A stretch of DNA of 43,233 bases from a virus: positions 1 through 43,233 of the IMG/VR virus record IMGVR_UViG_3300047322_000974, one strand, 5' to 3'. How positions within the stretch are numbered: the first letter of the stretch is position 1; each line of letters opens with the position of its first letter. The notes beneath the pieces were generated by a model. It worked only from the letters and a program-made list of their open reading frames with translations. It was not told where the DNA came from and searched no databases. The translations under genes and the position numbers were made by a program. Below are positions 1 through 43,233 of this stretch, piece after piece.

Positions 1-779
1 TGATCGCTGAGATCAATATTTTGATCTCGGCAAACGCCAGGAAAAAATCCATCGTAACGTCGGCGGTCAAGGAATCTCCACCCCAGCTCTAGCTCAAACA
101 TACACTCAGTGAAACATCCACCCTCGTCATCGCGACCAACAACTATCGGCCAATAGCGTTGGCAACGTGCGAAAGCAATGCCCCCAAAACCGTCGTCAAT
201 TCACTCAGTACGCTGAGGCCAAAGCCGTACTCGGGAAAAATTCCGAATTTGGTATCAGCTGTGAGTTAGCAGCGGATTTGGCACCGACCAGGACCTTGCA
301 AGAGATTCGGAGTTGACCGCTAGAAGCCGCGGCCGACGGATCTTTCGAGGGTTCAGCGGCACTCAATCGGTGCCAACTACCTGCAAAATGGTTTGTCACC
401 AAAACAGCAAGAAGTCGGGTCAATTTGCGGTCTGTTTGGCACTGCGGTTTGGGCCCAAAAACGTCGAATTTGGAGGTATGAGTCATGCTCTCGGACGCGA
501 TGGTTTGATTCCAAATCGGCCCCTGGGCCTTGTGATCAAAGGGTCTTCAGCAGGCCCACAGCCCGTCAGCAATCAATTCGAATAGATGCGCCCTCCCCGC
601 GCTCTGTTTCGTTTCCCTAGCGCACAATCGGAAGTCCGGCCTAAAGGTGCTTCCGTTTGTCTTCAAAGGCACGGCCCGCGTGACGTACAGCCTGTTTCGC
701 GGATGTTGGATGGTGACCTTTAAGAACGAAGAATCGGAACTGAGCTTCCAGGGTTTAGCGCCGCGGAGCGGGTGAGGAA

Positions 780-811
780 AAACGCCCTAACCGCCCGGAA
801 ACAGGGCGTTT
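780..811. terminator. Hairpin terminator in left flank
   Basis: AAACGCCCT at 780-788 pairs with AGGGCGTTT at 803-811 across a 14-nt loop. The A-run just left of the stem would form a U-tract for transcripts on the minus strand, and the T3 on the right suits plus-strand transcripts less well. It would isolate the flank from minus-strand transcription arriving from the att region. Confidence 0.6.
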
Positions 812-953
812 GGCAAGGCTATCTGACATGCGAAAAAGCTGAGAAAGGAAGAGAAATATCAGACAGGGTTGGTGCCAATGGCAGCGCGAAAAAGGGCCAA
901 AAGCGGCGCTAACTCACACGGGATGAAGTCCCGAAAAACTCCCCACCAATGAA

Positions 954-980
954 AAAGCCCAACCTGAGAAGATTGGGCTA
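954..980 (-). terminator. Terminator downstream of the tRNA-like 3' end at attL
   Basis: On the minus strand, AGCCCAATCTTCTCAGGTTGGGCT is a 7-bp-plus stem-loop followed directly by a U-tract (AAAAAG on the plus strand). It lies about 15-40 nt past the CCA of the tRNA-like sequence, the normal place for a tRNA terminator. The prophage carries its own different terminator in the same position beyond attR (43083-43112), so both junctions keep a terminator. Confidence 0.7.
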
Positions 981-991
981 AGTCATTGAAT

Positions 992-1092
992 AATATGGTC
1001 GGGACGGAGTGATTCGAACACTCGACCCCTAGCACCCCATGCTGGGGACTATAGCAGCCTAACCCATTGTTTTATAAAGAATACACTCAATT
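992..1092. repeat. attL, left copy of the direct att repeat
   Basis: These 101 bp are identical to 43133-43233, with a constant offset of 42,141 bp. The right copy runs to the end of the window, so the repeat may be longer than 101 bp by an unknown amount. The integrase gene lies next to the other copy, as expected for attL/attR flanking an integrated phage. The repeat contains the 3' half of a tRNA-Pro-like gene on the minus strand (996-1045). The remaining 47 bp do not fold as a tRNA. Confidence 0.93.
996..1045 (-). tRNA. tRNA-Pro(GGG)-like 3' half, partial
   Basis: Read on the minus strand, this fits tRNA positions 27-76. The anticodon stem is CCAGC/GCTAG with one mismatch. The loop is ATGGGGT with anticodon GGG after U33. 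The variable loop has 5 nt, the T-arm is GAGTG-TTCGAAT-CACTC, the acceptor 3' strand is CGTCCCG, the discriminator is A, and an encoded CCA follows. The 5' acceptor strand that should match (CGGGACG) is absent upstream. The upstream bases give at most a weak D-arm-like GGCT/AGTC pairing. It is therefore a partial or degenerate tRNA carried in the att repeat, not a working tRNA as seen here. Confidence 0.75.
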
Positions 1093-1159
1093 TTCAGCAT
1101 CGCAAAAAATCCGTTTTTTTGTGCTTTTGCAAACGGAAACACGCGGCCTTCTGCGGAGG

Positions 1160-1167
1160 TTTTGCGC
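1160..1167 (+). promoter_or_regulatory. Candidate arm-type integrase site, left arm
   Basis: The octamer TTTTGCGC occurs here inside GGTTTTGCGCAGA. The same 13-mer is found right of the integrase gene at 43068-43080, where TTTTGCGC is present three times at 11-bp spacing. After excision these copies would flank the att core on both sides, which is how arm-type sites of lambda-type integrases are arranged. Binding is inferred. Confidence 0.45.
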
Positions 1168-1274
1168 AGAAACCCTAACTCATTATGAGCGACATCCAAA
1201 TCGAATGGCCGTTGCCTGGGCCAGCATATAGCTATCACAATATCTGTTGGTCAAATTAACTACAGGCAAAAACA

Positions 1275-1424
1275 ATGTTTCCGTTTTATATGGCCATCGG
1301 CCTCGGTCTCACCTGGATAGTTCTCTGGTTTTTCGTCAATCCGCGCCACCGCGCAATCTTCAACATCATTTGTTCGATTGTCGTTGTGGGATCAATAATT
1401 GCCACAACCTTGACCAGGTTGTAG
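1275..1424 (+). CDS. 49-residue two-helix membrane protein
   Basis: ATG at 1275 opens a 49-codon frame ending in TAG at 1422-1424. The start MFPFYMAIGLGLTWIVLWFF is hydrophobic. A short basic turn (NPRHR) and a second hydrophobic segment (IFNIICSIVVVGSIIATTL) follow. Two membrane helices with a positive loop are predicted. A weak AGG lies 9 nt upstream. It is the first reading frame inside the left att site, so it is likely phage cargo. Size and topology would fit a small inner-membrane modulator, a toxin or an exclusion peptide. Nothing in the sequence decides between them. It is not recognised by family. Confidence 0.5.
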   Translation: MFPFYMAIGLGLTWIVLWFFVNPRHRAIFNIICSIVVVGSIIATTLTRL

Positions 1425-1700
1425 TTCTCGGGCGTGCGCTGGTGGTCGGTTCTGATCACCACCATGTCAAGGTGACCCCGAAACAAACGCAAGCTATTGA
1501 TACAAAAGGGAAAATAAGCAATTTTGAGGAGGTAAAAAAACACCACTTCATCCTATAAGAATCAACAACTTAGCGTTGTATATTCCTACAGTACTCACCT
1601 ACCCGGTCGGGGAAATTTTGCCCAAGACGACCCAGCAAAAGCGCCTCCTGGCTTGAACGGACACCAGAATCGCATCCCCCATACGGCTAGGCGTTACATG
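1425..1700. other. Non-coding stretch between small membrane ORF and FleN-like gene
   Basis: No supported gene. A strong Shine-Dalgarno-like GAGGAGGT at 1526-1533 is not followed by any start codon within reach. The frames that cross the region on either strand overlap each other and look accidental. Confidence 0.5.
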
Positions 1701-2522
1701 TCACCGCCTCGAATTATGGACGAGTTGATCAACGAAGAATTCTATATGCCCTCTGGGGGAGGCCGGCAACGGCCAAGCGTCGACCTTTAAAGCGATTTCC
1801 TGAAATGCTAGGGCGCACTTGGAGCGCGGAAAGTATTCGTAGATTGCTCGCTGCTTCCGCACTGCCCTACGCACACTTTCATCATACGGAACCGCTCCCA
1901 CATACCGTAGATTGACGTTGAGGAAGCGATCGGTGACTTTGGCCAATTTAGCGAACAGCGCGCGACCTTCCTTTGGGCTCTGCTCCATATTGACCAGCAC
2001 CCGGAAACGGTCCATTCCGTAATCACGATTAAGCAGTTTGATCAGTGCGTAGGCATCAGTGATCGAGGTCGGTTCGTCGCAGATCACCAGCAAGACTTCG
2101 TAGGCCGCCCGGACGAGACTGATCACAGACGATCCGATGCCCGTAGCTGTGTCAATCACCAGCACATCGAGACTGTCACCTATTTCACTGAAGGCCTGGA
2201 TCAGGCCTGCGTGCTGAGCCGGAGACAAATGCTCCATGCTCTGAATGCCTGAAGCCGCGGGGACGATTCGTATCCCGCCCGGGCCGCTCAACAGTACATC
2301 GGAAAGCTCACAGCGACCTTCGATTAAATCGCCGAGCGTGTACTGCGGAGTAAGCCCCAACAGGACATCGATATTCGCCAGGCCAAGATCGCCATCAAGC
2401 AACACGACCCGCCGGCCTAATTTCGATAGCGCTAATGAAAGATTCACAGCCACAGTCGTTTTGCCGACGCCGCCCTTTCCGCCAGTCACGGCGATGACTT
2501 GCACAGAACGCACACTATCCAT
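1701..2522 (-). CDS. FleN-like MinD/ParA family ATPase (prophage-borne paralogue)
   Basis: A 273-residue P-loop ATPase. The deviant Walker A GGKGGVGKTT sits at residues 14-23. It is followed by the LLDGDLGLANIDVLLGL segment, the Walker B-like VIDTATGIG, the CDEPTSITDAYALIKLLNRD block and the C-terminal SPRGHIEFFVDQLV. From memory of Pseudomonas FleN (about 280 residues), the match runs nearly end to end. FleN limits polar flagellar number by antagonising the activator FleQ. The gene lies inside the att repeats with no partner flagellar genes, so it is cargo. An ATG at 2522 is preferred to an upstream in-frame start because homology begins there and AAGGGA lies 11 nt before it. It could act as a second dose of FleN or as a competitor for FleQ, which is inferred. 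Confidence 0.85.
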   Translation of the reverse strand: MDSVRSVQVIAVTGGKGGVGKTTVAVNLSLALSKLGRRVVLLDGDLGLANIDVLLGLTPQYTLGDLIEGRCELSDVLLSGPGGIRIVPAASGIQSMEHLSPAQHAGLIQAFSEIGDSLDVLVIDTATGIGSSVISLVRAAYEVLLVICDEPTSITDAYALIKLLNRDYGMDRFRVLVNMEQSPKEGRALFAKLAKVTDRFLNVNLRYVGAVPYDESVRRAVRKQRAIYEYFPRSKCALAFQEIALKVDAWPLPASPRGHIEFFVDQLVHNSRR

Positions 2523-2719
2523 GTTACTTATTCCCTTCCATGCACAACGTGTACGAGTAGTCGCCAACTCTTCCTAGATACTCAATGGTAACTGAAAAAT
2601 GCAGGCACATAGCCAGTGGCCGTATCACAGGATCACCAGAAACGCTGTAGCGCATTACATGCCAGTCACACGAACCGGAGCGGCCGCTGCTACGCTCACC
2701 TCTCCACGGAGGATTCGCG

Positions 2720-2929
2720 ATGCCAAATTCTGACCTGCTCCCTTCCCTACTTTCCAAACTCAACGAAAACCAGTTCGCCCTCGAGGCTGCCATCATGGAG
2801 CTCACGCTTTGGGTTGAGCAGCGCGGCGCTGCCGATGTGGCCGACAATGTGCGCGGCGCCCTGGTCGCAATCGATCGCAATGAGGAATTCATCAAGATGA
2901 CGCTCGCGGTGATGATGGCGCCGGAATGA
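2720..2929 (+). CDS. Small conserved-looking protein, function unknown
   Basis: A 69-residue protein starting at ATG 2720 after GGAGGATTCGCG, a strong ribosome binding site. It is mildly acidic and probably all helix. It has no membrane segment and no cysteine pairs. It is transcribed divergently from the FleN-like gene, with about 200 bp between the two starts that must hold both promoters. It lies in the cargo region, and I do not recognise a family. The good start signal and codon use make it a real gene rather than a shadow frame. Confidence 0.7.
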   Translation: MPNSDLLPSLLSKLNENQFALEAAIMELTLWVEQRGAADVADNVRGALVAIDRNEEFIKMTLAVMMAPE

Positions 2930-3104
2930 CGTTGTGTAGTTCACTCCGCCACGCCAGAAACTCTGCGGTTCGTCGACGAAGGCTCGCTTGTGGCGATGCC
3001 TCAGACACTGTATATCGAAACAGAACTTAAGTAAGGCTCTCCCGAGAATCTCGTCCTATTTTTACCCGATTTGTCAGAAGACCAAATGAAATAAATTCCG
3101 TATC

Positions 3105-3152
3105 ATGCCTGACGAAAAAATAGTGCGCTTAGGAGCCTCCCCCCCCCAATGA
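3105..3152 (+). CDS. 15-codon upstream ORF containing a C9 tract
   Basis: ATG at 3105 encodes MPDEKIVRLGASPPQ and stops at TGA 3150-3152, overlapping the acyltransferase ATG (ATGA). The run of nine C at 3139-3147 falls in its last codons. The frame is out of phase with the acyltransferase by one base. One added C (or two lost) would fuse it in frame to that protein as a 15-residue N-terminal extension. There is no clear Shine-Dalgarno before 3105. It may work as a leader peptide for translational coupling. Confidence 0.4.
   Translation: MPDEKIVRLGASPPQ
3131..3147 (+). promoter_or_regulatory. Ribosome binding site separated from its start by a C9 tract
   Basis: AGGAG at 3131-3135 is the only good Shine-Dalgarno for the acyltransferase, but it lies 13 nt from the ATG at 3149, longer than the usual 5-9 nt. 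Nine consecutive C at 3139-3147 fill that gap. Loss of C residues would bring the spacing towards the optimum. Gain or loss also changes the frame of the overlapping 15-codon ORF. This is the classic layout for slipped-strand translational phase variation, not proven here. Confidence 0.5.
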
Positions 3153-5101
3153 CGTCCCTCTCAAAAGCCGATGCAGGTAGTTTGGCGGCATCACCCTTGA
3201 AAGATTACCGACCCGATATTGATGGGCTTCGCGCAATCGCCGTGATCTCTGTAATTCTTTATCACTTTAAAGTCGGTGTGTTTTCTGGCGGCTTTGTGGG
3301 GGTTGACATTTTCTTTGTTATTAGTGGATATCTAATTACAAAAGGAATTCTTGAGAAACAAAAAACAGGGAAATTTGAATTCCCTGACTTTTATTTTCGT
3401 CGAATCCGGCGATTAATTCCGGCACTACTGGCGACAGTAGCGGTATCCTACGCAGCCGCTTTCGCACTGTTCTCCCCGGCTGACTTTAAACAAATGTCAG
3501 GCTCGACCATATATGCACTGAGCGGGCTTTCAAACTTTTTCTTTTGGATGGAAAGTGGATATTTTGACACAGACTCGATTGTCAAACCTTTACTCCATAC
3601 TTGGTCACTAAGTGTAGAAATTCAGTTCTATATAATCTGGCCAATAATACTCATCTTCTCATCAAAAATAACTAGCAAACCTTTAATCCCGACGCTATGC
3701 CTAGCGATTATTGGTGGATATGCGGCCGTATCCTATTTGAATATTGACTCATCTGGCGCATTCTATTTAGCATCATTCAGAATACACGAGTTCCTATTTG
3801 GGGGAATAGCACTACTATGTGAACGTCTTAACACAAAAAAATACCTAAGCGATGCAGCCTATACTGTAGGACTTATCCTGACTGGGTATTCAATATTTTT
3901 ATTTAGCGTAAAAACCACTGCTTTCCCCGGATTCGCTGCAATGGTCCCATCAGCCGGGGCTGCCCTAATGATATTCGGCGGCGCAAAAGCAAAACTTGCG
4001 ATTCCTTTTTCATCGAAAATTGCTACAAAAATTGGCGAGATAAGCTACTCATTGTACCTTGTGCACTGGCCACTCATGGTATTTGTTAGTTATATTTTGA
4101 TTGATGACATCTCGACCCCAGAGACTATCGGCCTTATTGCATCAACTTACGCCCTTGCCTTAGTTTTATATTTAACAATCGAAAAACCATTCAGAAGCGC
4201 AGCAAAATCACGTCTAAATGGATCAGAGTTTAGCCTGGCTACTCTAGCGTGCTCCGTCGTAATCATCTTCATTTCAGCGAATAGCTGGGCAAAGGATGGT
4301 TGGGACTGGAGGATACCTGAAGAACTCCGCAACATAACAAAAGTCAATCAATCCGAACTTGACAAGTATGTTTGGGAACGTGAAATCGCACTCGACACGA
4401 AGGCGGGATTTGACCTCAGCAAAAACAAAGAAAAGATTCTGGTTATCGGTGACTCTCAAGCAGCAGACATCGTTAACATGCTAGCAGAAGGAGGTTACGC
4501 GACTGATACCGATATCGTTTCTCGTATAGTTGTTACAAACTGCAGCACATTTTATATAGACAACACAGAAACTGATAAATTTTTTACAAAAATTAACAGT
4601 TTGACGATACAAAGACCCGAACTAATAGCCCCCTGCAAAGAAATGATGTCAAGAGCTATCGACAGCACTCTATTAACTAACGCTGACAAGATATATATAG
4701 CATTTCGCTGGAATACTGAAACACTAAATTACAACTTGAAAGCCATCGAAAAATTACAATCGATGACAAAAGCAAAGGTATATGTATTTGGCCAAAAAGG
4801 GCTATCAAAAAGCAGCATTGATATCGCCACATCTGCCGGGCCAACGATGGAAATAAACCAGTTCGCCGCTCGCTTTAAGAGCAAAGAAACACAAAAGCTA
4901 AATTCAATACTGTCAGCTCAAAAAAACATCACATTCATAGATATGATGCAGATTACATGCCCAAGCGAAACAAGCTGTGTGGTGCTTACACCACAAAAAA
5001 AACCTATCTTCTTTGACCCGGGTCACCTAACCAAGGATGGCGCCCAGTACCTCGGAAGCTCCTTTTATTCGTTAATCACTTCAGCCAAACCAAACATCTA
5101 A
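3149..5101 (+). CDS. OafA/YrhL-type O-acyltransferase (acyltransferase 3 + SGNH)
   Basis: A 650-residue envelope polysaccharide acyltransferase. Residues about 18-370 form the acyltransferase-3 membrane domain, starting YRPDIDGLRAIAVISVILYH with the catalytic-type histidine and the FSGGFVGVDIFFVISGYLIT signature, then about ten helices. From about 420 to the end is a periplasmic SGNH domain with IGDSQAAD near 434 and the DPGHLTKDGA His motif near 625. This architecture O-acetylates O-antigen or other surface glycans. In phages it usually alters the receptor of the lysogen and blocks superinfection. The gene is clearly richer in A+T than its neighbours, a sign of separate acquisition. It runs convergent with the lysis genes. 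Its start is preceded by a C9 tract. Confidence 0.9.
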   Translation: MTSLSKADAGSLAASPLKDYRPDIDGLRAIAVISVILYHFKVGVFSGGFVGVDIFFVISGYLITKGILEKQKTGKFEFPDFYFRRIRRLIPALLATVAVSYAAAFALFSPADFKQMSGSTIYALSGLSNFFFWMESGYFDTDSIVKPLLHTWSLSVEIQFYIIWPIILIFSSKITSKPLIPTLCLAIIGGYAAVSYLNIDSSGAFYLASFRIHEFLFGGIALLCERLNTKKYLSDAAYTVGLILTGYSIFLFSVKTTAFPGFAAMVPSAGAALMIFGGAKAKLAIPFSSKIATKIGEISYSLYLVHWPLMVFVSYILIDDISTPETIGLIASTYALALVLYLTIEKPFRSAAKSRLNGSEFSLATLACSVVIIFISANSWAKDGWDWRIPEELRNITKVNQSELDKYVWEREIALDTKAGFDLSKNKEKILVIGDSQAADIVNMLAEGGYATDTDIVSRIVVTNCSTFYIDNTETDKFFTKINSLTIQRPELIAPCKEMMSRAIDSTLLTNADKIYIAFRWNTETLNYNLKAIEKLQSMTKAKVYVFGQKGLSKSSIDIATSAGPTMEINQFAARFKSKETQKLNSILSAQKNITFIDMMQITCPSETSCVVLTPQKKPIFFDPGHLTKDGAQYLGSSFYSLITSAKPNI

Positions 5102-5138
5102 AACTTCTTAAACACAGACCAAGCCGATCCGGGCTGAG

Positions 5139-5669
5139 TTACATTCGTCCCGGTGCAATGCCATAAATTTCGTCATACGCCCGCTCGCAGGTCATTCCCC
5201 GGGCTCGGGCTTGGTCAGCAATTGCAGCCAGGTCGCCCGCTCGCTGGTCAGCGCGCTTGAACACGTCGGCAAGCACTGCGGCGGCGCGGGTAGCTGCCTT
5301 GCTTGCGGCGGCAGTGCAGGAATGGCCGCTGGCTTCATTGGCTGCGAGTCGGTTGGAAAGGTTGTCGGCTGCTCCGCGCAGGCTGTCAGCAGAATTGCGA
5401 GCGGCAGCAGCATCAGCCGTCGCTTGATCGATGATGCGTTGACCATCTTGAACCGCCTTGTTGATTGATTGTTGGTAGGCCTGCTCTTTGGTGCGCTCGG
5501 CGGCTTCGTTGTCTGCGTTCGCTTGAGCATCCCGGGTGTCGCGGGCGTTCCACTCTGATTGCCATCTTTCATTCGTGACGGCCACACCGTGGTGATAGGC
5601 ACCGAAAAGCATGGCGGCGAGAAGCAGGGCCGCTGCTAGATAAGGAAGGACTCGCAACAGAACTTTCAT
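5139..5669 (-). CDS. Rz-like inner-membrane spanin (DUF2514)
   Basis: A 176-residue i-spanin. An N-terminal membrane anchor (residues about 5-27, VLPYLAAALLLAAMLFGAYH) is followed by a long alanine-rich, charged coiled coil to about 150. It pairs across the periplasm with the Rz1 lipoprotein encoded inside it to disrupt the outer membrane in the last step of lysis. Its ATG overlaps the endolysin stop (ATGA at 5666-5669), so the two are translationally coupled. It is the last gene of the late operon. Confidence 0.85.
   Translation of the reverse strand: MKVLLRVLPYLAAALLLAAMLFGAYHHGVAVTNERWQSEWNARDTRDAQANADNEAAERTKEQAYQQSINKAVQDGQRIIDQATADAAAARNSADSLRGAADNLSNRLAANEASGHSCTAAASKAATRAAAVLADVFKRADQRAGDLAAIADQARARGMTCERAYDEIYGIAPGRM
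5192..5446 (-). CDS. Rz1-like outer-membrane spanin lipoprotein nested in Rz
   Basis: An 84-residue frame wholly inside Rz in another frame. It starts at ATG 5446 after AAGG at a suitable distance. It has a basic N-terminus, a hydrophobic stretch MLLPLAILLTAC with lipobox LTAC, then a proline-rich body (ALPPQARQLPAPPQ), all typical of Rz1. The predicted lipidated cysteine lies at about residue 22. The nested arrangement matches lambda Rz/Rz1, although here Rz1 also ends inside Rz. An in-frame ATG at 5413 is an alternative start that would leave a shorter signal sequence. Confidence 0.8.
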   Translation of the reverse strand: MVNASSIKRRLMLLPLAILLTACAEQPTTFPTDSQPMKPAAIPALPPQARQLPAPPQCLPTCSSALTSERATWLQLLTKPEPGE

Positions 5670-6199
5670 GCCAGCACCTCACCGGCCTTCTTCCAAAGAG
5701 CCAGCCGTTCTTCCTGACCATTGAGCCCGCCGTTGATGCGCCGGGTGATGCGCTCGAAGTCGCCGACATCGGCCAAGGTGTTCAGCCCTTTGATGGCCCA
5801 ATACCAGGCGGCGGACATGCAGGCGAACTGGGGCTGCTCCAGCAGCTCGGGCTGGTTCACCAGATCCACGCCCAGTGCTTCCCCGCACGCGGCATAGTTG
5901 GCCCGCCCTGTGATCTGGATCAGGCCACGGCCACGGTACTTGAAGCCGTCACCCGCCACGGTGTTGCCCAGGTCTTTTCTGCCTTCATAGTCGCGCTGAG
6001 CAGGTGTCGGCCCCCAAATCTCACGCACGTACACCAATTGCCCGGACTCATGGCCGATTTGGGCGACGAAGGCGGCGACACGTTTGGAACCGATAATCTG
6101 GTACCGCTGCAGCGCCGTATTAAGGACAGGCGCAAAAACGCCGGCTTTGGCGCCGGCGTCCGGGAGGATCAGCAGCAACTGCTGCGCGGTGATAGGCAT
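5666..6199 (-). CDS. Endolysin, glycoside hydrolase family 19 (chitinase-like)
   Basis: A 177-residue peptidoglycan hydrolase of GH19 type. The motif AQIGHESG gives the likely catalytic glutamate E51, and the second acid falls at about E60 (YVREIWGP). FKYRGRGLIQITGRANY (about residues 86-102) is the family hallmark. No signal peptide is visible, so it needs the holin for export, and the holin is encoded 20 kb away at the start of the late operon. ATG 6199 is chosen because GGAGAAAAGC precedes it. An ATG four codons upstream lacks a site. It is coupled to Rz by stop/start overlap. Confidence 0.9.
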   Translation of the reverse strand: MPITAQQLLLILPDAGAKAGVFAPVLNTALQRYQIIGSKRVAAFVAQIGHESGQLVYVREIWGPTPAQRDYEGRKDLGNTVAGDGFKYRGRGLIQITGRANYAACGEALGVDLVNQPELLEQPQFACMSAAWYWAIKGLNTLADVGDFERITRRINGGLNGQEERLALWKKAGEVLA

Positions 6200-6212
6200 G
6201 CTTTTCTCCATA

Positions 6213-6234
6213 CGAAAAAAAACCGCTCAAGGCG
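6213..6234 (-). terminator. Terminator between tail and lysis genes
   Basis: On the minus strand CCGC-CTTGA-GCGG is followed by a run of eight T. It sits between the tail fibre assembly gene and the endolysin. It would terminate or attenuate tail transcripts unless read through by a Q-modified polymerase. Confidence 0.65.
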
Positions 6235-6254
6235 GCATCTTCAGTGCGGCCAAC

Positions 6255-6686
6255 TCATGGCTGTGGTGGCCACGCCGGAACTGGTTGGGTCAAGTCGACT
6301 CGGTTGACCGCGACCCGGTATTGCTTCCACTTTTTGAGAAGGGCTATTTCCTCCGCAGTCGCATCGTCCAGGTCTACTGCATCTTGCAGCGGATCGATTG
6401 CCAGAGAAGAAGTCGTAAGAAATACGTCACGCATTGCGGTGTTTGAGGCGAAAATTTCATCTGGAGTTCGCTGGTATGGAATCGGCGCAGTGAATACGCC
6501 GTTTTCGTAGTGCCAATACTGCTCAGGTTGTGGATCAAGGTCGGTAACCTCAACCATGGTTTCCACGATTTCCTCAGGAAAGCGTGCCTCAATCGGGTAC
6601 TCATTGCCCTCTAGATCATACCCAGGCTCAATTACTTCGCGGACTGAGTTGTTTTCGACGGCGACATAGACTTTCGGCTTATTCAT
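6255..6686 (-). CDS. Tail fibre assembly protein (Tfa-like)
   Basis: A 143-residue chaperone. The N-terminal half contains the [11 protein letters not shown] segment and the C-terminus the [20 protein letters not shown]...WPPQP ending typical of phage tail fibre assembly proteins. These proteins help trimerise or load the fibre encoded just upstream, here the glycine-rich fibre ending at 6696 only 9 bp away. The two make a fibre/chaperone pair at the distal end of the tail operon. Confidence 0.85.
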
Positions 6687-6695
6687 GTAACCGCC

Positions 6696-7547
6696 TTATG
6701 CGTATTCGTAAATGATTAGGACGCCAGGGGCTCCGGCACCGCCACCGAAAGTGCTGCCTGCAATAGAACATCCGCCGCTGCCACCGCCACCTTTTGCCGT
6801 GGCCGTGGTACCGGTATTGTTAGAGCCGTTAGGTGCGGTGGCTGCCCCATTTTTCGGACTGCCGCCTCCCCCGCCACTGATGATTGAGTTCGGGAGCATA
6901 TAGCCGTACCCGCCTCCGTTGCCGACAGTTGAAAATATGTTGCCTCCAACCACGCCGCCACCTCCATTCCCTCCCGGAGATAACAACGAAGTGCTGTTCG
7001 CCGTATAGGTGTAGCCCAAAGCACCGAATCCACCGCCAGCCGCGAGAATGGCGCCTAGACTCGTAGTGCCACCGTTACCGCCATTGCCGCTATTAATGGC
7101 GCCGCCCGCTCCTGCAGTGCCTATGGTTACAGCTAGGCCGCTAAATCCTGAAGTGAACCTACCAAGTGAATACGAACCACTACCACCGCCCCCCGCCGAA
7201 GACTGGCTGCCCGCTGGTGGGTTTGCAGAACCGCCACCACCACCGCCACCTCCAACTGCTTCGGCAACGATGCTGGTTGTTCCCGGAGTCGGGATGTATG
7301 TCCCGTTCGCGGTGAATACCCTGACTCCGATCAAGCGCCCTATGGAGTATGTTCGAATAGCATCGACCAAATCCTCCGCTCGGCCTTTTGTGGGTGTGAG
7401 ACCGGCTGCGGCAAGTACAGCCATAACGTTTTCTTGCAAATCATTCATAAAGGCAGCGGTAACAACAGTGGCTGCCACCCCACCAACTGGATCGCCCTCG
7501 GTGAATTTCTTATCAATCGTCGCACCTGGTCCGTCAATTCTATGCAT
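6696..7547 (-). CDS. Tail fibre/adhesin with glycine-rich C-terminal domain
   Basis: A 283-residue fibre protein. Residues 1-75 are a conserved Mu-like fibre/attachment head (IDKKFTEGDPVGGVAATVVTA, then NDLQENVMAVLAAAGLTPTK). From about 95 to 275 the chain is dominated by glycine-rich blocks (GGGGGGGGS, GGGGSGSYS, GNGGNGG, GGNGGGG, GNGGGYGY, GGGGGS, GGGGSGG, GGGAG). It closes with APGVLIIYEYA, a frequent ending of such adhesins. Glycine-rich motifs separated by variable loops resemble polyglycine-II adhesins such as phage S16 gp38, where the loops decide the receptor. It is short for a fibre. AGGA precedes the ATG by 8 nt. Confidence 0.8.
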   Translation of the reverse strand: MHRIDGPGATIDKKFTEGDPVGGVAATVVTAAFMNDLQENVMAVLAAAGLTPTKGRAEDLVDAIRTYSIGRLIGVRVFTANGTYIPTPGTTSIVAEAVGGGGGGGGSANPPAGSQSSAGGGGSGSYSLGRFTSGFSGLAVTIGTAGAGGAINSGNGGNGGTTSLGAILAAGGGFGALGYTYTANSTSLLSPGGNGGGGVVGGNIFSTVGNGGGYGYMLPNSIISGGGGGSPKNGAATAPNGSNNTGTTATAKGGGGSGGCSIAGSTFGGGAGAPGVLIIYEYA

Positions 7548-7557
7548 GTCGTTTTTC

Positions 7558-9363
7558 CTAGGGGAGAGTTAAGGCAATGAGGTCGGCGTCACTGACACGC
7601 CTCGGGTAATAACGCAGGCTCCGCACCACACCGTTGAGTTGGCGCGTGTTGTCTGTGCCCTGAGTGCCAATCGATAGCGTTGTCATTGCGCCGACGTTGA
7701 GTACTGCGGGAACGGTGCGTATCTGGCCAGCAACAGCCGTGGTCAGGTTGACCCCATCAAATGTAATGGCGACTTTCCCGTCGGTAATATTTCCGCCAAA
7801 CACGCCCTGAGTGACGATTCCACCAGCCACTGTTCGCGTCACGGTGCCGACACCGCCTGTTTGCAGATAGACGATCAGTTGGTCGTTGCCGGTGCGAAAG
7901 GTGAATAAATGGCGACGGGGGGCTGCTGCGTTGGAAAGCGGTGCATCCGTCCTGAAATCAATGACAAATGTTCCAGCGGCCAAGCCGAGCGAAGGCAAGG
8001 CCATTTCAGTCGATGGGACATCCGCGTTTCGGGTTACTGCCGTTGTGGTAGTCGGGATGTAGGTACTCGGGTAATCACTCTCTTCACCCTGCGGCCCGCC
8101 CAACAGGATCCCGCCCACCCCATCGCCGGCAAAGGTGACCCCGTTTGTGGTGTCCGCGATTTCCAGGTTTGCACCCGCGCCGGTCACTCCCGCCCCCATC
8201 GTGAAAGTGACCGAGATGCGAAACACACCATCGCCAACGGGGATGATGCTGCTCTGGATGCCGGCAGCGTTTTGGGTGATCTGTCCGGTTAGAACATCAA
8301 AAAGAACACGCCCAACCAGAACCCCGCCCGGAGCTACACGAACAGATAGACGCTGGTAGACCTCGGCTTTAGCGTACCAACTGAGCGTAACTGTTGAGGC
8401 AGCCGTGAGGACCAGCGCCCGGGTAATGCTGTGTACCGCCGAATTTGTCGACGGAGTCAATTTGAAGAAAGGGATCCCTTTGATCGTACCGGCGCTGGAT
8501 ATCGTCGCCTCACTTTTACCCCATGCGGCGTTGGAAAGGTCTTGGCTTTGGGTGTATCCATTGGTGGATGGCGTCTCCACCAGCAAGCCTTCGCGGACTC
8601 CACTGACTGGCGAATAGGTGATCCCTGCCACGCCGCTGGCCAGTTGTTCTATGTCCCTGGCCGCGTTGTACCTGGTGCGAATCGTTGCCCTCGTAAAGCT
8701 CATGATGCTGGCAAGCAATACGCTCTGCTGCGACACAAGATATGTATCCAGCGCGAAGTTGAGATCCAGCGACGAGTTTGCATAAACAAAAATCGGGATG
8801 GTGTGCGCCGGCGCTAATTGCCTGATCTTGCACTCAAGCGAGCTGGTGCCCCAGGAACGCAAAGGCTCACCGACCGCCGAGAGTCCTACACGGAAAGTCA
8901 GGACGGTGGTTTCCGGGCCGTTCACCTGCCAGGTAAATTGCCAGTCGCCGTTGGTCAGCGCATCGCCCACCTCCGACATGCCAACTCTGAATGGCCGGAA
9001 CTCGGAAATGGTGACTTCGTATCCCAGCGCTGCAGCGATGCTGATGAAATACGCCGGTGACTGACCGCCAGTGCTTGCCAGCTTGGCCAGAAGAGCATTG
9101 CGACGTCCCTGCAACGTACCCTCAAGTGCACCCGAGCAATTATCAGGTAGGCCTACAACGCGCTCCCAATCGCTGAGCAGTTCATTCGTACTGGCCGGGT
9201 TGGCCTCAAGCGGCAGCAACTCGCCCCGGCCATCCACTCGGGCCAGTTCAATTGACATGCCGTCGAGCAGTTTGTGTAGCGTGGTCCCGGCTTCCCTGGG
9301 GAATGCCTGACCCGGAGGCAGCAGCGTTTTCAGCTGCTCCAGGTAGTCGGCAGCTGTCGGCAT
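7558..9363 (-). CDS. Baseplate gp48-like protein (DUF2313) fused to lectin-like domains
   Basis: A 601-residue fusion. Residues 1-about 190 match Mu gp48/YmfQ (DUF2313): LPPGQAFPREAGTTLHKLLDG, LLSDWERVVGLPD, then a repeated RVGxSxVGxxL motif (about 128 and 161). The remaining 400 residues are not part of gp48. They include a carbohydrate-binding-like beta region ending with TYIPTTTTAVTRNADV (about 440) and a concanavalin-like C-terminal domain ending LRYYPRRVSDADLIALTLP. Ordinary gp48 proteins are near 200 residues. The fusion places a probable glycan-binding module on the baseplate directly before the fibre gene. AGGAGG precedes the ATG. Confidence 0.82.
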   Translation of the reverse strand: MPTAADYLEQLKTLLPPGQAFPREAGTTLHKLLDGMSIELARVDGRGELLPLEANPASTNELLSDWERVVGLPDNCSGALEGTLQGRRNALLAKLASTGGQSPAYFISIAAALGYEVTISEFRPFRVGMSEVGDALTNGDWQFTWQVNGPETTVLTFRVGLSAVGEPLRSWGTSSLECKIRQLAPAHTIPIFVYANSSLDLNFALDTYLVSQQSVLLASIMSFTRATIRTRYNAARDIEQLASGVAGITYSPVSGVREGLLVETPSTNGYTQSQDLSNAAWGKSEATISSAGTIKGIPFFKLTPSTNSAVHSITRALVLTAASTVTLSWYAKAEVYQRLSVRVAPGGVLVGRVLFDVLTGQITQNAAGIQSSIIPVGDGVFRISVTFTMGAGVTGAGANLEIADTTNGVTFAGDGVGGILLGGPQGEESDYPSTYIPTTTTAVTRNADVPSTEMALPSLGLAAGTFVIDFRTDAPLSNAAAPRRHLFTFRTGNDQLIVYLQTGGVGTVTRTVAGGIVTQGVFGGNITDGKVAITFDGVNLTTAVAGQIRTVPAVLNVGAMTTLSIGTQGTDNTRQLNGVVRSLRYYPRRVSDADLIALTLP

Positions 9364-9371
9364 TACGCCTC

Positions 9372-10430
9372 CTAAAAGCTGGAGAAGGTTATGGTTCCCG
9401 GTACCGCCATGTGCCCGGTGGCATGTGGCACATCAGCCGTCGGCGATGTGATGGCGTTATCCGATTCACCGGCGGCCAGCGATACCGACTCGCGTAGGCG
9501 GCTGATGAGGGTCGGCGCGCCTGGCTTGGCATCCCGCACAATCAAATCGGCAACCTCAGCCCGTACCGCTGCCTGCACTGCCGCCGTATTTGGCGAAAGT
9601 TTTACCGACATGTTTAGTGGGTCAGCGACTGGAGCCACGACGAACACTTCTGCGGTTACCGGGCGGCGCACGTCGATATAGGCCTGAACCTCGGCAACTT
9701 TTGCAGGCGTTGGAATGATGTCGACTTCACCATCGCAGACAAACAGGACGGTGACTGTCCCGGCCCCCATCTGCCGGGGATAAACCCAGGCACGGGTGAC
9801 ACCGGGCACCTCCAGCGCCCAAAGCTCGTAGTCAGACGAAGCGCCACCGTGCGGCGGCTGCCTAATCCTCTTGAGCAATCGGTTCAGCAGCTGCTCGTCC
9901 GTTTCAACGTCCAGCCCGCCATCAATCGCGGTAGCTGTTGTTGCTGTGGACTGAACACCTGCGATCGGGGACAGAAGAAACAATGGGGTGCCGTTCGCCG
10001 CATCTCCGGCGACGCCCGCCTCAACCGCAACGACGGTGACTTGCAGCGTAGGTCCCGTGAACACGCCGTCAGCCAGTACGCGGTATTGCACGGCATCTTG
10101 TCGCTGAAGGATCGTTCCCGCGGTAACCGTGGACCCGATAGCGCCGTTCAGTGTGGCGCCACCTGTCGAATAGTCCGCGCTTTTGCGGAAGACTTTCCAG
10201 ATCGCCGCCCAGCGCTCGAGATATTCCTTCTCGGCAGTATCGATGATCGCCTGCTTGGCGGCCCATTCGAGGAAACCGTACAGCATGTGCACAGCGCCAG
10301 CCTCGGACCGCCCGAGGATGCCCAGCAGCGATCGGCGCAGTACCGCGCTTTCAACGCCGGTCACGCGGCCGCTGATGTCTGTCGTAACCCGGTCGATGAG
10401 TTCCGGTAATGTGGGTCGAGCAAATGGCAT
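9372..10430 (-). CDS. Baseplate J-like protein (Mu gp47)
   Basis: A 352-residue wedge component of the contractile-tail baseplate. Typical segments include RPTLPELIDRVTTDI at the start, LYGFLEWAAKQ near 45, ERWAAIWKV near 70, and VYPRQMGAGTVTVLFV near 220. It begins at ATG 10430 overlapping the stop of the gp46-like gene (TGATG), and is followed by gp48 9 bp downstream. The order gp46-gp47-gp48 is that of Mu. Confidence 0.92.
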   Translation of the reverse strand: MPFARPTLPELIDRVTTDISGRVTGVESAVLRRSLLGILGRSEAGAVHMLYGFLEWAAKQAIIDTAEKEYLERWAAIWKVFRKSADYSTGGATLNGAIGSTVTAGTILQRQDAVQYRVLADGVFTGPTLQVTVVAVEAGVAGDAANGTPLFLLSPIAGVQSTATTATAIDGGLDVETDEQLLNRLLKRIRQPPHGGASSDYELWALEVPGVTRAWVYPRQMGAGTVTVLFVCDGEVDIIPTPAKVAEVQAYIDVRRPVTAEVFVVAPVADPLNMSVKLSPNTAAVQAAVRAEVADLIVRDAKPGAPTLISRLRESVSLAAGESDNAITSPTADVPHATGHMAVPGTITFSSF

Positions 10431-10897
10431 CAGGCAGCCCTCTTATCGGCCTGAGCCGACCATTCATAGTTGTACCGGTATCGGACCGCAGAGCCTGTCG
10501 GCCGGTAGATGTCGATGGTGAGGAGCATCACGCCTCTCGAAAAATAGGACGCGGCAACGTCGATCCGCGTGGCCACCAGGTCGTCAATCATCCAGGCCAA
10601 CGCCTCGCGGCAGTACTGCTCGGCTCGGCTGAGTGTTTGTGGGAGTTCTTTTTCTCGCGCCAACAGCCAGAGCAGCGAGCCTGTCTGGTCAGCAGCGGAT
10701 GCGTTGGTGATATCGCCCCAGTACCCGCGCAGATCATCCTGCGGGTACTCGGGCGGGATCTGTTCGGCGCTGGCACGTCGGTCGGTGAATAGACTGATGA
10801 TCACGGCAGTTTCCAAACCGTCATCGCGCTCAAGGTCGAATCCAAACAGCACCAGATCGCCGCCGAACTCGTTCATTACCATTGCGGCGTCAGCCAT
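10430..10897 (-). CDS. Baseplate gp46-like protein
   Basis: A 155-residue protein resembling Mu gp46, with acidic N-terminal GDLVLFGFDLERDDGLETAVIISLFTDRRA, then GYWGDI and LLWLLAREKELPQTLSRAEQY. It belongs to the baseplate hub/wedge set, comparable in role to gp25-like wedge proteins. It overlaps by one base the genes on both sides, showing tight coupling in the baseplate operon. Confidence 0.85.
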   Translation of the reverse strand: MADAAMVMNEFGGDLVLFGFDLERDDGLETAVIISLFTDRRASAEQIPPEYPQDDLRGYWGDITNASAADQTGSLLWLLAREKELPQTLSRAEQYCREALAWMIDDLVATRIDVAASYFSRGVMLLTIDIYRPTGSAVRYRYNYEWSAQADKRAA

Positions 10898-11412
10898 CAG
10901 ACAGGCACTCCCGAATTTGCGCCACCGATCAAAACCCCGCCGTGACGGTGGGTGCTACCGATATCCTTACCGTTGTTAGTGATGGTGCCAGTGGTGGTGA
11001 TGTTGCCAACCACCTCAAGATCGCCTATCAGTTTTATCGTTGGGGCCTGCGCTTCGAGATGTTGTACGGCTGTGATCTTCACCATTTCACGCAGTAACTC
11101 GACCTTGTTGCCCAGGTCGTCGTACATGGCGACCTCGCCGGCCTCAAGGCTGATACGGTACCGGCGGTCATCAACCACCAGAACAATACCCTGCTCCCGG
11201 TTGCCTCCAATGAAGGCCACCGCGACGTCACCGCCCATTGGGTGACTGGTAAAACCGTAGTTCTGCATGTGCTCGACGCCATCGCGAAGCTCATTCTTCA
11301 GCAGCTCAACCTGCAGCTGCTGACGTCCCGTCGAATCGTTGACACCGCGCAGGACTCCACGGCCGAACATCATCATCACGCGGTTGCCGAGATCTCGTAC
11401 TGGGTTACCCAT
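10897..11412 (-). CDS. Baseplate spike/assembly protein, Mu gp45-like
   Basis: A 171-residue gp45-type protein. Characteristic segments are VMMFGRGVLRGVNDSTGRQQLQVELL, GEVAMYDDLGNKVEL and the C-terminal GDIGSTHRH-type HRHGGVLIGGANSGVPV. In Mu this trimer forms the membrane-piercing tail spike. It lies between the gp44- and gp46-like genes in Mu order and overlaps the upstream gp44-like gene by 8 bp. Confidence 0.87.
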   Translation of the reverse strand: MGNPVRDLGNRVMMMFGRGVLRGVNDSTGRQQLQVELLKNELRDGVEHMQNYGFTSHPMGGDVAVAFIGGNREQGIVLVVDDRRYRISLEAGEVAMYDDLGNKVELLREMVKITAVQHLEAQAPTIKLIGDLEVVGNITTTGTITNNGKDIGSTHRHGGVLIGGANSGVPV

Positions 11413-12523
11413 CCTTTTTATCCTCTTCGCCGATGGCTTCCGCCCAGATGTTTCGCCCGCCCTTTTTGCCCTTCTTCCCTTTTTTGGAGTCAGGCGGCTC
11501 GGGCGAAAAGGCCTGCGGGCTCACGATGTCGAGTTTCGTTGTGGTCCCGCCCTCCCCGCGCTCGTACGTGGCCTGGCGGATGATCATCTGCCCGTCCATG
11601 CGCAACCACGGCGACTTGACCTGCACCAACATGCCTGGCTCCCACAACGAGCCGCCCGGGGTCTGGCGCCAGCCTTGCACGGTGATGGACGCTGAGGCGG
11701 ACTTGCCCAAGCGGCTGTTGGCTTCCCATGTGGCGCGCTCCTGGGCACTGCCGGATGAACTGCCGGACTCAGCAACGATCAGCATCGGCCGATAGCGCTT
11801 GATACCGCTGTCACTGGCACCGCCCTCGATGTGCGCCTCGGTCTCGCCCTCGCTGTACGGGTTGTATGCGGCCTGCCCCTTGACCAGGTAGCTGCTGAAT
11901 CGCTGACTGTGGTCAATGCTGCCTGAGGCACTGAGAATGTTTTCCCCCTGGACCAGGCCGACTGAGGCACGCTTGTTGCCCGCACGAGTGATCAGCAGTC
12001 CACCGGCGCCATCCGGCATGAGCAATACACGCCGCTGCCGGGCATAACGCTCAATTGCCTCGAATGCGGTTTCACCCTGCTGGAGCTTGCACACCGAAAA
12101 CGGCTCACCGACTGGGACATCAGCGGAAACGCCGACGCCGAAAGGCTTGGCCAGAATTTGAGCGAAGCGCAGCAAATCGATGTTTTTCCACTCGTCCGGG
12201 TTGTGCACCGCGCTGCAATCGATCAGGTCGGAAGTCCGATCACGCCCCTGAATGTTGATGGTATGGTCATTCGCGCTGAACGATGGTTTGAAGATGTCGA
12301 CGTAGCCGATCACCATCGGGACCCCGCCAAGCCTTACCTCACATCGGTCACCTGGCAGAATCGGCCACGGTTTGGTCTGAGCGCCCGAGCCATCCTGACC
12401 ATCCCAGCGCTCGGTCAGTGTTACGGTGAACGCTCCCGACGAAGCATCAACCGCCCGGGTGACGCCGATCTGGGTCCAGCCGGCATAGTTCATGCCATTG
12501 ACCAGCAGCTCAAGATCATCCAT
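11405..12523 (-). CDS. Baseplate hub protein, Mu gp44/P-like
   Basis: A 372-residue hub homologue: MDDLELLVNGMNYAGWTQIG at the start, the GDRCEVRLGGVPMVIGYVD and INIQGRDRTSDLIDCSA signatures, and a lysine-rich C-terminus (SKKGKKGKKGG) at about 345-360. It forms the trimeric hub onto which the gp45 spike docks. ATG 12523 is chosen over an upstream in-frame ATG because GAGGT precedes it and it overlaps the stop of the gp43-like gene. Confidence 0.88.
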   Translation of the reverse strand: MDDLELLVNGMNYAGWTQIGVTRAVDASSGAFTVTLTERWDGQDGSGAQTKPWPILPGDRCEVRLGGVPMVIGYVDIFKPSFSANDHTINIQGRDRTSDLIDCSAVHNPDEWKNIDLLRFAQILAKPFGVGVSADVPVGEPFSVCKLQQGETAFEAIERYARQRRVLLMPDGAGGLLITRAGNKRASVGLVQGENILSASGSIDHSQRFSSYLVKGQAAYNPYSEGETEAHIEGGASDSGIKRYRPMLIVAESGSSSGSAQERATWEANSRLGKSASASITVQGWRQTPGGSLWEPGMLVQVKSPWLRMDGQMIIRQATYERGEGGTTTKLDIVSPQAFSPEPPDSKKGKKGKKGGRNIWAEAIGEEDKKDG

Positions 12524-13769
12524 TCGCGAGCACCTCGAGCGATTGGCCACCAGTCAGGAACCCTGGCCGCCTTGGATCGTTGCGCGCCACGATGTCATCG
12601 GCGCGGCCGGCATCCCCGTAAAGCTGATAGGCCACGACCAGAGAGGGCAGCGTCTGCCGGGGGGAGAATTTCGCCAGCCGCGGCAAATCCTGATCAGGGT
12701 CCGGTACCGCCTGGACAACTGCCGTCCGCAAATCGGTGAGCGCGACGTAGACCAGGTCGTTGTTCGTGCTCTCGCTTTCCTCATCGAGGCTGTCGGCCAG
12801 TTCGGTCCGGACGGTGATCGCCGATTCGTAACTGTCATATTTCGTCGGTGAGGACGTTGTCTTGGTGCCGCCGTTCGACACACTCTCGGTGGTCTGAGTA
12901 ACCACGGCGGCAACGGCCGCTTGAGAAATCGCAGACTGACGGACAAGCGACGACACAGCCGCGGTGTTTTTCACCACCTGCTGACGACTCGGCGTCGATG
13001 CCGGGGCGTCATCATCGTTGTCACTGGATGTGTACTGATCAAACAGGCTCATCAACATACTGAAGGCGCTGCTGCCAAACGCTGAACGGATGCTGCCCAC
13101 CGCATCGACAACCTGGCTTGCGAACTGGAACGGCTGTTGAATGAGGTCGAACGCATCTGAACCGATGCTTTTGACCTTGTCGTAATAATCAGAGACCGCC
13201 TGGATATCACTTGAAACGATGAATTCAGGCGAGCTCAGGAAGTCGCTGAGTTCCTTGATCTGCGAGGTAGCAGCATCGGCCACGAAGGACGGGTAGCCCT
13301 TCGTCAGGAAGTCGGACACAAAGCTGTCCTTGGCCATTTCCGTTACCTCGTTGCCCTTCTCGATGATCGCATTGACGCTGTCGACCTTCGCCGACGGGTA
13401 GGACGCTTCGCCCGCCTCGAGGAATGTCATCGAGATGGTGCATTTCCCGCCTTCATCAGACGCCTCGCTCACCGTCAGCCCGCGGCAGACCACCGTCAGC
13501 TCGCCACGATACGGATGAACCAGCACACCAGGGCCGGCCTGTTCGCAGACCTTGATCAGTTCTTCCCGGGCGACATCGTATTCCTTGCCCAGCAGATAAC
13601 CGGTGATGCTGAACTCGCGGGACTTACGCCCGAGGTCTTCGGTGTAAGGCACATCGCGCTGGGCAGTCTCGTGCACTGCCTGGCGTCGACCGTGAGTGCT
13701 GTCTGCCGTGGCCACAAAAAAGCCCACGCCGCGAAAAGTCGCGGCACGGTAGTTGTCTCGCCAACCCAT
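12516..13769 (-). CDS. DNA circularisation N-terminal domain protein (Mu gp43-like baseplate/tail protein)
   Basis: A 417-residue protein. The N-terminus MGWRDNYRAATFRGVGFFVA, then the HETAQRDVPYTEDLGRKSREFSI block, is the conserved DNA_circ_N domain of Mu gp43/N relatives. The name is historical. In this position the protein is a tail/baseplate component between tape measure and hub. A Ser/Thr- and acid-rich middle (about 250-290) separates it from the conserved C-terminal VYVALTDLRTAVV...LPSLVVAYQLYGDA. Confidence 0.88.
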   Translation of the reverse strand: MGWRDNYRAATFRGVGFFVATADSTHGRRQAVHETAQRDVPYTEDLGRKSREFSITGYLLGKEYDVAREELIKVCEQAGPGVLVHPYRGELTVVCRGLTVSEASDEGGKCTISMTFLEAGEASYPSAKVDSVNAIIEKGNEVTEMAKDSFVSDFLTKGYPSFVADAATSQIKELSDFLSSPEFIVSSDIQAVSDYYDKVKSIGSDAFDLIQQPFQFASQVVDAVGSIRSAFGSSAFSMLMSLFDQYTSSDNDDDAPASTPSRQQVVKNTAAVSSLVRQSAISQAAVAAVVTQTTESVSNGGTKTTSSPTKYDSYESAITVRTELADSLDEESESTNNDLVYVALTDLRTAVVQAVPDPDQDLPRLAKFSPRQTLPSLVVAYQLYGDAGRADDIVARNDPRRPGFLTGGQSLEVLANG

Positions 13770-13781
13770 GGGGAACTCCGG

Positions 13782-15509
13782 TTATGGGGCCATCATCGAG
13801 TAGCCAATGTCGGTATCGAACGTGGCGCCCTGGCTGCCTTCGGTTTTCACCTTGGATCCCGCCGGCAAGTTGTTCAAATCGACTTTTACCCTGACCTCTT
13901 GTGACGGCTGCTGCTGTTGAACTTGCGCCGCCGTCTGGCCAATCTGCGCGGCGCGCTGGCCGAGATCGGTAACGGATCGACGCGGGCCGAGAGCTGCATT
14001 GGGATCTGCGAGGCGCGAGTCTGCACCCACTGGAGGCGATGCATCCGTGCTCGGTGCACTGACGGAAGCCCCATCTATCCCAAGCAACTCCTTGGCCCAG
14101 TCAGGCAAGCCATTTTTTATAGCTGAAACCGCATCGGCGATTTTCGAACCGAGAATCGCGCCAAGGTCCCAACCAGTCAGGTATTTGAGCACCCCGTTGA
14201 AGCCCTCCATCATCAGTGTGGCGGGGTTGTATTCCTGCCAGACCTTCACGATTCCGTTGAGGATGCCGTCGGAGAATGCAGCTTTGACTCCCGCCCACTT
14301 CTCTTCGAAGAACTGAACGATTCCGTCCCAGTTTTTGTAAACGATGTAGGCAGCACCTGCGATCGCCACTACGGCAGCCAGGAACCAGCCAACGGGCGTC
14401 AGGGTGATTGCCGCGCCCAAGCCCTTCAGGGCTAGGGCAAGATTCAGTACTGCCATCAACAGACCGCCACCGATATACAGGCCCAACGCCGTGAAAATCA
14501 GGTTCGAAGCGCCAAACGTTTCGGCCAGCGATTCGAAAATACTGATCACCGGTTGCACACCGTCGTACAGATCACCGAGGAACCCGGTTACCTTCTCGAT
14601 ATTGCCGGGCAGGTTCTCCGCGAAGGATGTTGCAAAAGCTTCGATCTGCGGCCGGTATTTCACGATGGTATCGATCAGCTTGGTGCCGAGCTTGTTCAAC
14701 TGCGGAACCAGGGCGCTACCGATGGTATTGCCAACACCGCTCAGCGCGGCATGCAGGGTGTCCAACGTGTCGCCGAACGCCTCGCCCTCACGGACAGCAC
14801 CATCAGAAATAACTATGCCAAGCCGGCGGGCCTCGTCGGCCATTTCTTTTATGCCGGTGCCGCCGCCACGGATCAGCGGCAGCAACTCGGTTGCACTCTT
14901 GCCAAAGATCTTCACGGCCGCCTGGGCTTGAAGCGAGGGATCTTTGATTTTCGAGATGCGATCGACGAAGGTATCGAAGAGTGCATCGGAGCTTTTCAAC
15001 TTCCCCGAAGCATCCTTGATGTTGATACCAAGGCCTTTGAACATATCCTTGAGTTCTTTCGAACCCGCCGTTGCGGCGCCGATGTTGATCTGCATTTTTT
15101 GCAGGGCGCCCGCCAGTGTCTCGGCAGACGAACCCGACAGCTTCGCGGCGAAGCTCAGTTCCTGGAACCGCTCGCGGCTTATGCCGGTTCGCTCGGCTGT
15201 ATCGCCAATGGCACCGGTCGCATCCGCGAACCCTTGGAAAAATAGGTTCAATGCCGCGGTCGTAAGACCGAGCGTCGCCCCCAGGCCAAGCAACCTTTGG
15301 GTGCTCGACGCCACAGCGCTGCCTACACCACCGATGGCGCCGCCGACATTTTTCAGGCTATTGGTGAAGATCGGTAGGCCAGTACGATCGAGAGCACCGG
15401 TTATACCCGCGCTCGCTGCTTTGACCTTGTTGAAGACTCCACGCAGCGGAGCCGTGACTCGGTCAACGGCCTTGATAATGACGTTTAGGGAGTATCCTTT
15501 GTCTGCCAT
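13782..15509 (-). CDS. Tail tape measure protein
   Basis: A 575-residue tape measure. The start [22 protein letters not shown] is typical, and helical segments run to about 300. Hydrophobic segments between about 330 and 400 ([40 protein letters not shown]) are usual for tape measures that enter the inner membrane. With about 1.5 angstrom per residue known for such rulers, the tail would be near 85 nm. It follows the frameshift-encoded chaperone, whose extension overlaps its start by 25 bp. Confidence 0.9.
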
Positions 15510-15912
15510 TCAACCCATTCCTCGGTGCGCTCAAGCCACCAGTTCAACTCCTCGAAATCCATCTCCATGACTTCCGAGGGCTGAACACTCATGACCTTGA
15601 CGACAACAGTCACTCCTGACTGCCACCCCCGAGGTGCTTCAGCAAAAAATCGCGTGCCTCCTGAATCACGGCGGCCTGGTCGTCCTCGCACAGCTCTTCG
15701 ATGAGCGCCGGCGGATGGCCAACCATCTTGGCGCCGAGATCGATCAGCGTTGCGAAGTCGATGTCGACGCCGCCGCTGCCCTTGCCGTCGGAAGTGACGC
15801 GCAGCGCGTGGCCACGCAAGTACTTCAACTTCCGGGTGACGGTCAGTTCGCTGAAGGTGTCTTTGCCGAAGGTAACTTGTTCGGCCAACGGGATTGTTTT
15901 TACCTTTGCCAT
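15485..15912 (-). CDS. Tail assembly chaperone, -1 frameshift product (gp41 + GpE-like)
   Basis: At the slippery heptamer TTTTTTG (15649-15643, read T-TTT-TTG) a -1 shift moves ribosomes from the gp41 frame into the frame ending at 15485. The predicted product is about 142 residues: gp41 to about residue 88, then [12 protein letters not shown]..., ending in the GpE-like tail [22 protein letters not shown]2 and many other phages use the same T6G signal between their E and E' products, and the ratio of short to long product is needed for tail assembly. The segment after the site has no good start of its own, supporting frameshifting. Confidence 0.8.
15610..15912 (-). CDS. Tail assembly chaperone, short form (Mu gp41-like)
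   Basis: A 100-residue protein, [33 protein letters not shown], typical of gp41/E-type tail chaperones that coat the tape measure before tube polymerisation. Its ATG overlaps the tail tube stop (TAATG at 15912). It also serves as the N-terminal part of the -1 frameshift product. Confidence 0.85.
   Translation of the reverse strand: MAKVKTIPLAEQVTFGKDTFSELTVTRKLKYLRGHALRVTSDGKGSGGVDIDFATLIDLGAKMVGHPPALIEELCEDDQAAVIQEARDFLLKHLGGGSQE
15643..15649 (-). promoter_or_regulatory. Programmed -1 frameshift site TTTTTTG
   Basis: Minus-strand GA-TTTTTTG-CTG lies 11 codons before the end of the gp41-like frame. Slippage from T-TTT-TTG puts ribosomes in the frame that stays open for another 52-53 codons up to the tape measure start. 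The heptamer is the one used by phage P2. I did not identify a pseudoknot by eye, though a GC-rich run (CACCTCGGGGGTGG) follows within 15 nt and can form a short hairpin. Confidence 0.75.
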
Positions 15913-16280
15913 TACGCGACTTCCTCGGCAGACATGCCTTCAAAACGGCAAGCAATGCTGCCTTCTTCGGTATTGCCGGTGCCCTCGCCCGCGTACCAGG
16001 CTTCACTCAGGGTGATGACCTTGCCGTTGGCGAGTTCCAGCGTGATGGTGGCGTCGTCGAGCGTGACCAGATCTTCGAGGCTGAGCTCGTTGCGATCGGT
16101 GATCTCGCCTTCGACGAAGGGAACCTGAGGGGTTTCCTTGTAGCCGTGGACCGTGTCGGCACCCACAACGCCTTCGCGCTTTGGCTTGCCGAGGTTGTAG
16201 GTGAAGCTGCCCTTGGCGAAATGGATGTCGCCGTTGACCTTCAGGGCGATCATTCCGCCAATGCGGTTTTTACCTGCCAT
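15912..16280 (-). CDS. Tail tube protein (Mu gpM-like)
   Basis: A 122-residue major tube protein: GGMIALKVNGDIHFAKGSFTYNL at the start, the VHGYKETPQVPFVEGEITD block, and the DATITLELANGKVITLSEAW C-terminal strand region. It follows the sheath gene by 24 bp as in Mu and polymerises into the inner tube of the contractile tail. Confidence 0.92.
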   Translation of the reverse strand: MAGKNRIGGMIALKVNGDIHFAKGSFTYNLGKPKREGVVGADTVHGYKETPQVPFVEGEITDRNELSLEDLVTLDDATITLELANGKVITLSEAWYAGEGTGNTEEGSIACRFEGMSAEEVA

Positions 16281-16304
16281 GTCTTTATCTCCTGGCGGTC
16301 GCCG

Positions 16305-17777
16305 TTACAGGCGGAACTGGATTTTGTTGGCGACCAGGCGCAGCTGATTGACCAGGTCCGGCGGCAGCAGCACATCGAGGCGATTCGGATCGCTGTCGTT
16401 GCGCTCGCTGATCAGGTTGGCCTTGAAATCAGCCATGTTCTCGACCAAGCCCAGGCGCTCCCACTCGCGGAACTTCGAGATGGCCTCGGCCTTCATCACC
16501 ACGGGCGTAACAACCGGCTGACCAACGCCATAGCGCGTGCCGTCGTTGGCCAGCTTGTGTCGTGGGTACTTGCGCAGGATGTAGTCGCGCCAGTCGTGGC
16601 GGATGAACATCAGGGTGAACATCGTTTCGCTGTCCAGGTAGCTGATGTCAGAACCACCTGCGGAGTTGGTTTTGTAGGTGGTGATAAGGCGCTCGACCTG
16701 CATCGTGCCGTCAGCAGCGACCTTGCTGGTGGCGATGCCGTCGAAAAGCATAATGTTGCGCTCTTCGTTGGTGAGCCGGTTGCCGGCGGCGGGCGGCAGA
16801 CACCAGGCGTAAGCCAGGTTCTGGATAGGCCGCGCCGGATCGATGGCCGCGTAGTACGCCGCGATCGCCATAGTTTCAGCAGCCTTTTCGTAGGCCGGCA
16901 TCGGCTCATCGTTAGCCATCATGATCACGAGATGCTGGCTGTTGTGACTGTCGCCAATCGCGCTGATGGTGCCCTGCGTACCGCGCACCGCGGTGAAAGC
17001 GTGGGCCTCGATCTCGCGCCCCCAGGCAAACCGGCTGCTCAGTTCGGTTTTGATCGCGGCCAAACTGGCAGCGTCGGAGTACGGCACCGCCCAGGTGTGC
17101 AGCCACTCATCACCAATCGCGGCCAGAGCGGTGGTCAGGACTGGGTTACCCGCACCGTTGGAGAACGCGGTGAAAGTCACGCCGACACCCGCCGGAAGCA
17201 CCTGGCCGGTGTAATAGTTCACGCGGGCGTTGAGGCTGTTACCTGCCTCGCCTTTGTGGCGGCAGGTCAGCGTTACCGTACCCGCCGCCGCTGTCGCAGT
17301 GACCGGCATATCCGTCGCAGCGGTAATCGCAGCGGCAACGGCGGTGCCGATGGCGGTGGCGGCATCGCCACTGAGGACGCCTACCGAAACACGGCGACCG
17401 GCGATCATCAGCTCAAGAGTGCCGGAAGCGGTGGCCGGGCCGGTAATTACGATCGTACCGGTTGCCGCAACTCCCGCGACGTTATCGATGATGGGCAGCA
17501 CCAGCAACTCGGTGTACGTGTCGATGGCCATGGCCGCGCGCACCATGCCGGAAAGCATAGAGCCGGCGCCGAAGAGCGTGTCGGCTTGCGCAGGGCTGGT
17601 CACGCGAACCAGCGTGTTTGCCAAGGCACTGCCGGCGGCCAGCTTCTGGCCGATCAGCAGTCGGCGATAGGTGACCGACTGTGGACCACGGACGGCCTGG
17701 CTGTTGTCGATCTCGCTATAAACACCCGGCTTGCGCAACGAACCAGGCCCCGGGATGGTGTTGAATCCGATAGTCAT
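16305..17777 (-). CDS. Contractile tail sheath protein (Mu gpL-like)
   Basis: A 490-residue sheath close to the Mu L length. MTIGFNTIPGPGSLRKPGVYSEIDNSQA and the RRLLIGQKLAAGSALANTLVRVTS N-terminal blocks are characteristic. The conserved C-terminal SERNDSDPNRLDVLLPPDLVNQL with QFRL forms the contractile core. It is the direct evidence that the particle is a myovirus. ATG 17777 overlaps the DUF2635 stop. Confidence 0.94.
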   Translation of the reverse strand: MTIGFNTIPGPGSLRKPGVYSEIDNSQAVRGPQSVTYRRLLIGQKLAAGSALANTLVRVTSPAQADTLFGAGSMLSGMVRAAMAIDTYTELLVLPIIDNVAGVAATGTIVITGPATASGTLELMIAGRRVSVGVLSGDAATAIGTAVAAAITAATDMPVTATAAAGTVTLTCRHKGEAGNSLNARVNYYTGQVLPAGVGVTFTAFSNGAGNPVLTTALAAIGDEWLHTWAVPYSDAASLAAIKTELSSRFAWGREIEAHAFTAVRGTQGTISAIGDSHNSQHLVIMMANDEPMPAYEKAAETMAIAAYYAAIDPARPIQNLAYAWCLPPAAGNRLTNEERNIMLFDGIATSKVAADGTMQVERLITTYKTNSAGGSDISYLDSETMFTLMFIRHDWRDYILRKYPRHKLANDGTRYGVGQPVVTPVVMKAEAISKFREWERLGLVENMADFKANLISERNDSDPNRLDVLLPPDLVNQLRLVANKIQFRL

Positions 17778-17971
17778 TGCTTCTCACCTTTCAGGGTTGG
17801 GGCCTGACCAGCAGGCTGTTCTTCAACAAACACGACATCACCGGCCGCCTCCTTGCGGATCCAGTAGCTGTTAATTTCCAGCGGCTTGCCCTCGGCGGGC
17901 AGCGCCTCGTAGGTGTCAGGGATCCGCACCAGGCGCCCCTCGACGGGTTTAACCAGCACTCGGGTGGTCAT
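17774..17971 (-). CDS. DUF2635 family small tail protein
   Basis: A 65-residue protein beginning MTTRVLVKPVEGRLVRIPDT, the DUF2635 signature, with EINSYWIRKEAAGDVVF following. It is always found immediately upstream of the sheath in Mu-like tail operons and overlaps it here by 4 bp. Its exact role is unsettled. Confidence 0.85.
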   Translation of the reverse strand: MTTRVLVKPVEGRLVRIPDTYEALPAEGKPLEINSYWIRKEAAGDVVFVEEQPAGQAPTLKGEKQ

Positions 17972-18522
17972 GGGTTCAGGTCCTCAATGATCGTTTGGGC
18001 ACGATCCGCCGGATTGGGTTGGGCGTTGTCCAGGCTGTACTCGGTCGTGACCGTGTTCAGGTCGGGCAGGCTTTCATTGAATAAGTCATCGGGGTGACGG
18101 TCGAAGTACTCGGCCTCGAAGATGAGGCGGCAGGCGCCGGTCAACTGCTCGGACTGATCGAGCAGCACCATGCGCGAGCGCACGTACTGTATGTCGTTCG
18201 CGGTGTCACCAAGGGTGTCGTCCCTGAGCAACAAGCGCTCGACCTGCCGAGCCAGCGTGTCGAGCGTGTCATCCAGCGCGTCGTTGCCTTCGGCGTGAAT
18301 CTCGACCACCAACTCCACCCGGCGCCGATACTCCCGGGGCGCCTGGTTAAAGATCTCGCCGGACTCGTCCATCGTGTAAACGATGATCGCGGGTAGTTCG
18401 CTCTGCCATCCGTTGGAAATCAGCGGCCTCACGCGGCTGGCATAAACGCTGCCCCCCGCATTGGTGGCGCCCAGCAGCACCGCAACAGCTTGTTTGCGGA
18501 TCAGTTCTCGCGGATGGGGCAT
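17968..18522 (-). CDS. Tail terminator/completion-type protein (Mu gp37-like position)
   Basis: A 184-residue protein, HPRELIRKQAVAVLLG... with LPAIIVYTMDESGEIFNQAPREYRRRVELVVEI (about 45-80), typical of tail completion/terminator proteins of this operon type. It lies between the head-tail connector and DUF2635/sheath, where a protein capping the tube and sheath is expected. ATG 18522 has AAAGG at 8 nt, and an upstream TTG two codons earlier is less likely. Confidence 0.7.
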   Translation of the reverse strand: MPHPRELIRKQAVAVLLGATNAGGSVYASRVRPLISNGWQSELPAIIVYTMDESGEIFNQAPREYRRRVELVVEIHAEGNDALDDTLDTLARQVERLLLRDDTLGDTANDIQYVRSRMVLLDQSEQLTGACRLIFEAEYFDRHPDDLFNESLPDLNTVTTEYSLDNAQPNPADRAQTIIEDLNP

Positions 18523-18524
18523 AG

Positions 18525-18857
18525 TCAAACCTTTCGGAGAGGAATCGTTACGCCAGCAACCCCATCGAACTGTGGTTCATTGAGCGCATACAACACACCG
18601 CGAACACGTACCCGGTCGCGATTTGTTGGGTTGTTCGGCAGATCGACCAGGCGGACGCCAAGGATTGGGTTTTGGCTGGATACCGGCGCGCCTGTCTCCG
18701 GATCAACGGAAACGTAAGCGGTATCGAACACGGCTTGAGCCAGCGCAACTCCGGGCTCGATCCCATCGGTCAGCCAATACACGGCCCCCGCTGGATCGAG
18801 GGCCGCTGATGGTTCGCTGAAGGTACGGATCGATACACCGAGCATGCGCTGGGCCAT
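18525..18857 (-). CDS. Head-tail connector protein (FII/Phage_attach-like)
   Basis: A 110-residue small protein with the pattern DTAYVSVDPETGAPVSSQNPILGVRLVDLP...DRVRVRGVLYALNEPQFDG, characteristic of lambda gpFII-type stopper proteins that join head and tail. It overlaps the next tail gene. The start may be ATG 18857 or GTG 18872. Neither has a strong ribosome binding site, so ATG is taken. Confidence 0.7.
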   Translation of the reverse strand: MAQRMLGVSIRTFSEPSAALDPAGAVYWLTDGIEPGVALAQAVFDTAYVSVDPETGAPVSSQNPILGVRLVDLPNNPTNRDRVRVRGVLYALNEPQFDGVAGVTIPLRKV

Positions 18858-18872
18858 TGAGGCCCAGCCCAC

Positions 18873-19226
18873 TTATGGCACCGCTACAGGTGCGGATGCG
18901 CCGTTGAGTCGGCAAGCACCAGTTGCACTCGGATTTGCCGCCACATCAGTAGCCACACCCACCAGAACCAGGCCGGAGGCCGATACGTTGGTCAGCGAGC
19001 GGGTACTGGTGTTCATGTACAGCAAATCGCCAACTGCCCAAGCTTGAGCGCTGGTTTTGGTTAGGCCGAACACGCCGTCAAGCTTGAGCACGACAGGATC
19101 ACCGGCGGCTTCCGTGGTCGCTGCGACGCCGATGATCGCACCCACTTTGTAGAGCTCGCCCGACTTGGTGCCGCCCGCAGGGGCGGGAACGGTGAGGCAG
19201 TCGCCACACTGGATGAAAGTTTTCAT
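18873..19226 (-). CDS. Capsid decoration-type protein (DUF2190)
   Basis: A 117-residue protein, MKTFIQCGDCLTVPAPAGGTKSGELYKVG..., with AGDPVVLKLDGVFGLTKTSAQAWAVGD, the DUF2190 pattern. Members are capsid-associated small beta proteins placed right after the major capsid gene and thought to decorate or stabilise the shell. A strong hairpin separates it from the capsid gene. Confidence 0.8.
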   Translation of the reverse strand: MKTFIQCGDCLTVPAPAGGTKSGELYKVGAIIGVAATTEAAGDPVVLKLDGVFGLTKTSAQAWAVGDLLYMNTSTRSLTNVSASGLVLVGVATDVAANPSATGACRLNGASAPVAVP

Positions 19227-19258
19227 GCAAGGTCCCCTTCAGAGACTGGAACTGGAAA

Positions 19259-19286
19259 ACAAAAAGGGCGCCACGCGGCGCCCTTC
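19259..19286 (-). terminator. Terminator-like hairpin after the capsid gene
   Basis: AAGGGCGCC and GGCGCCCTT (19264-19285) form a 9-bp GC-rich stem with a 4-nt loop. On the minus strand a U-run (AAAAA at 19260-19265 on plus) follows it. It lies between capsid and DUF2190 genes inside one operon, so it probably acts as an attenuator or an mRNA 3'-end stabiliser that keeps capsid message high. Confidence 0.7.
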
Positions 19287-19309
19287 GGGGGTCAGATCGA
19301 ACTGGAGCG

Positions 19310-21319
19310 TTACGCGCCTGGGTTCTTGTACGCGCCGCGGTAGTCGATCCAGCCAGCACCGAATACCAGGCGGGCCTTGATTTCCATACCGTCGACTTCG
19401 AAGCCTTCGCGAGTCTCAGTGAAAACGCCTTGCTCGCCTTCGAGGTAGGCGTATTCGAAGGTGTCGACTGCACCCGGAGCGGCATACAGGTACCACTGGT
19501 TCCCGGTGATGCGTGCATCCACGATCACGGTCAACGAGGCGTTACGGACATCGTTGATGTCGGCGTTCTTCGCTGGCACGTAATTGGAGCTGGTGAACTG
19601 ATACGCCTCGAGCTCTTTGTCAGGACCGACAACCAGGAACTCTGGGGCCAGGTTGAGGAACTCGCCCGCCTTGCTTTTCTGCTTACGCATCGCAGCGCGA
19701 GCCGCAGCCAGGGTGGTGGTATTGATAGCGCCACCACTTCCTGCGACGTTGCCGTGGGAGGCATCGAAAAACGGACTGCCGTCCGTGAAGTTGGGGTTGC
19801 CGAGCAGCAGTGCCCAAACCACGTTGGACTCGGTCGCTGCGGCGGCGTTACCCAGTGCAGCCGGGATGCGGGTGAGCGCGCCGAGGTCATCGTTCACGAT
19901 GGTTTCCCAAGTGATGGCAATAATCTTACCGAACTTGGCAACCTTGATCGGAGCCCCATCTTCCGACAGCGTGCCGTACTTGTACTCGCCGTGTTCCTTG
20001 ACCTGCTCCAGTGCAGCGATATCGCCCAGCGCGGCGCGTGTCACGGCACGGAAGTCCGGCACAGTGGTCTGGCGACCCAGCGGACGCCAGGTCTGAGGTG
20101 CATTGGTGTAGGCATCACGCAGGGTACGATTTACGGTGCTGCCCAGCAGCAGCGGGAAATCACTGGTGGAGTGCATGCCGGCTGCACGAACAGCCTGACG
20201 GTCGCAGCCCAATGCAGCCCGGGCCAGTTCCTGCGGGGTCATGCCGCGCGCATTACCGCCAGCCATCTCAACGAATTCGCGGGCCATATCCACCAGACGC
20301 ATGCCGCGGAACTCGCGACCGGCGTCTTCCAACTTGACGCTGACGTCGCAACGGTGCAGCAAGGCGTTCTGCATGGCAGAGCGTTTCGCGTTCAGAACGG
20401 TCACGTCCAGGCCGCCGGTCACAACAGTTGGTTGGCTGCTGCGGGTGTTCGGCTGATCCTTGGCCTGCTTCTCGGCAACCTTGTCGATCAGCGCGATGCT
20501 GGCATCGGCGACGGAAACACCACGCTCAACCAGATCATCGACGAAGGCTTCGTCATCCAGCTGTACCTTGCGAGCCATGGTGCGGATGTTCAGGCTACGC
20601 TTACGCTCCGCTTCAGCAGCTTCACGGCGAAGCGTTTCTTCGGCCGCGCGCTTCTCTTCTTCGGTCATTGCATCTTCCTCTTGGGTAGTGGGCACGGCGG
20701 CCGTTGTTGCGGTTGGCTGGTTTGCCTCCCGAACTTCAAAAATGGTGTTGAAGCGCTGCCCTTTGTATTCGTCGGCAGTCTTGGCGCTGCGGAACTTGCC
20801 GCCGTCGTCAAAGCCGATAGGAACGAGAGACAGCTCCATGGGCTCCCAATCCACGGCGCGGTAGGTCGGCAGCTTGTCATCGGCGCTTTCAGTCACCTCG
20901 TACCGGTGCACCGCATAGCCCACGCTGATGTTGCGAAGGATTCCGTCTTGCACATCCTTGAAAATCTGCTCGACGTCGTCGCGCTTGCTGAACCGCACCA
21001 GAGCTCGCCCTTCGGCCCCTTCGATCCAGGCTTTCTCGACGACGCCAATCACATCGTCCAGGTCATACGAGTTATGGGCGTTGAGGAACGGTGCGCCGTT
21101 ATTGAGACGATCCAGCCGGACAGCGTCTTCGCTGACTTCCAGCTCCTCCATGTAACTGCCAACATCCCAAGACCAGCGGCGCCCTTTTGCGCCAGTGGTC
21201 CAGGTCAGCTCGACAGTCCGCGCGTCAACGTCTACCGATCCCGCACGCACCGCGGCGCGCAGGCTGAGCATTGGTGTTTCATGCGTCTTGTTTGTCGTCG
21301 CCTGATTCGGAGTTGGCAT
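19310..21319 (-). CDS. Prohead protease / major capsid protein fusion
   Basis: About 669 residues from the chosen ATG 21319. The N-terminal part (about 20-190) is a prohead protease domain of S78 type (LRAAVRAGSVDVDARTVELTW, FLNAHNSYDLDDVIG with the histidine, RFSKRDDVEQIFKDVQDGIL.NISVGY with the serine). A charged scaffold-like linker follows (about 210-290, EEEKRAAEETLRREAAEAERK). The C-terminal half is a Mu gpT-type major capsid domain (SDFPLLLGSTVNRTLRDAY, ITWETIVNDDLGALTRIPAALG, GSPFFDASHGNV). One chain thus supplies protease, scaffold and shell subunit. The start is uncertain: ATGs at 21334, 21319 and 21271 lie near the portal stop (21279) and none has a strong ribosome binding site. 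Confidence 0.88.
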   Translation of the reverse strand: MPTPNQATTNKTHETPMLSLRAAVRAGSVDVDARTVELTWTTGAKGRRWSWDVGSYMEELEVSEDAVRLDRLNNGAPFLNAHNSYDLDDVIGVVEKAWIEGAEGRALVRFSKRDDVEQIFKDVQDGILRNISVGYAVHRYEVTESADDKLPTYRAVDWEPMELSLVPIGFDDGGKFRSAKTADEYKGQRFNTIFEVREANQPTATTAAVPTTQEEDAMTEEEKRAAEETLRREAAEAERKRSLNIRTMARKVQLDDEAFVDDLVERGVSVADASIALIDKVAEKQAKDQPNTRSSQPTVVTGGLDVTVLNAKRSAMQNALLHRCDVSVKLEDAGREFRGMRLVDMAREFVEMAGGNARGMTPQELARAALGCDRQAVRAAGMHSTSDFPLLLGSTVNRTLRDAYTNAPQTWRPLGRQTTVPDFRAVTRAALGDIAALEQVKEHGEYKYGTLSEDGAPIKVAKFGKIIAITWETIVNDDLGALTRIPAALGNAAAATESNVVWALLLGNPNFTDGSPFFDASHGNVAGSGGAINTTTLAAARAAMRKQKSKAGEFLNLAPEFLVVGPDKELEAYQFTSSNYVPAKNADINDVRNASLTVIVDARITGNQWYLYAAPGAVDTFEYAYLEGEQGVFTETREGFEVDGMEIKARLVFGAGWIDYRGAYKNPGA

Positions 21320-22799
21320 CGTCTGGTTTCTCATCGGTGGTTGGCGGTTGACTTGGTGAGCCAGCAGCCGCAACTCGGCGCGGGTCGCAATCCAGGACCA
21401 GGCCGTACTCGTCGATCATTTCGTTGGCTTTCTGGATTTGCTCGGCATGCCGTTTCGGGTCAGTAATGCCGAGCTCGCGCAAAGCATCGGGCCAAGTGGT
21501 CAGGCCATTGCGCACGCGGGTGATGACGTTTTCCGTTTCTGCTTTTGGGTCGACCATGTCGCGGCGTGGCGGCACCCAGTAGGCTTTTACGTCGTCGGTC
21601 ACCCCGCCAGGCAGGAGTACCTGAGCTTCCATGAACCAGCCCCAGACCTGGTCGCACAGTTGCGGAATCAACATCCGCCACTGCCACACGTCCACTCGGC
21701 GAGCGAAGTTCAACCATCCCATTCGCCCGCTCGAAAAGTTGACGCCTTTGAGGTCGCCAGTAAGCAGTTCGTATGGGACGCCCAGACCGACTGCCATTGC
21801 GTGCAGTTGTTGCCAGGAATAGGTCGTGTAGCCGTTGAATGTTGGCGGCGTGCCGAAGCTGACGCTTTCACCAAACCCGAGCTCCTGAACGATGCCAGGC
21901 TCAACTCGATCAATGAGCGCAGGCTTTTTTCCGCCGTGCGTACCACTATTCTCGTCTTTGGTGACGAATGCCGCGAAGCAAGAGGCGATCTTCGCCTGCT
22001 CCATCACCGCATCTTCCATCTCATCGAAGTTGCGCATGCGTTGGATGACCGGTGCCAGCCAGCTGTAGCCGCGGGCCTGCCCCGGACGCTTGCGCAGGAA
22101 AACGTGAATCACATCTTCGGCCGGTACCCTGCGCGATTGCAGAGCCCCCCAAACGGCGTTCGCACCTGGGTGTTCATCGAACAACCAATACGCGACCCGA
22201 CGACCAAGGGCGTCGAACTCAACGCCCTGAATGATACGGTTGAGCCCGACGATGTCTGCCTTCGACTCATCGAGGAAGTCGGCTTCCAGCACCTGAAGCT
22301 GCACAGGAACGGGCAGACCGTCAGAACTGAAGCGGCGGCGCCGGCGGACCAAGCACTCACCGCTTTCGGCCACTGCCTCCATGATCATGTGCTGCAGGCC
22401 GTAGAAATTATCCAACCCGTCGGCATCGCAATCGGTTGTCTCAGCCCAGGCCTTCCACAAATCCATCAGCCGCAACCCATCGCGATCACGCTTCGCCAAG
22501 GGCAACGGGACAATCCCGGCCCCGACGGCGTTGTCAGCAATACCGGTGATACCGCGCTCACCGAACGGATTGTTACGGCGCTGATCGCGGGCCCGGTTGC
22601 GAAGCTTGGCCAGTGCCGGAGCGTTCTCAACGTTGGCGTCAGCACCAGTTGCGCGCCAACCATCATTACGACGGCCACCAGCTGCGCCTTCAAAACGGCG
22701 CTTGATCATGTCCAGCGCCAACTCGGTGCGCGCTTTCTTCAAACGCTGCTCTGAGCGCCTGGCCGCGAACCCGGGGAACAGATCATCAATCATCCCCAT
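21279..22799 (-). CDS. Portal protein, lambda family
   Basis: A 506-residue portal. The pattern RNRARDQRRNNPFGERGITGIADNAVG, the VNFSSGRMGWLNFARRVDVWQWRML block (about 375-400) and the C-terminal DPKRHAEQIQKANEMID are typical of lambda gpB-type portals. It forms the dodecameric ring for packaging and head-tail attachment. AGGGG lies 8 nt before ATG 22799. It sits directly after gpW, as in lambda. Confidence 0.93.
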   Translation of the reverse strand: MGMIDDLFPGFAARRSEQRLKKARTELALDMIKRRFEGAAGGRRNDGWRATGADANVENAPALAKLRNRARDQRRNNPFGERGITGIADNAVGAGIVPLPLAKRDRDGLRLMDLWKAWAETTDCDADGLDNFYGLQHMIMEAVAESGECLVRRRRRFSSDGLPVPVQLQVLEADFLDESKADIVGLNRIIQGVEFDALGRRVAYWLFDEHPGANAVWGALQSRRVPAEDVIHVFLRKRPGQARGYSWLAPVIQRMRNFDEMEDAVMEQAKIASCFAAFVTKDENSGTHGGKKPALIDRVEPGIVQELGFGESVSFGTPPTFNGYTTYSWQQLHAMAVGLGVPYELLTGDLKGVNFSSGRMGWLNFARRVDVWQWRMLIPQLCDQVWGWFMEAQVLLPGGVTDDVKAYWVPPRRDMVDPKAETENVITRVRNGLTTWPDALRELGITDPKRHAEQIQKANEMIDEYGLVLDCDPRRVAAAGSPSQPPTTDEKPDDANSESGDDKQDA

Positions 22800-22800
22800 G

Positions 22801-23004
22801 TCAGTACCCCTTGGAGAACGAGGCGTACCGACGGCCGCCGTCGTTGCAGGCGTTAAGTCCGAGCTCAGCGGCCATCAGCTTGAGGATCCGCATCATCTCG
22901 TCGAGTGACCGGTAGGTGACGCTCTTGTCGGCATAGCGGACCGACAACGCCCCTTCGGCGATGGCCGCCTGCAGGGCGTTGTATTGCTCGATCGTGTAGG
23001 CCAT
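22801..23004 (-). CDS. gpW-like head-tail joining protein
   Basis: A 67-residue protein with IEQYNALQAAIAEGALSVRYADKSVTYRSLDEM, the gpW signature. In lambda it is added after packaging to stabilise the packaged head. It overlaps the terminase stop by one base, and the portal follows 1 bp later. Confidence 0.9.
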   Translation of the reverse strand: MAYTIEQYNALQAAIAEGALSVRYADKSVTYRSLDEMMRILKLMAAELGLNACNDGGRRYASFSKGY

Positions 23005-24950
23005 CAGTTTTTATTCCAGTGTGAGGATTTCTTCCGCGGCCGTTCTTCAGCGTCCGGCTCGTTGCCGCCGGTGACAGCTGCAACCAGCAGATCGAGATCA
23101 AGGCCGAAACGCTGCTGGCAGATGCGCAGCGCAGCGAGCGCGTAGACGAAGCAGTCGAGCGCCTCGTTTCGGCGGCCGCCGCTGTCCCAGCGCATCACAC
23201 GCTTGCCTTTGGAGATGGCTGCTTTTTTCTTTTCTGAGGTGAGTTGCTTCACCTCCGATTCGTCGCAGATCGCGTCGTTGGCCGGAAGGTGAACAACCCC
23301 GGGCTGAGACACGCCCGCCTGGGATGCAGCTGTATCGACGGGGAGCGCCATCCGGCTGTAGAGCAGCTCTTTGGCGTTGTCGGTACCGACCTCGGTTAGG
23401 AAGACCTTGTGCACCTTGTTCTTCGTGCGCGGGAAGTTCGCGATCGGCTTGCCGTAGACGGTCGCGCCACGGATTGGAACAACCCAGTGCACCCCGTGCT
23501 TTCGGCTCTCTGCATACACCTCGTCGGCATAGTGGCCGCCAGCGTCCCATGTCCAGCGCTCCACCTTCATGATGGTGCCGTCCACGCGTGTGAACTGCCG
23601 GTGCAGCTCGAGGCCAACCTTGCGGCGCAATTCCTCGCTAGCCGGATCGCCCATCAGGATGAAGCGATGAACCAGCCAAGCTTCCTCACCTGGACCGAAA
23701 GCCCAGACCCGCCCCTCGAACCGGTCGTCCTGTGTATCGATGCCGCCGACCAGGACCAGGCCAAGGGCCGGGACCTGCGGAAAAACTTCACGGCGACCGT
23801 ACAGAACTTCCGAGTCGAGCTTCTCGCCCTGGTCGTCGTCCCACGTTTCGCCGCGGGTGGTGTTGATGAAGGTGATCAGCTTCGATACATCGCCTTTCAC
23901 CTTCAGCCATTCTTCGGCCAGGCTGAGCCACGTACTCCAGGTGCTGTAGATCGCCCAAATGCTGAAGCTGACTGAGCGAGGGGTGCGGATGATTTCGTCA
24001 TCGATCCCAAACCAGTCCATGCCGTCGCGGGTCCAGATGCCGGTGTGCTCGCAGATCCACCGCCCTGTCTTGGACGCCTCGACCATTTCGTTGTGCCAGA
24101 TGACGCAGGCAGCGTGCTCGCACACGTACCAGGCTTTCTCGGCTTCACCGAGCGCGTTCTTTTCCCACTTCAGGCCGAACTCACAATCCTTGCCGCCCCA
24201 CTTCAGCGTCTGTTCCTGCCGGCAGTGCGGGCAGTTGATGTGGAACTTGAGCAGGTAGGGCGACTCTTCGACAGCCTTGGTGATCTGACAGGAGCCCACT
24301 CGTTTCGGCGTTGAGCCGCGAATTGACTTCGGGTAGATCGCACCGTTGAGTCGCTTGTCGCCCAGGGTGATCGGCGCGCCCTCGCCTTCGACGCTTTCGT
24401 CAAAGTTCGAGAGCTCGTCGTAGATCACTTCGTCGGCAGATTTCTCACGGTAGTTGCGCGAGGCCTTGCCGCCCCGGATCCAGAGTGTTCGCCGGTTGGC
24501 GAATATCTTCTGGTCGAGGGTGTTGTCGCTGTGTTTGCGGCCAAACCACGGGGCCAGGTCGCCCAACACAGGAACGTCACGGATCATGCCGTTGATGTGG
24601 CTTTTGCTGATGTCCTCGGCGTCCGGGTCGGTCGGGCTCCACATCATGACGTTGCGGCGCTTGTGCTGGATCTTGTAGCCGATGTTCGCCATCAACAGCT
24701 TGGTGTAACCGATCCGCGCCGACTTGATGAAGTTGACGACGTTGATCAGGTCGTTGCCCATGCTGTTCAGGATCGCAACCTGAAACGGCTCGGTCGTCCA
24801 CTTGCCCTCGTTGTAGGAGGACTCAGCGGACATGTAGAAATTTGCATCCGCCCATTCGACGGCGGTTTGCGGTGGTTCTTTGTAGAGCGCCTGGAGCCCT
24901 AGCTTGATCGACTTGCGCAGATCATTCAGCCATGGACTCAACGTACTCAT
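23004..24950 (-). CDS. Terminase large subunit, lambda gpA family
   Basis: A 648-residue packaging motor. Residues 60-95 carry the gpA-type ATPase adenine/P-loop region NFIKSARIGYTKLLMANIGY. The Walker B-like region is DEVIYDELSNFDES (about 163-176). The C-terminal nuclease part shows VLVGGIDTQDDRFEGRVWAFG (about 405-425) with the catalytic acids and the long zinc-like CPHCRQEQT...CEHAACVIWH cysteines before it. Lambda-type terminases cut at cos sites. It overlaps the small subunit by 29 bp. Confidence 0.93.
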   Translation of the reverse strand: MSTLSPWLNDLRKSIKLGLQALYKEPPQTAVEWADANFYMSAESSYNEGKWTTEPFQVAILNSMGNDLINVVNFIKSARIGYTKLLMANIGYKIQHKRRNVMMWSPTDPDAEDISKSHINGMIRDVPVLGDLAPWFGRKHSDNTLDQKIFANRRTLWIRGGKASRNYREKSADEVIYDELSNFDESVEGEGAPITLGDKRLNGAIYPKSIRGSTPKRVGSCQITKAVEESPYLLKFHINCPHCRQEQTLKWGGKDCEFGLKWEKNALGEAEKAWYVCEHAACVIWHNEMVEASKTGRWICEHTGIWTRDGMDWFGIDDEIIRTPRSVSFSIWAIYSTWSTWLSLAEEWLKVKGDVSKLITFINTTRGETWDDDQGEKLDSEVLYGRREVFPQVPALGLVLVGGIDTQDDRFEGRVWAFGPGEEAWLVHRFILMGDPASEELRRKVGLELHRQFTRVDGTIMKVERWTWDAGGHYADEVYAESRKHGVHWVVPIRGATVYGKPIANFPRTKNKVHKVFLTEVGTDNAKELLYSRMALPVDTAASQAGVSQPGVVHLPANDAICDESEVKQLTSEKKKAAISKGKRVMRWDSGGRRNEALDCFVYALAALRICQQRFGLDLDLLVAAVTGGNEPDAEERPRKKSSHWNKN

Positions 24951-25467
24951 CTAATAATTCCGGAAGTTGCTCGCCAAAGCTGGCTGCAATATTTCGAGCA
25001 AGCGCGATCTCCCGCTCCACCGACTCGATGATTCGAGGGTCAACCTCTGGGTGACGCCGAGTGACGGTCTTGCCGACGGTGTCCAGTTTCGAGCCGATCT
25101 GTGCGGCGATTTTGGCAAGGGCAAATGTGGCGAACGGGACCGGGACCAGCTGTTTGTCCAGCACCAGGTTCTTCTTCTCCTGGGCGATTCGTTGGGCGGC
25201 GGTTAGACCGCGACGCTCTTCGAGCAGTTTGTACTCGATCAGCGGATCGAGACCTTCGGTTCCCTCACCTGCGGGTTGTTGTTTCCGAAGCGAGTGTTCG
25301 ACGCGGTTTTCGACCACGTTCTGCACGGTGTAGAACGCCTCTCGACCAATGCGTGCGACGGGATCAACTCCCCATTTGTCAAAGGCTTGCGGAGAAATCC
25401 CCAGGCTCGAAGCCATCTCGGATTTGTTCAACCACCCGCGCTGTTTGGTTGTTTCGTTTTTGGCCAT
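24922..25467 (-). CDS. Terminase small subunit (DUF1441/Nu1-like)
   Basis: A 181-residue protein starting MAKNETTKQRGWLNKSEMASSLGISPQAFDKWGVDP, a winged-helix/HTH DNA-binding head as in Nu1, followed by the helical EYKLLEERRGLTAAQRIAQEKKNLVLDKQ region and a C-terminal segment that binds the large subunit. It recognises the packaging site. ATG 25467 is chosen by homology although no strong ribosome binding site precedes it. The alternative ATG at 25506 adds 13 residues. Confidence 0.85.
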   Translation of the reverse strand: MAKNETTKQRGWLNKSEMASSLGISPQAFDKWGVDPVARIGREAFYTVQNVVENRVEHSLRKQQPAGEGTEGLDPLIEYKLLEERRGLTAAQRIAQEKKNLVLDKQLVPVPFATFALAKIAAQIGSKLDTVGKTVTRRHPEVDPRIIESVEREIALARNIAASFGEQLPELLDEYVESMAE

Positions 25468-25506
25468 GATTAAACAACAACCAACCTCTGAAAAAAGGTC
25501 ATACAT

Positions 25507-25585
25507 GTTTGATGGGCGGGGCCCGAATTACCCGCATAGGGCCAGGGCCCCGGGAAGGACCCAAAGGGGGGGGCCTCCGGTCCTG
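25507..25585. other. GC-rich intergenic segment, candidate cos/packaging site
   Basis: Between the terminase small subunit and the preceding late gene lies a short stretch of G/C runs: GGGCGGGGCCCG at 25514-25525, AGGGCCAGGGCCCCGGGAAGG at 25539-25559 and eight G at 25566-25573. The first is reminiscent of lambda cosN, and cos is normally placed just before the small terminase gene in lambda-type packagers. No cleavage position can be read from the sequence. Confidence 0.35.
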
Positions 25586-25589
25586 CCCG

Positions 25590-26333
25590 TCAGCCCCGCG
25601 CTGTCGACAGCGCCTGGTCCATCGCGCTGGCGAATTCCCTTGCTCGGTTCGCCTTCACGATGTTGTCTGCAATCTTGTAGAACGGGACGATCACACGATA
25701 GCCAGGCTCACTATCACTGAAGACAAAGACGGGCCGAACGGCATCACCGAACGCGGTCTTCCTCTTCTCCCAAATACCCTGCGTGCCATCAACATCACCG
25801 GCGAAGTACTTGTCGGCGTTGCCCTTGCGCTTGCTGCGCTTGCTGCCTGTGGCATTGGCCTGCACACCACTGACCGTCTCGGCAGCACCAAGGCCCGACA
25901 GGATCTTCATGATCGTGCCGCGTGGTACGTTGCCGAATTGGTTGAGCGCTGATGGCGCCGGGATCGCGTACTGCCCTGGCTTCATGAGGCCTTTTGCAAT
26001 TAGGGCTTTCTCGAAGCGCTTGTGTGGACGGCGTCCGCCCTTCACTACCTGCTGAAGGTAAGTGTCAGCGGGAACGCCAGAGGTCCATGCGTCCTTGAAA
26101 AAGGTTCTAGCCTCTGGATTTTCCTTCTTGGCAGCTTTGACATAGAGGCTGTTCATGGTGGTGGCAGTCGGTTGATCCAGGCGTTGCCGCATGACCGAAA
26201 GCTCACCTTTCTTCACCAGTACTGCTAACCGGGTGGCCATCAAGGCAAACGCGAACGGAAGCTGTTTGCTGCCCAACGTGCGCAAAGCCTTCGACAGTTC
26301 TTCCACATTGGTACTGGCATCAATCTTGACCAT
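25590..26333 (-). CDS. Late-operon protein of unknown function
   Basis: A 247-residue basic protein lying between holin and terminase. It starts at ATG 26333 after GAGGTGAGG. The N-terminal NVEELSKALRTLGSKQLPFAFALMATRLA and the middle PRGTIMKILSGLGAAETVSG with a lysine/arginine patch (TGSKRSKRKGN, about 165-175) are the visible landmarks. No membrane segment is seen. The position suggests a structural or packaging-accessory role. I cannot name a family with confidence. Confidence 0.75.
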   Translation of the reverse strand: MVKIDASTNVEELSKALRTLGSKQLPFAFALMATRLAVLVKKGELSVMRQRLDQPTATTMNSLYVKAAKKENPEARTFFKDAWTSGVPADTYLQQVVKGGRRPHKRFEKALIAKGLMKPGQYAIPAPSALNQFGNVPRGTIMKILSGLGAAETVSGVQANATGSKRSKRKGNADKYFAGDVDGTQGIWEKRKTAFGDAVRPVFVFSDSEPGYRVIVPFYKIADNIVKANRAREFASAMDQALSTARG

Positions 26334-26364
26334 GCCTCACCTCAAAATAAGCGCTTTCAGCGAC

Positions 26365-26694
26365 CTATTCAGCACGCCGAGGAAGCTTGAAGTCGGCGAA
26401 CCGATCAGCCAAGTCAGCAATTTTTTTCACTCCAAGAAAGCCAATGAATACACCGGCCGCAGTGGCGAAGTTTTGCGGCAGACCGAAGTACTCGAGTAGC
26501 GGGATCAAACCAATGGTGATGAGCGTGCAGAGCGAGGCCTCCAGCAGCGCCTGCCGCCGAGTGCCGCCACCGTAGATGATGCGCAAAGCACCCACCACGA
26601 AAGACAGTCCGCCGGCATAGATCGTTGGTGAGTGCTGGCTGAGCCACGCGAGAACGAGCAGCCAGGTGTCTGGTTTGTCTGGCATGTTTGACAT
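26365..26694 (-). CDS. Holin (lambda-family holin superfamily)
   Basis: A 109-residue membrane protein: LLVLAWLSQHSPTIYAGGLSF, then GGGTRRQALLEASLCTLITIG and ATAAGVFIGFLGVKKIADLADRF, giving three predicted helices. This is the pattern of the phage holin family typified by lambda-family holin 3. It permeabilises the inner membrane to release the GH19 endolysin. It is the first gene after the late promoter and terminators. GGAGG lies 8 nt before ATG 26694. Confidence 0.85.
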   Translation of the reverse strand: MSNMPDKPDTWLLVLAWLSQHSPTIYAGGLSFVVGALRIIYGGGTRRQALLEASLCTLITIGLIPLLEYFGLPQNFATAAGVFIGFLGVKKIADLADRFADFKLPRRAE

Positions 26695-26782
26695 CTCGGA
26701 GTCCTCCCTCTCGGGGAGTAAATAGATCCGGCTCCAACAGCACTCCCAGCTCGGAGCAATGGGTGTGGCGGAGCCGAAAACG

Positions 26783-26808
26783 AAAAAGCCCCGGCGAATG
26801 CCGAGGCT
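26783..26808 (-). terminator. Late leader terminator 2
   Basis: Minus-strand GCCTCGGCATTCGCCGGGGC forms a GC-rich hairpin with a U-tract (AAAAAG on the plus strand). With the terminator at 26826-26854 it forms a pair between the late promoter and holin, comparable to lambda tR'. Confidence 0.75.
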
Positions 26809-26825
26809 CTGTGAACTGTAGAAAG

Positions 26826-26854
26826 CAAAAAGCCCAACTCAGGGTCGGGCTTTG
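26826..26854 (-). terminator. Late leader terminator 1
   Basis: Minus-strand AAAGCCCGACCCTGAGTTGGGCTTTTT is a stem-loop with a terminal T-run. It lies about 30-55 bp downstream of the predicted late promoter and would stop transcription unless the Q-like protein modifies the polymerase. Confidence 0.8.
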
Positions 26855-26881
26855 CTCGCGGAAAAACCGCAAAGTAACTGA

Positions 26882-26910
26882 AATCTATATACCCGCCCCG
26901 GTCCTGTCAA
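26882..26910 (-). promoter_or_regulatory. Late promoter (pR'-like)
   Basis: On the minus strand TTGACA (26910-26905) is followed by a 17-bp spacer and TAGATT (26887-26882). The perfect -35 overlaps the stop codon of the Q-like gene. Two terminators follow within 100 bp and then the holin and all late genes. This is the lambda Q-pR'-tR'-late operon arrangement. Confidence 0.7.
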
Positions 26911-27260
26911 GCAGCCTCTCGACGAATATCTAAAGCACCATCAATCCAGGCGATCCCGGCCTTCCAAAGCTGCCGGGTCTTCTCTTCGCCGAAGCCTAGC
27001 TTCTTGCCAACGTCGACCAGCGCCTTGTCCCTGGCGGTGTAGTACTTCATCAGCACGTTTCCGCATTCGGGGTATCGTTTCAACAAACGACCCATCAAAC
27101 CGTCAATCATCAAGGCGTCGTCATCGGTGATCATCGGCGTGTGAAGGGTGTTCTCGCGGGATGCGCAGCAGGACACGCCGGAACCCAAAACCACCCAGCG
27201 GCCCCAATGCTCCAGCAGGTCTTCCGATGTGCGCTCGGTGAAGCTCTTCGTTCTGGCCAT
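26907..27260 (-). CDS. Late antiterminator, Q-like
   Basis: A 117-residue protein with the pattern SEDLLEHWGRWV...CCASRENTLHTP...DALMIDGLMGRLLKRYPECGNVLMKYY...DVGKKLGFGEEKTRQLWKAGIAWIDGAL, typical of phage antitermination Q-like proteins. It would bind at the late promoter beginning at its own stop codon and let RNA polymerase pass the two terminators. ATG 27260 is chosen because GGGGGAG lies 7 nt upstream. A GTG two codons earlier overlaps the previous stop. Confidence 0.8.
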   Translation of the reverse strand: MARTKSFTERTSEDLLEHWGRWVVLGSGVSCCASRENTLHTPMITDDDALMIDGLMGRLLKRYPECGNVLMKYYTARDKALVDVGKKLGFGEEKTRQLWKAGIAWIDGALDIRREAA

Positions 27261-27262
27261 GA

Positions 27263-27475
27263 TCACTCTCCCCCGCTTTCATTGATTGCTCGGCGTCCAC
27301 CGCGAGCAAGTATCTTGTCCTGACAGCCGTGAATGGCGGTGCAAAACTCCTGGTGAGCCATTGGATGCTCGATGGGTAATTTCAGAAATTCATTCCAGGC
27401 TTCTGCAAGAAGCCCAACTACTTTCGCCTCCTGCTCCGTCACCCTGGCCGTTCTCATTATGAATTTGGCTGCCAT
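27263..27475 (-). CDS. Small early protein, function unknown
   Basis: A 70-residue protein from ATG 27475 after GGGGGAT. It is predicted to be mostly helical, with the core VGLLAEAWNEFLKLPIEHPMAHQEFCTAIHGCQDKILARGGRR, a pattern seen in many small prophage proteins. It has two cysteines and no membrane segment. It is placed between zinc-ribbon proteins and the Q-like gene in the early operon. Its function is not recognised. Confidence 0.7.
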   Translation of the reverse strand: MAAKFIMRTARVTEQEAKVVGLLAEAWNEFLKLPIEHPMAHQEFCTAIHGCQDKILARGGRRAINESGGE

Positions 27476-27478
27476 CGA

Positions 27479-27817
27479 TCAATCCCCCGTGAAATTCGAA
27501 CCGCCGGCGCCGCGACGGCTGTTCTGTTCGTACTGCGCGGCGGGGCCATTCACCAGCACTGGGCGCTTCAATTGTTCGATCTGGTGGTCGGCGGCCTGCA
27601 GGCGGATGCTCAGCTGCGTAACCAGAACCTCCAGTGGCAAAGCCTCGCCGGTATCAGCTGAGACCCAGCCCGAGGCATTGCATTGCACACAGGCCAAGTC
27701 GTGGAAAACGCCTGATACCACCGCGCGACCTCGGCAAGTCGAGCACTTGGCCAAGTCCAGTTGGGCAGTTCTAAAAGACGGGCCGTGACTCTTCTTCATC
27801 GCCGTCACTCGATCCAT
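27479..27817 (-). CDS. Zinc-ribbon protein (DnaJ-type CxxC pairs)
   Basis: A 112-residue protein with CSTCRGRAVVSGVFHDLACVQC, two CxxC pairs of the DnaJ zinc-finger kind, then a helical C-terminal half (LEVLVTQLSIRLQAADHQIEQLKRP). ATG 27817 is chosen over a longer frame because it overlaps the stop of the preceding gene and has GGGGGAG upstream. Such proteins are frequent next to Q genes in Pseudomonas prophages. A nucleic-acid- or protein-binding role is inferred. Confidence 0.7.
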   Translation of the reverse strand: MDRVTAMKKSHGPSFRTAQLDLAKCSTCRGRAVVSGVFHDLACVQCNASGWVSADTGEALPLEVLVTQLSIRLQAADHQIEQLKRPVLVNGPAAQYEQNSRRGAGGSNFTGD

Positions 27818-28017
27818 TCGCCGCTCCCCCAAGTCAATGGGTTCAACCACTTCCAAGCAGGCCCCCAGACAACCACTGTGTCCCGCCAGCCCTGTCTCGA
27901 TCCGCATCTGCCACAGAGTCTTTCGGATTCGAACGAGTTGTAAAAACCAGCGTCATGGCAATCGACATCGCCGATCGAATTGCAGGCTTTGCAGGCAATA
28001 GCGTGATGAAATGCCAT
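27805..28017 (-). CDS. Small zinc-ribbon protein
   Basis: A 70-residue protein with CKAC near the N-terminus and CGRC in the middle (ERLCGRCGSRQGW), forming a likely four-cysteine zinc site, then a tryptophan-rich C-terminus (WGPAWKWLNPLTWGSGEWIE). GAGGT precedes ATG 28017, directly after the recombinase stop. It overlaps the next zinc-ribbon gene by 13 bp, so the two are translationally coupled. Confidence 0.65.
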   Translation of the reverse strand: MAFHHAIACKACNSIGDVDCHDAGFYNSFESERLCGRCGSRQGWRDTVVVWGPAWKWLNPLTWGSGEWIE

Positions 28018-28019
28018 TT

Positions 28020-29300
28020 TTAAACCTCGCCTATGGTTGATTCTTGAATGGCCTCGCAGGCCTTGTGTTCTGCGGCTTCCAGAGCATTACCGGAATCTCC
28101 GAATCTACTGCCGGTCAATCCGTGAATCAGGGCGAAACCCTTCTGGTCTAGATGGGCGTGCCACTTCTCCAGGGCATCGCGCTTGCGGCTCATCACGTCC
28201 GACTGGATGTACACCTTCACGTTGTGGCCCATGGCATGGTTGATCAGCAGCTCACCGATCAGATGGTCGATGCCGATGTCTGCCCAGCCGGTGCGGGCCA
28301 CCTTGCGCAGGTCGTGGCTGGTCCAATCGCCCTTGCCCAACCGAGTGAACACGGCGCTGGCCTGGCCTTCACTCAGCGGCTTGCCATTGCGCGCCGGGAA
28401 CAAGTACTGCCCGTCGTAGCCATTGGCGTACTGCCAGTCGCGGTAGCGCTTCAGGATCTCGCACATCTGCTCAGTCAGCGGCAGGTGATGCTCGACGCCG
28501 GTCTTGGTGTGGTCGCCGGGAATGAACCACTCGCGCTCGGCCAGGCTGATGTGTGGCCACTGGGTCAGCCGGCTTTCGCCGATGCGCGTGCCGTGGCAGA
28601 GCATCAGCAGGGCCAGCATCGCGTCACGCGGGGCAGCTGCGAACACCTCGCCCAGTTGCTCGAGTAACTCAGGCAGTTGTACCCCGCGCAGCCGGGACGG
28701 CTTGATCCCGACCTTGGTCTTGGAGAAGTCGCTGAACTTGATGCCGGCCATGGGGTTGGAGGCGATCAGTTCCAGCTTGAAGGCTTGGCGGAAGGCCAGG
28801 GCCAGCAACTGGAACACCAGGCGCACGTAGTCTATGGACAGCGTCTCTTGCAGCGGCCACATGAGCTGGCTGTCGAGGATTGCCTTGTCCACGTTGGTCA
28901 GCGGCAGTTCACCCAGGCGCGGAATCAGGTGGCACTTGATGGCCGAGGCACCTGTCTTCTTGCGCTTGCTCGACAGGTTGCGATCACGGGCCATGCGTTC
29001 GGCGAACCAGTCCAGCAGTTCGCCTGTGGTGACCCACTTCGAAAGGGTCGACCCGGCACCAGCTTCGAGGCGCAGGCGAATCGCCGGCAGCGCCGCGACG
29101 ACCTGTTTGGTGTTGAGGTCGGGGAAGTGGCCGATGCGGTTCCATTCCCCTTTCACCACCAGGTACCACGATGCCCGGGCACGATCCCGATTGAACCGCA
29201 GGTAGAGACCGCGATTCTCGATGTCGCGCAGGTTCCGGACGCCGGCGACGGCCTGGCGTTTGATCTCGGCATCGGTGATCTTCACCGCGGCGCTGCTCAT
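28020..29300 (-). CDS. Second tyrosine recombinase, internal to the early operon
   Basis: A 426-residue tyrosine recombinase with an apparently intact active site: R239 (CHGTRIGE), K266 (HTKTGVE), H329 and R332 (SHDLRKVAR), H355 (INHAMGHN) and Y364 (VKVYIQ). The N-terminal domain (LRDIENRGLYLRFNRDRARASWYLV) is of the P4-like integrase type, unlike the lambda-like arm-binding domain of the att-proximal integrase. ATG 29300 overlaps the VRR-NUC stop (ATGA). Its place is between VRR-NUC and the Q region, not next to att. Replicon dimer resolution, DNA inversion or use of another att site are possible. No target site is recognised. Confidence 0.85.
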   Translation of the reverse strand: MSSAAVKITDAEIKRQAVAGVRNLRDIENRGLYLRFNRDRARASWYLVVKGEWNRIGHFPDLNTKQVVAALPAIRLRLEAGAGSTLSKWVTTGELLDWFAERMARDRNLSSKRKKTGASAIKCHLIPRLGELPLTNVDKAILDSQLMWPLQETLSIDYVRLVFQLLALAFRQAFKLELIASNPMAGIKFSDFSKTKVGIKPSRLRGVQLPELLEQLGEVFAAAPRDAMLALLMLCHGTRIGESRLTQWPHISLAEREWFIPGDHTKTGVEHHLPLTEQMCEILKRYRDWQYANGYDGQYLFPARNGKPLSEGQASAVFTRLGKGDWTSHDLRKVARTGWADIGIDHLIGELLINHAMGHNVKVYIQSDVMSRKRDALEKWHAHLDQKGFALIHGLTGSRFGDSGNALEAAEHKACEAIQESTIGEV

Positions 29301-29728
29301 GCCGCCACCACAGTCGGCGCCATGCGCAGGTAAGCGCGAATCTGCTCCATCGTGTCGAAGTGTCCACGGCACACGACCGCGAGATAACCCTGGGCGTTGA
29401 GTTTACGAATGCGTTCGTGCTGGCTGTCAGAGATCGCCGCGTCGTTCGGCGGCGTGGCTTTGAATTCGATGTACAGGCCGAAGAACCCGCCGCGAGCCAT
29501 AGGCAGGACCAGATCCGGGATGCCGGCTTTCACCCCTTGGGCCTTCAACTTCGCGGCGACAGCCTTCACGCGATGCCCGCCATTCGGAACGTGAAAGATC
29601 AGGTCAGCGACTTCGGGCATACGGGCGCGCAGCTCAGCCATCAATGCCGCTTGTTCCAGTCCCTCACGATCGACTGGCTTGGCGCGGGCGGGCCTGGTAT
29701 TGAACAGTTTCATGCTGGCTGGACTCAC
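29297..29728 (-). CDS. VRR-NUC domain nuclease
   Basis: A 143-residue PD-(D/E)XK nuclease of VRR-NUC type. HVPNGGHR (about 46-53), the acidic GIPDLVLP (about 70-77) and the YIEFKATP core (about 86-93, E and K) are the family motifs. The family includes resolvase-like, branched-DNA-cutting enzymes, so it may act like RusA or endonuclease VII in replication intermediates. GTG 29728 is chosen with GAGGTGA upstream and a 4-bp overlap with the previous stop. ATG 29713 is the alternative. Confidence 0.85.
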   Translation of the reverse strand: MSPASMKLFNTRPARAKPVDREGLEQAALMAELRARMPEVADLIFHVPNGGHRVKAVAAKLKAQGVKAGIPDLVLPMARGGFFGLYIEFKATPPNDAAISDSQHERIRKLNAQGYLAVVCRGHFDTMEQIRAYLRMAPTVVAA

Positions 29729-29856
29729 GGGCGATCACCTCGCACCAACCGTTGCCGCCGAGTGAGACGGCGGATTCCATATAGCACGCCACCGGACAAA
29801 ATCAGCATGAAGCCGAGCCAGAGATGGAACAGGATTTCATTCGGATAGGAGCTCAT
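29725..29856 (-). CDS. 43-residue single-helix membrane protein
   Basis: A short frame beginning at ATG 29856 (overlapping the previous stop, with GGAGAGAAGG upstream). It reads MSSYPNEILFHLWLGFMLIL and then SGGVLYGIRRLTRRQRL, one membrane helix with a strongly basic cytoplasmic tail. It is translationally coupled on both sides in the early operon, which supports it as a gene despite its size. Function unknown. Confidence 0.55.
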   Translation of the reverse strand: MSSYPNEILFHLWLGFMLILSGGVLYGIRRLTRRQRLVRGDRP

Positions 29857-30056
29857 ACCTTCTCTCCGGTGAGTTGATCGATGACTTCGAAGGTGGATGG
29901 CCACATCTTGAGTCCGTAGGTATTGGCTGCTTCGATGGTTGCAAATAGCCCAATCGCGCGGTCTGGTTTGTCCGATAGCTCCCACTTGTAGGCGCAGGCG
30001 TGCACGGCGTAGCGGTACTCGGCTGGGTCGGCGGGTGCGAGATACGGGTTAGGCAT
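29853..30056 (-). CDS. Small early protein, function unknown
   Basis: A 67-residue protein from ATG 30056 (GGGAGGTGAT upstream). It reads MPNPYLAPADPAEYRYAVHA, then CAYKWELSDKPDRAIGLFAT and FEVIDQLTGEKV. It may be a small alpha/beta fold, and no family is recognised. It overlaps the P gene stop and the next membrane ORF, so it is part of the coupled early operon. Confidence 0.6.
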   Translation of the reverse strand: MPNPYLAPADPAEYRYAVHACAYKWELSDKPDRAIGLFATIEAANTYGLKMWPSTFEVIDQLTGEKV

Positions 30057-30825
30057 GATGATCACCTCCCACGACGCGCGGAGAAGGCGTCAGACCAAAA
30101 CGGCGCAGAAGCTGCTCGCGGGCGGACTGACCATCAGTTGGAATGCCCATTCGCGATACCTGTGCCTCCGCAACTCGCTCGGTCAGCTCGGACGCCCACT
30201 CGACTTGGGACTTGCTACCGTCATGGCCGATACCAACGGCGATCTCTTCCAACGGAAGTCCCTTCACCAGCCTGCGAATCGTGATGTCGTAAGCCCGATC
30301 GAAAACCTTGCTGGCTTTCTCAGGAATCTGGTCGCAGAGGTTGTGGATCTCACATTGGAGCGCTGCGTGCCGTACGGCCGGATGAGACCAGGTGCGCTCG
30401 CCAAATCGGCTCGGGTGCGAATTATCCAGAGCTTCGCGGAAGGCCCTGTCGTGCGAAGGGATACCCAGCATTTCAGGGGTGGGCTGGCACCACTTGATGA
30501 ACTTCCCGACGCTGGGCGCGAAGTCGCCGCCGAGGTTTCGGCAATTCTGGATGCCGTACCGGATCTGCTCGATCTGGTTGATACCCTCGGCGATGAACGC
30601 TTTGATCCAGCTACGCTTCGCCGCATCCAAAGTTTCGTCGTCTGGCCACGCCTGACGCCAAGCCGGAAAGATGGCCTTGAGCTCCTTGAACAGAGCGTTG
30701 ACGACTTCGGCGGTCCCCGGGGCGAGCTGAGTCGGCACCGACGGAATAACCGGCGGCAGATTGCCCATGGTTTGTAGGAGCATGGTGGCGCTTTTAACGG
30801 TCGGCTTTTTCGCAGGTGCGTTCAT
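30049..30825 (-). CDS. Replication protein P (helicase loader-like)
   Basis: A 258-residue protein of the phage P type: VVNALFKELKAIFPAWRQAWPDDETLDAAKRSWIKAF (about 40-77), then GIQNCRNLGGDFAPSVGKFIKWCQP (about 88-112), the hallmark of P-like replication proteins that recruit the host DnaB helicase to the O-bound origin. GGAGG lies 6 nt before ATG 30825, which overlaps the O stop. The C-terminus is basic. Confidence 0.87.
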   Translation of the reverse strand: MNAPAKKPTVKSATMLLQTMGNLPPVIPSVPTQLAPGTAEVVNALFKELKAIFPAWRQAWPDDETLDAAKRSWIKAFIAEGINQIEQIRYGIQNCRNLGGDFAPSVGKFIKWCQPTPEMLGIPSHDRAFREALDNSHPSRFGERTWSHPAVRHAALQCEIHNLCDQIPEKASKVFDRAYDITIRRLVKGLPLEEIAVGIGHDGSKSQVEWASELTERVAEAQVSRMGIPTDGQSAREQLLRRFGLTPSPRVVGGDHHA

Positions 30826-31613
30826 CACAAACCTCCAAGGTCGTCAGCCCAGCTGGTGCTATCGAAATCAGGCGCCTTGCCCTGCCCCGACGCCTTGACA
30901 CGCTCGCGCTTCACCCACTGCACCAACCGGAAGCACCAGCCAGCAGCCGAGTCGACGGTGGTGGACTTGGCCACGAAGAAACCCTTGAACGCACGGACGG
31001 CTGCGTCAGGCACTGCGTCAGCAGGCAGACCAGCAATCGCGATCTGGTCGGACAGGGATTTGGCATTCGGCTCCCAGGCAGCGAACATGGCGAAGCGTTG
31101 GCGATCATCCGGCGCATCGACGGCGGCCTGGTCCTGTCGAGAAATCTCATCGGCCAACTCGCGCTGCAGCTGCTCTTCGGTTACCTGATGGTTAAGTGAT
31201 GGATTGGGTGCAGCCGCTGCACCCCGTTCTGTCTCAGGCTGCACCCCGCTCTGTTGTGAGTTGCAGCCCGTTGCATCATCTGCACCCCGTTTTGTACGGG
31301 GTGCAGGATTTGCACCCCGCGATAGTTGGAGGTCGTACACGACTGGGCGGCGGTCATGACGATCGATGTGCACGGCGGCAATAGCTTGGTTGCCCTTCTG
31401 GATCAGTCCGCCCTTCTCCAGATCGTCCAGTTTGTAGCGCACGGTGCGCTCTGAGAGTCCGGTGTCCTGAGCCAGTGTCGAGGCAGATGGAAAGGCGCCA
31501 GCACCATTCGAACCGGCATAGTTGGCCAAGCACAACAGCACGTGACGCGCGCTCGAGTCTTTCAGGGTTTCAGTGGGCAGAGAGAGCGCCCAGGACATTG
31601 CTTGAACACTCAC
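30825..31613 (-). CDS. Replication protein O (initiator, winged helix + DnaT-like)
   Basis: A 262-residue initiator. Residues about 20-75 are a winged helix (SARHVLLCLANYAGSNGAGAFPSASTLAQDTGLSERTVRYKLDDLEKGGLI). The middle (about 100-150) is encoded by the iteron-like repeats and is low-complexity. The C-terminal MFAAWEPNAKSLSDQIAIAGLP matches the DnaT-type DNA-binding module. GTG 31613 is preferred with CGGAG 7 nt upstream. ATG 31598 is the alternative. As in lambda, the probable origin lies inside the gene and P follows. Confidence 0.83.
   Translation of the reverse strand: MSVQAMSWALSLPTETLKDSSARHVLLCLANYAGSNGAGAFPSASTLAQDTGLSERTVRYKLDDLEKGGLIQKGNQAIAAVHIDRHDRRPVVYDLQLSRGANPAPRTKRGADDATGCNSQQSGVQPETERGAAAAPNPSLNHQVTEEQLQRELADEISRQDQAAVDAPDDRQRFAMFAAWEPNAKSLSDQIAIAGLPADAVPDAAVRAFKGFFVAKSTTVDSAAGWCFRLVQWVKRERVKASGQGKAPDFDSTSWADDLGGL
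31206..31325. repeat. Iteron cluster inside gene O, candidate replication origin
   Basis: Copies of TGCACCCCGYTYTGT occur at 31218-31232, 31240-31254 and 31281-31295. A degenerate copy lies at 31262-31276 and a partial copy TGCACCCCG at 31311. ACGGGGTGCA at 31296-31305 is an inverted copy forming a perfect 10-bp inverted repeat with the one before it. GGGTGCAG at 31206 is another inverted part. Spacings are near 22 bp. Repeats inside an initiator gene are the lambda ori pattern. Confidence 0.65.
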
Positions 31614-31666
31614 AGCGAGGCTCCGATGTTGAATTCGGCAATCCCGCGTGACGACATGGTGTGACA

Positions 31667-31703
31667 CGACACTTTCTGTGATTGCCCCAAAAGTGTCGCG
31701 ACA
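31667..31703. repeat. Inverted repeat upstream of gene O
   Basis: CGACACTTT at 31667-31675 is matched by AAAGTGTCG at 31690-31698 with a 14-nt loop. It is followed by the palindrome TGTCGCGACA at 31694-31703. GTGTGACAC lies just left. It sits between the CII-like gene and O where early transcripts pass, so it may be a protein-binding site or an mRNA structure. Its partner is unknown. Confidence 0.45.
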
Positions 31704-31767
31704 TGTTGGATGTTGCCGGGGGTGAAGTGGTTGTGCATAATCAGCTCCAATACGTTTTACAGCTGTT

Positions 31768-31800
31768 GAAAAAGCCGACATCGACCGTCGGCTTTTTTGT
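31768..31800. terminator. Bidirectional terminator between the CII-like gene and O
   Basis: AAAAAGCCGACATCGACCGT and then CGGCTTTTTT form an AAGCCGAC/GTCGGCTT stem with A-run on one side and T-run on the other, so it can work in both directions. On the minus strand it would attenuate early transcription after the CII-like gene, like lambda tR1. Confidence 0.8.
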
Positions 31801-31809
31801 GCGCGCTAT

Positions 31810-32232
31810 TCAGGCAACCTTCACCGACGCCTCCATCACATCCAGGCTTCGCCGGACATGTCCAAGCTCCTTGCGAATGGCCGCTTTCTCGATTGGGGAA
31901 ACATGGTTATCGTCCAAGGCTTCGTGCACCGCGATGGTCAAATCCGCGACCTCTTTACCAACGTTGATCAGTGATGCCGTGAGCGCTCTCGGCTCAGCTG
32001 CGACTTTGGAAACCAACTCGTAACCGAACTGACCAGCCAGCGTCATCAACGGGCGCATATCGCCTGTGTGCAACAAGATCCCGAACAGGTGCTCGATGGT
32101 CAGGTGATGGGCATCGTTGTCGGGATTGGCGCGTTGCAGCAGGCTCACATGAGGAACGCCCATCTGGCCGGCCAGTACCTTCGCTTCGTTGTCGAGGACC
32201 GCGCTTTGGCAAGCCCGCAGAAATTCGTCCAT
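31810..32232 (-). CDS. CII-like phage regulatory protein (CP76 family)
   Basis: A 140-residue protein with MDEFLRACQSAVLDNEAKVLAGQMGVPHVSLLQRANPDNDAHHLTIEHL, then FGILLHTGDMRPLMTLAGQFGYELV, matching the Phage_CP76/CII regulatory family. Members control the lysis-lysogeny choice. It lies directly after cro in the rightward-equivalent early operon, with a terminator behind it. GAGGT lies 8 nt upstream of the ATG. Confidence 0.8.
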   Translation of the reverse strand: MDEFLRACQSAVLDNEAKVLAGQMGVPHVSLLQRANPDNDAHHLTIEHLFGILLHTGDMRPLMTLAGQFGYELVSKVAAEPRALTASLINVGKEVADLTIAVHEALDDNHVSPIEKAAIRKELGHVRRSLDVMEASVKVA

Positions 32233-32298
32233 TCGTAAAACCTCAAATTTGTTTCCGTGGCGCCCTTGATATGCCTGGGCGAATATTTACTCAGCGAC

Positions 32299-32538
32299 TT
32301 AGGCGACAGTTTTTTTGGGATGCGCTTCTGCAAGCAACCAATCGACTTCGAACGGTTTGGCATTCGCGGACGCCAACTCAGCGATCTTTTTTGCGTACTG
32401 GGTTTCCCCGGTGTACTCGGTGCGCGGCAGTGCATCCGCCACAAGCCACTTGTAAATAGCTCTCGGAGTTTTCCCGCATGCCAAGGCCACGGCAGGGACG
32501 CCGCCAGCAGCATCAATCGATTTCTTGAGCGGCCGCAT
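32299..32538 (-). CDS. cro: Cro-like repressor
   Basis: A 79-residue HTH protein: MRPLKKSIDAAGGVPAVALA followed by CGKTPRAIYKWLVADALPRTEY, a YdaS/Cro-like helix-turn-helix. ATG 32538 is chosen because GGAGGGCC lies just before it, and longer frames run into the operator. It is transcribed divergently from cI from a promoter covered by the operators at 32560-32596. Confidence 0.8.
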   Translation of the reverse strand: MRPLKKSIDAAGGVPAVALACGKTPRAIYKWLVADALPRTEYTGETQYAKKIAELASANAKPFEVDWLLAEAHPKKTVA

Positions 32539-32559
32539 GAGGCCCTCCGTGTCAAATAT

Positions 32560-32629
32560 GAACTTACGGTACATATTATGTCGGAACTGAAAGTACACGC
32601 AAGGACATGCGATGCTGAACCAATGGTTC
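32560..32629. promoter_or_regulatory. Immunity operators (three GWAC-N5-GTWC sites) and divergent cro/cI promoters
   Basis: Three 13-bp pseudo-palindromes occur at 32560-32572 (GAACTTACGGTAC), 32584-32596 (GAACTGAAAGTAC) and 32617-32629 (GAACCAATGGTTC). The middle one fills the spacer of a minus-strand promoter, TTGCGT (32602-32597), 16 bp, CATAAT (32580-32575), for cro. A plus-strand -10 TATTAT at 32574-32579 suits cI, with a poor -35. The third site overlaps the cI start codon and could give autorepression. Confidence 0.72.
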
Positions 32630-33486
32630 ACATAGAAGATATTCGTGCGGCGTTTGTCGCCCGCCTCAAGAAGTCCCTTTCCGCCCACGGCATTGACCAA
32701 TGGGGGGCTGGCGCGCGTTTAGCGGAAATCGCTAAGGTCACCCCCAAAGCTTCGAGCAAATGGCTCAATGGTGAGTCCTTACCAGGCCCAGCCAAGATGA
32801 GCGCAATCGCGGAAGCCCTTGGTGTAAAAATCGAGTGGCTTCAGCATGGCGCAGGGGATGAACCCGAGTTATCAAAGCTGGCGAAGGGAGAAAGAAATGA
32901 TACTGATGATCACAGCCAATCGGCAGCGGAAATCGTCAGGAACATGCTTGCGAAGCAGGGGAAAGGACTGTCAGAAGATGCGCGCAGGAGATTACTTGCA
33001 GTCGCAGAAGCCGACGAAGGCGGCGCCATTGGGCTTGACTACTACCGCCCCGGCGCGATGGGTGACGAAGTCTGGATCGCGCATTACGACGTCCGCGCAG
33101 CTATGGGTGGAGGTCAGATACCCCACGATTATCCAGAAATGCTTCAGGACGTTCGTGTAAGCCCCCAGCATCTACGCGAGATGGGCGTTGAGTTCAAAGA
33201 GCACTTTCATCTCAAGATGGTTACCGGTTGGGGTCAATCGATGGCGCCAACTATCAAGCACCGCGATCCACTACTCGTCGATATCAGCATCCGTGAGTTC
33301 GTGGGTGATGGGATCTACATGTTCTCTTGGGAAGGTCACCTCTACATCAAGCGGCTCCAATGGGTTGGCGACGATCAGATCAATATGATTTCTGATAATA
33401 CCAGGCACCCTCCGCAAACGATCAGAGCTGACGAGACCTACATCCAGGCAAGGGTGCTGCTGGTGTGGAATGCGCAATTGGTGTAA
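32623..33486 (+). CDS. cI: CI-like repressor (HTH + S24 peptidase)
   Basis: A 287-residue lysogeny repressor. The N-terminal HTH (GARLAEIAKVTPKASSKWLN, about 30-49) binds operators. The C-terminal LexA-type S24 domain has the serine in WGQSMAPT (S206) and the lysine in LYIKRLQW (K243), 37 residues apart as in LexA. The AAMGGGQ hinge (159-165) is the probable self-cleavage region. RecA-stimulated autocleavage would make the prophage SOS-inducible. ATG 32623 is used. An in-frame ATG at 32578 overlaps the predicted -10 and is unlikely to be translated. No good Shine-Dalgarno is seen, as with other weakly or leaderlessly translated cI genes. Confidence 0.9.
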   Translation: MVHIEDIRAAFVARLKKSLSAHGIDQWGAGARLAEIAKVTPKASSKWLNGESLPGPAKMSAIAEALGVKIEWLQHGAGDEPELSKLAKGERNDTDDHSQSAAEIVRNMLAKQGKGLSEDARRRLLAVAEADEGGAIGLDYYRPGAMGDEVWIAHYDVRAAMGGGQIPHDYPEMLQDVRVSPQHLREMGVEFKEHFHLKMVTGWGQSMAPTIKHRDPLLVDISIREFVGDGIYMFSWEGHLYIKRLQWVGDDQINMISDNTRHPPQTIRADETYIQARVLLVWNAQLV

Positions 33487-33555
33487 CCCTGGATCATCTA
33501 GCTCGGTAGTGGTTAGCGCCTAGTGCAGCCACACCAACAAACCTCACTCACGGAA

Positions 33556-33879
33556 ATGGATCTCCTAATGCGCAAAATCGTTCTTTCTGGTTTGATTGCT
33601 GCTATCGCGATCGTGGTCTATACGCAAATCACACTCTTTGTCGTGCCCCCTATCGGCGCAGTGCCAGAGGGGCGAACCGTAGTTATGCTAAGATTAAACA
33701 AAACGAACTTCATCGACAGCCCTGACGCTATGTGCGATCGAATGCAAGGCGGTGTCAGCTTGCTATGCAGAGGCATGACCATGGCTGCAGTCGTAGAAAA
33801 AACAAAAATCATCGCAAGGCTGCCCTACTCGGACTGGCTCTATCTTCAATCTACCGACGGTAAACGATTCAATCATTGA
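33556..33879 (+). CDS. Small membrane-anchored protein downstream of cI
   Basis: A 107-residue protein from ATG 33556 (ATG 33568 is an equal alternative). An N-terminal helix KIVLSGLIAAIAIVVYTQIT anchors a small domain with two cysteines (DAMCDRMQGGVSLLCRG) that, if exported, could form a disulfide. It is co-directional with cI and is followed by a terminator, so it is probably expressed in the lysogen. A role in exclusion is possible but not shown. Confidence 0.6.
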   Translation: MDLLMRKIVLSGLIAAIAIVVYTQITLFVVPPIGAVPEGRTVVMLRLNKTNFIDSPDAMCDRMQGGVSLLCRGMTMAAVVEKTKIIARLPYSDWLYLQSTDGKRFNH

Positions 33880-33956
33880 GTCACCAATTGCGCTGAAGGC
33901 CGCAACGGACTGTTAAACCAGATACGGCAAGAAATACTTGCAACGCTCAATTGAAT

Positions 33957-33985
33957 AAAGCCCGGTCTAGCCCCGGGCTTTTTCG
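33957..33985 (+). terminator. Terminator ending the cI transcript
   Basis: AAAGCCCGG-TCTAGC-CCCGGGCTTTTTC is a stem with a T5 tail on the plus strand. It closes the cI plus small membrane protein unit. Confidence 0.85.
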
Positions 33986-34080
33986 TCCTGCCTCTACCCT
34001 GCTTCGATCCGAATCTAAAGCCCGCGACCGTACGGGATTTTCATCGTTTGGATCTCAAAAAGTGCAGTGGATCGCGGCGC

Positions 34081-34539
34081 CTACAAGCCAAGTATCTGCC
34101 TTTTCTTGGCCTGGAATTCTTCTTCGGTAAGGATGCCATTGGATCGAAGTGTGGCTAGACGCTCCAAATCATCTAGATATGACCCCTGCGCAACAGGGGC
34201 TGAAGTTCGGCCAATGAGTGGCTGAAGCTTACCGCGCAGCACTTCAAATGCTGGCTGTTGATCCCTTGTAAAAAGCACCGTGTTCTCATCTGATGCAGCT
34301 TGGAAAGCCCCTCCTTTAGCCTCACTTCCGCCCTGGAACGAAAACTGGATGTATCCGTTGGTGAACATTCCGGCCGACTTGAATTGGAGCGCAGTTAGGA
34401 GTGAGATCGGTATCTCTTTATCGCCCTTCAGTCCCTGCGTCATGAAAGCAAGCACCCCCTTCCGTTTTATGGTGACCGAAGTGTCGCTTAATTCGATGCT
34501 GCCGCCATGGCCTTTGAAAAACTCTACGTTGTCACTCAT
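34081..34539 (-). CDS. DUF4429/SHOCT domain protein
   Basis: A 152-residue protein. Residues 10-100 form a PH-like DUF4429 domain (GGSIELSDTSVTIKRKGVLAFM, then GDKEIPISLLTALQFKSAG and GYIQFSF). The C-terminal 30 residues are a SHOCT motif (LDDLERLATLRSNGILTEEEFQAKKRQILGL). Such domain pairs are found in many bacteria, often near mobile elements. They are presumed to be regulatory or membrane-proximal, but no activity is established. It stands alone between the cI unit and the lipoprotein gene. Confidence 0.82.
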   Translation of the reverse strand: MSDNVEFFKGHGGSIELSDTSVTIKRKGVLAFMTQGLKGDKEIPISLLTALQFKSAGMFTNGYIQFSFQGGSEAKGGAFQAASDENTVLFTRDQQPAFEVLRGKLQPLIGRTSAPVAQGSYLDDLERLATLRSNGILTEEEFQAKKRQILGL

Positions 34540-34677
34540 CCCTATTCCGTCCTTATGTAATGCCTTCCGCCCCTGCGCTGGCTGCGCAAGGGTTGGCTGT
34601 GGGTTTTATCTCACTGGAACTGCATATCAGCTCGTCACTGAGCGAGCTTACTTATGTCTGCTCGTACCTACCGGCGA

Positions 34678-35505
34678 CTATTCCTTTCCGCCGTACCGAT
34701 GCCAGGCTAAGACGATCTCCTTCATCGCATTTTTTTGCGTTTCTGGCAGGACGAAGTCGTGGTAGTACTGACGCCCGTCATAGCGAATTACCACCTTCTT
34801 GGCAGCAATGATCTTATTCAGCATGACCATGTCTTCGACTGGTGAATCTGACCACTCCCAAATACTGCCCGAGCCGTTGTCACGCTCAAAGTCCAACTTA
34901 TCCAAATTGAAGACCTGATCATCTGCCTTTATAGTCACGCTTTGCACGAATAGCCAGCTGTCGGCGTAGTAGTTAAATTTCATCCGCAGCGGGTATACGG
35001 AAGCTGATCCGTTCTTTGTACCGAAATACAAAGACATGTAGTTATCCAGCACTGGCTGTGATTTGTGCGAAATCCATGTGACGCCTTTTATCTCATCCGT
35101 GTTCTTCCTCAGGTTCGTATCAAGGCGAGCGAGGGTTTGCCGTTGCTCCTCTAAGGCTCTAGCAGCTTCAAGCTGTTTTGCTTTCTCGACAGCTTCAATC
35201 TTTGCGTTTACATCGCTCACCACAGACTTGGCGCCTTCAGCCTGTTGAGTCTCTGGGTAACGGGCGATTAGATCATTAAGCGTCTGTTTTGCTAGAACGA
35301 GGTTCGCCTGAGAAATTTCGTTCTTTGCTCTCGCCAGCAATCGATCCGGGCCGTTTCTTTCAGCATCCAGCTCTGCGCGTAAGGCACTGACTTCCCCCTG
35401 AAGCTTATTAACCTCTTGTTGAAGCTTCGCTGCGTTTTCCTTGTCAGCCTGGCCGCAGGCCGTAAGTGAAATTGCGAGCCCTAATGCTAAGAAAATTTTA
35501 TTCAT
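34678..35505 (-). CDS. Coiled-coil lipoprotein (phage cargo)
   Basis: A 275-residue predicted lipoprotein. The signal MNKIFLALGLAISLTAC has lipobox LTAC, cysteine 17. A coiled coil (about 25-60) and an Ala/Glu-rich helical segment (about 85-140) lead to a globular beta-rich domain (WISHKSQPVLDNYMSLYFGT, then RMKFNYYADSWLFVQSVTIK). It should sit on the outer membrane facing the periplasm, or on the inner membrane. Superinfection exclusion is a reasonable guess for a lysogen-expressed phage lipoprotein, but nothing proves it. Confidence 0.75.
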   Translation of the reverse strand: MNKIFLALGLAISLTACGQADKENAAKLQQEVNKLQGEVSALRAELDAERNGPDRLLARAKNEISQANLVLAKQTLNDLIARYPETQQAEGAKSVVSDVNAKIEAVEKAKQLEAARALEEQRQTLARLDTNLRKNTDEIKGVTWISHKSQPVLDNYMSLYFGTKNGSASVYPLRMKFNYYADSWLFVQSVTIKADDQVFNLDKLDFERDNGSGSIWEWSDSPVEDMVMLNKIIAAKKVVIRYDGRQYYHDFVLPETQKNAMKEIVLAWHRYGGKE

Positions 35506-35555
35506 GAATCCCTTCTCCGTTTGAATACGGGAATCCTATCAAAATGCCATTACTC

Positions 35556-35581
35556 AAGCCCGCCCCTTACGGGCTTTTTCT
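35556..35581 (+). terminator. Terminator facing the rightward control region
   Basis: AGCCCG-CCCCTTA-CGGGCT is followed by TTTTTC on the plus strand. It lies between the lipoprotein start and the next minus-strand gene. It would stop plus-strand read-through before the second operator region. Confidence 0.65.
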
Positions 35582-35587
35582 TACCAG

Positions 35588-35905
35588 CTAGAAAGGCGCC
35601 GCCTCCTCCACCGCTTCCATACTGTCGACCTCCATCACGTGGTCCTCTGCCGCACTTGCTTCCCACCTCAGCGTCACTGACTCATCGTCGTTGAGTGTCA
35701 TGTCGATGCCATCTGTTTCAGATAGCAAGCCCATCACTTCCTCCCATTCTCGGTCGCCATCCGTATCAAGACGGTGAATCGTCACCCAGCGCTGAATCTG
35801 TGCAACGGGATGGTTGATCATTTCAGAGACGCGGAGCCCAAGTCGCTCCATTCCGCTTCTTTCTTGGCGCTGTGCCGGTTTTGACTGCTTGTTCGTCTTG
35901 GACAT
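35588..35905 (-). CDS. Acidic early protein, function unknown
   Basis: A 105-residue protein from ATG 35905 with GGAGGGTGAG upstream. The N-terminus is basic (MSKTNKQSKPAQRQERSGME) and the C-terminal half is acidic (SETDGIDMTLNDDESVTLRW and beyond, ending EAVEEAAPF). It is transcribed away from the rightward promoter, from a promoter that must lie in 35910-36030. A position beside OL suggests a regulatory or anti-host protein. No family is recognised. Confidence 0.6.
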   Translation of the reverse strand: MSKTNKQSKPAQRQERSGMERLGLRVSEMINHPVAQIQRWVTIHRLDTDGDREWEEVMGLLSETDGIDMTLNDDESVTLRWEASAAEDHVMEVDSMEAVEEAAPF

Positions 35906-36030
35906 CTCACCCTCCATTTGCTGTACATGCATCCAGTATAAACAAACTATATCGAAGCGTTTCAAAGGGGTAAATCCCAAATGTGCCCGGCGGGTGATTT
36001 CCACCAGGTGTGAACTTCTAAAATATTTAT

Positions 36031-36072
36031 GTACTTTTGGTACTTGACCATTTGTGAACCCATAGTTCATAT
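36031..36072 (+). promoter_or_regulatory. Second operator/promoter region (OL/PL-like)
   Basis: Two operators of the same type as at cI/cro lie at 36031-36043 (GTACTTTTGGTAC) and 36056-36068 (GAACCCATAGTTC), 25 bp apart against 24 bp for the first two sites at cI. TTGACC (36044-36049), a 17-bp spacer and TCATAT (36067-36072) form a rightward promoter, with the -35 between the operators and the -10 touching the second. It would drive the right arm and be shut off by CI. Confidence 0.7.
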
Positions 36073-36416
36073 TTGACTCGTCGCAGCAACATACACACTG
36101 CGAATGACCTCAACCGGTCAATGCTCTTTAACAGTCAGCGCAACAAACAACAGACCGCATTGCCTCTACCGGCGACCGGCGAGCAGACAGGCCCGAAAGC
36201 CTGCCAACGACAGGAACAACCTGGACAGCTGCTCGATGGTGAAACGCCTTAACCGTGTGAATGACCCGGCAAGCAATGCGCCCCGCCCCTCCGGCGGTAA
36301 TAGGACGGAAAGCATCACTTCTGCCCATTCACTGAGTGGGCAGCGGGATGCAGGCCTGCATTGAACGAAAGGCTCAACAGAGCAAGGCGACATCAAATGA
36401 ATTAGGGAATCGACCC
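36073..36416 (+). other. Rightward leader region
   Basis: About 340 bp of leader without a supported gene. It contains a boxA (36122-36133) and a small hairpin CAGGC-CCGAAA-GCCTG at 36188-36203. A second inverted repeat CTGCCCA...TGGGCAG lies near 36326-36348, followed by a TGCAGGCCTGCA palindrome. Open frames on both strands here are short and lack ribosome binding sites. Confidence 0.55.
36122..36133 (+). promoter_or_regulatory. boxA antitermination element
   Basis: TGCTCTTTAACA is the boxA consensus of bacterial rRNA operons and close to lambda nut boxA. It lies about 45 nt into the transcript predicted from the PL-like promoter. The hairpin at 36188-36203 could play the part of boxB but is farther away than in lambda. 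NusB/S10 loading and antitermination through the terminator at 37281 are inferred. Confidence 0.55.
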
Positions 36417-37091
36417 ATGACTGTAGACATCAGCAACTACACCATCGCCACCCCGCTTCCAATTTCCGAGACCAACCCGATCGCGCTGGAACTGATCGGT
36501 TGGCGTGCGCTACTCGAGTGTCCGGAAGTTATCTCGATGCTTCCGGATGGCTCCATGCAGATGACGGCGCCGACGCTCGGAGCTTCGAGTAAGAGCACAA
36601 AGCGAACTCGTTGCGAATGGAAGGAGCCAGGTTACTGGTTGTTCTCCAGCGCCGCAGACCACTGGAGCCGACAAGAGATGCGAGTAACGAAGGTCAACTC
36701 GCTGCAGAAGGTGGTGATCGCTCAAATTCATGTGAAGGACTCAGAACGACCACCTGTGAAGGTGTTCTGGAACAAGGGAAAAATCATCATGGGGTTTCGA
36801 TCGAGCTACCTGCAAGACGATCCCGTGAACTCGATGGTGCTGGAAAACGTACCGCTCGGTGCGCTTTTCAAAATCAACATTCACGCCAACTCCAACGGAG
36901 CCGTGTCCGTATCAGCGAGCTGTAACGGCGTCAAATCTACGTCCGAAATCATGCGCCTCGACAACACCTGGGACACGAAGACTCTCGCCTTCCACGGCGG
37001 CGTGTACAACCAGATCGATTACTCCGACACCACGGATCCTGAGGACGGTTCGATTTGCGTGATCAGTGATCTATCCATCACTCACGGGTAA
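36417..37091 (+). CDS. Alginate lyase, polysaccharide lyase family 7
   Basis: A 224-residue single-domain PL7 enzyme with its active-site motifs in order: RCEWKE (65-70, the RxE(L)RE motif), QIH (103-105) and YNQ (197-199, GVYNQIDYS). R65, Q103, H105 and Y197 correspond to the known catalytic set. QIH rather than QVH is usually linked to preference for guluronate-containing alginate. No signal peptide is present, so the enzyme would be cytoplasmic until lysis. It is the first gene of the rightward operon and has its own terminator at 37281, a moron layout. ATG 36417 is chosen from family alignment. The Shine-Dalgarno (AGGGA) is weak. Confidence 0.85.
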   Translation: MTVDISNYTIATPLPISETNPIALELIGWRALLECPEVISMLPDGSMQMTAPTLGASSKSTKRTRCEWKEPGYWLFSSAADHWSRQEMRVTKVNSLQKVVIAQIHVKDSERPPVKVFWNKGKIIMGFRSSYLQDDPVNSMVLENVPLGALFKINIHANSNGAVSVSASCNGVKSTSEIMRLDNTWDTKTLAFHGGVYNQIDYSDTTDPEDGSICVISDLSITHG

Positions 37092-37414
37092 GACCAACCA
37101 GCGCCACGTCGACCTGACGATACCTGCCGGATGCGGATGATTCTGCACTGCGCAATGCGGCCCCCTGCATCCAGTAGGACGGGAAACAAATTGCACCTTA
37201 CCGGAATAGTTTTTCCAGCCCACTCCAACCGAGGATGACCGCCATGAAATAGACCAAAGCCAAAAATCGCTGCATCTGTGAAAGGCCCGAACGTCCAACG
37301 GGCCTTTCTTTTGCCCCCGCCTTTATCCGTCAGCACTCTCCCCTGCGCCCAACGGCAACCAGCAGTAGGCACGAGTGCTGACGAATACACGCAACCCACA
37401 TCGAGGGATCAGCC
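37092..37414. other. Intergenic region after the alginate lyase
   Basis: About 320 bp with no supported gene apart from the terminator at 37281-37312. A frame starting near 37131 (MRMILHCAMRPPASS) lacks a ribosome binding site and is not called. The part after the terminator probably carries the leader of the next small genes. Confidence 0.55.
37281..37312 (+). terminator. Terminator after the alginate lyase
   Basis: AAAGGCCCG and CGGGCCTTT pair across a 9-nt loop and are followed by CTTTTG. It separates the lyase from the small early genes, so either the lyase is a self-contained unit or polymerase must be antiterminated to reach the rest. Confidence 0.85.
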
Positions 37415-37687
37415 ATGCAATCACTCATGCAGCAGCGCATCGACGGGCTTCAGGCCTTGCGCCTTCGCGCAGTTATCGCCACCTCCGAGTTCTACTCCCT
37501 GATCGGCAAGGATGCGCCCGTGCAGAAGGTGCGCTTCCAAGTGAAGACGGTCGGGCCGAAGGCATACCACATCGTCGACCTGGTCACCGGCAAGACCCGG
37601 GGCTTTCGCTTCGAGCACGCCGCCGCTGTCGACTTCGCCATCCAGCTCGAGGAAAAGGCTGACCGCCTCCCCGGAGGTGCGCAGTGA
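37415..37687 (+). CDS. Small early protein, function unknown
   Basis: A 90-residue protein from ATG 37415 after GAGGGA. It has a helical N-terminus MQSLMQQRIDGLQALRLRAV and then a beta-rich VQKVRFQVKTVGPKAYHIVDL with a positively charged face (TGKTRGFRFEH). It is possibly a nucleic-acid-binding early protein. Its stop overlaps the next GTG start. No family is recognised. Confidence 0.65.
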   Translation: MQSLMQQRIDGLQALRLRAVIATSEFYSLIGKDAPVQKVRFQVKTVGPKAYHIVDLVTGKTRGFRFEHAAAVDFAIQLEEKADRLPGGAQ

Positions 37688-37998
37688 TCGGCGTACCTAT
37701 GCCCAACCCGCGAGACTCGATTATCGCGAACCTGAACCAGCAGCTGGATCAGTTCTTCGGCGCCGGCCGTACAGTGCAGGAAGTCGAAGCTGGCGTCAGC
37801 GGCGAGGTCAGCCTTTCCGGCGCCAGCGGCCACAGCGAACGCCTGCGCAAAGAGCGCGACAAGCTCGCACCTATGCTCAAGGCCTTGGCAGAGACGGGCA
37901 TCACCTCAAGCGCAGCAGCAACGCAAACCCGAATCCGGCAAAAGCGAATCGAACTGATCGCCAAAGAGAACGGCTTCAAGTTCGCGTCGCCAGCATGA
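37684..37998 (+). CDS. Small early protein, function unknown
   Basis: A 104-residue protein from GTG 37684, preceded by GGAGGTG and overlapping the stop of the gene before. It is helical, with a charged coiled-coil segment (SERLRKERDKLAPMLKALAE, about 51-70) and a basic TRIRQKRIELIAKENGFKF end. An ATG at 37699 is an alternative start. Unknown function. Confidence 0.65.
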   Translation: MIGVPMPNPRDSIIANLNQQLDQFFGAGRTVQEVEAGVSGEVSLSGASGHSERLRKERDKLAPMLKALAETGITSSAAATQTRIRQKRIELIAKENGFKFASPA

Positions 37999-38079
37999 GG
38001 CGCATCAGCAACCAGGTGCGCCAGCGCCGACGACAGACATGGCTGGATATACCGGCCCACGGAATTGAAGAGGCAGGCC

Positions 38080-38460
38080 ATGGCCGAGAAACAGCAGGAG
38101 CCGACGGCGGAAGCCATCAAGCAGCGCAGGAAGCGCGAGAAGGACGCGGCCAAGAAAGCCGCGCTGGGCATCGAGAAATTTACTGTTGAGGTCGCCGGAG
38201 TGTTCAAGCCTGACATCAAGCGATTGATGAAAGAGCACGGCTTCAACAACCAGCAGGAGGTGTATCAGAATCTGCTGCGCAATGTGATCGGTGCGGACTT
38301 TGAGACTGCGGCCTGGATGCTTCGAAATGTCACGACACCTTACGAGCCAAGTGAAAAGGTGTTGCGACAGTTGCGGGATGGAGGGTTGCAGTACCTAGCG
38401 AAGCACCCCGGCGAGCCCGAAGACGAAATCGAAGAGCCGTCAGTCAGTAACTCGAGGTAG
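38080..38460 (+). CDS. Basic early protein, function unknown
   Basis: A 126-residue protein from ATG 38080 (AAGAGG upstream). The N-terminal 35 residues are a strongly charged helix (EAIKQRRKREKDAAKKAALG). The middle FKPDIKRLMKEHGFNNQQEVYQNLLRNVIG resembles a ribbon-helix-helix- or HTH-like DNA-binding core, and the tail is acidic. A DNA-binding early regulator is likely but unproved. The last 21 bp overlap a gene on the other strand. Confidence 0.65.
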   Translation: MAEKQQEPTAEAIKQRRKREKDAAKKAALGIEKFTVEVAGVFKPDIKRLMKEHGFNNQQEVYQNLLRNVIGADFETAAWMLRNVTTPYEPSEKVLRQLRDGGLQYLAKHPGEPEDEIEEPSVSNSR

Positions 38461-38622
38461 TGGCTCAACTGTTGAAAATTCTTTAACCTCATCCCGTGGA
38501 TGGGAGCCGAGTAAGTTGCCAAATGCATCCTTCACGACGTAGTTACCGTCCTGCTCTTGGACCTGGGTCGCATGCTCATAAATTCGGTAATGATCTTCGT
38601 TGTCCCTGAACCATGCCGGCAT
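38440..38622 (-). CDS. 60-residue protein, minus-strand insertion
   Basis: ATG 38622 with GGAG 9 nt upstream gives MPAWFRDNEDHYRIYEHATQ, then VQEQDGNYVVKDAFGNLLGS, and so on. It is likely a small beta-rich protein. It follows the membrane protein gene (38658-39182) in the same direction with 35 bp between, so the two may form an independent minus-strand unit inserted in a plus-strand operon. Function unknown. Confidence 0.55.
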   Translation of the reverse strand: MPAWFRDNEDHYRIYEHATQVQEQDGNYVVKDAFGNLLGSHPRDEVKEFSTVEPLPRVTD

Positions 38623-38657
38623 TTTTCACGCTCCACTTTTACATTCTGGAAAAACCG

Positions 38658-39182
38658 TTATTGGTGCGCTTTTATTAAACCCGAAAGCGTGTTTTGTACA
38701 AGCTGAATCCTGTCAACGCAATTTCTGCAAGCATTGTAGTGATTGATATTTCCAGGTATCTGTCTGATTGCCCCAGGTGTCGAAACCTTGAGGTATTGAT
38801 CAGCCTCGATTGCACACTCACAAGCGAACTTAAGATCAGTGAGTAGAGTGACCTCAAAAGCCACAACCATACTTGCTGGTATCTCGGCGAGTGCTGTTCC
38901 CAAGATATTTAACTGTCGCGACCCATCACTTGCTAACCATCTGTTTTGGTAATCCGTTTCCAGAAGAGCTTGACTTAACTGCTGCATAATTTTTTCAAGT
39001 GGATCAGCCAAGTAACTCAAAGTTAAAAGAACATTACGACGATCCCGTTTTTCTCGTGCATTTTCGTGTGCAATCGGAAAGTAGCCTGCAGCGATAATAG
39101 CGCCAATTGATCCCAGCGCTTGAACCCAAGACGCGAGCCCTGGGTGATGCTCAATCCAACACGAAACGAATTCCAAACCCAT
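38658..39182 (-). CDS. Membrane-anchored protein, minus-strand cargo
   Basis: A 174-residue protein. ATG 39182 follows GGAGGAGAA. Residues about 14-35 (GLASWVQALGSIGAIIAAGY) form one membrane helix, followed by a soluble helical domain (NVLLTLSYLADPLEKIMQQL and on) with several cysteines (CECAIEAD, NACRNCVDRI). Its A+T content is higher than that of the flanking plus-strand genes. Opposite orientation in an early operon, a single anchor and a cytoplasmic domain suggest lysogen-expressed exclusion or defence cargo. No family is recognised. Confidence 0.65.
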   Translation of the reverse strand: MGLEFVSCWIEHHPGLASWVQALGSIGAIIAAGYFPIAHENAREKRDRRNVLLTLSYLADPLEKIMQQLSQALLETDYQNRWLASDGSRQLNILGTALAEIPASMVVAFEVTLLTDLKFACECAIEADQYLKVSTPGAIRQIPGNINHYNACRNCVDRIQLVQNTLSGLIKAHQ

Positions 39183-39280
39183 TTCTCCTCCCCTCCGGCT
39201 CCATGCCGGGCCGAACACAAATACCCCACTTCAACGAATCACGCCAGCCGGCGAGGCAGGCGTCTGCCTGGAGATTGCCA

Positions 39281-39589
39281 ATGAGCATTCCCGCAAATGC
39301 GTTAAGCGACGAAGAGTGCCTTCACTACGCCGCGCTTGATCCAGCGGCGGCTGCCGAACTCACGCGTCGCCTGACAGCGCAGTGCATCGACCCTGGCGCA
39401 GAGCGGGAAGAGCTGCGCGAGGATATCCGACGAATCGAAAACGAGGCCGATGAAGTTGCTGATGAGCTGGCGGACCTGCGTGATAGCGCAGAAGACGCCT
39501 GCATGTGGATCAAGCGAGCGATGGATCCCGAGGATCAATCGAAAACCATCAACGAATTTTTGCAGAAGGCTCTCGACTGCTTGGAGTGA
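39281..39589 (+). CDS. Acidic coiled-coil early protein
   Basis: A 102-residue protein from ATG 39281 (GGAG 8 nt upstream). It has a long acidic helix (EREELREDIRRIENEADEVA, then DELADLRDSAEDACMWIKRA). The strong negative charge and heptad pattern suggest a coiled-coil dimer. It is followed 3 bp later by the next gene. Unknown function. Confidence 0.6.
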   Translation: MSIPANALSDEECLHYAALDPAAAAELTRRLTAQCIDPGAEREELREDIRRIENEADEVADELADLRDSAEDACMWIKRAMDPEDQSKTINEFLQKALDCLE

Positions 39590-39592
39590 CCC

Positions 39593-39970
39593 ATGAGCAC
39601 ATTTGCCGTATTCGGAATGAGTGAAAACTGGGCCCGCGAAGAGGCCAGAGAAAATACAAGCACCCACAAAACAGTTGATGGAAAGCGGCTCGAACGGACA
39701 ATTCGTGAATGGGAAGAGGCGGTAGAGGCTCAGGTGGCGAAGATCATGGCAGGCAAAAAATGCGTCCGCCTGTCTCCGATGTTTGATGCCCCCCAGTACG
39801 CCCAGCAATTCATGGAGATGGCCAGGGCAAGCATCGTCTGTCGCGACCTGAAAATTAGAACTAAGGCCGTGCTGGTCGATGCAAAGAACAAGCCGATCAT
39901 CAACGCCAAAACCGGAGCACCCAAGGTCGGCTTTGCTGATTGGCACCCGTCTCCAGCTCACGCAGCCTAA
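39593..39970 (+). CDS. Early protein, function unknown
   Basis: A 125-residue protein, MSTFAVFGMSENWAREEARE..., with ERTIREWEEAVEAQVAKIM and FDAPQYAQQFMEMARASIVC segments. It reads like a small helical plus beta protein with a C-terminal IINAKTGAPKVGFADW. No motif points to an activity. It lies immediately after the acidic coiled-coil gene and is probably co-translated with it. Confidence 0.65.
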   Translation: MSTFAVFGMSENWAREEARENTSTHKTVDGKRLERTIREWEEAVEAQVAKIMAGKKCVRLSPMFDAPQYAQQFMEMARASIVCRDLKIRTKAVLVDAKNKPIINAKTGAPKVGFADWHPSPAHAA

Positions 39971-39978
39971 TCAATCTC

Positions 39979-39999
39979 CACCGCCCGGGCATGACCCGG
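39979..39999 (+). repeat. Leader repeat copy 1
   Basis: CACCGCCCGGGCATGACCCGG at 39979-39999 differs at two positions from 40983-41003. It can fold as CCGGG-CATGA-CCCGG just before the start of the next gene (40013). It may be a small mRNA structure or a recombination seam. Confidence 0.4.
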
Positions 40000-40012
40000 C
40001 ATAGGACGCCCC

Positions 40013-40459
40013 ATGCCCACAGAAAACACACTCACCCCGTCGCTGCCGGAAGTGAAGCGCTGGCAATTGAAAGGTTTCATCCCTGGCGTTGAAGGCGAGA
40101 GCAAAGCTGTATTCCGGCCGGTCGTAGTTTTAGCAGATGATTTCGACCGCATCGCCGCCGAGCGTGACGCCCTGCAGCTGCGTCTGAACGCAGCGGATCA
40201 ACGGATTGATGAGCTGACCGCGCATCGTCTGGTTGAGCCAGCGATATATCAGAAGCCCATTGATTACTGGGAAGGCTACGGTTACATCGACCGCTCTTGC
40301 CACATTGAGCTGAGAAAGATGGTCGATCACCTAGAGAACTTGCTCGATGCGATACCCGAAGGCCCGCTTTACCGCTGCCCGCCCGAACAATTCGAGCCGC
40401 TCCCCGGATACCCGCCAGTACCGGATGACAGTAAGCTGAATCCCGCCAAACCGCAGTAA
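40013..40459 (+). CDS. Early protein, function unknown
   Basis: A 148-residue protein. Residues 1-45 include SLPEVKRWQLKGFIPGVEGE, then VFRPVVVLADDFDRIAAERD, followed by a short coiled coil (about 45-70) and the tail YRCPPEQFEPLPGYPPVPDD. It resembles many short phage ORFs with a central coiled coil. Function not recognised. Confidence 0.6.
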   Translation: MPTENTLTPSLPEVKRWQLKGFIPGVEGESKAVFRPVVVLADDFDRIAAERDALQLRLNAADQRIDELTAHRLVEPAIYQKPIDYWEGYGYIDRSCHIELRKMVDHLENLLDAIPEGPLYRCPPEQFEPLPGYPPVPDDSKLNPAKPQ

Positions 40460-40512
40460 CTCCCTCCCCCTTCAAAGTCAGCCGCTATAGCGGCAAGGAC
40501 AGGTATTGCCCA

Positions 40513-40701
40513 ATGAAAAGAACAGTCGTACTGACCGGAAAGGCGGTCGTTAATTTTCGAAAAGTCATTGAGGGCATGGATGACGATGAGGTTGCCGATC
40601 TGGTGGCCAGCGATGACTTACGCGGGGCGCAGATCGATGACGACGATCTGCTGGATATCGAGTGGATCCATGACGATGTCGACATCAAGGTGACGCCATG
40701 A
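40513..40701 (+). CDS. Highly acidic 62-residue protein
   Basis: A 62-residue protein with a short basic start (MKRTVVLTGKAVVNFRKVIE) and then an extremely Asp-rich body (GMDDDEVADLVASDDLRGAQ, then IDDDDLLDIEWIHDDVDIK). Over a third of the last 40 residues are acidic. Size and charge fit the DNA-mimic proteins that phages use against restriction or other DNA-binding host proteins, but no family match is recognised. There is no strong Shine-Dalgarno (AGGACAGG some 13 nt before the ATG). Confidence 0.55.
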   Translation: MKRTVVLTGKAVVNFRKVIEGMDDDEVADLVASDDLRGAQIDDDDLLDIEWIHDDVDIKVTP

Positions 40702-40707
40702 TCGCCC

Positions 40708-40938
40708 TCACCTATTTCTCTGATTCCTGCGGAATGAAGGGAAGTTCTCTTGGGCATTTTCAATTTCATTGATCGCTTCTTTCAACAACCCAGCCCTGCT
40801 CCACTTCAATGATTCGTCTCCCTTAATTACCTCGATCGTCATCCGACATAACTCATTAACATCCATGCCCTGAAGTCTCGCCGTCCCAATGACGTATCTC
40901 AGTGCAGTCTCAAGCGCAGTAATTCGATCCTCGGCCAT
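40708..40938 (-). CDS. Small minus-strand protein, function unknown
   Basis: A 76-residue helical protein from ATG 40938 (AGAGAG about 8 nt upstream): MAEDRITALETALRYVIGTA, then RLQGMDVNELCRMTIEVIKG. Gene ends are convergent with the acidic 62-residue gene, 6 bp apart. It belongs with the next minus-strand gene to a second inverted unit in the right arm. Confidence 0.5.
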   Translation of the reverse strand: MAEDRITALETALRYVIGTARLQGMDVNELCRMTIEVIKGDESLKWSRAGLLKEAINEIENAQENFPSFRRNQRNR

Positions 40939-40982
40939 ATGCAATACTCTCTACAGATAAAATATCGTAGACAAAAAAACTT

Positions 40983-41003
40983 CACCGCCCAGGCATGCCC
41001 CGG
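40983..41003 (+). repeat. Leader repeat copy 2
   Basis: CACCGCCCAGGCATGCCCCGG at 40983-41003, two mismatches from 39979-39999. Here it lies between two minus-strand genes rather than before a plus-strand start, as if a plus-strand gene once followed. Confidence 0.4.
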
Positions 41004-41032
41004 ACTCCGTCCCACTTCAAAGCCAGTGGCTA

Positions 41033-41329
41033 TTAGGAGGAAGCCGCTCGGAGAGAACTCGCACCTCCGGAGGTAGCCAATTGACGAGCTCGACCGACAG
41101 CCCAAGCCAGAACTCTTGTCATTGATTCTCTTGGGTGTGAGTCATCAGCCTCTTCATACAGCGCCATGCCATCGGGAGCATAAATCCCGATAAACATCTG
41201 AGTCGTTCCGGCACTCGAAAGCCTGACTTGCACGTCTATGTAAGTCCCGTCATTGAGAGTTTCATCGTGTGTTCTGGTGTGGAGCTCAGGGTCTGCCCAC
41301 TCCCAAAAGACATTGCCTCGGTGTCTCAT
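41033..41329 (-). CDS. Minus-strand protein, function unknown
   Basis: A 98-residue protein from ATG 41329 (GGAGGG upstream): MRHRGNVFWEWADPELHTRT, then a beta-rich GTYIDVQVRLSSAGTTQMFIGIY and a C-terminal Ala/Arg-rich helix. It looks like a small soluble regulator or binding protein, and no family is recognised. Its promoter must be in the 41330-41722 region shared with xis. Confidence 0.55.
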   Translation of the reverse strand: MRHRGNVFWEWADPELHTRTHDETLNDGTYIDVQVRLSSAGTTQMFIGIYAPDGMALYEEADDSHPRESMTRVLAWAVGRARQLATSGGASSLRAASS

Positions 41330-41722
41330 AAGTCCCTCCTGCCCGTTCCTTGTGAGGGTCAACAAAGTCCAAAACTAGTCCCATTCGAACGAAGTGCAAC
41401 AGTGCCGAAACAGTATCGGACAGCTGGTCTCAATAGCTGTACGAATTCAAATTCTCTGTACAACTTTCAGCCACCTTTGCGACAAGGACGAAGTAATACC
41501 TGAAGAAAAGTTGATGTAGTGCGTGACGAGAACGCGTACATGCACTGCTAAAAGAGACCGCGGCTATGGGGGTCCACCCCGCCAGGCACTTCAGGGGAGA
41601 AAGCGTGTACGCAACTGGCGAGGCGAACGAATAAACCATAGCTCAGCCTCTCAACCTCCCTCACACCCCTCATCTGATTCCCATCACCACCTTCTGCCGC
41701 CACGCGCGGCATGGAGCATCCT
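41330..41722. other. Non-coding region between cargo and xis/int
   Basis: About 390 bp with no supported gene. Frames on both strands lack ribosome binding sites. It includes GGGGGTCCACCCC (41567-41579), a small hairpin, and an A/T-rich part at 41440-41465. It should contain promoters for the minus-strand gene and for xis-int. Confidence 0.5.
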
Positions 41723-41935
41723 ATGAAAAAAGAACTGATCAAGATCAGCGAGTTTCAGCGCCGGCGCTGGGGCGAAGGCGGTACCCCGCAATGCCCACAG
41801 GCAATCCGCAACCACATCCGGAACGGAATGGTACCCGGCGAGCAGATCGGCAAACTCTGGTACGTTGATTGGGCCGCTTTCAGCCGCTCGAACGGCAACG
41901 ACCTGGTCGCAATGGTATTGAAAGGAGCTGCATGA
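41723..41935 (+). CDS. xis: Excisionase-like protein (Xis)
   Basis: A 70-residue protein with MKKELIKISEFQRRRWGEGG, then TPQCPQAIRNHIRNGMVPGE and QIGKLWYVDWAAF. This is a winged-helix MerR/excisionase-like fold in the position of lambda xis. It bends attL/attR DNA and tips integrase towards excision. GGAG precedes ATG 41723. Its stop overlaps the integrase start (ATGA), so it is co-translated with int. Confidence 0.8.
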   Translation: MKKELIKISEFQRRRWGEGGTPQCPQAIRNHIRNGMVPGEQIGKLWYVDWAAFSRSNGNDLVAMVLKGAA

Positions 41936-43047
41936 TGGTGCCACGGCCGCGCAACCCTGCGAACAAGGGACTTCCGCAGAACTTGTACTACGACGCGCGG
42001 CGCTCGACCTATCGCTACCGGCGGCCTACCGACGGGAAGTGGTTTCCGTTCGGCGCCGACCGCCTCAAGGCAATTGATGCCGCGAAGCAGCTGAATCTTG
42101 AGTTCATGCGCGGTGCCGACCTGGTCGGTGCCGTAATGAACAACGCCTCAGAAACGTTCGCCGGATTCCTCGACACCTACGAGCGCGACGTCCTGCCACC
42201 CCGCGAGCTGGCCCCGGGAACCCAGGGCTTGTATGCGGTGCATTTCCGTCGCTTTCGCAAACAGTTCGAAGGCAAGGCCGTAGACCAGATCACGATCCGC
42301 ATGATCGCGGAGATGCTGGACGCCCTCACCCCGCGTACGGCCAACCAATGCCGGGCGCTGCTGGTCGACATTTTCAACCATGCCGCGGCCAAAGGGCTGT
42401 GCCCGGACAACCCGGCCGCCAGCACAATCAATCGCATCGAGAAGAAGCAGCGCAAGCGCCACACAGTAGAGGGCCTGAAAGCCATCAGGGAGAAAGCACC
42501 ATCCTGGCTGCAGAACGCAATCGACCTGGCCCTGATCACCGCCCAGCGCCGAACCGACATCCTAGATATGCGTTTTGACGGCGTTCGGGAGGGATTCCTC
42601 TACCTGGTGCAGAAGAAGACGGCTAAGGCCAGTGATGCCGCGTGGATTCGCTTTCGAGTGACGCCCGAGTTGCAGGCGGTCATCAGCCGCTGCCGTGACG
42701 ATGTCGTATCGCCTTACCTGGTGCACCGAAAGCCTGAGCGCCGGCAACAGAAGCAGGCTCAGACCAAGGACCACTGGACGAAGGTTGAGGAACGGTATTT
42801 GACGCGTGCATTCAAGGAAGCCAGGGAGGCGGCGAACTGCTACGCGGGATGGAAGGAAGAAGAGATGCCGGGCTTCCACGAAGTGCGAGCGCTGTCACTG
42901 CACCTGTACAAGAAAGCCGGAAAGGACGGGCAGAAAATTGCAGGTCATGCGAGCGAGGGCATGACCAAAAACTACCAGCGCGATCACGAGGAAGTCATCT
43001 GGTCCGAGGCAATTCCGGACCTGAATATCAGCGAAATCACCGGGTAG
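41932..43047 (+). CDS. int: Integrase, lambda-type tyrosine recombinase
   Basis: A 371-residue integrase. The N-terminal 60 residues (GLPQNLYYDARRSTYRYRRP, then TDGKWFPFGADRLKAI) match the lambda arm-binding domain, and residues about 75-175 the core-binding SAM-like domain. The active site is R206 (TAQRRTDI), K229 (VQKKTAKA), H316 and R319 (HEVR), H339 (AGHASEG) and Y348 (KNYQR). It performs integration at the tRNA-Pro-like att site 85 bp downstream. Candidate arm sites begin one base after the stop. AAGGAG precedes ATG 41932, which overlaps the xis stop. Confidence 0.93.
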   Translation: MMVPRPRNPANKGLPQNLYYDARRSTYRYRRPTDGKWFPFGADRLKAIDAAKQLNLEFMRGADLVGAVMNNASETFAGFLDTYERDVLPPRELAPGTQGLYAVHFRRFRKQFEGKAVDQITIRMIAEMLDALTPRTANQCRALLVDIFNHAAAKGLCPDNPAASTINRIEKKQRKRHTVEGLKAIREKAPSWLQNAIDLALITAQRRTDILDMRFDGVREGFLYLVQKKTAKASDAAWIRFRVTPELQAVISRCRDDVVSPYLVHRKPERRQQKQAQTKDHWTKVEERYLTRAFKEAREAANCYAGWKEEEMPGFHEVRALSLHLYKKAGKDGQKIAGHASEGMTKNYQRDHEEVIWSEAIPDLNISEITG

Positions 43048-43077
43048 TTTTGCGCCAGTTTTGCGCGGGTTTTGCGC
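43048..43077 (+). repeat. Three tandem TTTTGCGC repeats, candidate arm-type sites
   Basis: TTTTGCGC occurs at 43048-43055, 43059-43066 and 43070-43077, exactly 11 bp apart, about one helical turn. They start right after the integrase stop and lie 55-85 bp from the att core. A fourth copy is at 1160-1167 on the other side of the core after excision. The arrangement matches lambda-type Int arm-site arrays. Confidence 0.6.
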
Positions 43078-43082
43078 AGACA

Positions 43083-43112
43083 CAAAAAAGCCGATCTAGT
43101 AGATCGGCTTAA
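43083..43112. terminator. Terminator at attR
   Basis: AGCCGATCTA-G-TAGATCGGCT is a perfect 10-bp inverted repeat with AAAAAA before it. On the minus strand it ends in a U-run, placing a terminator just after the tRNA-like 3' end, as at attL. It may also slow transcription leaving int. Confidence 0.8.
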
Positions 43113-43132
43113 GTGCCTGATTTTACTCAGTA

Positions 43133-43233
43133 AATATGGTCGGGACGGAGTGATTCGAACACTCGACCCCTAGCACCCCATGCTGGGGACTATAGCAGCC
43201 TAACCCATTGTTTTATAAAGAATACACTCAATT
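43133..43233. repeat. attR, right copy of the direct att repeat
   Basis: Identical to 992-1092. It holds the same 50-nt tRNA-Pro(GGG)-like 3' half on the minus strand (43137-43186) followed by 47 non-tRNA bases. The window ends within or exactly at the end of the repeat, so the tRNA 5' half, if any, is not visible on this side. Confidence 0.93.
43137..43186 (-). tRNA. tRNA-Pro(GGG)-like 3' half at attR, partial
   Basis: The same sequence as 996-1045: anticodon arm with GGG, variable loop, T-arm, acceptor 3' strand and CCA. The bases upstream on the minus strand do not provide the matching 5' acceptor strand, so neither att site carries a complete tRNA. Confidence 0.75.

Follow-up and report, generated by a model that had tools for sequence, protein, structure and literature searches.

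A polysaccharide lyase gene in the early arm of a lambda-like phage

The window, that is, the whole stretch of 43,233 nucleotides analyzed here (IMG/VR record IMGVR_UViG_3300047322_000974), is that of a lambda-like Pseudomonas phage. A CI repressor with HTH and Peptidase S24 domains (Pfam, PHROGs) is encoded on the plus strand at 32578-33486, with a possible true start at 32623. Divergent from cI lies the gene for a Cro-like small DNA-binding protein of 79 amino acids (32299-32538, minus strand; assigned by sequence reading and position), and the minus strand also codes for a CII-like activator (31810-32232; PHROG 101, E = 2e-25) and an O-like replication protein (30825-31781). Rightward of cI, the order is a DUF1654 gene on the minus strand (35588-35905; Pfam PF07867, E = 1.1e-23), a divergent control region and, as the first plus-strand gene, a gene for a PL7-family polysaccharide lyase of 224 amino acids (36417-37091); a gene for a lambda-type integrase (41869-43047, plus strand; Pfam) occupies the far end of this arm. 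Between cI and the DUF1654 gene, a predicted lipoprotein and a DUF4429/SHOCT protein are encoded on the minus strand (34678-35505 and 34081-34539; Pfam).

The DUF1654 gene, itself divergent from the lyase gene, is preceded by a LexA-like box, CTGGATGCATGTACAG (35921-35936, minus strand), and a box of this form (CTG-N10-CAG) was found upstream of DUF1654 in 35 of 35 loci, as against 24 of 1520 random stretches. As an idea only, the product of this region (35588-35936, minus strand) could serve, like Tum or AntC, as an induction factor under SOS control.

The lysis genes, for an endolysin (5666-6211) and an Rz-like spanin (5139-5669; both PHROGs), are found on the minus strand. Because these genes (5139-6211) lie on the opposite strand, an association of the lyase gene with late or tail genes was rejected for this phage. 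The first-pass annotation had set the enzyme apart from tail-borne depolymerases, and rightly so, as the product is a single domain encoded in the early arm, neither fused nor adjacent to tail or virion genes. Adjoining the spanin and endolysin genes is an accessory gene of the O-antigen acetylase type (3149-5101, plus strand; PHROG 6705, E = 6e-142), a second surface-polysaccharide gene of this phage. Near the left end of the window, a ParA/FleN-like ATPase gene was recognized by reading (1701-2567, minus strand); this region is perhaps the host flank of an integrated prophage.

The enzyme and its likely substrate

The product of 36417-37091 matches the Alginate_lyase2 profile (PF08787) over its full length (E = 1.3e-42; 146.6 bits against a cut-off of 29.7; residues 3-223), as well as PHROG 31475, a family of unknown function. 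Its match in the PDB is the alginate lyase PA1167 of P. aeruginosa (1VAV; E = 2.4e-7), and a Foldseek search with an AlphaFold model of high confidence (pLDDT 93.7) returned PA1167 first (TM 0.82), followed by other PL7 lyases, including A1-II'. The model thus has the beta-sandwich (jelly-roll) fold of PL7 enzymes, in agreement with the family assignment made at first reading. Lectin-like domains among the lower Foldseek matches were set aside, the jelly-roll fold being merely common to them and to PL7 enzymes.

The catalytic residues R65/E67, Q103, H105 and Y197 are retained in the alignment, and R65, E67, Q103, H105, Y197 and Q199 are invariant in 27 diverse members, down to 55% identity. 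It had also been stated that all PL7 motifs are intact. This is slightly too strong since, relative to the published consensus, RXE(L/V)R, Q(I/V)H and YFKXGXYXQ (PMC9345997), QIH is exact and R65/E67, Y197 and Q199 are kept, whereas the motifs RCEWKE and FHGGVYNQ deviate. The change to RCEWK and AFHGGVYNQ-type sequences is found throughout the subfamily and, with two of the three signature motifs non-canonical, alginate is the likely but not the certain substrate. An enzyme controlled and released in the way proposed below could cut a different polyuronate, such as a glucuronan-like or another acidic polymer, and the second sequence match in the PDB is indeed a fungal PL7 glucuronan lyase; we nevertheless regard this as unlikely, as PA1167, a Pseudomonas alginate lyase, is its nearest relative in fold as well as in sequence, and the members found come from Pseudomonas or its phages wherever a host is named. 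Alginate is made by many pseudomonads. The identity of the substrate is the main biochemical uncertainty for this enzyme.

For phage copies the ratio dN/dS is about 0.05, and for chromosomal copies (see below) it is 0.05-0.07, which indicates that the gene is under strong purifying selection. No hydrophobic N-terminal stretch was found, so that the protein appears to be made without a signal peptide, as had been noted; this is, however, not peculiar to the phage, because the resident canonical PL7 paralogues of Pseudomonas likewise show none in the alignment.

A CI operator lies within the promoter upstream of the lyase gene

Upstream of the lyase gene, a match to the sigma70 consensus (-35 TTGACC, an 18-nt spacer and -10 CATATT; 36044-36073, plus strand) marks the putative PL promoter. 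Its spacer contains a perfect palindrome, TGAACCCATAGTTCA (36055-36069), the predicted CI operator OL1, and a possible second operator, OL2, TGTACTTTTGGTACT, lies at 36030-36044, upstream of the -35 element; relatives show the same arrangement, with one operator before the -35 and another between the -35 and the -10. Perfect copies of TGAAC-N5-GTTCA occur exactly twice in the window, at PL (36055-36069) and beside cI (32616-32630), where two degenerate copies (32559-32573 and 32583-32597) complete the predicted OR operators (32559-32630, plus strand). The matching operators at cI and within the promoter-like site bear out the proposal that the lyase gene belongs to the early regulatory arm and is the first gene of a CI-controlled, PL-type rightward operon, as far as can be judged from the DNA. 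A consensus scan, covering consensus-type sites between 36074 and the lyase gene, found no second promoter, and an independent lysogenic promoter was accordingly set aside.

Operators were then compared at 56 PL7 loci from IMG/VR and GTDB, each with its own type of cI. A perfect palindrome with 5-bp arms was common to the cI-upstream and PL7-upstream regions at 31 of these loci; at the other 25 no perfect palindrome was shared, perhaps because the real operators are imperfect. Averaged over 21 repressor groups, sharing was about 0.47 for own pairs and about 0.04 for mismatched pairs, and none of 20,000 permutations was as good as the observed total. The type of operator thus tracks the local repressor; the types include TGAAC-N5, AACCG-N1, TTAGC-N5, TAGCA-N2, CAATA-N7 and TTACC-N4.

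Leader RNA, untranslated region and terminator

Between the promoter and the lyase gene lie two segments predicted to be structured in the RNA. The first (36105-36310, plus strand) is a leader that carries an rrn-type boxA, GCTCTTTAACA (36123-36133), behind a small hairpin. The boxA is nearly invariant and the leader shows compensatory pairs, while the preceding hairpin varies in sequence; the leader is also kept in phages without PL7, and a boxA-core scan found it in at least 120 IMG/VR stretches. An ORF-like cluster (cluster 19) that overlaps it was rejected as a gene, being the conserved leader read as protein. The boxA suggests Nus-dependent antitermination, and the leader is a candidate for an antitermination RNA of the PL operons in Pseudomonas phages. 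If the boxA does antiterminate, the lyase gene, located before the first terminator (37280), would be immediate-early, and the genes behind it would need antitermination.

The second segment (36311-36416, plus strand) is a 5' untranslated region specific to PL7, which travels with the gene into chromosomes. It contains a conserved hairpin (36312-36351) with compensatory changes, and folds much better than shuffled sequences (z -3.6). In other phages, PL7 or a different cargo gene follows a second type of hairpin, with the loop TTGGCGACA. Rfam holds no family for the leader or for this untranslated region.

Downstream of the gene, an intrinsic terminator is predicted at 37280-37312 (plus strand), consisting of a hairpin (37280-37308; -17.9 kcal/mol, z -3.3) followed by TTTT. 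The lyase gene had been credited with a terminator of its own, which holds for this phage but not in general: a similar hairpin terminator follows PL7 in just 13 of 92 relatives, against a background of 37 in 930 random stretches, and we rejected a conserved terminator as a defining trait of PL7 loci.

The lyase occupies a recurrent cargo slot

The pairing of repressor and lyase recurs in dozens of other phages. A search of phage genomes for PL7 next to OL/PL was clearly positive, with two PL7 clades in the position CI-DUF1654-PL7. In the tree, a second group (L127-L132) falls among resident chromosomal genes, apart from the clade of the window's PL7. Five prophage members of this second clade (L127, L128, L129, L131 and L132) have the order CI (plus), DUF1654 (minus), PL7 (plus). 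In all but L127, a TTGAC promoter with a TTAGC-N5-GCTAA operator precedes the PL7 start by less than 100 nt, and the same operator is present beside cI; in L127 this operator is 381 nt upstream of PL7. The same gene order in a separate clade implies that PL7 has filled this slot in two distinct clades.

Other genes can take its place. In SC_8_H2H8_2017 and MT835699, different genes fill the interval from DUF1654 to the sequence otherwise downstream of PL7. Among the 80 boxA-core matches listed, 57 have enough downstream DNA, and PL7 is present in four of these 57; other first genes behind the leader, among the matches listed, include small ORFs and a gene for a LuxR-like HTH protein. A TerB-like protein, named by eye, is encoded first behind the same leader at six loci (L141, for example) among these matches. 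Since unrelated genes sit behind the same boxA leader in other phages, the position appears from these comparisons to be a recurrent cargo slot, and the view that it is an unusual place for such an enzyme is not supported in that form. No relatives of the lyase were found in a search of plasmids.

Repressor-lyase pairs in Pseudomonas chromosomes

At least 13 Pseudomonas chromosomes keep only an S24 repressor, its operators and PL7, without other phage genes. Bacterial genes surround this block of S24 repressor gene, terminator, operator/promoter, PL7 untranslated region and PL7 in species that include P. mandelii, P. frederiksbergensis, P. lini and P. migulae. The repressors have two types of HTH, A and B, which pair with two types of operator (ATGGG..CCCAT and TAGCAG..CTGCTA); common to both types are the S24 half, the untranslated region and PL7, with S24 and HTH assigned by Pfam. 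At class A loci, no perfect palindrome is common to the repressor-upstream and lyase-upstream regions. Of 400 Pseudomonas genomes drawn, 74 carry a member of the wider PL7 clade. Among the best 20 loci (L090-L109, at least 82% identity), the repressor is solitary in 13, and an integrase-like remnant, named by an HxxR-type reading and not by profile, lies downstream in 10. The pairs look like relics of prophages that kept the repressor and the lyase. We rejected a prophage setting for every chromosomal relative, as 15 loci among 20 in the 50-62% group have surroundings without detectable CI or DUF1654.

Discussion

The explanation that best accounts for these observations is that the PL7 gene would encode an accessory (moron-type) lyase, placed first in the PL early operon and directly under an autocleaving CI. 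We think it probable that the product is a cytoplasmic lyase inducible by DNA damage, which is synthesized as soon as induction begins and escapes on lysis to open a polyuronate matrix; the timing of expression, the lyase activity and the release are all parts that we infer. In the lysogen, CI would keep the gene off. DNA damage, through RecA-driven self-cleavage of the S24 repressor, or a fresh infection, would open PL, and the lyase, encoded ahead of the first terminator, would be made at once. Leaderless, it would accumulate in the cytoplasm, which offers it no known polymeric substrate, until lysis by endolysin and spanin, the presumed release route, set it free. Outside, it would beta-eliminate polyuronates, most likely alginate, and the matrix around the burst cell would be thinned, allowing virions or, for the chromosomal copies, surviving kin to spread. 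The freeing of cytosolic content by explosive lysis is described for P. aeruginosa biofilms (PMC4834629). Release on lysis was one of two roles suggested by the first-pass annotation, and we rate it the most plausible route. What speaks against this explanation is that the enzyme would be synthesized early though useful only at lysis; a site in the late operon by the holin, as in phage AH02, would seem more economical for a lysis-stage enzyme.

The other suggested role, action within the lysogen, fits poorly. Lysogenic conversion, in which PL7 would be expressed independently of the lytic program and alter the host matrix or allow the use of alginate, could draw on the gene's own untranslated region and terminator in this phage, on the persistence under selection of chromosomal copies without a phage, and on the frequent expression of accessory genes in lysogens (PMC7067206). 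We give it only a small chance, because the sole promoter-like site found upstream has a CI operator within it and should be silent in the lysogen, an arrangement kept in the chromosomal copies; furthermore, PL7 has no export signal. That the gene is a neutral hitch-hiker, derived from a resident gene and caught in the early-operon slot, with the chromosomal pairs as functionless, decaying relics, is very improbable: many different genes do occupy the slot, integrase-like remnants do lie beside class A chromosomal copies, and one such copy (L070) has lost 14 residues and the upstream region, but dN/dS is near 0.05 for PL7 and is also low for the relic repressors (0.08-0.13), two PL7 clades share the slot, and the operators keep up with swaps of the repressor.

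The recurrence of repressor and lyase in phages and chromosomes suggests that DNA damage can switch on a slime-degrading enzyme, released by lysing cells. As a tentative extension of damage-induced release, somewhat doubtful as it stands, the S24 repressor, operators, structured 5' untranslated region and PL7 might form a damage-triggered, matrix-dissolving module common to Pseudomonas phages and chromosomes and domesticated in the latter, through which a dying, SOS-induced cell would release a matrix-degrading enzyme as a public good for dispersal. The solitary chromosomal copies have no adjacent lysis genes, and release there must depend on other elements. Phage depolymerases are usually viewed as parts of the virion that serve entry; the evidence here points to a soluble lyase under the lytic-growth switch which, made on induction, would let the progeny out. 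The chromosomal pairs suggest that, in bacteria, switch and output have outlasted the phage, which would link DNA damage, including that caused by antibiotics, to breakdown of the biofilm matrix in the Pseudomonas fluorescens group.

Each of the three elements, phage lyase, accessory gene and solitary autocleaving repressor, is already known separately. In an incomplete coverage of the literature, we found no paper describing a repressor of the CI type whose conserved, direct output is a polysaccharide lyase, with the pair present both in phages and on its own in chromosomes. With PA1167, the phage enzyme shares the fold (TM 0.82), QIH, the catalytic R/Q/H/Y and a similar length, and the canonical relatives of PA1167 likewise have no obvious signal peptide; PA1167 is, however, the product of a host gene, the identity is only about 22% over the structural alignment, and two signature motifs differ. 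Virion-borne depolymerases such as tail spikes are also polysaccharide-degrading and phage-encoded, whereas this PL7, a free enzyme of 224 amino acids, lacks a tail domain and has its gene in the early arm. Free-standing PL7 enzymes are found in other Pseudomonas phages, namely Psa21 (60% identity), the vB_PpuM group (about 40%) and AH02 (28%). Psa21 and the vB_PpuM group are, however, jumbo phages; in Psa21 the gene lies inside a tRNA cluster, in the PpuM phages the distant relative adjoins a minor tail gene, unlike in the window phage, and in AH02 the gene is near the holin in a late-type region. Like the morons of lambdoid phages, the PL7 gene is a swappable unit between conserved phage sequences, as SC_8_H2H8_2017 and MT835699 illustrate, and in this phage has a terminator; unlike them, its promoter is predicted to be the CI-controlled PL, and the consensus scan revealed no lysogen promoter of its own. 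AlpR/PrtR-type autocleaving repressors control lysis and pyocin genes in Pseudomonas. PMC12796719 deals with the Alp and Prt regulons. Like these, the chromosomal pairs place an S24 repressor over a damage-response output; here, however, the output is a single polysaccharide lyase.
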